DNA of 64,000 nt, from NCBI GenBank assembly GCA_028709785.1, contig JAQUTK010000018.1, forward strand, positions 1-64,000. The letters are read 5' to 3'. This DNA comes from Bacteroidales bacterium. GTDB lineage: Bacteria > Bacteroidota > Bacteroidia > Bacteroidales > JAQUTK01. Positions 1-64,000 of this stretch are shown here, piece after piece (position 1 is the first letter of the stretch; each line of letters starts with the position of its first letter). Made by a program: the position numbers and the translations under genes. The notes below the pieces were generated by a model that was not told where the DNA came from, searched no databases, and saw only the letters and a list, made by a program, of their open reading frames with translations.

Positions 1-204
1 CAATCCATATTCAAATTCAACTCCTTTAAAAGAGTTGGATTGTCTGGATGAAGGGCTTGTATAGTACGACTTGCTGATCGTACTGAATGACATTCCGGAA
101 ATGATCCCCAGATTCATCTCATGTTGTGCATATCCTGTGAACGGAAAAATAAAGCAAAGCATCCAAAAGAAGAAAGTCGCTCTTCTCGCAGTATAATATT
201 TCAT
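1..204 (-). CDS. Secreted/outer-membrane protein, N-terminal part only (runs off window start)
   Basis: Reverse complement of 1-204 reads MKYYTARRATFFFWMLCFIFPFTGYAQHEMNLGIISGMSFS..., a signal peptide followed by a beta-barrel-like start; open to the window edge. Confidence 0.6.
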   Translation of the reverse strand, partial: MKYYTARRATFFFWMLCFIFPFTGYAQHEMNLGIISGMSFSTISKSYYTSPSSRQSNSFKGVEFEYGL

Positions 205-302
205 TATCCGGGCAAAATGATTTTCAATACAAACTTGGTTAGTAATTAAAACGCTCTCAGAGTAATAAAATTGTACGGATTGCAGAAATATATAAATTCA
301 AT

Positions 303-1364
303 TCAGATCCCCAGACTGTAACGATAGAAATCAAACATCTCAAAGATCTGTTCTTTACTTGCTGTTTGATTGATGTGTATCTCTCCGATATTGCTCAACA
401 GTGTAAAGTTTATATCCTTTGATTCATTTTTCTTATCGTGTGTCATCAGTTCGAACAACTCTTCATATTGGCTGCAACCAAAAGCATAAACGCCGTAGTT
501 CTCTTTTATAAATGTCAAAATCTGCTGTAGTTCTGTTTTCGGGAATCCGCAGTTTACATGAGAAAGATAGAGTTCGCATATCAATCCGAATGCGACAGCG
601 TAGCCATGTGCCAAAGGCTTTTCAGATAAAAACGAGAGACTCTCAAAAGCATGTCCTACTGTGTGACCCAGATTCAACGCTTTGCGAATTCCCTTTTCGT
701 ACGGATCTTCATTAACCACCTTTTCTTTTATGGCCACAGAAGCTGCAACCATCTCTTTCAGCTTTTCATAATTGACCTCATCCATGTCAAAAGTCAATAG
801 CCGGTGCCATTCTTCTTGCGTGCTGATCAGTCCGTGTTTTAACATTTCTGCATATCCTGAGAGGAGGTTTGTCCGGTCAATCGTTTTTAGAAATTCAGTG
901 TCAATGAGTACGTATTCTGAGGTGTTGAACACACCGACTTCGTTTTTCAATCCGTTAAAGTTAATGCCCGTCTTGCCTCCAACAGCAGCGTCAACCATAG
1001 AAAGCAGTGTGGTAGGAATATTAATATAACGGATACCTCGTTTGAACGTTGAAGCTGCAAAACCACCGAGATCAGTCACCATGCCACCTCCCAAGTTAAT
1101 CATCAAGGAGTGGCGGGTGGCACCATGCCGGCTTAATGCACTCCAGACTGAAGAAAGCGACTCTACATTTTTGTTTATATCATCAGCCGGGATTGTAATC
1201 ATTTGAGCCGTGTCAATGCCTTTTACGTTACGGATGAGAGGAAGACAATACTTTTCCGTGTGTGTATCGGTCAATACAAATACGTGATCATGATTCGTAT
1301 TGACAATAATATTCTGTAGCTCTTCCTGCAAGGAGTTGCAGATGCAGATTTGTTGTTTTCCCAT
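303..1364 (-). CDS. aroB: 3-dehydroquinate synthase
   Basis: 353 aa; NLGGGMVTDLGGFAASTFKRGIRYINIPTTLLSMVDAAVGGKTGIN and LNLGHTVGHAFE motifs. Confidence 0.95.
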   Translation of the reverse strand: MGKQQICICNSLQEELQNIIVNTNHDHVFVLTDTHTEKYCLPLIRNVKGIDTAQMITIPADDINKNVESLSSVWSALSRHGATRHSLMINLGGGMVTDLGGFAASTFKRGIRYINIPTTLLSMVDAAVGGKTGINFNGLKNEVGVFNTSEYVLIDTEFLKTIDRTNLLSGYAEMLKHGLISTQEEWHRLLTFDMDEVNYEKLKEMVAASVAIKEKVVNEDPYEKGIRKALNLGHTVGHAFESLSFLSEKPLAHGYAVAFGLICELYLSHVNCGFPKTELQQILTFIKENYGVYAFGCSQYEELFELMTHDKKNESKDINFTLLSNIGEIHINQTASKEQIFEMFDFYRYSLGI

Positions 1365-1393
1365 TTTGTCGGTTATGCGTATTTATTCAACTG

Positions 1394-1401
1394 CAAAAGT
1401 A
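1394..1401 (-). promoter_or_regulatory. Bacteroidetes -7 box (TACTTTTG) for aroB
   Basis: CAAAAGTA on + strand, 30 bp upstream of the aroB start. Confidence 0.5.
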
Positions 1402-1414
1402 ATGAAACCCTCTT

Positions 1415-2404
1415 TTATTCACTCAATAAGTCTCTGAAATATTCTTTTTCTTTAGCAAAGTCAATTGCTGGATATTGCGAGGAGAGTATCTGGAGCTTCT
1501 CTTCATTTTTTCTTACGAAATTCTGAAAGGCAGATGATTCCGGTTGGAAAGGACGGTGGTTTACTGCTTTTTGTATCTCTTGCCAGAGAGTCATAAATTG
1601 AAGACTCTTTTTGGCCACGCAACAACGACAGAAGCATTCCCAAATGTAGTCAATGGCAACTCCCGATGGATGAGTCATGTCCTCTGCATAAAAACGATAG
1701 TCCCGAAGTTCGTCCATTAGTATCTCGTAAGCCGGAAAATAAAAGGCATTTTCAGGAAATAACCCGCACAGCTGATCAATGGCCAGCAGTAATGTCGCCT
1801 TGCTTAACTGGTTTTCATGTAGCCCGTCTTTCAGGTGGCGGATTGGACTGACCGTAAATAGAATATTTATTTCAGGATGCAAAGTGAGCAATCTTGGAAT
1901 GAGTTGCTTGTATCGATCTACAATTTCATCAACAGATAGCCGATGCCGGTTAAAAGACTTTTCGGGCAGTTTATGGCAGTTTGAAACAACTGTTCCGTCT
2001 GACTTCAACTTGTACACAAAGGCACTTCCAAAAGTAATCGTCAGCAGATCGCATTCTTTGAGTTGCTTTTGTGCAGCAGAAGCTTCCGTGTTGATCTTAT
2101 TCAGACAGTTGTCGATGCAAAGATCAGAAAGGCGACTGTGATGAGAGAAGCTGTTCCATACACCATCTTGCTGAAACAGATCGTTTGACGTGAAAATCCT
2201 TTCATCCAGTAATGACTGAATGGACGTGGCAATGGAAAATGGATTGTATAGGACTCCAAAGGGATTGACAAGGATGCTGAATTTGTTATCTGATAATCTG
2301 TTACCGATATTCTCAGCAAAACAAGATCCCATGACCAGCATCTTTTTTGTATGATCCAACTTTGGAATAGAGGCAGGTAGTTGTACTGATGTTCTGAATT
2401 CCAT
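1415..2404 (-). CDS. GSCFA-domain protein
   Basis: MEFRTSVQLPASIPKLDHTKKMLVMGSCFAENIG; GSCFA motif. Start trimmed from 2506 to the ATG at 2404, downstream of a -7 box at 2430-2437. Confidence 0.85.
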   Translation of the reverse strand: MEFRTSVQLPASIPKLDHTKKMLVMGSCFAENIGNRLSDNKFSILVNPFGVLYNPFSIATSIQSLLDERIFTSNDLFQQDGVWNSFSHHSRLSDLCIDNCLNKINTEASAAQKQLKECDLLTITFGSAFVYKLKSDGTVVSNCHKLPEKSFNRHRLSVDEIVDRYKQLIPRLLTLHPEINILFTVSPIRHLKDGLHENQLSKATLLLAIDQLCGLFPENAFYFPAYEILMDELRDYRFYAEDMTHPSGVAIDYIWECFCRCCVAKKSLQFMTLWQEIQKAVNHRPFQPESSAFQNFVRKNEEKLQILSSQYPAIDFAKEKEYFRDLLSE

Positions 2405-2458
2405 ATGTTCAAAATTGAAAATAGCGTTGCAAATGTAGCAGTAATGATTCAAAAACAC

Positions 2459-2466
2459 TAATTTTG
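2459..2466 (+). promoter_or_regulatory. -7 box TAATTTTG for dxs
   Basis: TAnnTTTG match 29 bp upstream of the dxs GTG start. Confidence 0.5.
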
Positions 2467-2494
2467 CCCAGTTATTCACTAAATTGATATCAGT

Positions 2495-4390
2495 GTGTCT
2501 GAACAAGAACTATTACAGCATATAGATTCCCCGGAGGATTTAAGAGTGTTGCCTCTTGATCAACTTCAACACGTATGCTCGGAGTTAAGAAATTATATTA
2601 TTGACGAACTATCCGAGAATCCCGGCCATTTTGCGGCCAGCCTGGGTGTTGTTGAACTGACAGTTGCACTGCATTATGTCTTTCAGACTCCCTACGACAG
2701 GATAGTCTGGGATGTAGGGCATCAGGCTTATGGTCATAAGATTCTTACCGGTCGTCGCAATTCCTTTGCTACGAACCGTCAATGGGGAGGAATCAGTGGA
2801 TTCCCCAATCCATCGGAGAGTCAGTATGACTCTTTTATTTCCGGTCATGCTTCTACCTCTATTTCTGCTGCGTTGGGCATGGCGGTTGCCTCAAAGCTGA
2901 AGAATGAGCCCGATCGTAAAGTTATCGCTGTAATCGGTGATGGCGCAATGACCGGAGGACTTGCTTTTGAAGGATTGAATAATGCGTCCTCTTATCCGAA
3001 CAATCTGCTTATTATTTTGAATGATAATGATATGGCAATTGACCATAGTGTGGGTGGACTGAGTAAATATTTGGTTCATCTCACCACTTCACAGACCTAT
3101 AATAAGCTTCGGTATGATGTGTATAGCTATCTGAAGAAAAAGAACTTTCTCAATGATGATAATAAAGAGAGTATCCTGCGATTCAATAATAGCATAAAGT
3201 CCCTGTTAACAAGACAACATACCTTATTTGAGGGACTGAATATTCGCTATTTCGGACCTGTTGACGGGCATGATGTCAATGGACTGGTAAAGATACTGAA
3301 TGACATCAAAGATATGAACGGACCCAAACTGTTGCATATCAAAACAATTAAAGGAAAAGGATTTAAGCCGGCTGAGGAATCGCCCACAGAATGGCATGCG
3401 CCGGGGAGATTTGACAAGGTGACTGCTGTTCGTATCAAACCGAAGAGTAATGATACACTTCCGCCCCTTTACCAGGATGTTTTTGGTCATACATTGGTCG
3501 AATTGGCCAAAATGAATGAAAAAATTGTCGGCGTTACCCCTGCGATGCCAACCGGTTGTTCCATGTCTTTCATGATGGATGAGCTGCCGAACCGGGCATT
3601 TGATGTGGGCATTGCCGAGGCACATGCCGTTACATTCTCGGCCGGACTGGCTAAAGAAGGTTTGCTCCCTTTTTGTAATATCTATTCCTCTTTTATGCAG
3701 CGTGCGTATGATCAGGTTATTCACGATGTGGCTCTTCAAAAGTTGGATATGGTCATTTGTCTTGATCGTAGCGGATTGGTTGGAGAAGATGGACCTACCC
3801 ACCACGGGGCTTTTGATCTCGCCTATTTAAGATGTATACCCAATCTGATTGTTGCCGCTCCAATGAATGAACATGAACTTCGCAATCTGATGTTTACCGG
3901 TCAGCAAGAAGGGAATGGTCCGTTTGTAATACGATATCCCAGAGGAAGTGGTGTTCTGATCGATTGGTCGAACAAAATGGAGGCGTTGCCGGTCGGGAAG
4001 GGGCGAAAATTATCTGGTGGAAAGGATTTGGCCATACTAAGTTTGGGAACGATCGGTAATGTGGCGAAAGAAGTTATAAAACGACTTTCGGAAGATGATA
4101 TTTCAGTCGCATTGTATGATATGCGTTATCTGAAGCCGATTGACGAGGAGATTCTCCACGAGGTAGGTCGTAACTTTTCCAAAATAGTAACTTTGGAAGA
4201 AGGAGTAATAAGTGGGGGCTTTGGCAGTGCTGTACTTGAGTTTCTGTCAGATAATCACTATGTGGTTGAAGTGAAGCGTATTGGTTTACCTGATCAGTTT
4301 GTAGAACACGGGGCTGTGAGTAAGTTGCATTCCGTTTACGGATTAGATGTAGAAGGGATAACCAGGATTGTGAAAGCGTTTTCGGTATAA
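2495..4390 (+). CDS. dxs: 1-deoxy-D-xylulose-5-phosphate synthase
   Basis: 631 aa; [62 protein letters not shown]-like; GTG start. Confidence 0.95.
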
Positions 4391-4402
4391 TAAATTTTAA
4401 GT

Positions 4403-5743
4403 ATGAACATCATTATTGTTGGAGCGGGTGAGGTTGGATCGCATCTGGCAAAGCTCTTATCTGTTGAAAATCAGAATATCGTCATCATGGATGACAAAGA
4501 AGCAAAGATTGCAGTACTCCAGGAGAATTTTGATCTTATGGGCATTGTTGGCAATCCTACATCCATTAGTGATATGGAGAAAGCCGGAGTAAAAAGTGCC
4601 GATTTGTTTATTGCTGTTACGCCGGAAGAAAGCAGAAATATCACGGCTTGTATTTTAGCGAGGAGTCTTGGAGCGAAGAAGACGCTTGCAAGAATTGATA
4701 ATTATGAGTATTTGCTGCCTAAAAATAAAGAATTCTTTCAGAAGCTGGGAGTAGAATCACTGATCTATCCGGAGATGCTTGCTGCCAAAGAGATTGCTGA
4801 AGCAATCCGCAGGCCTTGGGTACGCCAGTGGTTTGAATTTGCCGGAGGAGCACTCATATTGGTTGGAACAAAAGTACGTGAAGGTGCTGATGTACTCAAT
4901 ATCCCTCTGAACGAGCTCTCCCGGGAGGATAATAATTATCATGTGGTTGCCATTAAGCGAAAAGGAGAGACCATGATCCCCAAAGGAAATGACAGCATCC
5001 AGGCTAATGATATTGTCTATTTCACGACCACTCGTGGTAATTTGGAATATATTCGCAAACTGACCGGAAAGCCGGACTTTTACATCAAGAATATCACCAT
5101 TATGGGGGGGAGTCGGATCGCTGTACGTGCCACTCAGTTCCTTCCGTCTGATGTGAATATCAAGATTATAGAAGAAAGTATGGCACGATGCCAGTGGCTG
5201 ACGGAGAAAGTATCATCCAACACGATGGTGATTCATGGAGATGGACGTGATTTCAATCTGCTTCGTGAAGAAGGTATTCAAAAAGCGGACGCATTTATCG
5301 CTTTGACAGATAATTCTGAGACAAACATTCTTTCTTGTGCAGCTCTGAAGCGTGCCGGACTCAGAAAGAGTGTTGCCGAGGTGGAGAATCTGGATTATAT
5401 CTCTTTGGCTGAGAATCTGGATATCGGGACTGTCATCAATAAAAAACTTATTGCAGCAAGTCATATCTACCAGATGATGCTTGATGCTGATGTGACTAAT
5501 GTGAAATGTCTGACTTTTGCCGATGCCGATGTGGCAGAGTTTATTCCCAAGGAGGGCTCCCGTATTACGAAAAGCAAGGTAAGAGATATTTCTTTGCCGG
5601 AAGATGTGGTGATTGGTGGATTGATTCGTGATGGAAGAGGTATTATTGTTCGTGGTGATACTCAAATTTTACCAAAAGATCATGTGGTGGTCTTTTGTTT
5701 AGGGTCAGGGCTTCGTAAAGTTGAAAAGTTCTTTAATAAATAG
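4403..5743 (+). CDS. trkA: Trk system potassium transporter peripheral protein TrkA
   Basis: Two RCK/TrkA-N NAD-binding modules (MNIIIVGAGEVGSHLAKLLS); followed by trkH. Confidence 0.93.
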   Translation: MNIIIVGAGEVGSHLAKLLSVENQNIVIMDDKEAKIAVLQENFDLMGIVGNPTSISDMEKAGVKSADLFIAVTPEESRNITACILARSLGAKKTLARIDNYEYLLPKNKEFFQKLGVESLIYPEMLAAKEIAEAIRRPWVRQWFEFAGGALILVGTKVREGADVLNIPLNELSREDNNYHVVAIKRKGETMIPKGNDSIQANDIVYFTTTRGNLEYIRKLTGKPDFYIKNITIMGGSRIAVRATQFLPSDVNIKIIEESMARCQWLTEKVSSNTMVIHGDGRDFNLLREEGIQKADAFIALTDNSETNILSCAALKRAGLRKSVAEVENLDYISLAENLDIGTVINKKLIAASHIYQMMLDADVTNVKCLTFADADVAEFIPKEGSRITKSKVRDISLPEDVVIGGLIRDGRGIIVRGDTQILPKDHVVVFCLGSGLRKVEKFFNK

Positions 5744-5747
5744 AGAT

Positions 5748-7202
5748 ATGTTATTATCCATAAACTTTAAGCTGGTTAGTAAGGCATCCGGTTTATTGCT
5801 GTTTATCGAAACCGGTTTTATGTTTCTTTCGATGCTGGTATCGTTGTATTATAAGGAGGATATAATGACTCTATTTGTGCCTTCTTTAGTCATCACTTTT
5901 CTGACGGCTAATTTGCTTTTTTTGATTGGTTGGAAAGCAAAGAGCTCTTTAGGTATTCGGGAGGGTTTCCTCATAGTCTCGTTGGCTTGGGTGCTTTTTT
6001 CATTGTTTGGAAGTCTTCCATTTTATCTGAGTGGTTGTATTCCGACTTTCGAGAGCGCCTTCTTTGAAACGGTTTCCGGATTTACCACTACCGGTAATAC
6101 AATGATCAAGAATGTTGAGATATTGCCTTATGGCATTCTTTTCTGGCGTTCTTTGACTCACTGGATGGGTGGAATGGGTATTGTAATCTTTACAATCGCA
6201 TTTCTTCCTTTATTGAAATCTGGTGGATTAAAACTGTTTTCTGCTGAATCTACCGGTCCGATGTTAGCAAAGATTCATCCCCGGATTTCGGATACTTCCA
6301 GAAGACTGTGGTACGTCTATATATTTCTTACTGTACTGGAAATTGTTCTTCTTTGTCTGGAAGGGATGGGTACTTTTGATTCTGTTTGCCAGTCGTTCGG
6401 GACACTGGCGGGTGGCGGTTTCTCGACAAAGAATGCCAGTATTGGATTTTGGCAGTCTCCCATCATTCATTATACTATTATTGTTTTTATGTTTTGTTCA
6501 GGAGTAAATTTTATTTTGCTCTATTTCTTGCTTAAAGGACAATTCAAACGTTTCTGGGACAACGAAGAACTGAAATGGCTTGTCGGATTTACCATTGTTG
6601 TTTCTCTGATTACGGCGACAATTCTTTATACAAGTGGTTATGGCGATCTGGAGAAATCATTTCGTGACGCTCTGTTTCAAGTTTCCTCAGCAGTTACAAC
6701 GACAGGATATTCGACTATTAATTTTATGGCATGGGACCCGTTACTCTGGTCATTGTTGCTTTTACTTATGATAATCGGAGGTTCGGCTGGCTCTACGGCA
6801 GGTGGTGCAAAGGTTGTCCGGGTATTATTGGCACTGAAGAATATACGTAATGATTTTCGGCGTTTCTTGCATCCGAATGCGGTGATACCCGTACGAATGG
6901 ATCGTTCTGTTGTCTCGCAACAAGTTATAACCAATTCTATTGCATTTCTTTTTGCCTATTTTCTTGTGATACTGATCAGCATCGTTGTTTTGCTTGCGAC
7001 CGGGATGTCTTTTCTCAACTCTGTTGGATCCGCGATATCTTCAATTAGTAATGTAGGTCTTGCTATCGGTGAGTTTCCATCCGGTACTTATGCAGATATT
7101 CCTGTAGCTGCCAAGTGGTATCTTTCTTTCCTGATGCTGGTGGGGCGTCTTGAACTATATACACTCCTAATGATATTTACCCCTTATTTCTGGCGAAATT
7201 AA
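5748..7202 (+). CDS. trkH: Trk potassium transporter membrane subunit TrkH
   Basis: Multi-TM; TVSGFTTTGNT, SSAVTTTGYSTINF selectivity-filter motifs, GGSAGSTAGG. Start placed at MLLSINFK. Confidence 0.93.
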   Translation: MLLSINFKLVSKASGLLLFIETGFMFLSMLVSLYYKEDIMTLFVPSLVITFLTANLLFLIGWKAKSSLGIREGFLIVSLAWVLFSLFGSLPFYLSGCIPTFESAFFETVSGFTTTGNTMIKNVEILPYGILFWRSLTHWMGGMGIVIFTIAFLPLLKSGGLKLFSAESTGPMLAKIHPRISDTSRRLWYVYIFLTVLEIVLLCLEGMGTFDSVCQSFGTLAGGGFSTKNASIGFWQSPIIHYTIIVFMFCSGVNFILLYFLLKGQFKRFWDNEELKWLVGFTIVVSLITATILYTSGYGDLEKSFRDALFQVSSAVTTTGYSTINFMAWDPLLWSLLLLLMIIGGSAGSTAGGAKVVRVLLALKNIRNDFRRFLHPNAVIPVRMDRSVVSQQVITNSIAFLFAYFLVILISIVVLLATGMSFLNSVGSAISSISNVGLAIGEFPSGTYADIPVAAKWYLSFLMLVGRLELYTLLMIFTPYFWRN

Positions 7203-7847
7203 TCAGTACATATCCATTTTTATACCGAGTGAGAGACTGAGAATTTCTCTCAGACCAATGCTCCTGTCCTGAATGGCTTCTATCATATAGCAGTCGTTCG
7301 TGCCAATTTCGTAGAAGAATGAGATTGATTTCCCTGCATATTTATTCGGATTTAACCGATACGTGATGCCCTGTCCGATACTTATATTGAATCGCAGGTT
7401 AGTTGCCAAAACATAGTATTTCTCAGGATAGCGTTCCGGAAGCTCTGTCCAGAAGTGTTCCCCGAATATTTTATTGAAATAGATACTTGCTGTCAGTGGA
7501 GCCAATACCCATTTCCCGTGCTTCTTTTTGTCAAGATCAAGATGAAAAGGAATATAGTTCTCTTTTAAAGTTGCGGTCAGACTAATATCTTCCGTCCGGT
7601 ATCGGGGCACAACCCCGAAGAGTATTTCCGTTTCCCAGTTGTTGTGTTTTCCATACTCCCAACCGGTTCCTACGGATAAAAATCCCATGGATCCTGCATA
7701 TTGCAATTTGTGATAATCAGGAATCAGTTTCTCCCACTTTGAGCGTCTGAGCGCAGACAACTCTTCAGAAGACCTCTCTCCCCAAACCTCTGTATTATAG
7801 ACCAGTAATAATACTATAAAAGCATACTTAAAAATAGACCACTTCAT
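7203..7847 (-). CDS. Hypothetical secreted/outer-membrane protein
   Basis: Signal peptide, aromatic beta-strand-like pattern; family not recognised. Confidence 0.5.
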   Translation of the reverse strand: MKWSIFKYAFIVLLLVYNTEVWGERSSEELSALRRSKWEKLIPDYHKLQYAGSMGFLSVGTGWEYGKHNNWETEILFGVVPRYRTEDISLTATLKENYIPFHLDLDKKKHGKWVLAPLTASIYFNKIFGEHFWTELPERYPEKYYVLATNLRFNISIGQGITYRLNPNKYAGKSISFFYEIGTNDCYMIEAIQDRSIGLREILSLSLGIKMDMY

Positions 7848-8643
7848 ACTTGTAGCTGTTCTTGTATACCGTAAATACTAAATAGTTTCTGTCTTCAATA
7901 TTATCTGCACCGTAGTAGATGATGCCGTCATTGAAGTAGTCATGCTCCATCAGGTAATGCGTATGCGCATGTGCGCAAAACAGAAGATTCTTGTTTCGTT
8001 TGAGATAATAATGAAAAACTTCAGACACATTGTTGTTAAACTCAATGTCTCCCGGTGGCACGTGCATGGCTACAATTGTCTGATCAATCAGCGCTGAATC
8101 GGCAATTTGTTGTTTGATAAAAGAGAAATCGGGTACAGGAACACTATAGTCAAACTCTAAGGCATTCGTGTTTAAACAAACGAAATGAGTGCGATTATAT
8201 ATGAAGGAAAAATTACAGGCTCCAAATATATTTACGAACAGATCCTTTCCCTGTCCTAAAATATCATGGTTCCCGACCAAACTCATGTATGGAACTTTCA
8301 GCTTGTCTAACCGATCCTTCATCCAAAGAAATTCTTTCTTCATGCCAAAATCAGTCAGATCACCTCCATGAATCACGAAGGAAATATCTTTTCGGTTATT
8401 AATTGCCTTGACAAATAAATCTGTCTCATAATAACATCGTTGCGTGTCGCCAATAAATGCAAATTTAAAACTATCTCTTGCTGTTGTATCTGTGGAGGCT
8501 AGTTTGTCAATGTTCTTCTTATTGGTGTTTATATGGCTGTTTGAAAAACGAAGATCGTACGGATGATATTCAAAAAGATCTTCGCATCCGGAGAGGGAGA
8601 ATAGAATGGTAAGAAAAAATAGAAAATGAATTGTTTGCCTCAT
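7828..8643 (-). CDS. Metallophosphoesterase, lipoprotein
   Basis: Lipobox LSGC; FAFIGDTQR, HGGDLTDFG, LVGNHD, MHVPP, CAHAHTH calcineurin-type motifs. Confidence 0.85.
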   Translation of the reverse strand: MRQTIHFLFFLTILFSLSGCEDLFEYHPYDLRFSNSHINTNKKNIDKLASTDTTARDSFKFAFIGDTQRCYYETDLFVKAINNRKDISFVIHGGDLTDFGMKKEFLWMKDRLDKLKVPYMSLVGNHDILGQGKDLFVNIFGACNFSFIYNRTHFVCLNTNALEFDYSVPVPDFSFIKQQIADSALIDQTIVAMHVPPGDIEFNNNVSEVFHYYLKRNKNLLFCAHAHTHYLMEHDYFNDGIIYYGADNIEDRNYLVFTVYKNSYKYEVVYF

Positions 8644-8735
8644 CGTAGTTTGCATAATGGCTGCAAAGGTAATAATAATGCACGAATCGTTCCGATTCAG
8701 ATTTCTATCAAGTCATAAAAAAAGCAATAAGAGAC

Positions 8736-8771
8736 AACAAAGAGGAAATCCGAATGAATTTCCTCTTTGTT
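8736..8771 (-). terminator. Terminator-like hairpin downstream of the 8823-10187 gene
   Basis: Perfect 14-bp arms AACAAAGAGGAAAT/ATTTCCTCTTTGTT, 8-nt loop; T-run on the minus strand not directly adjacent. Confidence 0.5.
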
Positions 8772-8822
8772 ACTACGCTCTGTTCCTGTTTCTTTTTGGC
8801 AGGAAAAGTTCGGTTGTGTTTG

Positions 8823-10187
8823 CTATTTTGTAAAAGGGAAGAGCATGGAGAACGCATACTCCACATTCACAGCATTCTTCCCTATCAATGCCGGATTGAA
8901 AGCTGGAAGTTTAACTATTACATCTTCCATGGCCGAGGTTACACCCGGCGCTAATGCCCTTTGATCTGCTTCTTTTGTAGAGATGGAAGCTCCCATTACA
9001 TTCCCTTTTGTGTCCAGATAAATAAGAAAATCCACTTTACCTTTAAAAGCGCATCTTTCAATGACGGGTATCTTTTTCATCTCTTTCGTCAGATAGTTCG
9101 TTAATGCCTTTTCTCCTTTGCCAAACGTTGCCGGTTTGCTGATTTCCGGATCTGTGTTGCGGAAGTTTACTCCATATTGCTTATTGACAGCCGCATTGGG
9201 TATCGTAAAGTTCAAATATAGTATCTGTTTCATTCTGATTGCTTTTCCTCCGGAGGTTGCAGGCTTCCAGTCGGGCATACAACTTACAATCCTCAGCGCT
9301 TCAGCGTCAATCTCAGGTGATACTCCTTTTTCTATGGCGGCAGAGGTCAGTTTTCCGTCACTCTCAATAAAAAACGAAACCGTGACACGACCGCTTATTC
9401 CTTTCTTCATTGCTTCCAGAGGATACTGAATGGTTTTTCTTACAAATTCCGAAAGAGCACTTTCTCCACCTGGATACAATGGTCTTGTATCAAACAGTTC
9501 CAGGGGGATCTTTGATGTGATATCCGACGAATCAGTATTTGTTTTTTCTTTTGCTTTAGCTTTTAAGACAATATTGGCAAGCTGATCTAAGGTGTTGTCT
9601 CCTGTCGAACCCGGGTTAGCGACCGGATGACTCTCTTTTCCCTGTTGAGTACCGTTCCCATTTACTATAGGATCAGGCAACTTGAAGGTAATGGGAAGTA
9701 TATATCTCACTGCGACTGGTTTTTCATCTTTTGTGCCGGGCTCCCAGTCAGGCATTATGCCGATCACTCTTAGCGCTTCCGCATCCAGATCAGGGGAGAC
9801 TCCCCGTTCTATTCTCCCTTCCGTTACTTTCCCCTTCTCATCAATGATGAAAGAGACTGTCACGCGACCTTTCTCTCCTCGTTTCATTGCTCCTTCCGGA
9901 TAGACGAGATGATTGCCGACCCACATCGTCAGTATCTTGTCTCCTCCGGGAAATTTCGGTGGGTTAGAGAGTAAAGCGAATGGGATTGCCTCCTTCTTGG
10001 TTGTGTCTTTCTGAGAGACGCCAGTCGTGTTTGATATAATCGTTGCACTATAGCTGCCGGAAAGAGAAGCCTCGTTAAGAGAGCTTCCGGCCCGACAATT
10101 GAAAGATGAGATCAGGCATGCAGCCATTGGAAGAATGAGTATTGTTTTCAGTAGAGCACAAGAAAAGTGTTTTTCAGTTGTATCCAT
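8823..10187 (-). CDS. TonB C-terminal domain protein with tandem TonB_C modules
   Basis: Two full repeats PPKFPGG...GEKGRVTVSFIIDEKGKV...GVSPDLDAEALRVIG.MPDWEPG and a third degenerate repeat; no peptidase domain. Confidence 0.85.
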   Translation of the reverse strand: MDTTEKHFSCALLKTILILPMAACLISSFNCRAGSSLNEASLSGSYSATIISNTTGVSQKDTTKKEAIPFALLSNPPKFPGGDKILTMWVGNHLVYPEGAMKRGEKGRVTVSFIIDEKGKVTEGRIERGVSPDLDAEALRVIGIMPDWEPGTKDEKPVAVRYILPITFKLPDPIVNGNGTQQGKESHPVANPGSTGDNTLDQLANIVLKAKAKEKTNTDSSDITSKIPLELFDTRPLYPGGESALSEFVRKTIQYPLEAMKKGISGRVTVSFFIESDGKLTSAAIEKGVSPEIDAEALRIVSCMPDWKPATSGGKAIRMKQILYLNFTIPNAAVNKQYGVNFRNTDPEISKPATFGKGEKALTNYLTKEMKKIPVIERCAFKGKVDFLIYLDTKGNVMGASISTKEADQRALAPGVTSAMEDVIVKLPAFNPALIGKNAVNVEYAFSMLFPFTK

Positions 10188-10254
10188 GATGAAATAGTTT
10201 TATTACAGATTGAGTACTTATAAATTAAAAGAGTACAAATATATTTATAAAATC

Positions 10255-10282
10255 AGAGAGAGCACAATAAAATGCTCTCTCT
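10255..10282 (-). terminator. Hairpin downstream of the first M56 gene
   Basis: AGAGAGAGCA / TGCTCTCTCT arms, 8-nt loop. Confidence 0.45.
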
Positions 10283-10306
10283 TTTATTCATCTGTCTGTT
10301 TTTCTC

Positions 10307-12223
10307 TTAGAGAATGTTTTTTACAGGAGGTGGAGGCGGTGGCGGTAGACTTCCACTTTTCTTGGTTGCTGTTGATACAGGAGGCGGTGGAGGAGGTGGA
10401 TAATTTGAAATGGTCACACTTCCATCACCCATAAAACGGAATCGCTTTAGCAAAGCATATTCTACACGCTCATCCCCTTTTTCTGATTTGGCCGGTTTCC
10501 ATGTGGGCATTCCCAAAAAGATATCCGCCAGAGCTTTTGTCACTTCAGGATCTGAAGTGCCGTTTTTGTTGGAGGCTGTCTTGATACGCGAACCGATTAC
10601 TTTGCCTGCTTCATCAATATAGAAGAAAATCTCGGCATTTCCTTTCAATTTGCAGTTTCGAATGACCGGTGATTCGTTCACCTTTTGAAGCAAATATGTT
10701 GTCAGGGCTTCTTCTCCTCCCGGGAATTCGGTCTTTTCTTTTATTTCCTTGTCGTTATTCCGGTAATTGACATCATATTTATCACTGATCTTTCCTCCGG
10801 TTAGCCGGAAAGTGATAGGCACCAAGTATCTTACATTAACAGGAACTCCATTTTGAGTTCCGGGCTTCCAGTCCGGCATTAGTCTCATTACCCTTAGTGC
10901 TTCCGCATCCAATAGAGGAGAAACGCCTCTCTCTACCTTTTCGCCGCTCACTTTACCATCTTTCCCGATGATAAAGGATACGGTAACACGACCTTTTTCT
11001 CCACGTGACTTCGCTTCTTTGGGATACTGAACTATTTTTTGGACAAATTCCATCAACTTTGCATCTCCGCCGGGGAATACAGGAGGGTTATCCATACTTG
11101 CAAAAGGAACAGCTTTCTCATCCTCCTTTTTGGTGAGGATCACCGAGTCTTTTTCTGAATTAGAGAAGATTGCGTCACTAAGATTTAGTAAACCTGCCTC
11201 TTTGTTTAAAACATTTTCTGTACTTTTGTCCGTGGTAAGTGCCTCCGTTTGAGAGGAGACTACCGGACGGGCGAAGGCTGACAATAAGATTGCCGCCAAC
11301 GGAAGAAAGCCAAAGGCTTTCATCTGTGCCCAACGATTGGATCTTTTGCGTAACATCATAGTAATTCTTTTTTTAAGTGAACTGTGATTCAAGCTGTTGG
11401 CTAAAGTGTAGGAGCTGGAGCCAACAGCTTCTTTTATTAATAATAATTGATAGTGGGTCGGATTAAATCCATTGCTTATAACTGCGGAGTCTGCTTCGTA
11501 TTCATGAATACTCTGTAGCTCCTGTTTAAGCAGGTAAGTAGCCGGATTGAACCACTGGAAGATCGTGAAAAGTTCGCACAACATGACGTCGGTGGAGTGA
11601 TGGCGGTTCAGATGCGCCAGTTCGTGTGCCAGTATCTCGTCATTCTTCCCTTTGTAATCCTCTTCTGAAAGAACGATATATTTCCACCAACTGTAGGGCG
11701 AGACTTTCCCGGGCAGGATAGCAATCGTGTATTTCCCGTGCTTCACTTTTGTTGCTCTACCAATTGTCTTATAAAGGAGATACAACGAACGTGCCACAGC
11801 ACTCATGCGAACAGCTGCACCTAAAAGGTAAATCACCAGACAAACGATTAGAAACAGGTGTAAATTCAGTTCGCTCGTACTAGCTTTCTCCTCCGGATAG
11901 ACTCTTTCATACTCCGTTTCTTTCAGACTCTTTTCGTAATCAACAGTAGCGGTTGGAGTCAGTACCTCTTTCGCCGTCTTCTCTTTTATGGGCGAATCGG
12001 CAGTGACGACCACCTCCAATGTATGAAAAGCAACCTGAATCGGTCGAACCTCTGTGGTCGGTATTTCACAGAAAGGTAATAGGACAGATACAGCCAAAAT
12101 ACCCATCAGCACATACCGGTTGAGCGTATGAAAGGTTTCTTTACTCAGTAATACCTTATAAAAAAGGAAGAGAGTGGTGAGACAAAGCATTGATTTGAGC
12201 ATGAAAATAAACCAGGTTCCCAT
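10307..12223 (-). CDS. M56 (BlaR1-like) peptidase with TonB C-terminal domains and polyproline tail
   Basis: TM segments, HELAHLNRHHSTD zinc motif, TonB_C repeat, PPPPPPPV...PPPPPPPV C-terminus; start trimmed to MGTWFIF at 12223. Confidence 0.88.
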   Translation of the reverse strand: MGTWFIFMLKSMLCLTTLFLFYKVLLSKETFHTLNRYVLMGILAVSVLLPFCEIPTTEVRPIQVAFHTLEVVVTADSPIKEKTAKEVLTPTATVDYEKSLKETEYERVYPEEKASTSELNLHLFLIVCLVIYLLGAAVRMSAVARSLYLLYKTIGRATKVKHGKYTIAILPGKVSPYSWWKYIVLSEEDYKGKNDEILAHELAHLNRHHSTDVMLCELFTIFQWFNPATYLLKQELQSIHEYEADSAVISNGFNPTHYQLLLIKEAVGSSSYTLANSLNHSSLKKRITMMLRKRSNRWAQMKAFGFLPLAAILLSAFARPVVSSQTEALTTDKSTENVLNKEAGLLNLSDAIFSNSEKDSVILTKKEDEKAVPFASMDNPPVFPGGDAKLMEFVQKIVQYPKEAKSRGEKGRVTVSFIIGKDGKVSGEKVERGVSPLLDAEALRVMRLMPDWKPGTQNGVPVNVRYLVPITFRLTGGKISDKYDVNYRNNDKEIKEKTEFPGGEEALTTYLLQKVNESPVIRNCKLKGNAEIFFYIDEAGKVIGSRIKTASNKNGTSDPEVTKALADIFLGMPTWKPAKSEKGDERVEYALLKRFRFMGDGSVTISNYPPPPPPPVSTATKKSGSLPPPPPPPVKNIL

Positions 12224-12259
12224 GATTTCTTCTTTATTATATTGTTGTGCAGAGGACAT
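11208..12259 (-). repeat. Duplicated M56 peptidase block, copy A
   Basis: Nearly identical DNA to 13127-14177 at an offset of about 1919 bp. Confidence 0.8.
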
Positions 12260-12330
12260 CCCGGGGATGCCCATAGTCGTTTTTTCTGAAAAATACTATT
12301 TTTTATTCTGACCGGTCATTTAGATTCCTC

Positions 12331-14142
12331 TCATTTAGTCAGTCTGAAAGTAACTGGTAACACATATTTGACGTTGACAGGCTTTCCTCTCAGAGTTCCG
12401 GGTGTCCAATCAGACATTGCATTCACGACTCTTAGTGCTTCCGCATCCAAGTCAGGCGAAACGCCTCTTTCTATTTTTGCATTATAGACTTTCCCATTAC
12501 TACCAATTATAAAAGATACGGTAACACGACCTTTTTCTCCACGTGTCCTCGCTTCTTTGGGATACTGAACTATTTTTTGGACAAATTCCATCAACTTTGC
12601 TTCTCCACCAGGGAATACAGGAGGGTTTTCCATTATTGCATAAGGAACGGCTGGCTTTGAGTATGTAAGCTTTTTAGGCATTTCCTGTTCAGGAGGAAGT
12701 GGTGGAGTGATGCCTTCTACTGTTCCATCCGTGAGGAAACTGAAATATCTTTTTACCGCAACAGGTTTGCCGTTCTTTATTGCAGGGCTCCATTTAGGCA
12801 TGCTGTTTACCAATTGCAGAGCAATAGCTCCTACCTTTTTGTATGTGCATCTTTCTAATTTTGCATTCGCTACACTACCATCCTTGTTAATATCGAACGA
12901 AACAATGATAAGACCGTCGTTTGTATCTCCTGTTCCAAAAAATACCTGAGAATATAGAAAGTTCATAAGAGCTTTATCTCCACCCGGATATTCAGGCACT
13001 TTGTCTAATGAGGAAAAAGGAAGGGATTTTAAATCCTTGTTCAGAAGATTTGAATAATATTCAAACGATGTCTTGTCGACGACTTTAGTTGAATCTTTTT
13101 CTTTTAGTAAACCAGCATCCTTGATTAAAACATTTTCTGTACTTTTGTCTGTGGTAAGTGCCTCCGTTTTAGCGGATACTTCCGGACGGGCGAAGGCTGA
13201 CAATAAGATTGCCGCTAACGGAAGAAAGCCAAAGGCTTTCATCTGTGCCCAACGATTGGATCTTTTGCGTAACATCATAGTAATTCTTTTTTTAAGTGAA
13301 CTGTGATTAAGGCTGTTGGCTAAAGTGTAGGAGCTGGAGCCAACAGCTTCTTTTATTAATAATAATTGATAGCGGGTCGGATTAAATCCATTGGTGATGA
13401 CTGCGGAGTCTGCTTCGTATTCATGAATACTTTGCAGTTCCTGTTTAAGCAGGTAGGTCGCCGGATTGAACCATTGGAAGATCGTGAAAAGTTCGCACAA
13501 CATGACGTCGGTGGAGTGATGGCGGTTCAGATGTGCCAGTTCGTGTGCCAGTATCTCATCATTCTTCCCTTTGTAATCCTCTTCTGAAAGAACGATATAT
13601 TTCCACCAACTGTACGGCGAGACTTTCCCGGGCAGGATAGCTATCGTGTATTTCCCGTGCTTTACTTTTTTTGCTCTACCAATTGTCTTATAAAGGAGAT
13701 ACAACGAACGTGCCACAACACTCATGCGAACAGCTGCACCTAAAAGGTAAATCACCAGAAAAACGATTAGAAACAGGTGTAAATTCAGTCCGCTTGCACT
13801 AGCTTTCTCCTCCGGATAGACTCTTTCATACTCCGTTTCTTTCAGACTCTTCTCGTTATCAACAGTAGCGGTTGGAGTCAGTGCTTCGTTCTCCGTCTTC
13901 TCTTTTATAGGCGAATCGGCAGTGACAACCACCTCCAATGTATGAAAAGCAACCTGAATCGGTCGAACCTCTGTAGTCGGTATTTCACAGAAAGGCAATA
14001 GGACAGATACAGCCAAAATACCCATCAGTACATACCGGTTGAGCGTATGAAAGGTCTCTTTACTCAGCAACACCTTATAGAAAAGGAAGAGTGTGGTGAG
14101 ACAAAGCATTGATTTGAGCATGAAAATAAACCAGGTTCCCAT
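12331..14142 (-). CDS. M56 (BlaR1-like) peptidase with two TonB C-terminal domains
   Basis: HELAHLNRHHSTD; N-terminal half nearly identical to the 10307-12223 gene; start trimmed to MGTWFIF at 14142. Confidence 0.88.
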   Translation of the reverse strand: MGTWFIFMLKSMLCLTTLFLFYKVLLSKETFHTLNRYVLMGILAVSVLLPFCEIPTTEVRPIQVAFHTLEVVVTADSPIKEKTENEALTPTATVDNEKSLKETEYERVYPEEKASASGLNLHLFLIVFLVIYLLGAAVRMSVVARSLYLLYKTIGRAKKVKHGKYTIAILPGKVSPYSWWKYIVLSEEDYKGKNDEILAHELAHLNRHHSTDVMLCELFTIFQWFNPATYLLKQELQSIHEYEADSAVITNGFNPTRYQLLLIKEAVGSSSYTLANSLNHSSLKKRITMMLRKRSNRWAQMKAFGFLPLAAILLSAFARPEVSAKTEALTTDKSTENVLIKDAGLLKEKDSTKVVDKTSFEYYSNLLNKDLKSLPFSSLDKVPEYPGGDKALMNFLYSQVFFGTGDTNDGLIIVSFDINKDGSVANAKLERCTYKKVGAIALQLVNSMPKWSPAIKNGKPVAVKRYFSFLTDGTVEGITPPLPPEQEMPKKLTYSKPAVPYAIMENPPVFPGGEAKLMEFVQKIVQYPKEARTRGEKGRVTVSFIIGSNGKVYNAKIERGVSPDLDAEALRVVNAMSDWTPGTLRGKPVNVKYVLPVTFRLTK

Positions 14143-14177
14143 GATTTCTTCTTTATTAGATTGTGGTGCAGAGGAGA
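13127..14177 (-). repeat. Duplicated M56 peptidase block, copy B
   Basis: See copy A. Confidence 0.8.
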
Positions 14178-14218
14178 TTCCGGATCTCCTCTGTGGTTTC
14201 ATTTGTCAGTTGTTTACG

Positions 14219-16342
14219 CTATTTTGAAGCAGCCGGTTTTGTTCCCTCTCCATTACTTAATCTGAAGGTAATGGGTAACATATATCTTACATCCACAGCT
14301 TCTCCTTTTAGTTTCCCGGGGGTCCAGTTTGGCATGATGCTTACCACACGCAGTGCTTCCTGATCCAGTTCTGTGCTAACACCTCTTTCGACTTGCCCGT
14401 TGACCACTTTCCCGTCCTTGTTTATAATGAACGAAACAGTGACACGACCAGCCTCACCACGAGCTTTCGCTCCTTCCGGATATTGGACGTTTTTCATTAT
14501 CCATCCCATCAACTCGGCATCTCCACCTGGAAATGCGGGAGGGTTGTCTACCTTTCCATAGGCAAATGGCTCCTGATCGTTTGTGTTTGACTTGTTGTCA
14601 GCGTTGTTACCGCGTATCTTAATTATATATTCGGAGTTAGGATCGGCTGATTTAGCAGTAATTTTCGCTCCGGAATTTGAGGAGCCTTTTTTTGTAGTAA
14701 TCAGAACAACACCATTCTTCCCTTTCTCACCATAAATGGTAGTGGCTGCTGAGTCTTTCAATATTTCAATGCTTTTAATATCCTTAGGATCTATATCTTT
14801 GAGCGGCGAATGGGAATTGGATAGGTCGTTGATATTGGCACCATTTAAATCAAGATCATAAGGCACACCATCAATAACTATCAAAGGATTGTCTGCACGA
14901 TGTTCCCCATCCAAACGAATTGTATAAGCTGAACCCGGATCACCGGAAGTAGCCACAATCTGCACTCCGGCAGGTTTCTTCGCGCCTTTTTTTGTTGTGA
15001 TGAGAACGACGCCATCCTTTCCTTTTTCTCCATAAATCGTGGTAGCGGAAGCTTCTTTTAATATTTCAATGCTTTCAATATCCGCAGGATTGATTCCTTT
15101 TAGTGGTGAATGGGAGTTGGTAAGGTCGTTGATATTGGCTCCATCCAATTGAATGTCAGTAGGCACACCGTCAATAACAATCAGAGGCTTAGCCGATTTG
15201 TCAAGGGATGCTTTATCACGGATACGGATTGTGTATACTTTATTCGGATCACCTGACTCAGAACTGACAACCACTTTCGCCGAACTTTCCTTCGCATCTT
15301 TCTTTGTTGCGTCGGTTGTATTTGCCTTTTCAACAATAGTAATTCCGCCGATAGGCTCTTTTTTCTGCGGGACTGTGTCCTTGTCGGAAACATTTTCTGT
15401 ACTTGTCATGCCGGTAAGCATTTCCGTCTTGGCGGATACTTCCGGACGGGCGAAGGCTGACAACATCAGTGCCGCCAAGGGAAGAAAGCCAACGGCTTTC
15501 AACGATGCCCAACGATTGGATCTTTTGCGTAACATCATAGTAATTCTTTTTTTAAGTGAGCTGTGATTCAGACTATTGGCTAAAGTAAAGGAGCTGGTGC
15601 CAACGGCCTTTTTAATTAATAATAATTGATATTGGGTCGGATTAAAACCATTTTCGAGGACAGCCATGTCTGCTTCGTATTCATGAATACTCTGCAGTTC
15701 CTGTTTGAGCAGGTAAACAGCCGGATTGAACCACTGGAAAATAACAAATAGTTCGCAGAGCAGGATGTCTGTGGAGTGATGACGGCTCAGATGGGCCAGT
15801 TCGTGTGCCAGAATCTCGCCATTTGTTTCTTCATAATCTTCTTCGGAAAGCACGATATAGTGCCACCAACTGTACGGTGAAACCTTTCCCGGAACAATTG
15901 CAATTGTGTACTTCCCATACTGCACCTTTCTTGCTTTACGAATTGTCCTTTTCAGTGTATACAATGAACGAGCCAGAAAAAGGGCCCGGACGGTTGCACC
16001 GGTCAGATAAATTGCCAGACAGATCGTGATAAAGAGTTGCAGGTCAAAGCCCTTCTCTACATTGGCACTAACAGTGACTTCGGGTAACATATATCCTTCA
16101 ACCTGTTCATTCGCTTGCGAAGATACAGCCAGCTCGAGCGTATGGAAGGCCAGTTGTATCGGACGGGTTTCTGCCGTAGGAATTTTAAAGAAAGGAAGCA
16201 CGATGGCTATCGTCAGGATTCCCAATAACAGATAGCGGTTGAGCGTATGGAAGGTCTCTTTGCTCAGCAACACTTTATAGAATAAAAAAAGAGTGGTGAG
16301 ACAAAACACTGATTTGATCATGAATATGAACCAGGCTCCCAT
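14219..16342 (-). CDS. M56 (BlaR1-like) peptidase with two SusC-plug-like repeats and a TonB C-terminal domain
   Basis: HELAHLSRHHSTD; PLIVIDGVP...ADIESIEILKEASATTIYGEKGKDGVVLITTKKG occurs twice; ends with TonB_C. Confidence 0.88.
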   Translation of the reverse strand: MGAWFIFMIKSVFCLTTLFLFYKVLLSKETFHTLNRYLLLGILTIAIVLPFFKIPTAETRPIQLAFHTLELAVSSQANEQVEGYMLPEVTVSANVEKGFDLQLFITICLAIYLTGATVRALFLARSLYTLKRTIRKARKVQYGKYTIAIVPGKVSPYSWWHYIVLSEEDYEETNGEILAHELAHLSRHHSTDILLCELFVIFQWFNPAVYLLKQELQSIHEYEADMAVLENGFNPTQYQLLLIKKAVGTSSFTLANSLNHSSLKKRITMMLRKRSNRWASLKAVGFLPLAALMLSAFARPEVSAKTEMLTGMTSTENVSDKDTVPQKKEPIGGITIVEKANTTDATKKDAKESSAKVVVSSESGDPNKVYTIRIRDKASLDKSAKPLIVIDGVPTDIQLDGANINDLTNSHSPLKGINPADIESIEILKEASATTIYGEKGKDGVVLITTKKGAKKPAGVQIVATSGDPGSAYTIRLDGEHRADNPLIVIDGVPYDLDLNGANINDLSNSHSPLKDIDPKDIKSIEILKDSAATTIYGEKGKNGVVLITTKKGSSNSGAKITAKSADPNSEYIIKIRGNNADNKSNTNDQEPFAYGKVDNPPAFPGGDAELMGWIMKNVQYPEGAKARGEAGRVTVSFIINKDGKVVNGQVERGVSTELDQEALRVVSIMPNWTPGKLKGEAVDVRYMLPITFRLSNGEGTKPAASK
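14686..15290 (-). repeat. Tandem intragenic repeat encoding two plug-like modules
   Basis: IDGVP-x(30)-SIEILK-x-AATTIYGEKGKxGVVLITTKKG repeated; about 300-bp period, boundaries approximate. Confidence 0.8.
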
Positions 16343-16350
16343 GATTTTCC

Positions 16351-16716
16351 TTATTTAGATTGATTCTTTTCTACTTCGCGAATCAGATCTTTCAGTTCAT
16401 CGAGGCTGAGTGATTCTTGTTCGATGAGCGCAGAAACAAGTAGTCGGGGAGAGTCGCCAAAGAATTTGCTGACGAATCCGTTCACATTATTCAGACAATA
16501 CTCCTCTTTTGATATCGAGGGAAAATACTGATGTGATCCTCCAAAAGCCTTGTGATCCACCATCTTCTTTTCTTCGAGCAGGCGGATGAAGGTGGATACC
16601 GTATTGTAATGAGGCTTCGGATCAGGATACAATTCGCAGATGTCCCTTACAAACATAGGGCCGTTCTCCCAGAGAAACCCCATGATTTCTTCTTCTTTTG
16701 CTGATAACTTTTTCAT
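16351..16716 (-). CDS. BlaI/MecI/CopY family transcriptional repressor
   Basis: MKKLSAKEEEIMGFLWENGPMFVRDICELYPDPKPHYNTVSTFIRLLEEKKMVDH winged helix; start trimmed to 16716. Confidence 0.92.
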   Translation of the reverse strand: MKKLSAKEEEIMGFLWENGPMFVRDICELYPDPKPHYNTVSTFIRLLEEKKMVDHKAFGGSHQYFPSISKEEYCLNNVNGFVSKFFGDSPRLLVSALIEQESLSLDELKDLIREVEKNQSK

Positions 16717-16735
16717 AGTAACTAATAATATGCTG

Positions 16736-16782
16736 CAAACATAACTAATGTTTTTAGTAATCAAACTAAAAGCATTAGTTAT
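16736..16782 (-). promoter_or_regulatory. blaI promoter overlapped by a 42-bp palindromic operator
   Basis: Minus strand: TTTG (16762-16765), N18, TATGTTTG (16736-16743); inverted repeat ATAACTAATGTTTTTAGT / ACTAAAAGCATTAGTTAT (16741-16758, 16765-16782), one mismatch. Confidence 0.75.
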
Positions 16783-16905
16783 TTACAACTCTTAATAGTT
16801 AAACATTATTAATCAGCTTCAGAGATGTCTCTTGCCCTTGATAAAGGAAGGCGAAATTGGAAGATCTGTCGCGATTAAACAAATAAGAGGGAGAAGTTCG
16901 TCTTG

Positions 16906-19578
16906 TTATTTGATGAACTTGATACTCTTTTGTTCACCGTTGGTAAGTAAAACCGAAACAATATAGACCCCTTTTGATAAATTGGATATATCCAAAGAGG
17001 ATGCACCCGAAACGGTTTTATCACCTTGAAAGATAATACTACCGCTGATCGTACAAACAGTTACTTGCGCAACACTCAGAGATCCGCATTCCAATGTCAA
17101 GAGTGTCTTTTCCGGATTGGTTGACAACACAATCTGCTCTATGGCTTGTACCTCATTGAATGGTTCATTGGTCGGAAGATCTGTAGGAAGGAATAACTGT
17201 GAGTTTGGAATAACCTCCCGGGTCTGGTCAGCTGATTCCCATTCTAGTTTGATATTTGCGTTCCCGCTGGATTCATAATACTCCACTTTGAACTCGTACT
17301 TTTCACCGGCAGTCAGGTCTATGGTGCCGGAGTAGGTAATATCCTGATCAGTAATCCACTTGTCTATGATCAATTGATTGTTTATCCAGACTCTCCGTCC
17401 ATTGTCTGATGTAATATAAAAGGTGTAAGTACCGGAGTAACGAGGTACTATCTTCCCTGTCCAGCGTGCTGAGAAGCTATTGACAGCCACTTCAGAAGCG
17501 GGTGAAAACTCATACCAGTTGAAATCAAGCGTACTGTCGATTCTTTCCAGAACCACCTTTTTCAGATTGACCCCAAAAAAGTAGCTGCCCAGCAGTCCGT
17601 TACTCTCCGTGGCCTCTTTTGCTTCCACAAATTGGAAGTGATTGATTTCGCAGATGCTCAGAGTGCCTTGGTACACAAGAAAAATGTTTTGCACTCCTTT
17701 TACCTTTGTAACCGGTACGGTCACTGTGGTATAGCTGTTCCAACTGCCAGTCTTAGGTACCGGTACGGTGCCAATCAAAGTACCTGTAATACCGCCCAGT
17801 CTGATTTCAATGGTGTTTCCCTCGTTTACACCCGATAGTCTCATCTTTACGGAATCGGCTCCGAGAAAGCCAAAGTCAACATTGTAATATGCTGAATAGT
17901 CGCCGGCGCGGATTCCTGATAAGTTCGAAGTTCCTTCGATGCAAGGCTCCGTAAAAAGACTTTTGAAGTAATTAAAACTCTCTGCCTCAATGGTATCATA
18001 AGCACTTCGTGTCGTATTTAAGGAGAGCGGACAGTTGACCATCAGCGACACAGCAGTAGATGCCGCAAAGGCAGGAACTCTCTTGAGCGCGGTATCTATC
18101 GGAAGAGTTGCGGTTTCTATCGTTTTGGTTCCCCATCTGGTATAAATCAGATCTTCCGAATTGCGGTTGTTGTATGCCACCTTGGCGTTGAGTTGCAACC
18201 AGGGAATATAATCCGCTTTATTGCAATCGACCACATAACGGCGGGCATAGCGCATAAGAATCCCTTTAAAGCCATCCAGATCACGACCATTCTCTCCGTT
18301 GATTGTGGCCGAACCAAACATATTTACTTTCGTATATGTGGCAATCCGTTGCGCATCCAGCAGGTACGAAGGATCTTTGGTGTAGTTGTAAAGCATTACG
18401 GCAGCCCCGAGATAGGTGCCCTGGTTGTAGGTGGAGCTCCAGTTGTTGCTTACTTTTCCGCCCGCCACATCATAACTATCGTTTACTTTGCCGCTTGCAG
18501 GCTCAAACAGTGTTCCCGTCGACCATTTGTATAGTTTGATCGCTTTGTCGTAATACGAATTGTCGCCGGTGGCTTGAGCCAGATAACAGCAAGCCACCAT
18601 CGCCGGACCGTTGATACATCCGTTGGTCGTAGTAATTGCACCTCCGCTTCGATCTTCTTTCCAGGTCAGCCAGTTGCCATCGTGATTGGCCCGCGCATAC
18701 ATCTTGTCAAACTGATCCTTTGCCTTATTCAAATACGCGCTCTGATAGATCGCAAAATTGGTAAGTTGCGATGCTCTTACACAGGCAATCACCATCCAGG
18801 TGATATCATCATTATACTCGTTCCACATCCAGTCTGCACTCTCTTTTCCAATAAAAGCCATATACATCGACTTAAACAAAGAGTCATACTTGGCTTCACC
18901 GGTCACTTCAAGGGCATCATCTACGATCTCCATCATTTCGGCAACACCCCAGAAGCCCTCATTAGCAATCACTTCATTTCCTTCTCGGTTATGGTCGTAG
19001 TATTTTGACTTCCAGGCAGCAAAGATCTTGTCTGCCGCTGCGGCTGAGGGAGCAGCCTCTTGTGGTGTTTCCAAATAGAAAGCCCAGGCCTGTGTGTCGC
19101 TCTCGTTTGACTTGTAGATGGAGACGTTTGTGCCATCGGCTGAAGCCGCGTTATCCACATGTAGGACAAAATCGGGAGCAGAGGCTATCTGAACCGTAAA
19201 GTAATCCTCCTCACGAGATACAATCTTCCATTGAATTGAATTGGTCGCCCCGCTTCTGATCTGGTTGACATTGACCCCACTCGAAGGGTTAGAAGCTATG
19301 TTGAGCAGATATCCGCTTGCCACATTGGTCAGGGTGTACCTGTCGTTGCCAACCGAAGTGACGATCCATCGCTGAGCATCGCTTTGTGTATCTGTCCAGA
19401 TATCCACATTGGCGCTTCCGGACATCGACGAATTGGCGACTTCCAATACTTTGCCTGATGCCTTTGAACAGATCTTATAAATACTTCCGGAGGTGATTGT
19501 GGTCACTTGTGCAAGCAGGTTGCTCTGAAACGGCACGATCAACAGGGTCAAACAGAGATACAGTGTTATTCTTTTCAT
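16906..19578 (-). CDS. Glycoside hydrolase family 76 (alpha-1,6-mannanase-like) with ricin-like, CBM6-like, PA14 and T9SS C-terminal sorting domains
   Basis: QRW/QAW ricin-type repeats; GH76-like DDITWMVIACVRA; LLGSYFFG...GRRVWINNQLIIDKW (PA14); C-terminal LSKGVYIVSVLLTNGEQKSIKFIK. Confidence 0.82.
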   Translation of the reverse strand: MKRITLYLCLTLLIVPFQSNLLAQVTTITSGSIYKICSKASGKVLEVANSSMSGSANVDIWTDTQSDAQRWIVTSVGNDRYTLTNVASGYLLNIASNPSSGVNVNQIRSGATNSIQWKIVSREEDYFTVQIASAPDFVLHVDNAASADGTNVSIYKSNESDTQAWAFYLETPQEAAPSAAAADKIFAAWKSKYYDHNREGNEVIANEGFWGVAEMMEIVDDALEVTGEAKYDSLFKSMYMAFIGKESADWMWNEYNDDITWMVIACVRASQLTNFAIYQSAYLNKAKDQFDKMYARANHDGNWLTWKEDRSGGAITTTNGCINGPAMVACCYLAQATGDNSYYDKAIKLYKWSTGTLFEPASGKVNDSYDVAGGKVSNNWSSTYNQGTYLGAAVMLYNYTKDPSYLLDAQRIATYTKVNMFGSATINGENGRDLDGFKGILMRYARRYVVDCNKADYIPWLQLNAKVAYNNRNSEDLIYTRWGTKTIETATLPIDTALKRVPAFAASTAVSLMVNCPLSLNTTRSAYDTIEAESFNYFKSLFTEPCIEGTSNLSGIRAGDYSAYYNVDFGFLGADSVKMRLSGVNEGNTIEIRLGGITGTLIGTVPVPKTGSWNSYTTVTVPVTKVKGVQNIFLVYQGTLSICEINHFQFVEAKEATESNGLLGSYFFGVNLKKVVLERIDSTLDFNWYEFSPASEVAVNSFSARWTGKIVPRYSGTYTFYITSDNGRRVWINNQLIIDKWITDQDITYSGTIDLTAGEKYEFKVEYYESSGNANIKLEWESADQTREVIPNSQLFLPTDLPTNEPFNEVQAIEQIVLSTNPEKTLLTLECGSLSVAQVTVCTISGSIIFQGDKTVSGASSLDISNLSKGVYIVSVLLTNGEQKSIKFIK

Positions 19579-19784
19579 AGTCATGATATGAGGTGAGTTT
19601 TACAATAGTACGCAAATACTAAAAGGAGTACCTTTTTGTGCAAAAGTAGTGGTTAGCGGCATGAACTCAGTTTGAAAATGTGCCATATTAGTATGTAAAT
19701 GAGCCAACAAGCAGCAAATCAACTCGGAACGCTAGATTATTCGCTTTGAGTATCCTGGAAAAGAAGTCCGGAGCGAGCACTGAT

Positions 19785-20402
19785 TTACTTAGCGGAACCC
19801 TTCTGTTGTGGTGGGCGCAGAAAGATCATGGAACTCTTATGACCCTTTGTGATTAACACGCCTTGGTTGACAAGTTCCTTTAATTCATTTGTCGCTCTGA
19901 ATTTTAGCAACCCCGTTAGATTACTGTAATCCGTGCGTGTGATAAAAGCGTTCGTGTCGAGATACTTCTCCAGTAGAGCAAGGCGCTGTGCATCACTTAA
20001 TGTAGCAGAAGAACGGAATCCGTTGCCTGCACGCTCAAGATCGCCCTGTATCTGTTTCTTAAACCACGAAGAGGCGCGAAAGTTTACATTGTCAAACTGT
20101 ACCGATGAGGCCCGGATCTCATTTTTGTCCATGACCGGTCGCGATTTCAGTTTGGCGGAGAAGAAACCCAGCTTCCCCAGTTCGACGTGATATCCCTCTT
20201 TCAGATAGACCGCTATCTTTTTTTCGATTTCAGTCAGTGCACCCTCTATATCTCCCACTGTAAATGTCGAACCGGAAGCGATTGCTTCCACCAGGTCTCC
20301 GGAACTGATCGTCCCCTTTGATACAATGCGAGGGTGGAGTGGTTGTTTCTCTCCATCTCGTTTCGGATTCGGATTTTCTTTAAAATCGTACGTGGCAGCC
20401 AT
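19785..20402 (-). CDS. HU-like DNA-binding protein with C-terminal extension
   Basis: IVSKGTISSGDLVEAIASGSTFTVGDIEGALTEIEKKIAVYLKEGYHVELGKLGFFSAKL; extra C-terminal segment of about 70 aa. Confidence 0.8.
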   Translation of the reverse strand: MAATYDFKENPNPKRDGEKQPLHPRIVSKGTISSGDLVEAIASGSTFTVGDIEGALTEIEKKIAVYLKEGYHVELGKLGFFSAKLKSRPVMDKNEIRASSVQFDNVNFRASSWFKKQIQGDLERAGNGFRSSATLSDAQRLALLEKYLDTNAFITRTDYSNLTGLLKFRATNELKELVNQGVLITKGHKSSMIFLRPPQQKGSAK

Positions 20403-20450
20403 AGAATCAGGTATAAGAGATTAATAAATTCTTTCAGAAGAGCTAATGAG

Positions 20451-20538
20451 GCTGTCAGCTGACAGCTTACGGGTTGTCATCTGACAGCTTTTGGGCTGTC
20501 GATTGGCAGCTTATAAGTTGTCAGTTGACAGCTTCACT
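20451..20538. repeat. Four tandem 22-bp dyad units
   Basis: Units 20451-20472, 20473-20494, 20495-20516, 20517-20538; consensus GYTGTCAnYTGACAGCTTnnnn. Confidence 0.85.
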
Positions 20539-20667
20539 CTTCTTCTATGTAAAGGTAACTAAATATCAGCTCTCAGCAATTTAAATTGCAGGAAATCAAG
20601 GAATAAAAATGAAAAGATGTGGATAGAGGGAAAGGAGGAGTGAAAGTTGCTCTGTTACGGAGATAAA

Positions 20668-21462
20668 TCAGAGAATAATAAACGAGTCCGCGTCCTCTCC
20701 GGCAGGAAATTTCTTCCGAAACTGTTGCAGTTCGTCCAGCGAAAGAGAGCAAGTTTCGATCTGTTCGGTGTGATCCGGACAAGTGAGCAGGTTTTTCCCT
20801 TTGGGATCAATGATCATTGATTTGCCGCAATAGCTCAGGTTATGCCCATCTCTTCCTACTCTGTTGACGCCAGCCACATAGGAGAGGTTTTCCAGCGCGC
20901 GTGCAACAAGCAGGTTTTCCCATACCCTGATGCGGCTTTCCGGCCAGGAAGCGACAAAGAGTAAGAGATCGTATTCATTCTTTTGATTGCGGCACCAGAC
21001 GGGGAAGCGTAAGTCGTAGCAGATCATCAGACAGATGTTCCAGTTTTTATAACGTACGACCAACCGCTTGTTACCGGCAGAGAAATAACGGTCTTCCTCT
21101 CCCATTCGGAAGAGATGCCGTTTGTCATACGAAAAGGAACTGCCGTCTGGCAGAAAGAAGAAGCCCCGATTGAAGTAGTCACCCTTCTCTTCGACAATAA
21201 GACTGCCGGCTATCGCCAGGTTGTTTTCAACCGCCAGTTCCCGAAAGGTCGTCAGACTCTTGCCGTCGGGAGGTTCCGCCAGTTGTCTGCTATGCATACT
21301 AAAACCGGTGGTACACATCTCAGGGAGTACCACCAGATCGGTGTTTCCCTTTAGAGAGCGTATCTTTGAAGCGAAGGAGAGCAGGTTGCGTTCTTTCTCT
21401 TCCCAGACGATGTCCGTCTGGATCAGCGAAACGCGCAGGGAGTTGTCAGCAACCTCTTTCAT
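20668..21462 (-). CDS. Carbon-nitrogen hydrolase (nitrilase/omega-amidase-like)
   Basis: DLVVLPEMCTTGFSM (E), YDKRHLF (K), ICLMICYDLRFPVW (C) triad; start trimmed to 21462. Confidence 0.88.
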   Translation of the reverse strand: MKEVADNSLRVSLIQTDIVWEEKERNLLSFASKIRSLKGNTDLVVLPEMCTTGFSMHSRQLAEPPDGKSLTTFRELAVENNLAIAGSLIVEEKGDYFNRGFFFLPDGSSFSYDKRHLFRMGEEDRYFSAGNKRLVVRYKNWNICLMICYDLRFPVWCRNQKNEYDLLLFVASWPESRIRVWENLLVARALENLSYVAGVNRVGRDGHNLSYCGKSMIIDPKGKNLLTCPDHTEQIETCSLSLDELQQFRKKFPAGEDADSFIIL

Positions 21463-21463
21463 C

Positions 21464-22036
21464 TCAGGATAGTGGACAAGACTCGTCTTCCAGTCCGGTG
21501 GCAAACAGTTTCGGGTGTTTCCCCACGGCATGCTCCATATAATAGAGTTTGATCTCCCGGATCTCTTTCTTCTCGTCACCGGTCGGCATCACACTCTGTT
21601 CCATGCGAATCAGCTTTTTTTTGTAATCAATGCAGACGAGCACAATGGGAATGCCCGCTTGCAGGGCGATAAAATAAAAGCCTTTTTTCCAGTTCGGATT
21701 TCTTTTTCGCGTGCCTTCCGGCGTGATAGCGAGATTAAACCGTTCGTTGTTTTTGCTGGAGATTACCAGTTGTTCCACTAATGAAGTACTTCTGCCACGG
21801 TCAACGGGGATGCCTCCCATGGCTTTCAACAGGAGATTGAGCGGAAAGAAGAACCATTCCTTCTTCATCAGAAAATTTGCGTTCCTGCCCACGGCGATAT
21901 AGAACAACTTACCAAGGATAAAATCCCAGTTACTCGTGTGGGGAGCAACACAGAGGATACTTTTAGGATAGTCGGGCACGGTAACAGACCAGGACCATCC
22001 CGCCAGTTTCAGGATATAACGACAAAGGAATTTCAT
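21464..22036 (-). CDS. Lysophospholipid/1-acylglycerol-3-phosphate acyltransferase family protein
   Basis: APHTSNWDFILGK, GGIPVDRGRS, ITPEGTRKRNPNWKKGFYFIAL. Confidence 0.85.
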   Translation of the reverse strand: MKFLCRYILKLAGWSWSVTVPDYPKSILCVAPHTSNWDFILGKLFYIAVGRNANFLMKKEWFFFPLNLLLKAMGGIPVDRGRSTSLVEQLVISSKNNERFNLAITPEGTRKRNPNWKKGFYFIALQAGIPIVLVCIDYKKKLIRMEQSVMPTGDEKKEIREIKLYYMEHAVGKHPKLFATGLEDESCPLS

Positions 22037-22324
22037 TTATGCTTTTTTGTGGAACGACTCAAACTCGTCAATGATACTGTTTATTTGATTTTGGAAATCT
22101 TCCTTGAATTTGCGGAAATAGCTCTGAACGATTTTGGGATCTTTGCCCCCACAACCATTCATCCGGGCCAGAAAATCTTGTTTCATGTCGGCGATACGGC
22201 TCAGCAGTTCCTCCGTCTTTTCACTTGTTATCTGGTTTGTCAGATTGGACAAAACAATTGTTTCGAGAAACAATTCATCAGTCGTCGCTGTAATCAGCTT
22301 CTTCAAATCTCGTTTATTTGCCAT
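22037..22324 (-). CDS. Conserved-looking small hypothetical protein
   Basis: 95 aa, helical, abuts the downstream acyltransferase gene; -7 box CAAAAGTA at 22357-22364. Confidence 0.6.
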   Translation of the reverse strand: MANKRDLKKLITATTDELFLETIVLSNLTNQITSEKTEELLSRIADMKQDFLARMNGCGGKDPKIVQSYFRKFKEDFQNQINSIIDEFESFHKKA

Positions 22325-22415
22325 GTTATTTGCTTTTATGCGTTATGATACAACAACAAAAGTAAATTGTAATTGTCAGACTACCTACTCTTTTATTGAT
22401 TTTTTTGTTTGCAGA

Positions 22416-22447
22416 TTTGATTATATGCAGTACAATGACTACTTTTG
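22416..22447 (+). promoter_or_regulatory. Promoter TTTG-N20-TACTTTTG
   Basis: Consensus Bacteroidetes promoter upstream of glycogen synthase. Confidence 0.6.
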
Positions 22448-22497
22448 ACCCTTGGAATTCGAGAAAAATGATTCATACTAACCTATAACTTAATAAG

Positions 22498-24153
22498 ATG
22501 GATAAGGAGCTACTTAAGCCCGGTTTTATATTTGAGACAAGTTGGGAAGTATGCAATAAAGTGGGTGGGATCTACGCCGTTCTTTCAACCCGGGCAAAGA
22601 CCCTGCAAGAATACAATAAAGATAAACTTCTGTTTGTTGGCCCCGATATATGGAAAGAGACACCAAGTCCCTTTTTCAAAGAGACAAAATCACTGCTTGC
22701 AGCCTGGAAGAAACATGCGTCTGAAAAAGACAACCTGAAGATCCGCGTCGGACGATGGACTATCCCCGGCAATCCAATCGCTGTGTTGGTTGATTTTACC
22801 CCCTTCTTTGAACAAAAGGACGAGATCTATACTAAATTTTGGGAGTATTACAAGGTGGATTCGTTGCATGGCTACGGTGATTATGATGAAGCTTGCATGT
22901 TTGCGTATGCTTCAGCTAAAGTGATGGAAAGCTTTTACCGCTTTCAATTGCAGGAAGAGAGTCATGTGGTTGCCCATTTTAATGAATGGACTACCGGATT
23001 GGGAGCTTTGTACCTCAAAAAGCAGGTACCCACTATTGCAACACTGTTTACAACGCATGCCACATCGATCGGTCGTTCCATCTGTGGCAACGGCAAACCG
23101 CTTTACGATTATTTACCCGGTTACTCCGGTGATCAGATGGCACGTGAATTAAACATGGTGTCCAAACACTCGTTAGAGAAGATTGCCGCGACTGAAGTGG
23201 ATTGTTTTACCACGGTGAGTGACATTACCGCCAAAGAGTGCAAACAACTCTTGCGTCCGGTTGATATTGTGACTCCCAATGGCTTTGAAGATGATTTTGT
23301 GCCTCAGGGCAAAGAGTTTGATGAGAAGCGTATCGAAGCCCGAAAGGCAATGATCACTACAGCTGAAAAGCTGTGTGGTTGCCCCATTGACGAAGATGTA
23401 CTGATTGTGGGTACAGCGGGGCGCTGTGAGTTCAAGAACAAAGGGCTGGATGTCTTTTTGGATGTGATGCACCGTATCAACCAGAATCACAAACAAACCA
23501 GAGAAGTGCTGGCTTATATATTGGTACCGTCGGATGTCTATGGTGTGCGCTCGGATCTGATGGAACGGCTGGTTGAAAAGAAAGTTCCCGATACCCCTTT
23601 GTACGATCCGTTCCTGTCTCATTGGTTAAACCGTCCGGAGGATGATGCGATCTATCGTACCATTCACCGTTATAACCTGCAAAACCGTGTTACTGATAAG
23701 GTGAAGATTGTCTATGTGCCTTGCTATCTGAATGGTAACGACAAGGTATTTGACAAAAGTTATTATGACCTGCTGATCGGAATGGATCTGACGGTATTCC
23801 CTTCTTATTATGAACCATGGGGATATACCCCTCTGGAGAGTGTGGCATTCAGTATTCCCACCATCACGACAGATCTTTCAGGCTTTGGCCTGTGGGCTCA
23901 AAAAGTAACCGTGCAAAAAGGTCTGACCGATGGCTTTGAAGCCGTACACCGATCTGACTTTAACTATGGTGAGGTGGTGGACGAGATTGTCAATCTGATC
24001 AATGATTATTTACAAAAAGGTGCGAATGAGGTTGCATCCATACGTGCCGCCGCGCAAAAGCTTGCCGGTCAGGCACTCTGGAGTAAGTTTATCAAACGCT
24101 ATTTTGAAGCATACGACATCGCTCTGAATCATAGAAACGAGCGTATCAATTAA
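22498..24153 (+). CDS. Glycogen synthase (GT3-like glycosyltransferase)
   Basis: [53 protein letters not shown]. Confidence 0.9.
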
Positions 24154-24175
24154 CAGGATAATAAATCAGGAAAAA

Positions 24176-26722
24176 ATGATAAAAGTAAATCAAGTAAATC
24201 AGCCTTCGTGGAGAGCTGTCACCATAAAAATGAAACTCCCGGTCGAGTTAAAGAAATTAGAAGAACTTGCGGATAATTTGTGGTGGGTGTGGAACTTTGA
24301 GGTTCAGGATCTGTTCAGGAATATTGATCCTGAGCTGTGGAGAAAGGCGCGTCATAATCCGGTCGTGTTTCTCGACAGTCTGACCTTTGAACAGTTGAAA
24401 CAATTGATTGCCAATAAAGAATTTATGGCAAAGATGGATCAGATATATGCCTCATTCCGGGCCTATATGGATGTACAACCGAACGAATCAAAACCCTCTG
24501 TTGCTTATTTCTCCATGGAATATGGTTTGACGGATGTCGTTAAGATCTTTTCAGGAGGTTTGGGTATGCTCGCCGGAGATTATCTCAAGGAGGCAAGTGA
24601 TTGCAATGTGCCGTTGACCGGCGTTGGATTTTTGTACAGGTTTGGCTATTTTACACAGACCTTGTCTATGAACGGCGAACAGTTGGCGAATTATGAGGCA
24701 CAGGATTTCAGTACGTTACCTATTGAACAGGTGGTCGATAAAGAGGGCAATCCCATGGTACTGGCTGTTCCCTACCAAAACTTTATGGTGTACGCCAACG
24801 TGTGGAGAATAGCTGTTGGCCGTGTTTCCTTGTATCTGTTGGATACCGATGTCGAACAGAACAGTGAATATGATCGTTCAATCACCTCTTCCCTGTATGG
24901 TGGAGACTGGGAAAACCGACTCAAACAGGAGTATCTGTTGGGTATCGGAGGTATTCAGCTGCTGAAAGAACTTGGTATTCAGAAACAGGTATATCATTGT
25001 AATGAAGGTCATGCCGCCCTGATTAATGCGCAACGTCTTGTGGATTATGTCGTATCCGGTCTTACGTTTGATGAGGCTTTGGAGGTGGTACGTGCCTCTT
25101 CTTTATACACCGTTCATACGCCGGTGCCTGCCGGACATGACTACTTTGACGAAGGGATGTTCAGCAAGTATATGAGTCTGTTCCCTCAAAAGCTGGGTAT
25201 CAGCTGGCAACAATTCATGGATATGGGACGTGAACATCCGGGCACAAACGAGCGTTTCTGTATGAGTACCTTTGCCTGCAATACGTCTCAGGAAGTGAAT
25301 GGGGTAAGTTGGCTGCATGGGAAGGTGTCGCGCGAGATGTTTAGCGGCATCTGGCAGGGCTATTTTCCGGAAGAACTGCATGTGGGTTATGTTACCAATG
25401 GCGTACACATGCCGACATGGACTGCCAGCGAATGGAAGGCTGTGTATGAGAAGCATTTTGATAAGAACTGGATCAATGATCAATCCAATGCTAAGATTTG
25501 GGAGGCTATTGAGAATGTGCCTGATGAAGAGATCTGGGAAACACGTATGAAGCTGAAAAACCGTCTTTTTAAATTTATAAAGACGCAGTTTGAAGATTCC
25601 TGGTTGAAAACACAGGGTGATCCTTCCCGTGTCGTTTCTATTCTTGAGAAGATGAATCCGGCTGCTTTAACCATTGGTTTTGCTCGCCGTTTCGCAACCT
25701 ATAAACGGGCACATCTGTTGTTTACCGATCTGGAACGTCTCTCTAAGATTGTCAATAATCCGGAGCGTCCGGTGCAGTTCCTTTTTGCGGGCAAGGCGCA
25801 TCCCGCCGATGGCGCCGGTCAGGGACTGATCAAACATATCATAGAGATATCCAAGATGCCTGAGTTTTTAGGAAAAATAATCTTCCTGGAGAATTATGAT
25901 ATGACATTGGCCCGCAGATTGGTTACCGGTGTGGATATCTGGTTGAATACACCTACCCGTCCGCTGGAGGCTTCAGGTACTTCGGGTGAAAAGGCCGAAA
26001 TGAACGGCGTGTTAAACTTCTCCGTGCTGGACGGATGGTGGTTGGAAGGGTATCGCAAAGGAGCAGGCTGGGCGCTGACCGATAAGAGAACGTATGTCAA
26101 TCAGGCGCATCAGGATCAGTTGGATGCCGCGTCTATCTATTCGATGTTTGAGATGAAGATCATTCCTCTCTATTTTGCACGCAATGCAAAAGGCTATTCA
26201 CCGGATTGGATTCAGACGATCCGTAACTCTATCTGCCAGATTGCTCCTCATTACACCATGAAGCGTCAGTTGGATGATTATTACGACAAGTTTTACTACA
26301 AACTGGCTGATCGAAGTGCTAAAATTACGGCTAATAACTTTGAAAAGGCGAAAGAGATCGCAGCCTGGAAGAACAAAGTGGCAGAAGGATGGGATAATAT
26401 TGAGGTACTTTCTGCTATTCCTCCGACTAGACCGACCTCTTTTGTCGGCGAAGAAATACACAAGACAATTGTGATTGATACGAAAGGATTGGGCAATTCA
26501 GTAGGGGTCGAACTGGTGGTAACCGCTCTGGATGCGGATAATAAAGATTGTCTGGTAGAGGTAAAAGAACTTGATTTGGTGAATCAGGATGGTTCCGTGC
26601 TTACTTTTGAACTGAAATATATGAATTTTCGGGCCGGAACAATAAAGACGCAGTACCGGATGTTTCCTAAATCACCGGATCTGCCGCATCGTCAGGACTT
26701 TTGCTATGTGACCTGGTTTTGA
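24176..26722 (+). CDS. glgP: Alpha-glucan (glycogen) phosphorylase
   Basis: [58 protein letters not shown]. Confidence 0.93.
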
Positions 26723-26742
26723 TACATTATATCAAGCATATA

Positions 26743-26777
26743 AAAGTCGGAAGAGAATCCTCTTTTCCGGCTTTTTT
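26743..26777 (+). terminator. Rho-independent terminator after glgP
   Basis: AAGTCGGAAGAG-aatc-CTCTTTTCCGGCTTTTTT. Confidence 0.8.
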
Positions 26778-26830
26778 GTTTGCATATTGGCTGGTATTTT
26801 TGGTCGAAAAGGGTTAATCGCCACTGTTTT

Positions 26831-26862
26831 TTTGTTTTTCAGACTCTTTTCTTCTACTTTTG
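26831..26862 (+). promoter_or_regulatory. Promoter TTTG-N20-TACTTTTG for the inositol-lipid cluster
   Basis: Consensus match 46 bp upstream of the 26909 start. Confidence 0.6.
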
Positions 26863-26908
26863 TCGTTTCGTGCATTCAACAAACAGATAGCAGGACTTAA
26901 TATATCGA

Positions 26909-28450
26909 ATGAAATTTGCAATTATATCAGCGGGAGAAGGATCTCGTTTGGCACAAGAGGGGATATCTGACCCCAAACCATTAGTCCGAATTAACGGCAA
27001 ACCGATGATCGACCGGCTTCTTGAACTATTTATGGATTGTGGTGCTCAGTCGATTGTCGTGATCATCAATAATGAAGTGGAAGCGACTAAATCTCATCTG
27101 GCTGCTCTGCAAAAAAAATATCCGCTGGAAGTGGTGATTCAAACGACTGCAGGTTCTATGGAAAGTTTCTACAACCTGAAGCCTTATCTTGAAGGCGGGA
27201 AGTTTTGTCTTACGACAGTCGATACCATCTTTCGTGAGTCTGAATTCAAGGCTTATATCCGTAAGTTTAAAGAGGCTTCGGAAGATGGATATATGGCTGT
27301 GACAGACTATATTGATGATGAAAAGCCTTTGTATCTTTCCACAGACGAATCCTTGACAATCACCGGATATCACAATCAACCGGATGCGTCGACAAACTAT
27401 ATTTCAGGAGGCATCTATTGCCTTACTCCTTCTTGTCTCGATACCCTGGAGCGGTGTATGAACCAGGGAATGCTCCGTATGCGCCAGTTTCAGAAAGCCT
27501 TAGTGGAAGAAGGAAAGCTCTTGAAAGCATTTCCTTTCAGCAAAATACTGGATGTGGATCATGCGGATGACATTGCCAAAGCAGAAAAGTTCCTTCAGAC
27601 TTCCTTTGAAGTGCTCGGCGTGCAACGGGGGAGTGAGTATTCTCCTAATAAAGAGAGTAATGATGCGCGTATATTTCGGTTGGTGAAAGAACGGTTGGAA
27701 GAAAAGGGTGTCGCCGTACAGGTTGTCACCGAACGAGAGCTTCAAGAGTCAGATCTTTACGCTCCGTTTGTGTTCAGCATGGCGCGAAGGGAAGAGAGTT
27801 TACGGGTTTTTGACAAACTGGAACAACAAGGAGCTTACATTCTCAATGCTCCGTCTGGCATCCGAAACTGCGGTCGTAAAGAGATGGCGGAGAAACTCGG
27901 AGAAGCTGGAATTCCATTACCTGAGAGTCTTTTTATGGAAACGGATTCTTCATGGGAGGATGACTCTTCTGTAAGTTACCCCTGCTGGATAAAGAAAGGG
28001 GATGGCTATGCACAAACAAAAGAAGATGTTTGCTTCGTAAATAATGCCGGTGAGGCTGAGCATGTGTTTGCTGATTTAAGAAACAGACAGATTGCTTCGG
28101 CATTGATCTATGAGCATCTGGAAGGAGATCTTATTAAGTTTTACGGTGTCGGCACGGATTTCTTTTATTGGTACTATCCTTCACTTCACGAAAGTAAGTT
28201 TGGATTGGAAGCGATCAATGGCAAAGCGAAAGGATATACATTTGATGAAAAGAAGTTGATCGACCATTGTGCAAAAGCTGCTGCTTCTTTGCATCTTTCG
28301 GTGTTCGGAGGAGATGCTGTTATTTCTCCTGAGGGAGAGATCCGGATTATCGATTTTAACGACTGGCCCAGTTTCGGACCTTGTCAGGGGGAGGCTGCAA
28401 AGGCTATTGCTCAATTGGTTTTAGATAAAATGAATGGAAATGGAAAATGA
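26909..28450 (+). CDS. NTP transferase-domain protein with ATP-grasp-like C-terminal half
   Basis: MKFAIISAGEGSRLAQEGISDPKPLVRINGKPMIDRLLELF; C-terminal IRIIDFNDWPSFGPC. Confidence 0.75.
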   Translation: MKFAIISAGEGSRLAQEGISDPKPLVRINGKPMIDRLLELFMDCGAQSIVVIINNEVEATKSHLAALQKKYPLEVVIQTTAGSMESFYNLKPYLEGGKFCLTTVDTIFRESEFKAYIRKFKEASEDGYMAVTDYIDDEKPLYLSTDESLTITGYHNQPDASTNYISGGIYCLTPSCLDTLERCMNQGMLRMRQFQKALVEEGKLLKAFPFSKILDVDHADDIAKAEKFLQTSFEVLGVQRGSEYSPNKESNDARIFRLVKERLEEKGVAVQVVTERELQESDLYAPFVFSMARREESLRVFDKLEQQGAYILNAPSGIRNCGRKEMAEKLGEAGIPLPESLFMETDSSWEDDSSVSYPCWIKKGDGYAQTKEDVCFVNNAGEAEHVFADLRNRQIASALIYEHLEGDLIKFYGVGTDFFYWYYPSLHESKFGLEAINGKAKGYTFDEKKLIDHCAKAAASLHLSVFGGDAVISPEGEIRIIDFNDWPSFGPCQGEAAKAIAQLVLDKMNGNGK

Positions 28451-29351
28451 TCATAAGAGAGGATTAGAGGCTTCGTTTAAATCCATGGATACGGAGGAGT
28501 GGCTGGATATTCATTTCTACCGTCCGGTAGGATACCGATGGGCTCTTTTTTTTCACAAACTGGGAGTTACTCCCAATGCGATTACTGTTGCTTCAATCTT
28601 TTTAGGAGTTGTCGCTGCGATTTGTTTTGCTTATCAGGACTGGAAGGTCAATCTGGTGGGTATTTTCTTTATGATATGGGGCAATAGTTATGATAGCGCA
28701 GATGGACAACTGGCACGAATGACCAACCAAAAGTCTGAATTGGGACGAATTCTGGATGGTGTCTGCGGGGATATCTGGTTTGTCGCTATTTATATAGCGA
28801 TTTGTGTGAGACTTACTCCTGAGTGGGGCATCTATATCTGGCTGCTGGGGGCTGTCACCGGCTTTTTTCATAGCAAGCAAGCGGCGATGGCGGATTACTA
28901 CCGCAATATTCACCTGCTCTTCTTGAAAGGAAAGTCTGGTAGTGAACTGGCGCATGCGATACCGGTCAGGGAATTATATCAATCGATCTCCTTTCGGAAA
29001 GAACCCATCCGAAAAGTGTTTCATTGGTTTTACAAAAATTATACGGCTAATCAGGAACAACTATCCCCGCGTTTTCAGAAGTTCTATGCGACTGTACAGC
29101 AGAAATATGGAGATTCTATTCCTGATTCTTTGCGTGTTGAATTCAGGAAAAGAAGTAAACCTCTGATGAAATACACAAATATTCTGACTTTTAACACGCG
29201 TTCTCTCGTTCTTTTTATAAGTTTGCTGATCAATGAACCCTGGATCTATTTTACATTTGAAATAACAGTTCTCAATATTCTCTTTGCGTATATGATTTAT
29301 AGCCATGAAAAGCTTAGTTCTGATTTGACTAAACAAATAATTAAACCATGA
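28434..29351 (+). CDS. CDP-alcohol phosphatidyltransferase family (phosphatidylinositol-phosphate synthase candidate)
   Basis: NSYDSADGQLARMTNQKSELGRILDGVCGDIWF, an AP-type DG..AR..G...D..D-like motif; TM segments; cluster context. Confidence 0.82.
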   Translation: MEMENDHKRGLEASFKSMDTEEWLDIHFYRPVGYRWALFFHKLGVTPNAITVASIFLGVVAAICFAYQDWKVNLVGIFFMIWGNSYDSADGQLARMTNQKSELGRILDGVCGDIWFVAIYIAICVRLTPEWGIYIWLLGAVTGFFHSKQAAMADYYRNIHLLFLKGKSGSELAHAIPVRELYQSISFRKEPIRKVFHWFYKNYTANQEQLSPRFQKFYATVQQKYGDSIPDSLRVEFRKRSKPLMKYTNILTFNTRSLVLFISLLINEPWIYFTFEITVLNILFAYMIYSHEKLSSDLTKQIIKP

Positions 29352-30337
29352 GTAACAAATACAGAAATCTGTTTCTGGCTTTTGGTGTTGTGGCCATTGT
29401 CATTATGCTATTCTCATTTGATATGGAGTATGATGAGCTATTGGGAAACCTGAAAAAGGCGGGATATTGGTTTCCGGCTGTTTTACTTCTCTGGGTGGTT
29501 ATGTATGCTTTGAATGCGCTGGCATGGTATCTTATTATTCGCAACGACAAGAAAAATGACATTCCGTTCATGAAGGTGTATAAATTTACAATCAGCGGAT
29601 TTGCGTTGAACTATGCCACTCCTGTCGGGTTGATGGGAGGAGAACCCTATCGAATTATGGAGACGACTCCTTATCTGGGTGCAGCAAAAGCCACTTCTAG
29701 TGTCATCCTTTATGTGATGATGCATATTTTCTCACATATTTGTTTTTGGTTTGCTTCCATCTTTTTCTTTATTGCTCTTTATCCTGTCAAGTGGGCAATG
29801 GGGGTGATGCTTCTTATCGTGGGCGCATTTTGCATGCTTGCCATCTATTTCTTTTCAAAAGGATATAAAAGTGGTATGGCGGTGAAAGGATTACGTATGG
29901 CTGCTAAGATCCCGTTCTTACGGGCAAAAGTGTCGCGCTTTGCCGAAGAGAAAAAAGAACTTTTAGAACGCATTGACAGTCAGATAGCAGAATTACACAG
30001 CCAACACAAGAAAACGTTCTATGGTTCGCTTGGACTTGAGTTTGTAGTGCGCATACTTGGATGTCTGGAGATTTACTTTATCATGAATATCCTGACTACA
30101 GATGTCAGCTTTGCCGCTTGTATTCTAATACAGTCATTTTCTTCTTTGTTTGCCAACCTTTTTTTCTTTTCGCCGATGCAGTTGGGTGCTCGCGAAGGTG
30201 GATTGGCTATTGCGGCCGGAGGAATGTCTATCAGTGGTGGCTATGGTGTATATGCAGGATTGATTACCAGAATTCGTGAGTTTATCTGGATAGTGATAGG
30301 GATGTGTTTAATGAAAGTGGGAAATAGTAAGAAATGA
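29348..30337 (+). CDS. Lysylphosphatidylglycerol synthase TM-region / flippase-like protein
   Basis: Polytopic; GFALNYATPVGLMGGEPYRI; LFFFSPMQLGAREGGLAI. Confidence 0.8.
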   Translation: MSNKYRNLFLAFGVVAIVIMLFSFDMEYDELLGNLKKAGYWFPAVLLLWVVMYALNALAWYLIIRNDKKNDIPFMKVYKFTISGFALNYATPVGLMGGEPYRIMETTPYLGAAKATSSVILYVMMHIFSHICFWFASIFFFIALYPVKWAMGVMLLIVGAFCMLAIYFFSKGYKSGMAVKGLRMAAKIPFLRAKVSRFAEEKKELLERIDSQIAELHSQHKKTFYGSLGLEFVVRILGCLEIYFIMNILTTDVSFAACILIQSFSSLFANLFFFSPMQLGAREGGLAIAAGGMSISGGYGVYAGLITRIREFIWIVIGMCLMKVGNSKK

Positions 30338-31053
30338 ATCCTCTGTTTAGTGATATTAAAGGAGTCATCTTTGATTATGGCGGTACGTTGGATACAAACG
30401 GGATGCATTGGGCGGAAGTGCTTTGGCGCTATTATCAACAAGCTGGCGTGCCGATCGATAAGGAGAGTTTCAAACGGGCCTATGTTCATGCTGAGCGCAC
30501 ACTGGCAAAAGAAAGGCTGATTTTACCGCATCATTTGTTTTATGACGTTCTCTTGATAAAGGTCGGTATTCAGATAGAATACCTAATCGAGAATGGCTTA
30601 TTACCGAATACATCTGAGGTTCGTAATTATAGAACGATTATTGCGGACGGATGTCATAAGTTTACTCTTTCAGTGGTTGATAAGTCGCGCGTAGTGGTTA
30701 ATAAGGTGGCGAAGAGATATAAAACAGCACTTGTGTCAAATTTTTATGGGAATATTCAAACCATTCTCAAAGATTTTGACTTATTTTGTTCCTTCGGAAT
30801 TGTTGTTGAGTCTGCTGTTGTCGGTATCAGAAAACCGGATCCGGAGATTTTCTTGTATGGAGTACGCTCTTTGCATTTACTGCCTCATGAAGTTGTGGTT
30901 GTCGGTGATTCTTTCTCTAAAGATATTGTTCCGGCCAAAGCTGCGGGGTGTAAAACAATCTGGTTGAAAGGAGAAGGATGGAAGGAAGAGACGGATGACT
31001 CTCTTCCAGATGCCATCATTACAAGCATTGAACAGTTAACAGAATTAGTATAA
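30334..31053 (+). CDS. HAD-family hydrolase (candidate PI-phosphate phosphatase)
   Basis: VIFDYGGTLDTNG, VSNFYGN, VGIRKPDPEIF, VVGDSFSKDIVPAKAAG. Confidence 0.85.
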   Translation: MNPLFSDIKGVIFDYGGTLDTNGMHWAEVLWRYYQQAGVPIDKESFKRAYVHAERTLAKERLILPHHLFYDVLLIKVGIQIEYLIENGLLPNTSEVRNYRTIIADGCHKFTLSVVDKSRVVVNKVAKRYKTALVSNFYGNIQTILKDFDLFCSFGIVVESAVVGIRKPDPEIFLYGVRSLHLLPHEVVVVGDSFSKDIVPAKAAGCKTIWLKGEGWKEETDDSLPDAIITSIEQLTELV

Positions 31054-31103
31054 TTAGTTGGATTTTTCCTGAAAAGGGATAATTAAAAAGGAGAATAGAA
31101 ACA

Positions 31104-32408
31104 ATGAGTGAAAAAATGAAAGTAAAACCGGCTGACGGAAAACTTGGTGTTTTGTGTGTTGGGTTGGGAGCTGTTACTTCAACCTTTATGACAGGGACTT
31201 TAATGGCTCGTAAAGGTCTGAGTAAGCCCGTTGGCTCGTTGACTCAGATGGCAACAATGCGTGTGGGCAAGGGGAAAGATAAACAGTATAAAAAGTTTGG
31301 TGAGATAGTGCCTTTGACTCAACTCAATGACATTGTTTTCGGTGCCTGGGATATCTTTCCGGATACTGCGTATGAGTCTGCTATCCATGCTGAAGTGCTT
31401 AAAGAGAAGGATATCAATCCTGTGAAAGAGGAATTGTCTGCAATCAAACCGATGCCTGCTGCCTTTGATCTTAACTTTGTCAAAAGGCTGAATGGCACAA
31501 ATATTAAGCAAGCAGACAATCGATGGGACTTAACAGAACAACTTCGTGCTGATATTCGCAACTTTAAAGCTGCTAATGGTTGCGCCCGCATTGTTGTGAT
31601 TTGGGCGGCAAGTACCGAGATCTATGTTCCGTTGAATATGGATGTCCACGGTACGTTGGCTTCCTTTGAAAAAGCGATGAAAGAGAATGATACCGAACAT
31701 ATTGCACCCAGTATGTGCTACGCTTATGCCGCAATCGCTGAGGGCTGTCCGTTTATCATGGGTGCACCTAATCTTTGTGTTGATATGCCTGCCATGTGGG
31801 AATTCTCTCAGAAGATGAATGTGCCTATCTCTGGAAAAGACTTTAAGACTGGTCAAACCATGATGAAGACTGTATTAGCTCCGGCTTTTAAGACTCGCAT
31901 GCTTGGATTGAATGGCTGGTTCTCTACCAATATCCTGGGAAACAGAGACGGTGAAGTGCTGGATGATCCGGAAAACTTCAAGACAAAAGAGGTGAGCAAA
32001 TTGTCTGTTATCGAAACTATTCTGGATGGCGAAGAGTATCCGGATCTGTATAGCAATATATTCCATAAGGTACGTATCAACTATTATCCACCACGCAATG
32101 ATGATAAAGAGGGATGGGATAATATTGATATCTATGGATGGATGGGTTATCCGATGCAGATCAAGGTGGATTTCCTCTGCAAAGATTCTATCCTGGCGGC
32201 TCCTTTGTTGTTGGATCTGGTTTTGCTGAGTGACCTGGCTTGTCGTGCTGGCAAGGGTGGTATACAGACTTGGTTGTCATTCTACCTGAAGAGTCCGATG
32301 CACGATTTTGAACATAAACCGGTGCATGATCTTTTCGAACAGTATGCTATGCTGAAGAATTCGATCCGTGAGATGGGCGGATATGAAGCAGATCAGGAAT
32401 TGGATTAA
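31104..32408 (+). CDS. myo-Inositol-1-phosphate synthase
   Basis: LGVLCVGLGAVTSTFMTG; NGWFSTNILGNRDGEVLDDPENFKTKE. Confidence 0.92.
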   Translation: MSEKMKVKPADGKLGVLCVGLGAVTSTFMTGTLMARKGLSKPVGSLTQMATMRVGKGKDKQYKKFGEIVPLTQLNDIVFGAWDIFPDTAYESAIHAEVLKEKDINPVKEELSAIKPMPAAFDLNFVKRLNGTNIKQADNRWDLTEQLRADIRNFKAANGCARIVVIWAASTEIYVPLNMDVHGTLASFEKAMKENDTEHIAPSMCYAYAAIAEGCPFIMGAPNLCVDMPAMWEFSQKMNVPISGKDFKTGQTMMKTVLAPAFKTRMLGLNGWFSTNILGNRDGEVLDDPENFKTKEVSKLSVIETILDGEEYPDLYSNIFHKVRINYYPPRNDDKEGWDNIDIYGWMGYPMQIKVDFLCKDSILAAPLLLDLVLLSDLACRAGKGGIQTWLSFYLKSPMHDFEHKPVHDLFEQYAMLKNSIREMGGYEADQELD

Positions 32409-32430
32409 TTACGATTGATACATAGAAAGG

Positions 32431-32462
32431 ATAAGGCCGCACTTCTTGTTTGTGCGGCCTTA
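32431..32462 (+). terminator. Terminator after inositol-phosphate synthase
   Basis: ATAAGGCCGCAC-N8-GTGCGGCCTTAT followed by TTTTG. Confidence 0.85.
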
Positions 32463-32480
32463 TTTTGTGACCTAATGGTA

Positions 32481-32521
32481 AAAAGGAAAGGGCTGCGGTA
32501 TTCCGCAGCCCTTTCCTTTTT
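32481..32521 (-). terminator. Terminator after the oadB-type gene (can act on both strands)
   Basis: AAAAGGAAAGGGCTGCGG-tatt-CCGCAGCCCTTTCCTTTT, 18-bp perfect stem. Confidence 0.85.
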
Positions 32522-32539
32522 ATAGAGATAGACTTCTAT

Positions 32540-33703
32540 TTACGATAAGAATCCAAGCAGTACACCTGCGGCAACCGCCGAACCAATAACACCGGCAACG
32601 TTCGGTCCCATAGCGTGCATCAACAGGTAGTTGGTTGGGTCATATTCCAAACCGACATTCTGTGAGATACGTGCTGACATTGGAACCGCTGATACACCTG
32701 CATTACCGATAAGCGGATTGATCTTGTTGTCTTTGTTAAGAAAGATATTGAAAAACTTCACAAACAAGACTCCGGATGTTGTTGCAATGATGAATGCAAC
32801 CAGTCCGAGGAAGAAGATTCCCAACGTGCTCCAAGAGATAAACTCAGAAGCTTGTGTGGACGCTCCTACGGTCATACCCAAAAGAATCGTGATACTGTCA
32901 ATTAACGGACCTTTTGCTGTATCTGCCAGACGACGTGTGGCACCACTTTCTTTGAGTAAGTTGCCCAGAAAGAGCATACCTAAAAGAGGAAGTGCTGATG
33001 GTACCACAAAACAGGTAAGCAGCAATCCGACGATCGGGAAGATGATCTTTTCTGTTTGAGATACGGCACGCGGAGGTTTCATACGGATCAGTTTCTCTTT
33101 TTGTGTAGTCAAGATACGCATGATAGGAGGCTGGATCAAAGGAACCATTGCCATATAAGAATATGCGCAAACTGCAATTGCTCCAAGCAAGTTTGGTGAC
33201 AATTTTGATGAAAGGAAGATAGCTGTCGGACCATCTGCTCCACCAATGATTGCGATACCTGCTGCCTGATTAGGTTCGAAACCTAAAAGCAGGGCTACCA
33301 TATAGGCAGCGAAAATACCAAATTGCGCTGACGCACCAACAAGAATAAGTTTCGGGTTGGAAATTAGCGCAGAGAAGTCTGTCATTGCACCAATACCAAG
33401 AAAGACGAGTGGTGGATACCAGCCCTGTCTGACACCTTGGTAAAGAATGTTGAGAACAGAACCTTCTTCATACACACCAATCTCAAGTCCGGCATTTGTG
33501 TCAAAAGGAATATTGCCGATCAGAATACCAAATCCGATTGGGATCAGCAACATCGGTTCAAAACCGTGTCTGATAGCCAAGTAGATAAAGAGTATTCCGA
33601 CAAGAATCATAATAAGACCTGTTGCAGATGCATTCGCAAATCCTGTCAGATTCCAGAAGTCACTCAAATTATTTAAAAGAAATTCTCCCATAGCATTATT
33701 CAA
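32540..33703 (-). CDS. Sodium-pumping decarboxylase beta subunit (OadB/MmdB)
   Basis: GGADGPTAIFLSSKLSPNLLGAIAVCAYSYMAMVPLIQPP; NAGVSAVPMSARI. Confidence 0.93.
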   Translation of the reverse strand: MNNAMGEFLLNNLSDFWNLTGFANASATGLIMILVGILFIYLAIRHGFEPMLLIPIGFGILIGNIPFDTNAGLEIGVYEEGSVLNILYQGVRQGWYPPLVFLGIGAMTDFSALISNPKLILVGASAQFGIFAAYMVALLLGFEPNQAAGIAIIGGADGPTAIFLSSKLSPNLLGAIAVCAYSYMAMVPLIQPPIMRILTTQKEKLIRMKPPRAVSQTEKIIFPIVGLLLTCFVVPSALPLLGMLFLGNLLKESGATRRLADTAKGPLIDSITILLGMTVGASTQASEFISWSTLGIFFLGLVAFIIATTSGVLFVKFFNIFLNKDNKINPLIGNAGVSAVPMSARISQNVGLEYDPTNYLLMHAMGPNVAGVIGSAVAAGVLLGFLS

Positions 33704-34130
33704 TTACGATCAGATCCGCACCTTCCAATACAGAATCCCCCTTGTTAACTTTGATTGCACTTACTTTTCCGTCTTTATCAGAATGGATATTGTTTTCCAT
33801 CTTCATTGCTTCCAGAATAAGAATTGTCTCGCCACGTTTGATTACATCGCCTACGTTTACTTTGATATTCAGAACGACACCGGGTAGTGGAGATTTTACT
33901 GTCGATTGGCTTTTCGCTGCTGCTTTAGGTGCCACAGCAACTTTCGGAGCTTCTACGGAGTTTGAAATTGAACGGACAATAGTACTCTGAATAGGTTTAT
34001 TGACCGGACGATCTAACTCTACACTATAGGGTGCTCCATTGACCTCTACTGTAACGATATTCTTTTCATCTATATCATTGACCGTCACATTGTAAAGGTT
34101 ACCGTTAATTCTATACTTATATTGTTTCAT
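33696..34130 (-). CDS. Biotin/lipoyl carrier subunit
   Basis: ILILEAMKMENNIHSDKDGKVSAI biotinylation motif. Confidence 0.93.
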   Translation of the reverse strand: MKQYKYRINGNLYNVTVNDIDEKNIVTVEVNGAPYSVELDRPVNKPIQSTIVRSISNSVEAPKVAVAPKAAAKSQSTVKSPLPGVVLNIKVNVGDVIKRGETILILEAMKMENNIHSDKDGKVSAIKVNKGDSVLEGADLIVIE

Positions 34131-34162
34131 TTTAGTTGGTTTTTAAGATTGTGATCGATGAA

Positions 34163-35083
34163 TTAATGTTTTCTCGGGGTTTCAGTCAATGTGTAGATCT
34201 TTGAACTCCATGGAGAATAGTTACGTTTCACCTTATTGATGGTTAGTACGGTATCCTCAATGTCGTGAACATTATCCTGATATTCATGTAGAGCCATACC
34301 TATCGCTGCATAAATTTCTCCGGGTGTATTCCCAAAATCTTTTTCTTTGACTTCATTCTTGTTCGAAAGTCCTTTGGATTTTATCTGATTTCTTTTGTTG
34401 ATCCAGATGGATATTTTCCCAATCAACTTGAATGAGGTGGCAAGAAGAAGAAGGCATGAAAAAACGATCATCATCGCCATTATCGCCATTAAGATTCCGG
34501 AATGGTCACGTAACTTAAAAGACTCTATTTTTGAGTTTGAGTCTTTTGTCATATTGTTGGCATTTGGAGTAACATAATGTCGATTGTCTTGTCCTTTGAT
34601 AACCCAATTTGTACTACCATCGTCTTCACGGGCATATGACTGATCTGCTGCAAGTATTCCTGCAGGTATTGTAACTTCATCAATAAGCGTTATACCATTC
34701 GCATCATAGAGACCAATCCAGTTTTCTTTTGTCGGATCAAGCAGAAAGTTTAAGTGAAAAGTCCCACGGTTAGGGAGACCATCCGCCCAAAACAATAAAT
34801 GTTGATGTGGAGGTATCTCTGTTAATATGTCTTCCTTTGGAATAGGATACATCTTAGGATTATTCTTGTCGTTCGTCAAGAAACAACTTTCTACATTTAC
34901 AGATCCGAAAGATGAGTTATACAACTCAATCCAGGCACTGTGTACACCATAATTATCTTGAAAGTTTGTTTCATTGGTGATCATAACCTCGTTAATCCTA
35001 ACACTTTTGACTCCTTGAGCTTCAGCTCTCGGGCAAATTATTAAGAGCAGAACGAAGAATACCCCGATTGTTCTTTTATTCAT
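34163..35083 (-). CDS. OadG-like subunit fused to an N-terminal lamin-tail-like domain
   Basis: Signal peptide, SVRINEVMITNE...AWIELYNSS...NVESCFLTND (LTD), then a single TM helix and charged tail as in OadG. Confidence 0.75.
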   Translation of the reverse strand: MNKRTIGVFFVLLLIICPRAEAQGVKSVRINEVMITNETNFQDNYGVHSAWIELYNSSFGSVNVESCFLTNDKNNPKMYPIPKEDILTEIPPHQHLLFWADGLPNRGTFHLNFLLDPTKENWIGLYDANGITLIDEVTIPAGILAADQSYAREDDGSTNWVIKGQDNRHYVTPNANNMTKDSNSKIESFKLRDHSGILMAIMAMMIVFSCLLLLATSFKLIGKISIWINKRNQIKSKGLSNKNEVKEKDFGNTPGEIYAAIGMALHEYQDNVHDIEDTVLTINKVKRNYSPWSSKIYTLTETPRKH

Positions 35084-35104
35084 AACAAATATCAGTTTAA
35101 AAGA

Positions 35105-36658
35105 TTATAATGGAATATTACCGTGCTTTTTTGCCGGATTAATCAGCTTCTTCGTTTGCAATTGTTGCAAAGCACGAATAATACGGAAGCGAGTGTTTCT
35201 CGGTTCTATGATGTCATCAATATATCCATATTTTGCAGCGTTGAAAGGATTGGCAAATAGCTTGGTGTATTCAGCCTCTTTTTGAGCAGCAAATGCTGCG
35301 GGATCTGCAGATTCTTTTGCTTCTTTAGCATATAAAACCTCCACAGCTCCGGACCCACCCATAACAGCAATTTCTGCAGTAGGCCATGCATAGTTCATAT
35401 CACCGCGCAGTTGCTTGCAACTCATTACGATATGTGATCCACCATATGATTTACGAAGTGTTACTGTTACTTTGGGTACTGTTGCTTCGCCATAAGCATA
35501 CAACAATTTTGCTCCATGCAAAATTACACCATTATATTCTTGGCCAGTTCCTGGCAAGAATCCCGGAACATCTACCAACGATACGATAGGAATGTTGAAT
35601 GCATCACAGAAACGAACGAAACGACCTGCTTTACGAGAAGCATTACTGTCAAGTACTCCGGCCAGATATTTGGGTTGGTTAGCAACAAGACCTACAGACT
35701 GACCATTAAAACGTGCAAATCCGATAATGATATTTTTTGCGTAGTCCTTCTGGACTTCCAAAAACTCACCATTGTCCACAATAGCGGCAATTACGTTGTA
35801 CATGTCGTAGGGGAGACTTGGCGAATCGGGAATAATTTCATTAAGTGAATCCTCCAAACGATCAATAGGATCATTGCAGGTAGTGAATGGAGCTTCTTCC
35901 AGATTATTCTGAGGAATGTAGCTAAGCAAACGACGAATCATTGCTACTCCTTCTTCTTCAGTTTTTGCTGTAAAATGAGTAACACCTGACTTTGTTGAGT
36001 GAACACTCGCTCCGCCCAGTGATTCTTGATCAACATCTTCTCCCGTTACAGTCTTAACAACTTTAGGTCCGGTGAGGAACATGTAAGAAGTTCCTTCCAT
36101 CATCAGCGTAAAGTCAGTCAGTGCTGGTGAATAAACGGCACCTCCTGCGCATGGACCGAAGATACCGGAGATCTGTGGAATTACACCAGAAGCTAAGATG
36201 TTGCGTTGGAATATTTCCGCATATCCTGCAAGTGCATTAATACCTTCCTGGATACGAGCTCCACCCGAATCATTGATTCCGATAACCGGGGCACCCATTT
36301 TCATCGCCTGATCCATCACTTTGCAGATCTTAAGAGCCATGGTTTCAGACAAAGAACCTCCGAAAACGGTAAAGTCCTGTGCAAAAACATAAATAAGGCG
36401 GCCGTCAATAGTACCATAACCTGTAACGACGCCGTCTCCTAAGAATGATTTTTTCTCTTGTCCGAAGTTGTGGCAACGATGTTCGACGAACATATCCATT
36501 TCTTCAAAACTACCATCGTCAAGCAGCATGGCGATACGTTCACGGGCAGTGTATTTCCCTCTCTCGTGTTGCTTTTCAATCGCTTTTTCACCACCACCAA
36601 TTCTTGCTTTGGCACGCAGTTCGATAAGCTCTTTTACTTTTTCAAGTTGGTTACTCAT
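35105..36658 (-). CDS. mmdA: Methylmalonyl-CoA decarboxylase alpha / propionyl-CoA carboxylase beta-type carboxyltransferase
   Basis: 517 aa; [70 protein letters not shown]. Confidence 0.93.
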
Positions 36659-36688
36659 AGGATATTTTATTTGAAAGTTATTATCTGA

Positions 36689-37090
36689 TTATTTCTGACA
36701 TAGTTCTGTCAATACTCCTTTGGTTGATTTCGGATGAAGGAAAGCTATCTTCAAACCTTCAGCACCACTGCGTGGAGCTTTGTCGATCAATCGGATTCCT
36801 TGGCTTTCAGCATCAGCCAAAGCATCAGCAACGCTGTCTACAGCAAATGCGATATGATGCACACCTTCGCCTTTGTTTTCAATAAATTTTGCAATAGTTC
36901 CTTCAGGATCTGTCGATTCCAGAAGTTCAATTTTCGTTTGTCCGATCATAAAGAAGGCTGTTTTTACTTTCTGATCTGCAACTTCTTCGATATTGTAACA
37001 TTTTAGTCCCAATACGTTTTCGTAATACGGAATTGACTCTTCGATGCTTTTTACAGCAATACCAATGTGTTCAATGTGTGTAGCTTTCAT
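36689..37090 (-). CDS. mce: Methylmalonyl-CoA epimerase
   Basis: THIEHIGIAVKSIEESIPYYENVLGL...GEGVHHIAFAVD; next to mmdA. Confidence 0.93.
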   Translation of the reverse strand: MKATHIEHIGIAVKSIEESIPYYENVLGLKCYNIEEVADQKVKTAFFMIGQTKIELLESTDPEGTIAKFIENKGEGVHHIAFAVDSVADALADAESQGIRLIDKAPRSGAEGLKIAFLHPKSTKGVLTELCQK

Positions 37091-37199
37091 AAGATTACTA
37101 TTATTCTTTTTTGTAAGTATAAATTGGGTGCAAAATTACCGTTTTTATCTCTATTCGGGGAATGAATGTCTATTTATTTTATTAAATCTGATGGAAAAA

Positions 37200-37571
37200 T
37201 CAGAATAATGCATATATTTTCGGAACGAAGATCAGTAGTCCGATTATAGCAGAAAAAAACGCGCAAATCAGTACTGCGCCTGCTGCAAGATCTTTGATTA
37301 TTCCGGCTTCCGGATGATAGTCCGGACAAATTTTATCTGTCAACCGTTCAATGGCGGTATTTATTAGTTCAGCAGCAAAAACGATTGATATGCATAGGAA
37401 GACAGCAATCCACTCCATGACCGATATATGAAAGAGTAATCCGACTGAAATTACCAAAACTGTAATCAGACTGTGTATCCATGCATTGTGCTCTTGAGTA
37501 ATACAGATGCATATTCCGCGGAATGCATACGTAAAACTTTTTAACCGGGCACGAGTACTAAAAGGTTTCAT
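37200..37571 (-). CDS. Diacylglycerol kinase family protein
   Basis: RLKSFTYAFRGICICITQEHNAWIH; ELINTAIERLTDKICPDYHPEAGIIKDLAAGAVLI. Confidence 0.9.
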   Translation of the reverse strand: MKPFSTRARLKSFTYAFRGICICITQEHNAWIHSLITVLVISVGLLFHISVMEWIAVFLCISIVFAAELINTAIERLTDKICPDYHPEAGIIKDLAAGAVLICAFFSAIIGLLIFVPKIYALF

Positions 37572-37601
37572 TATTAGAATATTACTACTGTTGTAGTGAA
37601 G

Positions 37602-37675
37602 TGGAGCATAGCGGACTCGAACCGCTCACCTCGACACTGCCAGTGTCGCGCTCTAGCCAGATGAGCTAATACCCC
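37602..37675 (-). tRNA. tRNA-Ala(GGC)
   Basis: Cloverleaf GGGGTAT-TA-GCTC..GAGC-CGACA-CTGGCAG-TGTCG-AGGTG-AGCGG-TTCGAGT-CCGCT-ATGCTCC-A; anticodon GGC; G3:U70 identity pair; CCA not encoded. Confidence 0.93.
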
Positions 37676-37857
37676 GAAAAGACCACAAAGATACAACTAA
37701 TTTTGAATCTAATGAAAGACCTCTACAAAAACATATATCAGATATGAATATTTCATTGATTAATTCGGAAAAACATATTCTGATGTTTTCATTATTGGGA
37801 AATGATTATTCAAAGGACAAACTCCGGCATTAATCGTTCGTTTCTTCTTCTTTTTTG

Positions 37858-37865
37858 TAGTTTTG
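37858..37865 (+). promoter_or_regulatory. -7 box TAGTTTTG for ruvC
   Basis: TAnnTTTG match 21 bp upstream of the ruvC start. Confidence 0.5.
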
Positions 37866-37885
37866 CAAGTCAATAGAATGGAGCA

Positions 37886-38446
37886 ATGAAAGAAAGAATT
37901 ATTCTCGGTATAGATCCCGGCACAACAGTAATGGGCTATGGATTGATTAAAGTGAACGGCAATGATCCTGAATTGATTGTCATGGGCGTACTTTTATTAA
38001 GCAAAGAGAAAGATCATTATCTGAAGCTCCGACGGATTTTTGAACGGGTATTGGGTTTGATTGAACAATACCATCCGGATGAACTGGCTATTGAAGCACC
38101 GTTCTTTGGAAAGAATGTACAATCGATGCTTAAACTCGGACGTGCTCAAGGAGTAGCTATGGCAGCGGCTTTATATCGGGAGATACCCATTACTGAATAT
38201 GCTCCGTTAAAAATTAAAATGTCTATCACGGGCAATGGGAAAGCGACAAAGGAACAGGTGGCAGACATGTTACAACGGTATTTGAAAATTCCTCAGGATA
38301 AAATGATATCACCTTTAGATGCAACAGATGGTCTGGCCGCAGCTGTATGTCACTTCTTTCAGACGAATCGTCCGCAGAGTGAAAAGAAATATAACAGTTG
38401 GCAAGATTACATATCGCAACATCCGGATGCTGTGAAGAAGCGTTAA
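37886..38446 (+). CDS. ruvC: Holliday junction resolvase RuvC
   Basis: [43 protein letters not shown]. Confidence 0.95.
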
Positions 38447-38934
38447 CGAGAATTTCTCCCTTTTTTCTTATCTGTTTCTATTACAACAGATTTTGGAATT
38501 GCTATTGCGGGCTTGAATGGCTCAATTCTTTTCTTGCTTATTTCCATTTGCCTGGTGATCTTAAAATCACTTGGTTTACCTATGTTTTGAACTGATACTT
38601 TTGCCACACCCTGGTGAATGATATCCAGTTTTATTGCTGCTGCATAGGATAAATCAATAATGCGAGAAGAAGAGAAAGGTCCCCTGTCTGTAATTCTTAC
38701 GATTACCGCTTTGTTGTTTTTCAGATTAACCACCCGTACGAATGTTCCAAAAGCGAGTGTTCGATGCGCTGCGGTGAGATCTTCTTTATCATGAATTTCA
38801 CCACTAGCCGATTTCTTACCGTGAAAGGAATGTGCATAATACGAAGCATACCCTATCTGATTTTGTGAAAAAGAGTATAGGATGATGCAATAGAAGAATC
38901 CAAGAAACAGAAAATACGTTTTACTGTTTTTCAT
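38443..38934 (-). CDS. RlpA-like (DPBB) septal ring lytic transglycosylase family protein
   Basis: [60 protein letters not shown]; start moved to 38934 because upstream Mets overlap the promoter. Confidence 0.9.
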
Positions 38935-38952
38935 TGATAATCTCATATTGAG

Positions 38953-38983
38953 CAAAAGTAATAAATTCTTTTTATTACTTTTG
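38953..38983. promoter_or_regulatory. Divergent -7 boxes forming a perfect inverted repeat
   Basis: CAAAAGTAATAAA-TTCTT-TTTATTACTTTTG; TACTTTTG on both strands. Confidence 0.7.
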
Positions 38984-39005
38984 TTTTCATACATAAAAAT
39001 GCAAG

Positions 39006-41969
39006 ATGATCAATCAACAGAATTTTAAAAGACTTTATCTAAAAGATACTTCTTTTGCAAATTTAATGACCAAAAGAATTTTCAATGTTTTGCTTATAGC
39101 CAGCCGTTATGACGCTTTTATGCTGGAGGATGATGGACGGGTAGATGAGCTTATATTTAATGAATATACCTCTCTCAACTTACGTTATCCACCCCGTTTT
39201 TTTCAGGTTACATCAGAAGAGGAAGCCATGCATCAGTTAGATGACAGAACTTTTGATTTGGTAATTTGTATGCCCAGCGGTTTGAAAGATGATAGCTTTG
39301 CAATGGTAAAACGAATCAAAGGGTTTTATCCGTATGTACCAATAGTTGTGCTTACTCCCTTTTCCAGAGAGGTGTCACAATCAATAGCCAATGAGGATTT
39401 GAGTGGAATTGACTATGTGTTTAGCTGGCTGGGGAATACAGAACTTCTTGTTGCGATCATCAAGCTGATTGAAGATAAAATGAATCTGGATCAGGATGTA
39501 CAATCCGTAGGAGTTCAGGTCCTTTTGTTGGTTGAAGATTCTATACGGTTTTATTCCTCCATATTGCCGCATCTTTATAAGTTTGTATTAAATCAATCTC
39601 AGATATTTGCCAAAGAGGCATTAAACGGACATGAATGCATGCTTCGAATGCGTGGCCGTCCGAAAATAGTGTTGGCTCGTAGTTATGAAGAAGCCCAAAC
39701 GATGTATAATAAGTATCAGAATAATATGTTGGGGATAATCTCTGATGTTTCTTTCATGAAAGATGGCGAAAAAGATAAAATGGCCGGAATCAAGTTCTGT
39801 ACCTATGTGCGGAGTACGAATAAAAACATCCCATTGATCATCAATTCTTCCGACCAGGAAAACGAGAAAGCTGCGCTTGATCTGGGGGCCAGTTTTGTGT
39901 CAAAGCATTCGAAAAAACTTCCTGTTGACATCAAGAAGTGTGTGATGAGTAATTTTGGATTTGGGGATTTTATTTTAAAAAATCCTGTTACCGGAGAAGA
40001 AGTTGCCCGCCTGACCAATCTGAAAGATCTTCAAAACAATATTTTTGCAATTCCGGAACACTCTTTGCGGTATCATTTGGGACATGATGATATGTCGCGC
40101 TGGCTCTATTCCAGAGCGATGTTTCCAATTGCAGAGTTGATAAAAAAGATGGATGTGGATGATTACGATAATATTGATGAGTGCCGCAAGATTATATTTG
40201 ATACTGTCGTTGAATATCGGAAGATGAAGAACAGAGGAGTTGTTGCTGTTTTTCAACGTGACAGATTTGATAAGTACTCAAATTTTGCACGGATAGGGGA
40301 TGGCTCATTAGGGGGGAAAGGACGCGGACTTGCTTTTATTGATTCGATCATAAAACGCTATCCCGAACTGGGAGAGTTTGATAAGGCTCGTGTGACAATT
40401 CCCAAAACGGTAGTGTTGTGTACAGATCTTTTCGATGAGTTTATGGAGTCAAACAATCTGTATCAGATCGGATTGTCGGATCTTCCGGATGAGCAGATTC
40501 TACGTTATTTTTTAAAAGGGCAGTTGCCTGATTCTTTAATAGAAGATCTCATGGCATTTTTTGATGCAGTGAAAAGTCCTGTTGCCATACGATCATCCAG
40601 TTTGCTGGAAGACTCCCATTACCAACCGTTTGCGGGTGTTTACTCTACATATATGATTCCTTACCAGACTGATAAGTATGAAATGCTCCATGCTGTCAGT
40701 AATGCCATAAAAGGAGTGTATGCTTCTGTCTTTTATAAGAATAGTAAAGATTACATGATGGCTACGCAGAATGTGATTGATCAGGAAAAGATGGCGGTCA
40801 TATTGCAGGAGGTATGTGGAAAAAGTTATGGATCACGTTACTATCCCTCTTTTTCTGGTGTTGCACGATCTCTGAACTTTTATCCGATTGGTGATGAAAA
40901 AGTCGAAGAAGGTATTGCAAATGTTGCGATAGGTTTAGGTAAATATATTGTGGACGGAGGAGTGACCCTTCGTTTTTCTCCTGTTCATCCCCATAATATA
41001 TTGCAGATGAGTTCGCTCGACTTTGCTCTTCGAGAGACTCAAACTCGCTTTTACGCGCTTAATCTTGTTGATACGAAGTCTGAAATTTCTACTGATGATG
41101 CTTTCAATTTAGTCAAAATTCCGGTAAAGGAAGCTGAGAGCGATGGCGCACTGAAATATCTTGTATCGACCTTCGATCCGAGTGACGGAGTGATCAGGGA
41201 AGGTTTCTATGAAGGTGGTCGCAAAATTATATCTTTTGTCAATGTGCTTGAACATGACATGTTTCCTTTGGCGAAATTGCTGGATTTCATTTTAAAATTA
41301 AGTGCAAAGGAAATGGCACGACCTGTAGAGATCGAGTATGCCGCTAATCTGGATGATGAAAATCATGAGAATGTTTTTTATCTTTTGCAAATCAGACCGA
41401 TTGTTGATAATACGTCCGATCTGAACGAAGATCTGACTCTCATTTCCGATGAGGATAAACTGATTTATTCAACGAATGCACTTGGACATGGAATTATTGA
41501 TACTGTCCAGGATATTGTATATGTAAAGTCTGATGTGTTTCGTCCGAACTATAATCAGATGATTGCATATGATGTGGAGAAAATCAATAAACAATTTTTG
41601 CAGGATGGGAAAAACTATATTCTTGTCGGACCCGGACGTTGGGGCTCAAGTGATGATTGGTTGGGTATCCCGGTCAAATGGCCGAACATATCTGCTGCAA
41701 GAATTATTATTGAATCCGGTTTGGAAAATTATCGTGTAGATCCGAGTCAGGGAACTCATTTTTTTCAAAATCTGACCTCTTTCGGAGTGGGATACTTTAC
41801 GGTTAATCCGTTTATGAAAGACGGAATTTTTGATGAAGCATACCTGAATACACTCCCTGTTGTGTCTGAGACAAAGTATGTGCGGCATGTGCGTTTTGAT
41901 TATCCTCTGGTTGCGAAAATCGATGGGAAAAAGAATATAGGTGTAGTCCTGAAGCCTAAAGAGGTGTAG
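39006..41969 (+). CDS. Receiver-like domains fused to a PEP synthase/PPDK-like nucleotide-binding domain
   Basis: 987 aa; LLLVEDSIRFYSSILP receiver-like; GGKGRGLAFIDSIIKR and VAIRSSSLLEDSHYQPFAGVYSTY as in PPDK_N. Confidence 0.8.
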   Translation: MINQQNFKRLYLKDTSFANLMTKRIFNVLLIASRYDAFMLEDDGRVDELIFNEYTSLNLRYPPRFFQVTSEEEAMHQLDDRTFDLVICMPSGLKDDSFAMVKRIKGFYPYVPIVVLTPFSREVSQSIANEDLSGIDYVFSWLGNTELLVAIIKLIEDKMNLDQDVQSVGVQVLLLVEDSIRFYSSILPHLYKFVLNQSQIFAKEALNGHECMLRMRGRPKIVLARSYEEAQTMYNKYQNNMLGIISDVSFMKDGEKDKMAGIKFCTYVRSTNKNIPLIINSSDQENEKAALDLGASFVSKHSKKLPVDIKKCVMSNFGFGDFILKNPVTGEEVARLTNLKDLQNNIFAIPEHSLRYHLGHDDMSRWLYSRAMFPIAELIKKMDVDDYDNIDECRKIIFDTVVEYRKMKNRGVVAVFQRDRFDKYSNFARIGDGSLGGKGRGLAFIDSIIKRYPELGEFDKARVTIPKTVVLCTDLFDEFMESNNLYQIGLSDLPDEQILRYFLKGQLPDSLIEDLMAFFDAVKSPVAIRSSSLLEDSHYQPFAGVYSTYMIPYQTDKYEMLHAVSNAIKGVYASVFYKNSKDYMMATQNVIDQEKMAVILQEVCGKSYGSRYYPSFSGVARSLNFYPIGDEKVEEGIANVAIGLGKYIVDGGVTLRFSPVHPHNILQMSSLDFALRETQTRFYALNLVDTKSEISTDDAFNLVKIPVKEAESDGALKYLVSTFDPSDGVIREGFYEGGRKIISFVNVLEHDMFPLAKLLDFILKLSAKEMARPVEIEYAANLDDENHENVFYLLQIRPIVDNTSDLNEDLTLISDEDKLIYSTNALGHGIIDTVQDIVYVKSDVFRPNYNQMIAYDVEKINKQFLQDGKNYILVGPGRWGSSDDWLGIPVKWPNISAARIIIESGLENYRVDPSQGTHFFQNLTSFGVGYFTVNPFMKDGIFDEAYLNTLPVVSETKYVRHVRFDYPLVAKIDGKKNIGVVLKPKEV

Positions 41970-42831
41970 TGAGCGCTTTCTCCAGACTGAAGGCTTCGGC
42001 AGCACAAGCGTATCCTTCTTCATACAAAGCGCACAGTTTGTGTATGTCTTTTTCTATACGATCAACAGAGATCTGTTTCTTTGGACGGATAACCAAGACC
42101 TTTCCTTCTGCTTCCATTTCGGATAGGTACGCAAGCGTTTGGTTGTATTCTTTTGCTCTGTTTTGTATTTTCTCACGTAGCAGAGGGTATTTTTTATATA
42201 TAAACCGAGGGATATGCTTTTTGTTTTCTTCCTTTCGATATCCTTTGTTGCGTGTTAATACCACTACAGCCTTTGAATACCCTTGATTGAATGCGCGACG
42301 TATTGGTATCGCATCGCTGATACCCCCGTCAAGCATTGGGATGCCATCTACTTCAACCATCGGGCAAACAAAAGGAAGACTGCTGGATGCTCTGGCGATT
42401 TTTAACAGGCGGACTTTGTCTTTTTTCTCTTCCAGATATTCTGCTTCTCCGGTCAAACAGTTACAGGTCACCATTTCAAACCTCTGAGAGGAATTAAAAT
42501 AGTAGTCGTAATGAAATGGAATAATCCTTTCCGGAAAATCATTAAATAACAAGTCAAAATCCATGATACACTTCTTGGTCAGGAGCGACTTTATGCCAAT
42601 GTAGTTGTATTTTTGCAGAAGTTCGATATTACAGCGATGTGCTCTTCCTCGTTGGTTGGAAAGATAGGACAAACCATTGCAGGCGCCGGCAGATACACCG
42701 ATTGTGTATTCAAAGTGTAACCGGTTATCCATCAAATAGTCCAATACACCGGCAGTAAAGACTCCCCGCATCCCTCCGCCTTCAAGAACAAGCGCTGTTT
42801 TGCTCAAATCAATGTCTATACATGGTTCCAT
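41956..42831 (-). CDS. Patatin-like phospholipase family protein
   Basis: ALVLEGGGMRGVFTAGVLDYL; GVSAGACNG; MLDGGISDAIP. Confidence 0.92.
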   Translation of the reverse strand: MEPCIDIDLSKTALVLEGGGMRGVFTAGVLDYLMDNRLHFEYTIGVSAGACNGLSYLSNQRGRAHRCNIELLQKYNYIGIKSLLTKKCIMDFDLLFNDFPERIIPFHYDYYFNSSQRFEMVTCNCLTGEAEYLEEKKDKVRLLKIARASSSLPFVCPMVEVDGIPMLDGGISDAIPIRRAFNQGYSKAVVVLTRNKGYRKEENKKHIPRFIYKKYPLLREKIQNRAKEYNQTLAYLSEMEAEGKVLVIRPKKQISVDRIEKDIHKLCALYEEGYACAAEAFSLEKALTTPL

Positions 42832-43310
42832 TAATAGTTGATTCTGCCTCCCCCGTAAAAACTCTCTTCATAATACGGAAAGTGTATGTCGTCAATGCGA
42901 ACTCCCTTCGAAGTGGTTGCATGCACGAATTTGTTTTTACCCAGATAGACGCCTACATGAAAATCTGTTGGCTTAGGGATACTGAAGAAGACCAGATCTC
43001 CTTCTTTGAGTTTGCTTTTTCTAACTCTATTGGATGCTTTGCAGTATCCTTCTGCGGTACGGATGTTTGGCTCCAGACCATATACGTCTGCAAGAATTAC
43101 TTTGACAAGTCCGGAACAGTCTATGCCGGATTTTGAATTACCTCCGTATCGGTATGGAACTCCAATCCATTCGTCCACTACCTTACGCAACTGCTTGTCT
43201 TTAATAAAAGAGACTTCAGAGTGTCTGATTGTGCGTGATTTTGTGGCACAACCAGTAAAAAATATACCGATCAGTGTCAAAATGCAGAGTTGGAGAAGAA
43301 TTCGTTTCAT
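42831..43310 (-). CDS. NlpC/P60 (C40) cell-wall hydrolase, lipoprotein
   Basis: GVPYRYGGNSKSGIDCSGLVKVIL; FHVGVYLGKNKFVHATTSKGV; lipobox FTGC. Confidence 0.92.
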   Translation of the reverse strand: MKRILLQLCILTLIGIFFTGCATKSRTIRHSEVSFIKDKQLRKVVDEWIGVPYRYGGNSKSGIDCSGLVKVILADVYGLEPNIRTAEGYCKASNRVRKSKLKEGDLVFFSIPKPTDFHVGVYLGKNKFVHATTSKGVRIDDIHFPYYEESFYGGGRINY

Positions 43311-43311
43311 A

Positions 43312-43908
43312 TCAGAAGATTAAAAGTTCGCGGTATAATCGTTGTACTGGCAGTCCCATAACATTGAAATAGGAGCCGGAGATTGATTCAACAGCTATAT
43401 ATCCAATCCATTCCTGTATTCCGTATGCACCGGCTTTGTCGAAGGGTTGGTAGTTCTTAACGTAGGAATAAATTTCGTCATCACTCAAGGACGAAAAAGT
43501 TACTTCTGTGCCTACGACAAAGCTTTTTTGTTTATGAAGTGTGGTCAGTGTTACACCTGTAAAAACCTCGTGTGTATGTCCGGAGAGATCTTTCAGCATA
43601 GAGATCGCATCCGCTTCATTCGTCGGTTTTCCATAAACTCTATTTGATAGCCAAACAATTGTGTCTGCAGTGATAAGCAATGTCTTTTCCTGAAGCTTCG
43701 GGCGAAAAGCATCCGCTTTTTTTCCCGAGATGAAGAGCGGAATATCACCACCTTTCAATGAATCAGGATAGCTTTCGTCAATATCAGGTAAGGTACATAC
43801 CAAAAAGTCTACGTCCAGACCGCTCAGCAGTTCCTTCCTTCTCGGTGATTGAGAGCCAAGAATAATGTCGTATTTGGTTTTGAAATCTTTCATGTTATGC
43901 CTGTTCAA
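43312..43908 (-). CDS. maf: Maf-like nucleotide pyrophosphatase
   Basis: DIILGSQSPRRKELLSGL; ITADTIVWL; GAYGIQEWIG. Confidence 0.93.
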   Translation of the reverse strand: MNRHNMKDFKTKYDIILGSQSPRRKELLSGLDVDFLVCTLPDIDESYPDSLKGGDIPLFISGKKADAFRPKLQEKTLLITADTIVWLSNRVYGKPTNEADAISMLKDLSGHTHEVFTGVTLTTLHKQKSFVVGTEVTFSSLSDDEIYSYVKNYQPFDKAGAYGIQEWIGYIAVESISGSYFNVMGLPVQRLYRELLIF

Positions 43909-44430
43909 TTACCATCCGAAAGCTTCTCCTTGCATCCACAATCCTTGGGCTTTCATGGTCTGTTCAATTACATCCCGCCCGCAGCCGGTTCCACCCGCTT
44001 TATGGGAGATATATAATGCTATTTTTTTTATTTCAGGTGAGGCGTCTGACGGACAAGCCGGAAGTCCTGATTCCAGCATGACCTGATAGTCTGGGATATC
44101 ATCACCCATATATAAGATTTCTTCTTTAGCCAATCCGTATTTTTCTTTGAATTCCATAAATGCGTTCATCTTAATCGACGCTTTCATGTAGATATCTTTT
44201 ATTCCCAAACGTTCATATCGCTCCTTTACGGAATTTGTATTTCCTCCTGTAATAATGGCAATGTGAAATCCAGCCTTCACGGCAAGTTGCATGGCATATC
44301 CATCTTTGATGTTGACTGTTCGCATGGGCTCTCCATTTGGATGGAGAGGAATTATATCACAAGATAAGACCCCATCAACATCAAAAACAAAAGCTTTTAT
44401 TTTTTTTAGGTCGTAATTAATAGTACTCAT
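43909..44430 (-). CDS. kdsC: 3-deoxy-D-manno-octulosonate 8-phosphate phosphatase (KdsC-like HAD)
   Basis: [50 protein letters not shown]. Confidence 0.88.
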
Positions 44431-44437
44431 ATAGATC

Positions 44438-45223
44438 TTATTTCTTCTGTAAATGAAAAATGCTTTGGCTCAACAAACGATAGATTTCCTGAAACTCAGG
44501 AGAATCTTTCAGCATCTCGATTTGTTTATTTATTATATTTTGATCGTAGCGGACGGCTGGGCCTGTTTGCGCATCTAATGGTGGTAGTTCCTGCACTTTT
44601 GCTGCAGTTTCCTGAATCAAGGGAAACAATACAGAAAAAGGAATACCTGTCTCACGAATAATCTCGTCTGCAATAGAATAAAGATGGTTCGCGAAGTTGC
44701 AGGCAAATACAGCAGATAAGTGTAGTCGTTTTCTTTTCTCTGAATCTACGAAATAGATATGTGGAGAGAGGATATTGGCCAGTTTTTTGATTGTATCCAT
44801 GACTTTTTCATTTGAACCTTCCAGAAACAAAGGAATTTGAGAAAAATCGACCTCTTTTGTTTTGCTGAATGTTTGCAATGGATAAAGAACTCCGTAAGAT
44901 TCCTTGTAAGGAGCAAACAGATTCATTGGCATGCTCCCGGATGTATGAATCCAAAGCCCTTTATTAACCGGTGTTTTTGATGCGACATCCTCTAGTACCG
45001 TATCTTTTAGTGCAAAGATATAAACGTCAGCTTCGGATGTGATATCAGGTATATGTGTGCAAGATAGCGCTCCAACTTTCATGGCTAACAGAGAAGCCGC
45101 CTCTTCAGTCCGGCTGAAAACCTGAATAATCTTTATGCCGCTTTTGTGCAAACACAGTGCTAACTGCGTGGCCAGATTGCCTGCCCCGATAAAGGTTACT
45201 GTTGGACTTTCTTTGAGTATCAT
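44438..45223 (-). CDS. Rossmann-fold / DUF2520 protein
   Basis: [54 protein letters not shown]; start trimmed to 45223. Confidence 0.85.
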
Positions 45224-45558
45224 TTCCGCAAATAAAATAATATCATCACGATTCCGACTACTGTGAACAGTAAAGGCCACATGTATTCAGCATAGGCTTG
45301 TTGCCACTGAAAGTAGTCCTGCAATCGCAGTATAAAGCCAATCCCAAACAGTATTGAACCAATTGTTCTATTTTGTTTGCATAACACAAAAATGATCCCT
45401 CCATATAGGAAGTAGTTTTTCCAGTCGAAAAGCAACAGATTAACTTCATCTGAAAACAGATGAAGTTTACTGATAAGGAGCATGATTCCAAGGAAAATAG
45501 ATGTGACTCCCCATGCGAGTAAATCACCACTTTTGCTTGAAGAGCGACTTTTTGCCAT
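45220..45558 (-). CDS. Small membrane protein
   Basis: 112 aa, 3-4 hydrophobic segments; stop overlaps the next gene's start. Confidence 0.6.
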   Translation of the reverse strand: MAKSRSSSKSGDLLAWGVTSIFLGIMLLISKLHLFSDEVNLLLFDWKNYFLYGGIIFVLCKQNRTIGSILFGIGFILRLQDYFQWQQAYAEYMWPLLFTVVGIVMILFYLRK

Positions 45559-45561
45559 AAA

Positions 45562-46107
45562 TTATTCTGCTTGAGTTTGCTCGAAAGAGCCCAAGTGGAC
45601 TTTTTCCCATTTCAGTTTAGACTCGTCAAAAGGAGTTTTTTCTTCATCTTTCACCCCCAGGGCTAAGATACAGAGTGGATGATATCCTTCTGGTATGTTC
45701 AATAATTCGCACACATTTTCTTCCGCAGCGATGCCTTGAGCATCGTTTCTGTTACGAACTTGAATCCAACAACTTCCAAGACCCTGTTCTTCCGCCTGAA
45801 GCTGCATGATGATTGCAGCAATAGACGCATCTTCGATCCAGACATCTGTTTTAAGTTCATTACCCAAGATGACTATAGCAATCGGAGCATTTGCCAAAAA
45901 TGAAGCCCCATTCGCTTTGCATGCTGACAACTGCTTTAAGACTGATTTTTCTTCCACTACGACAAATTCCCAACTCATACATCGTTTGGATGAGGGAGCC
46001 ATTAATCCAGCCTTTAGTATTTGTTCCAGTTGTTCCGGTTTGACAAACTCTTCTTTGAATTTTCGGGTACTTCGACGCTTTATGATAAGATTTAAGAAAT
46101 TGCTCAT
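45562..46107 (-). CDS. Nitroreductase family protein
   Basis: IIKRRSTRKFKEEFVKPEQLEQILKAGLMAPSSKRCMSWEFVVVEE. Confidence 0.92.
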   Translation of the reverse strand: MSNFLNLIIKRRSTRKFKEEFVKPEQLEQILKAGLMAPSSKRCMSWEFVVVEEKSVLKQLSACKANGASFLANAPIAIVILGNELKTDVWIEDASIAAIIMQLQAEEQGLGSCWIQVRNRNDAQGIAAEENVCELLNIPEGYHPLCILALGVKDEEKTPFDESKLKWEKVHLGSFEQTQAE

Positions 46108-46165
46108 CGATCTTTTTCTTTAAGTGATTTAATATGAAGTGTTTCAATTTCTCTACAAATATACA

Positions 46166-47200
46166 ATGATAGATGCAACTTTCCGAAGAAATGAACTATT
46201 TTTGCATTACATAGCTACAAATAGAGTGATAGAGATATTTAAAAAAGGCGACGTCTTGCCCGATCTTCCGGGAACGGATTTCTTTCAATCCAATACGTTT
46301 TTTAATTTGTGTGAGAGTTCAAAATCTCTTATGCCGATGCTTTTTGTATGTAGCTCTGAAGGTCAGGTTAAAGGCAAACTACTGGTGGTATTGCTTCGCA
46401 ACCGGATACTGTATCCTCAGTCCTGGTTTACTGTATGTCAAGTGATTGGACAACCTGAACTATTTGTGAACGATCTCTCCAATGAGGTGATGAATGAGCT
46501 TCTACACTCTTTAATCCAAAATGTCAGTCATAAATGTTTTTATATTGAGATAAAAAGAGTCTGGAGAAACCCATTATCGGGATATAAAGCTTATAGGGAA
46601 AATGGCTTCTTCCCAATCGACAAAATATATGTTCAGAATAACTTCAAGAAATCCCGAAATATACTGAAGCAATTGTCTCCATCAAAACAACGTCAGGCAA
46701 ATAAAGGTTTTCGTTCCGGAACTGTAGTTAGTGAAGTTCTTTCTCCTGAAGAGGTGGAGGAGTGGTGTTCGACAGCGCATAAGAATCTTTCTCCGCGATT
46801 ATTAAGTCTTTTTCCTTCAAAGTCTCTTTTTTATTCAATTTATGAGAAGGTAGTGCGTGAACGCAGAGGGACAATTTTTATGGCGCGCTACAAGGATCGG
46901 ATTATTGGAAGTATGATTTGCGTCTTTTCCGGAGATACCATGTGGGAATGGTATGTGGTAAGTGCAAACAAACTCTTTCACAAACAATATCCCGGAGTTT
47001 GTCTTACAGTACATGCTCTGGAATATTGCCAGAAGCATGGCTATCTGTTCTTTAATTTTAAGGATATTACAACTCCTTTTCATCGTTCGGGAGTGCGCGA
47101 TTTTAAAATTCAGTTTGGAGGAAAGCAACGAAATGCGAAGCAATGGAGACGATATAAATGGAATTGGTTGAATAAATTGTGGTCTAAATTATACGTATAA
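46166..47200 (+). CDS. GNAT/FemAB-like acyltransferase-fold protein
   Basis: FEKxG-like start, NPLSGYKAYRENGF, GVCLTVHALEYCQKHGYLFFNFKD; start trimmed to MIDATF. Confidence 0.6.
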   Translation: MIDATFRRNELFLHYIATNRVIEIFKKGDVLPDLPGTDFFQSNTFFNLCESSKSLMPMLFVCSSEGQVKGKLLVVLLRNRILYPQSWFTVCQVIGQPELFVNDLSNEVMNELLHSLIQNVSHKCFYIEIKRVWRNPLSGYKAYRENGFFPIDKIYVQNNFKKSRNILKQLSPSKQRQANKGFRSGTVVSEVLSPEEVEEWCSTAHKNLSPRLLSLFPSKSLFYSIYEKVVRERRGTIFMARYKDRIIGSMICVFSGDTMWEWYVVSANKLFHKQYPGVCLTVHALEYCQKHGYLFFNFKDITTPFHRSGVRDFKIQFGGKQRNAKQWRRYKWNWLNKLWSKLYV

Positions 47201-47238
47201 CTCTTTCTCCCCGTTATTTTGTAGAGAATAAGCAAAAT

Positions 47239-49644
47239 ATGAACATAAGACACCTCCTTTTTCTACTCTTGATTTGTTTGGTCGGCAATGTGCATGCGCA
47301 AATGATAAAAGTGCATGGCACAGTAATGACTCCGGAAGGTGAACCGATAGAATTAGCGACCATTCATGTTGCAGGAGGTATCGCCGGTGGAATCTCAGAT
47401 CTCAAAGGTCACTATGAATTCCTTACCCCTAAAAGAGATACCATCAAACTTGTCATTTCCTGTCTGGGATTTAATAAAGTGGAACGAAAAATTGTTTCTC
47501 CAGACAAAGAGATACTTCTTAATGTTGTCCTTCAATCTGCTTTTCAGGCTTTGAAAGACGTGGAAGTAACAGAAAGAAAGCAAGAGACCGAAATGACTCA
47601 GCAGATAAAACTTGATCGCTTTAGGTTGATGCCTGACGCGAGTGGAGGTAGTGTAGAGTCGCTTCTTTCTACATTTGCTGGTGTGAACTCAAACAATGAG
47701 ATGAGCTCCCAATACATGGTACGCGGAGGCAACTATGATGAAAACAGCGTTTATGTCAATGGTATAGAAGTCTACCGTCCCTTATTGATACGTGCCGGCC
47801 AACAAGAAGGTCTTAGTTTTATTAATCCCGACTTAGTACAGTCTATTGATTTCTCGGCGGGAGGCTTTGATACCCGTTATGGAGATAAAATGTCATCGGT
47901 TCTGGATATTTCCTACAAAAAGCCGGAAGTATTTGAAGGTTCTTTCGCCGCAAGTTTGCAAGGAGGTTCTGTTTACTTAGGTCATGCCTCTAAGAACCTG
48001 ACACAGATTCACGGTGTGCGTTACAAACGAAATGCCAGTTTGCTTGGCTCATTGGAAACGAAAGGTGAGTACGATCCAAGCTTTTTAGACTACCAGACGT
48101 ACATTACGTATAATCTTTCCCCAAGATGGGAGCTCTCCTTGTTGGGTAATGTGTCCAGTAACAGTTATAAATTCGCACCACAGAATCGTACGACAAAATT
48201 TGGAACACAAGATATCGCAAAAGAATTCAAGGTCTATTTTGATGGAAAAGAAGACGATCTGTTTACCACTGTCTTTGGTGCATTGACGTTAAAACACAAG
48301 ATTGACAAACAAACGGAAGTTGGACTTATGCTATCTGCCTTTCAAACAAATGAACAGGAAAGATACGATATTACCGGCGAATACTGGCTGAATGATGTGG
48401 ACGTTTCCGGAGAATCTCAGAGTTCGATGGATAAAACATTGGGAGTTGCGAGTTATCATGAGCATGCCCGAAACAAATTAAAGGCAAGCGTCTTTAACTT
48501 CTCTCACATGGGTGCTGCAACCAGGAATAGCCATACAATCCGTTGGGGAGTGGGAGGTCAGATGGAAAAGATAAGTGATCGTATGCGTGAATGGGAATGG
48601 CGTGATTCTGCAGGATATTCCATGCCCTTCAATCCAAATCAGGTCAATGTGATATACAACCTCTATTCAAGAAATGAGTTGAATAATGCCCGTCTATATT
48701 CTTATTTGCAGGATACGTATAAGTTTGACATTGCTTCAGGTTTTGTCTCTGTGACCGGAGGTGTTCGAACGAGTTATTGGGGCTTCAATAAAGAGGTGTT
48801 GATCAGTCCCCGGGCATCAATTGCTTATATTCCTGATTGGGAAAAGAAGTTTACCTTCCGATTTGCATCAGGAATTTACTACCAGTCTCCTTTTTATAAG
48901 GAATTTCGTGATTCAGTCTATTCTGACGGAGGATACCGGATTCAGTTGAACCGAAACATCAAGTCGCAACGCTCCATACAGTTTATCGGAGGTGTAGATC
49001 ATTATTTTTACTTCCTGTATCGTCCATTTAAGTTTACTGTTGAGGCTTATTATAAAACAATTGATAATCTGATCCCTTATACGGTTGACAATGTACGTGT
49101 GATGTATTTTGGAGAGAACAGAGGGAGTGGGCATATTGCCGGATTGGATATGAAAATATTTGGCGAACTGGTGCCCGGAGTTGATTCCTGGGTAAGTCTT
49201 TCGTTGATGGATTCACGCGAACGATTTGATGGCAAGGGTATGCCGAGACCTACCGATCAACGCTACAATATTTCCATGTTCTTCCAGGATTACTTTCCCA
49301 AAAATCCGAAGTATAAGCTACAGCTCAAATTAGTTTGGGCGGATGGATTGCCCTTTGGCCCATCCGGTGATGAGGCAAATAAAGCCGCTTTCAGAATGTC
49401 ACCCTATCGGCGTGTCGATATTGGGATGTCAAGGCAGTTGGTAGGTGGCGAAGATCGGGTGATGCGTCGAAAGATCATGCGTCATCTAAAAAATGTCTGG
49501 TTGGGTATTGATGTCTTCAACTTATTTAATATCAGCAATGTTAATTCCTATTATTGGATCACAGATGTGCATAATCAACAATATGCTGTGCCTAATTATT
49601 TGACATCAAGACAGATAAACCTCCGATTAGTGGCTGATTTCTAG
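47239..49644 (+). CDS. TonB-dependent receptor with N-terminal carboxypeptidase-like regulatory domain
   Basis: KVHGTVMTPEGEPIELATIHV; GVNSNNEMSSQYMVRGGNYDENSVYVNGIEV plug; C-terminal barrel. Confidence 0.92.
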   Translation: MNIRHLLFLLLICLVGNVHAQMIKVHGTVMTPEGEPIELATIHVAGGIAGGISDLKGHYEFLTPKRDTIKLVISCLGFNKVERKIVSPDKEILLNVVLQSAFQALKDVEVTERKQETEMTQQIKLDRFRLMPDASGGSVESLLSTFAGVNSNNEMSSQYMVRGGNYDENSVYVNGIEVYRPLLIRAGQQEGLSFINPDLVQSIDFSAGGFDTRYGDKMSSVLDISYKKPEVFEGSFAASLQGGSVYLGHASKNLTQIHGVRYKRNASLLGSLETKGEYDPSFLDYQTYITYNLSPRWELSLLGNVSSNSYKFAPQNRTTKFGTQDIAKEFKVYFDGKEDDLFTTVFGALTLKHKIDKQTEVGLMLSAFQTNEQERYDITGEYWLNDVDVSGESQSSMDKTLGVASYHEHARNKLKASVFNFSHMGAATRNSHTIRWGVGGQMEKISDRMREWEWRDSAGYSMPFNPNQVNVIYNLYSRNELNNARLYSYLQDTYKFDIASGFVSVTGGVRTSYWGFNKEVLISPRASIAYIPDWEKKFTFRFASGIYYQSPFYKEFRDSVYSDGGYRIQLNRNIKSQRSIQFIGGVDHYFYFLYRPFKFTVEAYYKTIDNLIPYTVDNVRVMYFGENRGSGHIAGLDMKIFGELVPGVDSWVSLSLMDSRERFDGKGMPRPTDQRYNISMFFQDYFPKNPKYKLQLKLVWADGLPFGPSGDEANKAAFRMSPYRRVDIGMSRQLVGGEDRVMRRKIMRHLKNVWLGIDVFNLFNISNVNSYYWITDVHNQQYAVPNYLTSRQINLRLVADF

Positions 49645-49654
49645 CCTGCCGTTC

Positions 49655-51238
49655 TTAAGAAACAAGTAGCAGAAGCAGTATGGATGCTAAAGCCCCGATA
49701 AAACTCTTGCGATTGTGGTATATTGTCCATATTGAAAAGAAAAAAAGAGTTGCATAAAGAATTATGACTTCCAGGGGGGTCATAGCTGGAACTTGCAATA
49801 TGGCACAAGGTAGATTATGAATGAAAGCGGTCGTTGTGTAAAAGAAATCACCAATCATCCCTGCAGCTATCAAAAAGAACTTTCCAACAAAAGGAATAAG
49901 CAGTGTCATATAACTTAAAATGACTATGCCCAAAAGAACAAAAGAAAGTGGAACCAAAATGATGTTTGTGACTAAAAAGTGTGTAGGAAATGAGTGGAAG
50001 TAATAAAGTATCAGAGGAAAAGTGCAGATTTGAGCTGCGATACTTACGTTGGTTATCTCCCAAAAATACTTGAGTATTCTATTCTTGGTGCGTATCAAGC
50101 CATTTAATTTCGGTTGAAATAATACGATTGAGAATAGCGCTGTGAAACTCAACTGAAAACTTATATTAAACAGATAATAAGGGTTATAGAGTAACATCCC
50201 AAAGGCTGAGAGAAGGAGAGAATGATAGATATTGATCTTTCTATGAAGCAAATGACCGAGAATAACAAAACTAAACATGATAACAGCACGGACAACTGAT
50301 GGTGAAAGTCCGGTAATAAATGCGTATATCCAAATGGATAACAAAAGAATGAATTCTTTCGTTATACGGCTCTTTTCGTTGAGGTTCATTCCATGCAAAA
50401 AAATATTCAGCAGCAGAATCAGTATTCCCACGTTTAGTCCGCTGACGGCTAGTAGATGAGAGACACCTGATACTGAAAAGTTATCTTTTGTCTCGGTATC
50501 CAGTAACTCAACGGCTCCAAGAGTCATGGCGAGTAGTATGGGACGAGCTTTCGCGCTGATAACAGAATCTTCGAATAGCTTACTGAGTTTTCTTCGGTAT
50601 TTTAGTGCGATGTAACTTACTTGTTTCACGGGAGGTAAATCGGATCTTTCCCATTGTTCTGAGGCAATGTATGTGGAGGCGCAAAAACCTTCTCTACGTA
50701 AGAAGTTTTCGTAACCAGAAAAAGTTCCGCTACCTTTCAGAGGATTCAGATCTGCTTTGAAAATAATTTCTTCTCCGGGCTCGATGGAAGCACTCAGTGA
50801 ATCCTTCCCGATGTAGGAAATAATCCGTTTATCGCAATCGGTTTCTTTTCCGTTGATCACAACTGAGCGAATGTGCAACTGACATTGAAAACTTTTTTTC
50901 TTTTCGATAGGATAATTTTCAGCAATAGCATGATAGGTGCCTTCAAGAGGAATATCTGCCTTTGTCTTTACGGCTTCAAAAGAAGTGAGTATTCCTCCAG
51001 CGGAGAATACAGATAATAAAACTCCTGTCCCAAAGAGCGCAGACTTTCGATTCTCTTTTATAAAACAGCTACTGACGAGTAATAATAGCGAGAAGATGCC
51101 GGTTATCAGAAAAGGAAGCAGGGATTCTATTTGATCCATGCAAATAATACCGCCCGAGAGAGCGATAATCAGTCGTAAGAATGTATATTTTCGAGAAATA
51201 TAGGCCCAATTGCTACTATAGGTTGCGTTGAGATTCAA
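49655..51238 (-). CDS. comEC: ComEC/Rec2-family competence protein
   Basis: VSGVSHLLAVSGLNVGIL; ITGLSPSVVRAVIMFSF; polytopic. Confidence 0.9.
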   Translation of the reverse strand: MNLNATYSSNWAYISRKYTFLRLIIALSGGIICMDQIESLLPFLITGIFSLLLLVSSCFIKENRKSALFGTGVLLSVFSAGGILTSFEAVKTKADIPLEGTYHAIAENYPIEKKKSFQCQLHIRSVVINGKETDCDKRIISYIGKDSLSASIEPGEEIIFKADLNPLKGSGTFSGYENFLRREGFCASTYIASEQWERSDLPPVKQVSYIALKYRRKLSKLFEDSVISAKARPILLAMTLGAVELLDTETKDNFSVSGVSHLLAVSGLNVGILILLLNIFLHGMNLNEKSRITKEFILLLSIWIYAFITGLSPSVVRAVIMFSFVILGHLLHRKINIYHSLLLSAFGMLLYNPYYLFNISFQLSFTALFSIVLFQPKLNGLIRTKNRILKYFWEITNVSIAAQICTFPLILYYFHSFPTHFLVTNIILVPLSFVLLGIVILSYMTLLIPFVGKFFLIAAGMIGDFFYTTTAFIHNLPCAILQVPAMTPLEVIILYATLFFFSIWTIYHNRKSFIGALASILLLLLVS

Positions 51239-51250
51239 TGGCGCTTCCTT

Positions 51251-51895
51251 TTAGAGCTCCTTAAGAAACTGAACAGATTGAGCAGGATCATTCGCCCGAA
51301 ATACAAAATTACCGGCTACTAGAACGTCAGCTCCGGCTTCTTTTAATAGGAGAGCCGTATCGTGATTAACTCCACCATCAATTTCAATAAGTGTATTACA
51401 GCCATGTTCAGAGATTAGTTTCTTGAGTTTTTTTATTTTGTCGAGAGTGGAAGGAATAAACTTCTGACCACCGAAACCAGGGTTTACTGACATGAGCAGG
51501 ACCATATCCAGATCGCAGATTATCTCTTCCAATAGTGAAACCGGGGTATGCGGATTGAGAGCTACAGCTGCTTTCATTCCATTCTCCTTTATCTGTTGTA
51601 TGGTCCGATGAAGGTGTGTGCAGGCTTCATAATGAACACACATTGTTTCAGTCCCGAGTGATTTCACTTGTTGGATGAATTTCCCGGGCTCTACGACCAT
51701 CAGATGCACGTCAAGAGGTTTGGAGCAAAGGTGTTTGACAGACTCAATAACAGGAAACCCAAAAGAAATATTTGGAACAAAAACTCCATCCATAATGTCA
51801 ACATGAGTCCAGTCAGCTTTGCTTTGGTTGATAAACTCAATTTCTTCACCTAATCGGGAAAAGTCTGCAGATAATATGGAGGCTGCTACAATCAT
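51251..51895 (-). CDS. rpe: Ribulose-phosphate 3-epimerase
   Basis: VAASILSADFSRLGEEIEFI; HVDIMDGVFVPNISFGFPV; MSVNPGFGGQKFIP. Confidence 0.96.
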   Translation of the reverse strand: MIVAASILSADFSRLGEEIEFINQSKADWTHVDIMDGVFVPNISFGFPVIESVKHLCSKPLDVHLMVVEPGKFIQQVKSLGTETMCVHYEACTHLHRTIQQIKENGMKAAVALNPHTPVSLLEEIICDLDMVLLMSVNPGFGGQKFIPSTLDKIKKLKKLISEHGCNTLIEIDGGVNHDTALLLKEAGADVLVAGNFVFRANDPAQSVQFLKEL

Positions 51896-51951
51896 AATGA
51901 TTTTTTTGATTAAGATTCTTATTCATTTATATTAATGGTCTTGCGAAGGTA

Positions 51952-51990
51952 CAAAAAAAACCTTTTCCCAAGCAGAGAAAAGGTTTTTTT
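51952..51990 (-). terminator. Terminator downstream of the 62-aa small ORF (bidirectional)
   Basis: AAAAAACCTTTTC / GAAAAGGTTTTTT stem, 9-nt loop. Confidence 0.8.
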
Positions 51991-52002
51991 GTTAGAGTCT
52001 TG

Positions 52003-52191
52003 TTAATTGGATAGAGCAACAGTCAAGTCTGTCTTCAAAGCAGGAAGAGCATGGTAGTAATAAGCAAATCTTTTTAGAAATTCCAAGGTCGAAGCTTTTG
52101 GTCCAATTTCAGAATGATTTGAAGTGTCTGATAATGATACCTGACTTTTCCCGGCTTTGATAGAATGTTTAGAAGTAGATGTTTTCTTCAT
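52003..52191 (-). CDS. Small hypothetical protein (62 aa)
   Basis: MKKTSTSKHSIKAGKSQVS...; own terminator 12 bp downstream. Confidence 0.5.
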   Translation of the reverse strand: MKKTSTSKHSIKAGKSQVSLSDTSNHSEIGPKASTLEFLKRFAYYYHALPALKTDLTVALSN

Positions 52192-52266
52192 AGGCGTTTA
52201 TTGATTAATCACTTATCAATAAAACGTCATCTGTTTATGTTTAGTATATTACCCCTTCTCTTTCTT

Positions 52267-52863
52267 TCAGTCCATCGTAAGAATCATCTGTTTCTCTTCA
52301 GCGATACGCCGCAGATTAAGTATCGCATATCGCATCCTTCCCAATGCAGTGTTGATGCTGACACCTGTGGAATCTGCAATTTCTTTGAAACTTAAGTTTT
52401 TGTAATACCGCATGATAACGACCTCTTGCTGGTTCTCGGGTAGGAACATGACCAACTTCTTTATGTCGGAGATAATCTGATCATGAATCAACCGATCTTC
52501 GACATTGTCATCACTGTATTTGGGGTTGTTTAATAAGTCAAACCCGGCTTCCTCACTTGATATCTGATTGTTACTTTTTTCTTGTCTGAAATAATCTATG
52601 ATCAAGTTGTGAGCAATTCGCGTAATCCAGGCTGGAAACTTTCCATTCTCTGTATAGCGTCCTTGGCGTATGGTCATAATAGCCTTTACAAATGTATCCT
52701 GAAAGATATCATCTGCAAGGTCTCTGTCCCGAACGGCAAAATATATGTATGAAAACAACTTGCTTTTATAGCGGTTCAACAAAACATCAAATGCCTCATT
52801 TATGCCTTCTGCATATTTTACAACCAATTCTTCATCGGTTAATCCCACTAATTTGTCCATCAC
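52267..52863 (-). CDS. ECF-type RNA polymerase sigma factor
   Basis: DLADDIFQDTFVKAIMTI; PAWITRIAHNLIIDYFRQ; EVVIMRYYKNLSFKEIADSTGVSINTALGRMRYAI. Confidence 0.93.
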   Translation of the reverse strand: MMDKLVGLTDEELVVKYAEGINEAFDVLLNRYKSKLFSYIYFAVRDRDLADDIFQDTFVKAIMTIRQGRYTENGKFPAWITRIAHNLIIDYFRQEKSNNQISSEEAGFDLLNNPKYSDDNVEDRLIHDQIISDIKKLVMFLPENQQEVVIMRYYKNLSFKEIADSTGVSINTALGRMRYAILNLRRIAEEKQMILTMD

Positions 52864-53017
52864 TTTTATGATTAAAGTTATCTAAAGTAATGTGTTTCGA
52901 TAGGCAGCAAGTTTTAATTGTGAATAAAAAATTTCTTTAGTGACGCAAATGAATTGAATAATTTTGATTCTGCAAAACTTTTCGCGAACAAAATTTGAAA
53001 AAAACATATTTTCAAGT

Positions 53018-53722
53018 CTATTTGCCCGTTTTCTTCGGCAGATATTCTAAAACGACGTAATTCATTCGCTTTTCAATCACGATTTTACGGCGAAGGATAT
53101 AACTGGATGGCTTTTTTGAACTAAACCTTATTGGATTAGGTAAAGTTGCAGCAATCAGTGCACATTGAGAACGGGTCAGTTTTTTGGCTGTTGTATTGAA
53201 ATGATGTTTCGCTACTGCTTCTGCTCCATAGATTCCTTTTCCCATTTCTATGGAATTGACATAGACCTCGAGGATACGTTCTTTGTTCCAGATCAGTTCA
53301 ATCAGTAGCGTAAAATAGACTTCAAACCCTTTTCGAACCCAAGAGGAGTTTGGCCACAAGAATACGTTCTTTGCGGTTTGTTGGCTTATCGTGCTTGCGC
53401 CACGGATTTTGTTATTTCTCTTACTTTCTTTAATAGCCTTTTCAATTTCTATCGTATCAAAACCTGAATGAGTAAAAAAGCGACTGTCTTCAGAGGCAAT
53501 GACTGCTTTGGGAAGATTAGAGGTTATATTTTCTAAGGGTACCCAGGTATGATGCAATGTAGGAAATTCACCTTCTTTGGCTTGCTGGAAGCAACGGATC
53601 ACCATTAAAGGAGTAATATATACGGGAATAAAACGATATACTATCACAGCCAGGATGGTTGAAATGAAAAAGAAGAGTGCGATTTTCTTTATCCAACGCA
53701 AGATATAGACGGCGATTTTCAT
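53018..53722 (-). CDS. mtgA: Monofunctional biosynthetic peptidoglycan transglycosylase
   Basis: [54 protein letters not shown] (GT51). Confidence 0.93.
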
Positions 53723-53741
53723 GTTTTCGTTCGTATTCGTA

Positions 53742-54710
53742 TTATTCTACGATATCACCTTCAACTTTTTTACCTCTTAGAAATTCTTCAACACCCATCA
53801 TTTTTTTTCCGGATAGTTGAATCTTTTGTAATGAAATAAATCCATCTTCAACAACAACGTCGATATATGTTTTATTGTCTGTGAGTATAGATCCATTTGG
53901 TAGGTCGCTTACTCCGCCCTTACGTACTGCTGAAAATATTTTTAAGGAGTGACGTGTTGAACCTGCGACTAATTCAGTCCAGGCAGCGGGGTAAGGTGAT
54001 AGTCCGCGAATCAGGTTATGGATCTCTTCTTTTTTCTTATTCCAGTCGATCCGGCAGTTCTCTTTAAAAATTTTTGGAGCGAGCTTCAATTCATCCGGAT
54101 TGATGATGTATTCTTCCTGATCAGTCGTTTCATAATTCTCATTACAGATAGCTTCCATTGTTTTTAGTACAAGACAAGCACCATTTTGCATCAGTCGATC
54201 ATGGATATCACCCGCGTTTTCTTCGGGCCCTATCACGGTGCCTTCTCTAAAAATAATTTTACCGGTATCAATTTCATGACTCAGAAAGAATGTAGTTACA
54301 CCAGTCATTTTTTCTCCGTTTATAATAGCCCAGTTTATTGGCGCTGCTCCGCGATACTGAGGCAATAACGATCCATGCAGATTAAAAGTTCCAAGTCTTG
54401 GCATATTCCAGACCACCTCCGGTAGCATTCTAAAGGCAACTACTATCTGGAGATCGGCTTTTAATGCTCGTAATTCTTCAACAAAGGTCTCCTCTTTCAG
54501 TTTTTCCGGTTGCAGTATCGTCAATCCTTCACCCAACGCGTATTGTTTAACAGCCGAACACTGAACCTGATACCCTCTCCCTGCCGGTTTGTCCGGAGCA
54601 GTAATAACTCCCACTACCTGATAATTATTTTTCAGAAGAGCCTTCAGGCTCTCTACTGCAAACTCAGGAGTGCCCATAAACACGATTCGCAAATCCTCTT
54701 TCTTTATCAT
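53742..54710 (-). CDS. fmt: Methionyl-tRNA formyltransferase
   Basis: [51 protein letters not shown]. Confidence 0.96.
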
Positions 54711-54721
54711 ACATGTCATCG

Positions 54722-56551
54722 TTATTCATCGAAGAAGTGAACGAGCACTTTTCGATAAGAGTTAAATATCTTTGATTTAGAGACAAAGCCCACATATACT
54801 CCCGATTCATCAACGACCGGGAGGTTCCATGCGTTTGTATCATCAAACTTTTTCATAACCGTTTCCATTGGATCCGTGGTGTGTAGTTTGGTTGGAGGGA
54901 TGGTCATTAGCTTCCGCACATCCAGTTGTTGATAAAGCTCCTGTCTAAACATGATGTTGCGTATATCATCCAGTAAGACAATACCTATAAATATATTATT
55001 ATCATTGGTGACAGGAAAGATGTTTCGTTTGGAACGTGAGATTACCTTCACCAATTCTTCCAGTTTCATTGCCGGATGTATCACTTCAAGATCTTTCTCG
55101 ATCACATTGTCCATCTTCATCAGGGTAAGCACAGCTTTATCTTTATGGTGAGTAATCAATTCACCTTTTTGAGCCAGACGAATAGCATAAATGCTGTGTG
55201 GCTCAAAAATCAGGATGGTCAGAAAGGAGACGATTGCCACTATCATCAAGGGTAATAACAGTCCGTAACCACCCGTCAGTTCGGCAATAAGAAAGATGCC
55301 TGTCAGTGGCGCATGCATGACTCCCGCCATGACCCCTGCCATTCCCATTAAAGCAAAATTTTCTTCCGGCAACATGTCCATTCCATAAAAGTAGTTGATG
55401 GAATGAGCAACCTCATATCCTGCCAAACAACCAAGAAATAATGATGGAGCGAAGACACCGCCTACTCCTCCTCCGCCATTCGTGGCGCTTGATGCAAACA
55501 CCTTCGTGATGATAACAAGAAGAATATATGCGACAATAATCCAGTAGTTGAGATTTATGATCCCATCCAGAGGTGATCCGATCAATAAATGATTCAGGTC
55601 TATATTATAGAAAAAACTACCTTGAAGTAAGTGAACAGCATCTCCTTTGAGCAGGTAATTAATAGAGTCATACCCTTCTCCATAAAGAGGGGGGAAGAGA
55701 AAAATGGAAATGCTTAAAATGATTGCACCTACAAAAAATTTCTTGGCCGGAGTCTGAAGCTTTCTGAATTTTCCTTCCGTCCAGCTCATCATTCTGATCA
55801 TATAGAGTGAAACCAAACCGCAAACGACTCCTAATAAGATGACCCATGGAATGCGTTCCATGACAAACGGTGATGTTTGTGTGAAGGCAAACATAGCCTC
55901 GTTTCCGGTAAAGATATAGGAAACGGACAATGCAGTTACGGAAGAAATAAGTAGAGGCATAACTGAGGTCAGTGTCAGATCAAGCATTAATACTTCCAGT
56001 GTGAACACGAGGCCTGCAATCGGCGCTTTGAAAATGCCGGCAATAGCACCTGATGCCCCACAGCCAATAAGTAGCATCAGGGTTTTCTGATCCATCTTAA
56101 AGAAGCTTCCCAGATTTGAACCAATAGCAGAGCCTGTCAGTACAATCGGAGCCTCGGCACCGACAGAACCTCCAAATCCGATCGTAATTGAACTGGTGAA
56201 AATCGAAGTCCATATATTATGCCGTTTGATTCTACCTTCCCGTCGTGATAACGCATATAATATACGGGTGATTCCGTGGCTAATGTCATCCCTTACCCAA
56301 TACCGTACCAATAGTCCGGTAATCAGGATTCCAATAACCGGATAGACGAGATACAAATAGTTCGCTCCTTCAGCATTGAAATTTTGTGTCAGAAATTGCT
56401 GAATAGAATGAATTAATGACTTTAGCAAGACAGCGGCAAGAGAAGTGAATATGCCGATGACAAAGCTCAGTATAAGCAAAAACTGTTTTTCTGTGATGTG
56501 TTTTTCTCTCCACAGCAAAAACTGAATACCCCAATCTTTCATTTGTATCAT
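54722..56551 (-). CDS. ClC-family chloride channel/antiporter with CBS domains
   Basis: GFGGSVGAEAPIVLTGSAIGS; GIFKAPIAGLVFTLEV; GGGGVGGVFAPSLFLG; C-terminal CBS pair. Confidence 0.93.
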   Translation of the reverse strand: MIQMKDWGIQFLLWREKHITEKQFLLILSFVIGIFTSLAAVLLKSLIHSIQQFLTQNFNAEGANYLYLVYPVIGILITGLLVRYWVRDDISHGITRILYALSRREGRIKRHNIWTSIFTSSITIGFGGSVGAEAPIVLTGSAIGSNLGSFFKMDQKTLMLLIGCGASGAIAGIFKAPIAGLVFTLEVLMLDLTLTSVMPLLISSVTALSVSYIFTGNEAMFAFTQTSPFVMERIPWVILLGVVCGLVSLYMIRMMSWTEGKFRKLQTPAKKFFVGAIILSISIFLFPPLYGEGYDSINYLLKGDAVHLLQGSFFYNIDLNHLLIGSPLDGIINLNYWIIVAYILLVIITKVFASSATNGGGGVGGVFAPSLFLGCLAGYEVAHSINYFYGMDMLPEENFALMGMAGVMAGVMHAPLTGIFLIAELTGGYGLLLPLMIVAIVSFLTILIFEPHSIYAIRLAQKGELITHHKDKAVLTLMKMDNVIEKDLEVIHPAMKLEELVKVISRSKRNIFPVTNDNNIFIGIVLLDDIRNIMFRQELYQQLDVRKLMTIPPTKLHTTDPMETVMKKFDDTNAWNLPVVDESGVYVGFVSKSKIFNSYRKVLVHFFDE

Positions 56552-56554
56552 AGA

Positions 56555-57967
56555 TTATACTCCTTTTCCGGTAATTACTGTCCGTATTGTAAATGCTATA
56601 ATCTTAATATCTATAAGTAATGACATACTTTCGATATAGATAATGTCAAAGTAGAGTCTTTCAACCATCTTCTCCACTGTATCTGCATACCCATATTTGA
56701 CCATCCCCCACGAAGTAATTCCGGGACGGACACTTTGTATTGTATAATAAAAGGGGGCTTTTTGAATGATTTGTTCCACAAAATAAGATCTTTCCGGACG
56801 AGGTCCAACGATAGACATTTCACCTTTCAGCACATTCCAGAACTGAGGAAGTTCATCGAGACGATATTTTCTCATGATCTTACCAAAAGGGGTAACGCGG
56901 GGATCATCATCTTTTGCAAGCAGAGGGCTTTCCTTTTCGGCATTTACATACATACTTCTGAATTTATAGATGAAAAACGGTCTTCCGTATTGTCCTATCC
57001 GCTCCTGTTTGTAAAAGACAGGACCCGGTGATTCTTTCTTGATTCTCCATGCAAAATAGAGGAAAAGAGGTGATGTAAACACTAAACACAAAAAAGAAAG
57101 GAGATAATCTGCCGTTATTTTTATATTCTGTTGCCAATCCGGCATTGAAATACCGGTGATGTTAATCATCGGAGTTCCGTATGTGGTCGACATCCTCGCA
57201 TTTCCTGTAAGAATATCATATCGGTCTGCCGTAATACGAATCGGTAAGTTGAACCGGAAGAGTGAGTGGAGGATAGAATACAGATTATCGTAGTTCGGTT
57301 TGTCTTCAGCAATTAGGATCTCCTGAATCTTTTGAGAAGAAATTATCGAGTCGATCTGATCAAAAGAGCCTATTATTTTGTCGGAATCTACCCGACAAGT
57401 TTCGTTGCCGGTACGGCAGTATCCGACAATTAAGTGCCCCAATGACCGGTTCATTCCATTGAGTTCGTGCGTCAATTGCGCCGCTTTTTCTCCGGTGCCA
57501 ATGATAAGAGTTCTGAATCCCCATTGACGGTGGTAGATTCTTGAAGCAACACGTTGTGTGATGATTGCCCGGGGGATATATGTGAAAACGAACTGAATGA
57601 CAATCAACATCAGGATCATTTTGTAATAGATGGTATAGACAGGGGGAAGATCATCCAGCACGAAAACAAAGAAAATGACCATGGCCCCAATAAATACGGA
57701 AGAAAAAGTAATCAGAAACTCCTGTACGCGTGATTTTCGGAAGGGCTTGTTGTAATATCCCGAATAGAAAAAGAGAATAATCCAGAAAATGGGAAACAGA
57801 AGCTGTCCGCCCCAGATACTGCTTTGACTCAGAAAAGAAGTCACACTTTGATATCCAAGGTATTGACCGATTACATAAAATCGTAATACATCGTACACAA
57901 ACCAAGCCGCATTGGCAGAGAGGTAGTCTGCCATGAGATAATATAGTCTTTGCTTCTTTTTGTTCAT
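56555..57967 (-). CDS. Undecaprenyl-phosphate sugar phosphotransferase (WcaJ-like)
   Basis: KESPGPVFYKQERIGQYGRPFFIYKFRSMYVNAE; RKYRLDELPQFWNVLKGEMSIVGPRPER. Confidence 0.92.
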   Translation of the reverse strand: MNKKKQRLYYLMADYLSANAAWFVYDVLRFYVIGQYLGYQSVTSFLSQSSIWGGQLLFPIFWIILFFYSGYYNKPFRKSRVQEFLITFSSVFIGAMVIFFVFVLDDLPPVYTIYYKMILMLIVIQFVFTYIPRAIITQRVASRIYHRQWGFRTLIIGTGEKAAQLTHELNGMNRSLGHLIVGYCRTGNETCRVDSDKIIGSFDQIDSIISSQKIQEILIAEDKPNYDNLYSILHSLFRFNLPIRITADRYDILTGNARMSTTYGTPMINITGISMPDWQQNIKITADYLLSFLCLVFTSPLFLYFAWRIKKESPGPVFYKQERIGQYGRPFFIYKFRSMYVNAEKESPLLAKDDDPRVTPFGKIMRKYRLDELPQFWNVLKGEMSIVGPRPERSYFVEQIIQKAPFYYTIQSVRPGITSWGMVKYGYADTVEKMVERLYFDIIYIESMSLLIDIKIIAFTIRTVITGKGV

Positions 57968-57977
57968 TCAGGAAAAT

Positions 57978-58541
57978 CTATTTTCGAATAATTTCAATCT
58001 GTCCTCCGACTCCCAATTTGATTATTTGTGAAGGAGAGGCTTCAGTCCGGTCATCTTGTCTGAACTGTACAATATAATCCACGCTATTTTTTATTTCCTC
58101 ACTGATTTCTGAAAAGAAACGGGGAGATGACTCTCCGTTGATATTGGCCGATGTGGAGACGATCGGTTTTCGCGCACGCTCACACAATGTTCTGGAAAAC
58201 AGTTCTCGTGTTACCCGGATCCCCAGAGTTCCATCGCTCCCAATAAGATTGGACGCTACATTTCTGGCTCCCGGATAAATGATCGTTAACGGACGATCTG
58301 ACACTTCGATCAGATCATATGCAATTTCGGGTACTTCATGCATGTAGTAATTTAATTTTACCTCATTGTCAATCAATACGAGCATGGCTTTGCTATCCGA
58401 TCTCTTCTTTATTTCATAGATTCGTTTTACTGCCTCTTCATTCGTAGCATCGCATCCAATACCCCAAATAGTGTCGGTCGGATATAAAATAACACCACCT
58501 TTTGAGATTACTTCTATGGCCTTTTTGATCTCTTCGTTCAT
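57978..58541 (-). CDS. L-threonylcarbamoyladenylate synthase (Sua5/YciO/YrdC)
   Basis: GGVILYPTDTIWGIGCDATNEEAVKRIYEIKKRSDSKAMLVLI; start trimmed to 58541. Confidence 0.92.
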   Translation of the reverse strand: MNEEIKKAIEVISKGGVILYPTDTIWGIGCDATNEEAVKRIYEIKKRSDSKAMLVLIDNEVKLNYYMHEVPEIAYDLIEVSDRPLTIIYPGARNVASNLIGSDGTLGIRVTRELFSRTLCERARKPIVSTSANINGESSPRFFSEISEEIKNSVDYIVQFRQDDRTEASPSQIIKLGVGGQIEIIRK

Positions 58542-58811
58542 TTTGCTGCAAATATTTAGTACTCCGAACTGCAAAAATACGAAAACAATACTCTATAGCA
58601 AAGGATAATTTGCTATCTTTACACTTTGAAACGCGAAAAGTTGTGTTTCAAAAAGATAGGATATATTATTATCTTCTCATAATGAGAAACTTATGTATTA
58701 CTCCTATAAGTTTACAGCCCGGATACGTTGTCTCATCATCCGTGGTTATTGCTTCCTGAATCGAATGATTTGAAAGCTCTCTTTACCGAAAAAAGAAAAA
58801 AACAATATAGA

Positions 58812-60533
58812 ATGTCAAACAAATGGAATTACCAGCCATTAAACAATGAATTATTAGAGAAAAGAGATGAATTAGAAAAAGAACTTGGTATTAATCATGT
58901 CCTATGCCAATTATTGGTACAACGTGGAATAACGACTGCTGAAGAGGCAAAGAAGTTTTTCCGCCCACGGTTGGAAGATTTGCATGATCCGTTTCTGATG
59001 ACGGATATGAAAAAAGCGGTAGACCGGCTCAATATGGCACTGGGAAAGAAGGAGAAGATTTTAGTGTATGGGGATTATGATGTGGATGGTACAACAGCGG
59101 TTGCTCTCGTTTATAAGTTCTTATTACAGTTTTATTCTAATCTGGATTATTATATCCCTAACCGTTACAGTGAAGGATATGGCATATCGTATAAGGCAGT
59201 CGATTATGCAACCAAGAACGGATTTTCTCTGATAATCGCCCTGGATTGTGGCATCAAGGCAGTAGAAAAAATAAACTACGCGAAAGAGAGAGGAATTGAT
59301 TTTATTATCTGTGATCATCACATGCCTGACGCCGTGTTGCCTGATGCGGTGGCAGTACTGGATAATAAACGGGAAGATTCCAATTATCCTTACCTGCATC
59401 TTTCCGGATGTGGAGTCGGATTTAAGTTGATGCAAGCCTTTGCACAAAGTAATAATATTGCTTTCAAACAACTACATCATTTATTGGATCTGGTAGCAGT
59501 CAGTATTGCTTCTGATATCGTTCCCATCACCGGAGAAAACCGGATTCTTGCTTATTACGGTTTGCGTCAGCTTAATTCCAACCCCAATGTGGGACTAAAA
59601 GGAATCATTGATGTGTGCGGATTGCACGGGAAGGATATATCAATCAGTGATATTGTCTTTAAGATTGGTCCGCGTATCAATGCGTCCGGACGTATGCAGT
59701 CTGGTAATGAAGCGGTCGATTTGTTGGTCACAAAGGATCCCTCTTTTGCAAAAGCGAAAAGCGAACATATCGACCAGTATAATCAGGAGCGAAAAGACCT
59801 GGATAAAGATATCACCTGTGAAGCAAATGAGTTATTGGTTCAAAGGGAAGATATTATTCATAAAAAATCAATCGTCGTTTATAACAAGAACTGGCACAAG
59901 GGAGTCATTGGTATTGTTGCTTCACGGCTGACTGAAGAGTATTATCGACCGGCTGTTGTACTGACTAAATCGAATGGTTTTGCAACCGGATCGGCACGAT
60001 CAGTTCTGGGCTTTGATATATACAAGGCAATAGAGTCGTGTCGCGACTTGCTGGAGAACTTCGGAGGACATACCTATGCAGCAGGGCTCTCCATGAAGGA
60101 AGAAAATATTCCTGAATTTTCTCGCCGTTTTGAGCAGTATGTCAAAGATAATATCCTTCCGGAGCAGATGATATCTCTCATAGAGATAGATGCCGAAATA
60201 GACTTCAAAGATATTACTCCAAACTTTTTCCGTACGTTGAAACAGTTTAATCCTTTTGGTTCTGAAAACCCCAAACCTGTTTTTTGTACGCGAAAAGTCA
60301 GCGATTATGGTACGAGCAGATTAGTGGGTAAAGATCAGGAGCATTTGAGACTCGAACTGGTTGATAACAAATCCGGTGCGATTATGAATGGCATTGCCTT
60401 TGGGATGTCCGCTTCTTTTCAGCTAATCAAAGAGGGAGTTCCGTTTGATATATGTTATACGATCGAGGAGAATGTATATAACGGTAATCCAACCATTCAA
60501 CTGGTGATACGCGATATAGCTCCATCTGACTGA
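58812..60533 (+). CDS. recJ: Single-stranded-DNA-specific exonuclease RecJ
   Basis: ILVYGDYDVDGTTAVALVY; DCGIKAVEKI; CDHHMP; GPRINASGRM; GHTYAAGLSM; start trimmed from 58728 to 58812. Confidence 0.94.
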   Translation: MSNKWNYQPLNNELLEKRDELEKELGINHVLCQLLVQRGITTAEEAKKFFRPRLEDLHDPFLMTDMKKAVDRLNMALGKKEKILVYGDYDVDGTTAVALVYKFLLQFYSNLDYYIPNRYSEGYGISYKAVDYATKNGFSLIIALDCGIKAVEKINYAKERGIDFIICDHHMPDAVLPDAVAVLDNKREDSNYPYLHLSGCGVGFKLMQAFAQSNNIAFKQLHHLLDLVAVSIASDIVPITGENRILAYYGLRQLNSNPNVGLKGIIDVCGLHGKDISISDIVFKIGPRINASGRMQSGNEAVDLLVTKDPSFAKAKSEHIDQYNQERKDLDKDITCEANELLVQREDIIHKKSIVVYNKNWHKGVIGIVASRLTEEYYRPAVVLTKSNGFATGSARSVLGFDIYKAIESCRDLLENFGGHTYAAGLSMKEENIPEFSRRFEQYVKDNILPEQMISLIEIDAEIDFKDITPNFFRTLKQFNPFGSENPKPVFCTRKVSDYGTSRLVGKDQEHLRLELVDNKSGAIMNGIAFGMSASFQLIKEGVPFDICYTIEENVYNGNPTIQLVIRDIAPSD

Positions 60534-60570
60534 TTGGCTGAATGATTAAACAACTGGCTTCTTTTACAAG

Positions 60571-62484
60571 GTGTATATGAGCCGTTATTCTGAAATACTA
60601 ACTACATACTGGGGATATCACTCTTTCCGTTCTGTTCAGGAGGAGATTATCACTTCTGTTTGTGAAGGGCGTGACACGCTGGGATTGATGCCGACGGGTG
60701 GAGGTAAGTCAATCACCTTTCAGGTGTCGGCTCTTGCTATGGAAGGCATTTGTATTGTGGTCACTCCTCTGATCGCATTGATGAAAGATCAGGTGTCCAA
60801 CCTGAGAAAGAAAGGAATCAAGGCGGCAGCAGTTTACACCGGAATGACTTTTGATGAAATCGTCGTTGCTTTGGACAACTGTATATTAGGCAACTACAAG
60901 TTTCTGTATATATCTCCCGAGCGTCTGGCCAGCGAACTTTTCCAGGTCAAGTTAAAGCAAATGAATGTTTGTTTGCTCACTGTGGATGAGTCTCACTGTA
61001 TTTCCCAATGGGGCTATGACTTTCGGCCTTCTTATCTTCAGATTGCTCTGGTCAGAGAGATTTTACCTCGTGTGCCGGTATTGGCCTTGACCGCCACGGC
61101 GACCGAAGAGGTGATCGGGGATATTCAACAAAAGCTCTCCTTCCCTCAGGAGAATGTGATCCGTACCAGTTATTTCCGCGAAAATCTGGCATACAAAGTC
61201 TTTCATGTCGAGGCAAAGCGACAATTGCTTCATCGTATGCTGCAAGAGACGCATGGTTCCGTTATCATCTATGTAAGAAATAGAAGAAAAACCCGTGAAA
61301 TAGCTGAATTGCTCCGTGAAGAGGGAGAGTCAGCTACGTATTATCATGCCGGACTTACCAATGCGGAAAAAGATCTCCGACAGAAGGAGTGGCATGAAGG
61401 GAAAATCCGGATAATTGTCTGTACCAATGCCTTTGGAATGGGCATTGATAAGCCTGATGTGCGCCTGGTGGTTCATCTTGACTTACCCGATTCTATCGAG
61501 GCATATTTTCAAGAGGCCGGCAGAGCCGGTCGCGACGGCCTTCCTGCCGTGTCTGCGATTCTTTGTTCAAAGAACGATCTTGTTCAGTTAAAAAAGAGAG
61601 TAGCTGACAATTTTCCCTCCCGCCAGTTTATTCGTGAAGTGTACGACGCGTTATGTAACTTTCTCCAGGTCGCTGAAGGCGATGGCTGCGGTAATATGTT
61701 TGAGTTTAACATTGCGAAGTTTGTTGCCCTGTTTCATTTGCCTCTGTTGCAGACCTATCATGCGCTCAAGATATTGGGACAGGCGGGATATCTCGAACTG
61801 ACAGACGAACAGGATAACGGATCCCGCGTTTTTTTTACTCTTGAACGTGAAGAACTTTATCACTTGCGTTACCTGGAGAGCAAGCTGGATGAATTGATCC
61901 ATGTTTTACTTCGTTCTTACTCCGGTTTGTTTTCCGACTACACCTATATTAATGAGGAACTGCTTTGCCAGAAGATGAGTATGACTCAACAAGAGTTGTA
62001 TGCCTCTCTTATTTCTCTTTCGCAGGCGCGTATTCTGAATTATGTGCCGAGGAAAAAGACCCCTTATATTCTATTTCGGGAAAGAAGGATGGATAGCAAA
62101 TATCTGATCATCTCCCAAGAGGTGTATGAAGTTCGCAAGCAACGGTACGAACAACGCATTCAGTCGATGCTTCACTATGTTACTTCCGATGATACTTGCC
62201 GTAGCCGTATCTTGCTGAACTATTTTGGAGAAGAAACGGCAAAAGCATGTGATATCTGTGATGTCTGTCTGCAAAAGCGACGAAAGGAGATTTCTGCTCC
62301 CTTGATTTTACTGCAAAATGAGATTCAGGAGAAATTGGCGGAAGCACCTCTTTTTATCTCTCAGCTGGTAGCAATTCTCTCTCGTCCATCCGAAGAAACG
62401 TTGCCGGTCATTCGACAAATGTTGGATTCCGGACTGCTTTTTATGGAAAATGGCTGCCTTTTTCCGGCAAAAGAGATAAAATAA
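60571..62484 (+). CDS. recQ: RecQ-family ATP-dependent DNA helicase
   Basis: GLMPTGGGKSITFQVSAL; VDESHCISQWGYDFRPSYLQ; GRAGRDGLPA; zinc-binding C residues; GTG 60571 or ATG 60577 start. Confidence 0.93.
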   Translation: MYMSRYSEILTTYWGYHSFRSVQEEIITSVCEGRDTLGLMPTGGGKSITFQVSALAMEGICIVVTPLIALMKDQVSNLRKKGIKAAAVYTGMTFDEIVVALDNCILGNYKFLYISPERLASELFQVKLKQMNVCLLTVDESHCISQWGYDFRPSYLQIALVREILPRVPVLALTATATEEVIGDIQQKLSFPQENVIRTSYFRENLAYKVFHVEAKRQLLHRMLQETHGSVIIYVRNRRKTREIAELLREEGESATYYHAGLTNAEKDLRQKEWHEGKIRIIVCTNAFGMGIDKPDVRLVVHLDLPDSIEAYFQEAGRAGRDGLPAVSAILCSKNDLVQLKKRVADNFPSRQFIREVYDALCNFLQVAEGDGCGNMFEFNIAKFVALFHLPLLQTYHALKILGQAGYLELTDEQDNGSRVFFTLEREELYHLRYLESKLDELIHVLLRSYSGLFSDYTYINEELLCQKMSMTQQELYASLISLSQARILNYVPRKKTPYILFRERRMDSKYLIISQEVYEVRKQRYEQRIQSMLHYVTSDDTCRSRILLNYFGEETAKACDICDVCLQKRRKEISAPLILLQNEIQEKLAEAPLFISQLVAILSRPSEETLPVIRQMLDSGLLFMENGCLFPAKEIK

Positions 62485-62538
62485 CTTACTTTTCAAAGAA
62501 AAATGTCCCTTTTTTCTTTCAGTTATTCATAAATAGTC

Positions 62539-62546
62539 TAATTTTG
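62539..62546 (+). promoter_or_regulatory. -7 box TAATTTTG of the pheA leader transcript
   Basis: TAnnTTTG consensus 20 bp before the leader ORF; -33 element weak. Confidence 0.5.
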
Positions 62547-62565
62547 CAGCATATTATTTAATGAA

Positions 62566-62643
62566 ATGAATCAGCGCAGTTTTACATATTCTTATTTTTA
62601 CTTTTACTTTAGCCAGAGTAAGAGCGGGAGAACATGTATATAA
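62566..62643 (+). CDS. Phe/Tyr leader peptide MNQRSFTYSYFYFYFSQSKSGRTCI
   Basis: 25-codon ORF with nine aromatic codons (5 F, 4 Y) clustered before a terminator and pheA. Confidence 0.85.
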   Translation: MNQRSFTYSYFYFYFSQSKSGRTCI

Positions 62644-62699
62644 TGCACAAAAAACAAAATAAACAAGGATCCCGCTGAATAAGCGGGATCTTTTTTTTT
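62601..62699 (+). promoter_or_regulatory. Transcription attenuator (pause hairpin, antiterminator, terminator)
   Basis: 1:2 CTTTTACTTT/AGAGTAAGAG; 2:3 AGCGGGA (62623-62629)/TCCCGCT (62670-62676); 3:4 GATCCCGCT/AGCGGGATC plus T9. Confidence 0.8.
62668..62699 (+). terminator. Rho-independent attenuator terminator
   Basis: GATCCCGCT-gaata-AGCGGGATC-TTTTTTTTT, 9-bp perfect stem. Confidence 0.9.
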
Positions 62700-62720
62700 A
62701 AACTAAAAACGAGAAAACAG

Positions 62721-63563
62721 ATGAAGAAGATTGCTCTTCAAGGAGTTCGGGGTTGCTTCCATGAGATTGCGGCCAGAGCCTATTTCAGAAACGAAGATCT
62801 AGAGATTGTAGAATGCAAGTCGTTTAAGGATGTTTTTGAAGCGATGAAAAAAGACTCCTCACTTCTTGGCGTGATAGCTATTGAGAATACAATAGCGGGC
62901 AGTCTGCTACCCAATCATGATTTGCTGCGTAACAGCAACTCATGGATCATCGGCGAACATAAGCTCAGAGTCAAACAAAATCTGTGTGTCTTGCCTGATG
63001 ACAAACTTTCTGATATCACGGAAGTGCGTTCTCATCCGATCGCATTGATGCAATGCGGTGAGTTTCTGGATACCCATCCGGAATGGAAACTGGTTGAAAC
63101 GGAAGATACAGCTTTAAGTGCCAGAGAGATAGCCTGTAATAACGGACATGGTCAGGCGGCTATCTGCGGCACATTAGCCGCTGAGATCTATGGATTAAAA
63201 GTCCTGGTTCCGGGTGTTGAAACCAACAAGCGCAACTTTACCCGTTTTCTTATGTTGGCAGACAAATGGCTTGCCGATGAAATGAACAAGGACAAAGAGA
63301 TCAACAAGGCTTCTCTTGTGTTTGCTGTCTCACACCAGCCGGGTGCCCTTTCAAAAGTGTTGTCCATCTTCTCTTTCTATGATATCAACCTGACAAAGAT
63401 CCAGTCATTGCCTATCGTCGGACGCGAATGGGAGTACCTCTTCTACATTGACGTGACTTTTGATGATTATCTCCGATATAAACAGTCGTTGGATGCCATT
63501 GCCCCATTAACTAAAAACTTTAAAATACTTGGTGAATATGCTTCAGGAGAACAAAGCGTTTAA
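62721..63563 (+). CDS. pheA: Prephenate dehydratase
   Basis: KIALQGVRGCFHEIAARAYF; VIAIENTIAGSLLPNHDLL; ACT domain HQPGALSKVLSIFSFYDINLTKIQSLP. Confidence 0.95.
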   Translation: MKKIALQGVRGCFHEIAARAYFRNEDLEIVECKSFKDVFEAMKKDSSLLGVIAIENTIAGSLLPNHDLLRNSNSWIIGEHKLRVKQNLCVLPDDKLSDITEVRSHPIALMQCGEFLDTHPEWKLVETEDTALSAREIACNNGHGQAAICGTLAAEIYGLKVLVPGVETNKRNFTRFLMLADKWLADEMNKDKEINKASLVFAVSHQPGALSKVLSIFSFYDINLTKIQSLPIVGREWEYLFYIDVTFDDYLRYKQSLDAIAPLTKNFKILGEYASGEQSV

Positions 63564-64000
63564 AATACAGCCCGCCGAACGCCTCTCGAGCGTCAGCGAA
63601 TACTATTTCTCGAAAAAGCTTCAGGAGATAGCCGCGATGAATGAGGCGGGAAAGGATGTCATCAGTCTGGGCATCGGCAGTCCCGATCTTCCTCCTTCAG
63701 AAGAGACGCTGCGCACGATGTGTGAAGAGACCATGAAGCCCGGCAATCACGGATATCAGCCTTATGTCGGTATCCCGGAACTTCGCAATGGCTTTGCTGT
63801 CTGGTATAAACGCTGGTACGATGTTGATCTGGATCCAAAGACCGAGATTCAGCCGTTGATTGGTTCCAAAGAAGGAGTGCTCCATATATCGATGGCCTTT
63901 CTGAATCCCGGCGATGGCGTGCTCTTACCCAATCCCGGTTATCCCACCTATACCTCGGTCAGCCGCCTGGTAGGTGCCGAGACTCACTTTTATGACCTTC
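63538..64000 (+). CDS. PLP-dependent class I/II aminotransferase (partial, runs off window end)
   Basis: ATG 63538 reads MLQENKAFKIQPAERLSSVSEYYFSKKLQEIAAMNEAGKDVISLGIGSPDLPPS...GYQPYVGIPELR...LPNPGYPTYTS. Confidence 0.9.
   Translation, partial: MLQENKAFKIQPAERLSSVSEYYFSKKLQEIAAMNEAGKDVISLGIGSPDLPPSEETLRTMCEETMKPGNHGYQPYVGIPELRNGFAVWYKRWYDVDLDPKTEIQPLIGSKEGVLHISMAFLNPGDGVLLPNPGYPTYTSVSRLVGAETHFYDL

Follow-up and report, generated by a model that had tools for sequence, protein, structure and literature searches.

A probable tandem BlaI-type operator in a Bacteroidales genome and a dyad length that follows repressor clade

A near-perfect inverted repeat lies over the predicted promoter of a blaI-type repressor gene in the 64,000-nucleotide stretch of Bacteroidales DNA analysed here (the window). 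Judged by sequence comparison, it is very probably a tandem autoregulatory BlaI operator of two 15-bp dyads, the length typical of the repressor's own clade, which may separate this operon from a 14-bp paralogue in the same genome. Many gut Bacteroidia carry BlaI–M56 operons, yet a search of the literature outside subscription journals found no published operator for a Bacteroidetes BlaI. The Bacteroidia half-site is new, as is a clade-fixed division into 14- and 15-bp dyads, with both forms in one genome. The features of the locus are as follows.

10307 to 12220, minus strand: third M56 + TonB_C paralogue of the predicted operon, from domain search
12331 to 14142, minus strand: second M56 + TonB_C paralogue of the predicted operon, from domain search
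14219 to 16342, minus strand: M56 (BlaR1-type) membrane metallopeptidase with a HELAH motif, SusC-type plug repeats and a TonB_C domain
16351 to 16716, minus strand: blaI-type repressor gene, 121 aa, PF03965 (Pfam E = 2.8e-27), of the 15-bp-operator clade
16736 to 16743, minus strand: predicted −7 element TATGTTTG, a pattern match in the sequence, abutting the proximal dyad
16744 to 16758, minus strand: proximal operator dyad, 15 bp, ACTAAAAACATTAGT, from sequence, with its 15-bp length kept across the BlaI clade
16762 to 16765, minus strand: predicted −33 element TTTG, a pattern match in the sequence, at the gap between the dyads
16765 to 16779, minus strand: distal operator dyad, 15 bp, ACTAATGCTTTTAGT, from sequence and genome search, ending at the −33 TTTG

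The two arms of the repeat (16741–16758 and 16765–16782) are 18 nt each and 94% complementary, with one mismatch and a 6-nt gap, just as a first-pass annotation of this DNA had described them. None of 20 Markov copies of the window, and none of 3000 made from the local AT-rich 300 bp, contained an inverted repeat of this size (18/18, at most one mismatch, gap 0–8); the repeat at 16741–16782 is real and far from chance. The annotation had described it as a near-perfect 42-bp palindrome whose arms contain two copies of a dyad. Although the repeat is present, it is best described as two 15-bp ACTAA-N5-TTAGT dyads, because each dyad is conserved in relatives and the symmetry between them is not: across relatives, the N7 of one dyad and the reverse complement of its partner agree at 2.87 of 7 positions, and random pairing also gives 2.87. 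The motif ACTAAN5TTAGT has two matches in the window, where 0.06 would be expected, and its tandem form has one, where the expectation is 0; the tandem form also has one match in the whole 3.55-Mb genome, where the control has none. The dyad centres lie 21 bp apart, the commonest spacing among 15-type loci (73 pairs). Two further candidates were set aside: a third half-site at 16719–16726, missing from the closest relative, and a third exact single dyad elsewhere in the genome (C18:3246), which falls within a coding frame and was taken as chance.

Read along the minus strand, the distal dyad is followed by the −33 TTTG in the 6-bp gap, the proximal dyad, the −7 element and the ATG at 16716, with the proximal dyad taking up most of the −33/−7 spacer. 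The Bacteroidetes-type promoter proposed earlier, TTTG-N18-TATGTTTG, has its elements and its 18-bp spacer where they were placed. Such a pattern match taken alone is weak evidence, since the window holds 4 of them and 1.9 would be expected. A T-N(1–4)-TTTG-like box lies within 10 nt of a dyad at 61 of 103 15-type loci and at 61 of 92 14-type loci. Transcription of blaI would be expected to start near 16729, downstream of the palindrome.

The product of 16351–16716 scores 95.8 bits against PF03965 (gathering score 22.6), and MecI and BlaI (1okr, 1sd6, 1sd4, 1xsd) are its best PDB matches in sequence as well as in fold. An AlphaFold2 model of the protein has a mean pLDDT of 78.5, the DNA-binding part being confident and the C-terminal part low. 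All of the model's top 13 PDB fold matches belong to MecI, BlaI or their relative Rv1846c; TM values of about 0.6 match it to the MecI/BlaI winged-helix fold, a measure that leaves domain orientation unfixed. The model thus predicts a winged-helix fold with a helical C-terminal dimerisation region like those of MecI and BlaI. Like other members of the PF03965 family, this blaI has tandem dyads over its own promoter. The first M56 gene starts 8 nt past the blaI stop, and an M56-like ORF, recognised by regular expression only, lies downstream at 71 of 76 named relative loci. The sensor architecture at 10307–16342 is unusual. Three M56 + TonB_C paralogues follow one another, the first also carrying two SusC/RagA-type plug repeats; the domain search found only M56, Plug and TonB_C in the three proteins, and no penicillin-binding domain.

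Comparison with about 230 Bacteroidia BlaI homologues (gene starts assigned automatically) shows that the dyads recur. In related genomes, most PF03965 genes have tandem ACTA...TAGT dyads in their upstream regions, and ACTA...TAGT dyads upstream of orthologous blaI genes recur across Bacteroidia. The annotation had named a lack of such conservation as the finding that would refute its reading, which thus withstands that check. When 156 distinct homologues were sorted by the recognition-helix residue that precedes [YF]NT, PKPA-type repressors had 159 sites of 14 bp and 0 of 15, and PKPH-type repressors had 14 sites of 14 bp against 86 of 15. Other dyad lengths between 8 and 28 gave at most 3 counts each, so that Bacteroidia BlaI dyads are essentially 14 bp (ACTA-N6-TAGT) or 15 bp (ACTA-N7-TAGT) only. 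A second set of 80 named loci, found with the alignment of the 15-bp clade and drawn from Bacteroides, Parabacteroides, Prevotella, Alistipes, Capnocytophaga and others, has 130 sites of 15 bp against 4 of 14; the two with 14 bp alone are Chitinophaga proteins outside the 15-bp clade. In the first sample, 19 of the 58 loci with PKPH-type repressors had no 15-bp dyad, in part through divergence and perhaps in part through wrong starts or contig ends.

Half-site positions 1–4 were set by the search pattern. The preceding, unforced base is A in 95–97% of sites in both the 14- and the 15-bp class, and the half-site is therefore AACTA in both. At position 5 the base is A or T, and C accounts for only 3–4% of 389 sites. 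The annotation was right that the half-site differs from TACA/TGTA, but it missed the distinction in spacing. Half-site starts within a dyad are 10 bp apart in the 14-type and 11 bp in the 15-type. Both distances are close to one helical turn, which may explain why only these two lengths occur. Neighbouring dyad centres are mostly 20 bp apart in the 14-type and 21, less often 23 bp, in the 15-type. Some homologues depart from this half-site. One BlaI subclade (L112, L119 and L141; PKPHYNT[VI]SS) has ACTGA/TCAGT or ACTGA/TTAGT half-sites in 14-bp geometry, and two divergent homologues (L028 and L029) have TACGAAA/TTTCGTA-like dyads upstream.

Dyad length follows the repressor clade and is fixed clade by clade. 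In a tree of 154 proteins, all 38 rows with 15-bp dyads fall within one clade of 51, and 88 of the 92 rows with 14-bp dyads lie outside it. A tree built with more care from 79 rows, among them three A-type 15-bp proteins from the DNA-first scan described below, gave the main 14/15 split a support of 100/100. On this tree the spacing label changes 4 times against 26.3 when shuffled, with 0 of 500 shuffles as low, and at least 3 of the 4 changes are forced by well-supported branches. One 14-bp group (L090, L092 and L131) sits inside the 15-bp side as a reverted H-clade branch. Conversely, an A-type subclade with PKPAYTT or PRPAYNT (L196, L197 and L201, from G137, G283 and G079) has 15-bp dyads; it represents a separate switch within the 14-bp side, outside the main 15-bp clade. 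Spacing is confounded with clade and the independent switches are few (about 4), so that the difference cannot be assigned to any one residue. His36 of the recognition helix is not sufficient for 15 bp, as Chitinophaga L256 and L264 carry His with 14-bp dyads, nor is it necessary, as the three A-type proteins carry Ala. Among the columns listed, residue 13 is mostly Gln, Lys or His with 14 bp and another residue with 15; it tracks spacing in the few independent pairs, but just 2 of these are well supported and 13 rows disagree, and we do not claim it as a determinant.

The link between dyads and repressor can also be approached from the DNA. A scan of 295 genomes of the order for the tandem 15-bp pattern, made without any protein reference, found it in 23, the reversed control pattern giving isolated matches only. 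A BlaI-like gene adjoins the sites in all 23 (one locus inspected per genome). One of these genomes, G054, is alone in having the tandem pattern away from blaI as well. Its two near-identical extra promoters (L289:389–424 on contig C46 and L290:1300–1335 on C138) stand, one before a CarboxypepD_reg outer-membrane-type gene and the other, on a separate contig, with a predicted lipoprotein gene on one side and a HAMP-domain gene on the other; judged by sequence, they are possible members of a wider BlaI regulon.

The genome of the window has just two PF03965 genes. The operator of the second, on contig C60, reads ACTAAACATTTAGT-TTGAAA-ACTAAACTATTAGT, that is, two 14-bp dyads with a 6-bp gap, and precedes an M56-like gene. 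Tandem 15-bp sites occur in this genome only at the blaI of the window and tandem 14-bp sites only at the C60 paralogue (controls 0). The two operators share the AACTA half-site, the tandem arrangement, the 6-bp gap, the position relative to the promoter and a downstream M56 gene, whereas the 14-bp operators have one bp fewer per dyad, centres 20 rather than 21 bp apart and a repressor with the PKPA helix. Both spacing types were found in 5 of the sampled genomes.

Could the palindrome act as a hairpin or cruciform, as an RNA attenuator, terminator or DNA structure, instead of a protein site? Its long, nearly perfect arms and 6-nt loop would suit such a role. However, the site is upstream of the predicted blaI transcription start and is not expected in the blaI mRNA, a terminator-like site was not found at the palindrome, and in relatives the individual dyads persist with no conserved pairing between them, all of which makes this explanation extremely improbable. 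Nor does it seem at all likely that the dyads serve a regulator other than the adjacent BlaI. Adjacency is by itself no proof of cognate binding, but a search for tandem 15-bp sites from DNA alone leads to BlaI genes, and a dyad length that tracks the BlaI protein tree is not expected from a third-party regulator. Published BlaI-family members, moreover, bind pairs of inverted repeats that lie upstream of the operons encoding them (PMC8457756). The comparison strongly supports the earlier proposal of a tandem autoregulatory BlaI operator. A BlaI operator whose 14/15-bp difference is neutral drift under a tolerant binding mode, with no role in specificity, is a more serious alternative that we nevertheless consider unlikely. 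The tree does contain switches in both directions, half-sites are about one turn apart under both spacings, and the dimer might tolerate both. Against this, a tolerant dimer would not enforce uniformity, yet promoters that mix the two spacings are rare (1 of 79 named loci), the 159 14-bp sites of A-class repressors have no 15-bp sites beside them, and spacings other than these two are essentially absent.

We therefore retain a BlaI operator in which spacing matters, and infer the following model. Two BlaI dimers would bind next to each other on the same face of the DNA, one on each 15-bp dyad, with centres about two helical turns apart. Once bound, they would cover the −33 element and the −33/−7 spacer and exclude RNA polymerase. 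Relief of BlaI repression by an M56 protease is established for staphylococcal systems; here, blaI and the downstream M56 genes would likewise be repressed until an M56 sensor protease inactivates BlaI. The 15-bp clade would read AACTA as its relatives do, with one more bp between half-sites. Because the half-sites are about one turn apart in both forms, the extra bp would change the angle and distance between the DNA-binding domains of a dimer, by about 34 degrees and 3.4 Å. This altered dimer geometry would separate the 15-bp operon from the 14-bp paralogue. Since both types co-occur in one genome and mixed spacing is rare, we hypothesise that the extra central bp may insulate this repressor from its sister repressors in the same cell. 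That dyad length acts as a spacing code, with a shared half-site, fixed by clade, switched several times and pairing each paralogue with its operon, we regard as an even bet. If true, it would be the geometry of the dimer, rather than the recognition of bases, that keeps paralogues insulated. The 14/15 split amounts to a natural experiment in which a dimeric repressor shifts spacing by 1 bp and retains its half-site, and the two paralogues of this species make the insulation idea directly testable. The operator model also predicts repressor–operon pairs from sequence.

The overall arrangement is reminiscent of staphylococcal BlaI and MecI, with which it shares the PF03965 fold, dyads over its own promoter, their number of two and an M56 partner gene, here three. 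The staphylococcal blaZ control region likewise has two dyads, R1 and Z (PMC5460165). There are also clear differences: the staphylococcal half-site is TACA/TGTA, whereas this operator lacks that core and has ACTAA/TTAGT (AACTA-A), with a 15-bp dyad, a Bacteroidetes promoter and M56 partners bearing plug and TonB_C domains. The genome search, which covered intact tandem sites, finds this operon only, and no beta-lactamase or mecA gene under the same tandem operator.

CopR/CopY copper repressors belong to the same superfamily, and their operator consensus is RNYKACANNTGTMRNY (PMC7253601), which has 14-bp geometry if its NYKA/TMRN ends are aligned with ACTA/TAGT. This BlaI matches the CopY/TcrY model TIGR02698 weakly, at 40 bits against a cut-off of 121.95; unlike those proteins, it has no C-terminal Cys-X-Cys, ending instead in ...REVEKNQSK. 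The ACA/TGT core of CopY operators is absent from this operator.

A precedent for paired sites comes from Clostridium thermocellum. There, BlaI_0696 and BlaI_1845 are two autoregulated paralogues tested by DAP-seq and EMSA, and each promoter carries pairs of inverted repeats for four protomers (PMC8457756). The BlaI_0696 motif is given there as GTCTAT repeats with five nucleotides between them (PMC8457756), which, counted as TCTA-N7-TAGA, apparently corresponds to the 15-type spacing. The tandem BlaI arrangement is already known and the 15-bp length probably has precedent. The half-site there, GTCTAT/GACTAT, is different, as is the phylum, and the available text draws no contrast in dyad length between clades. 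In our own set, one divergent BlaI homologue (L025) has a GTCTA...TAGAC dyad upstream that resembles the C. thermocellum GTCTAT motif. Elsewhere in the window, a perfect inverted repeat rich in G+C, with runs of A and T on its flanks (32480–32523), is probably a bidirectional transcription terminator.
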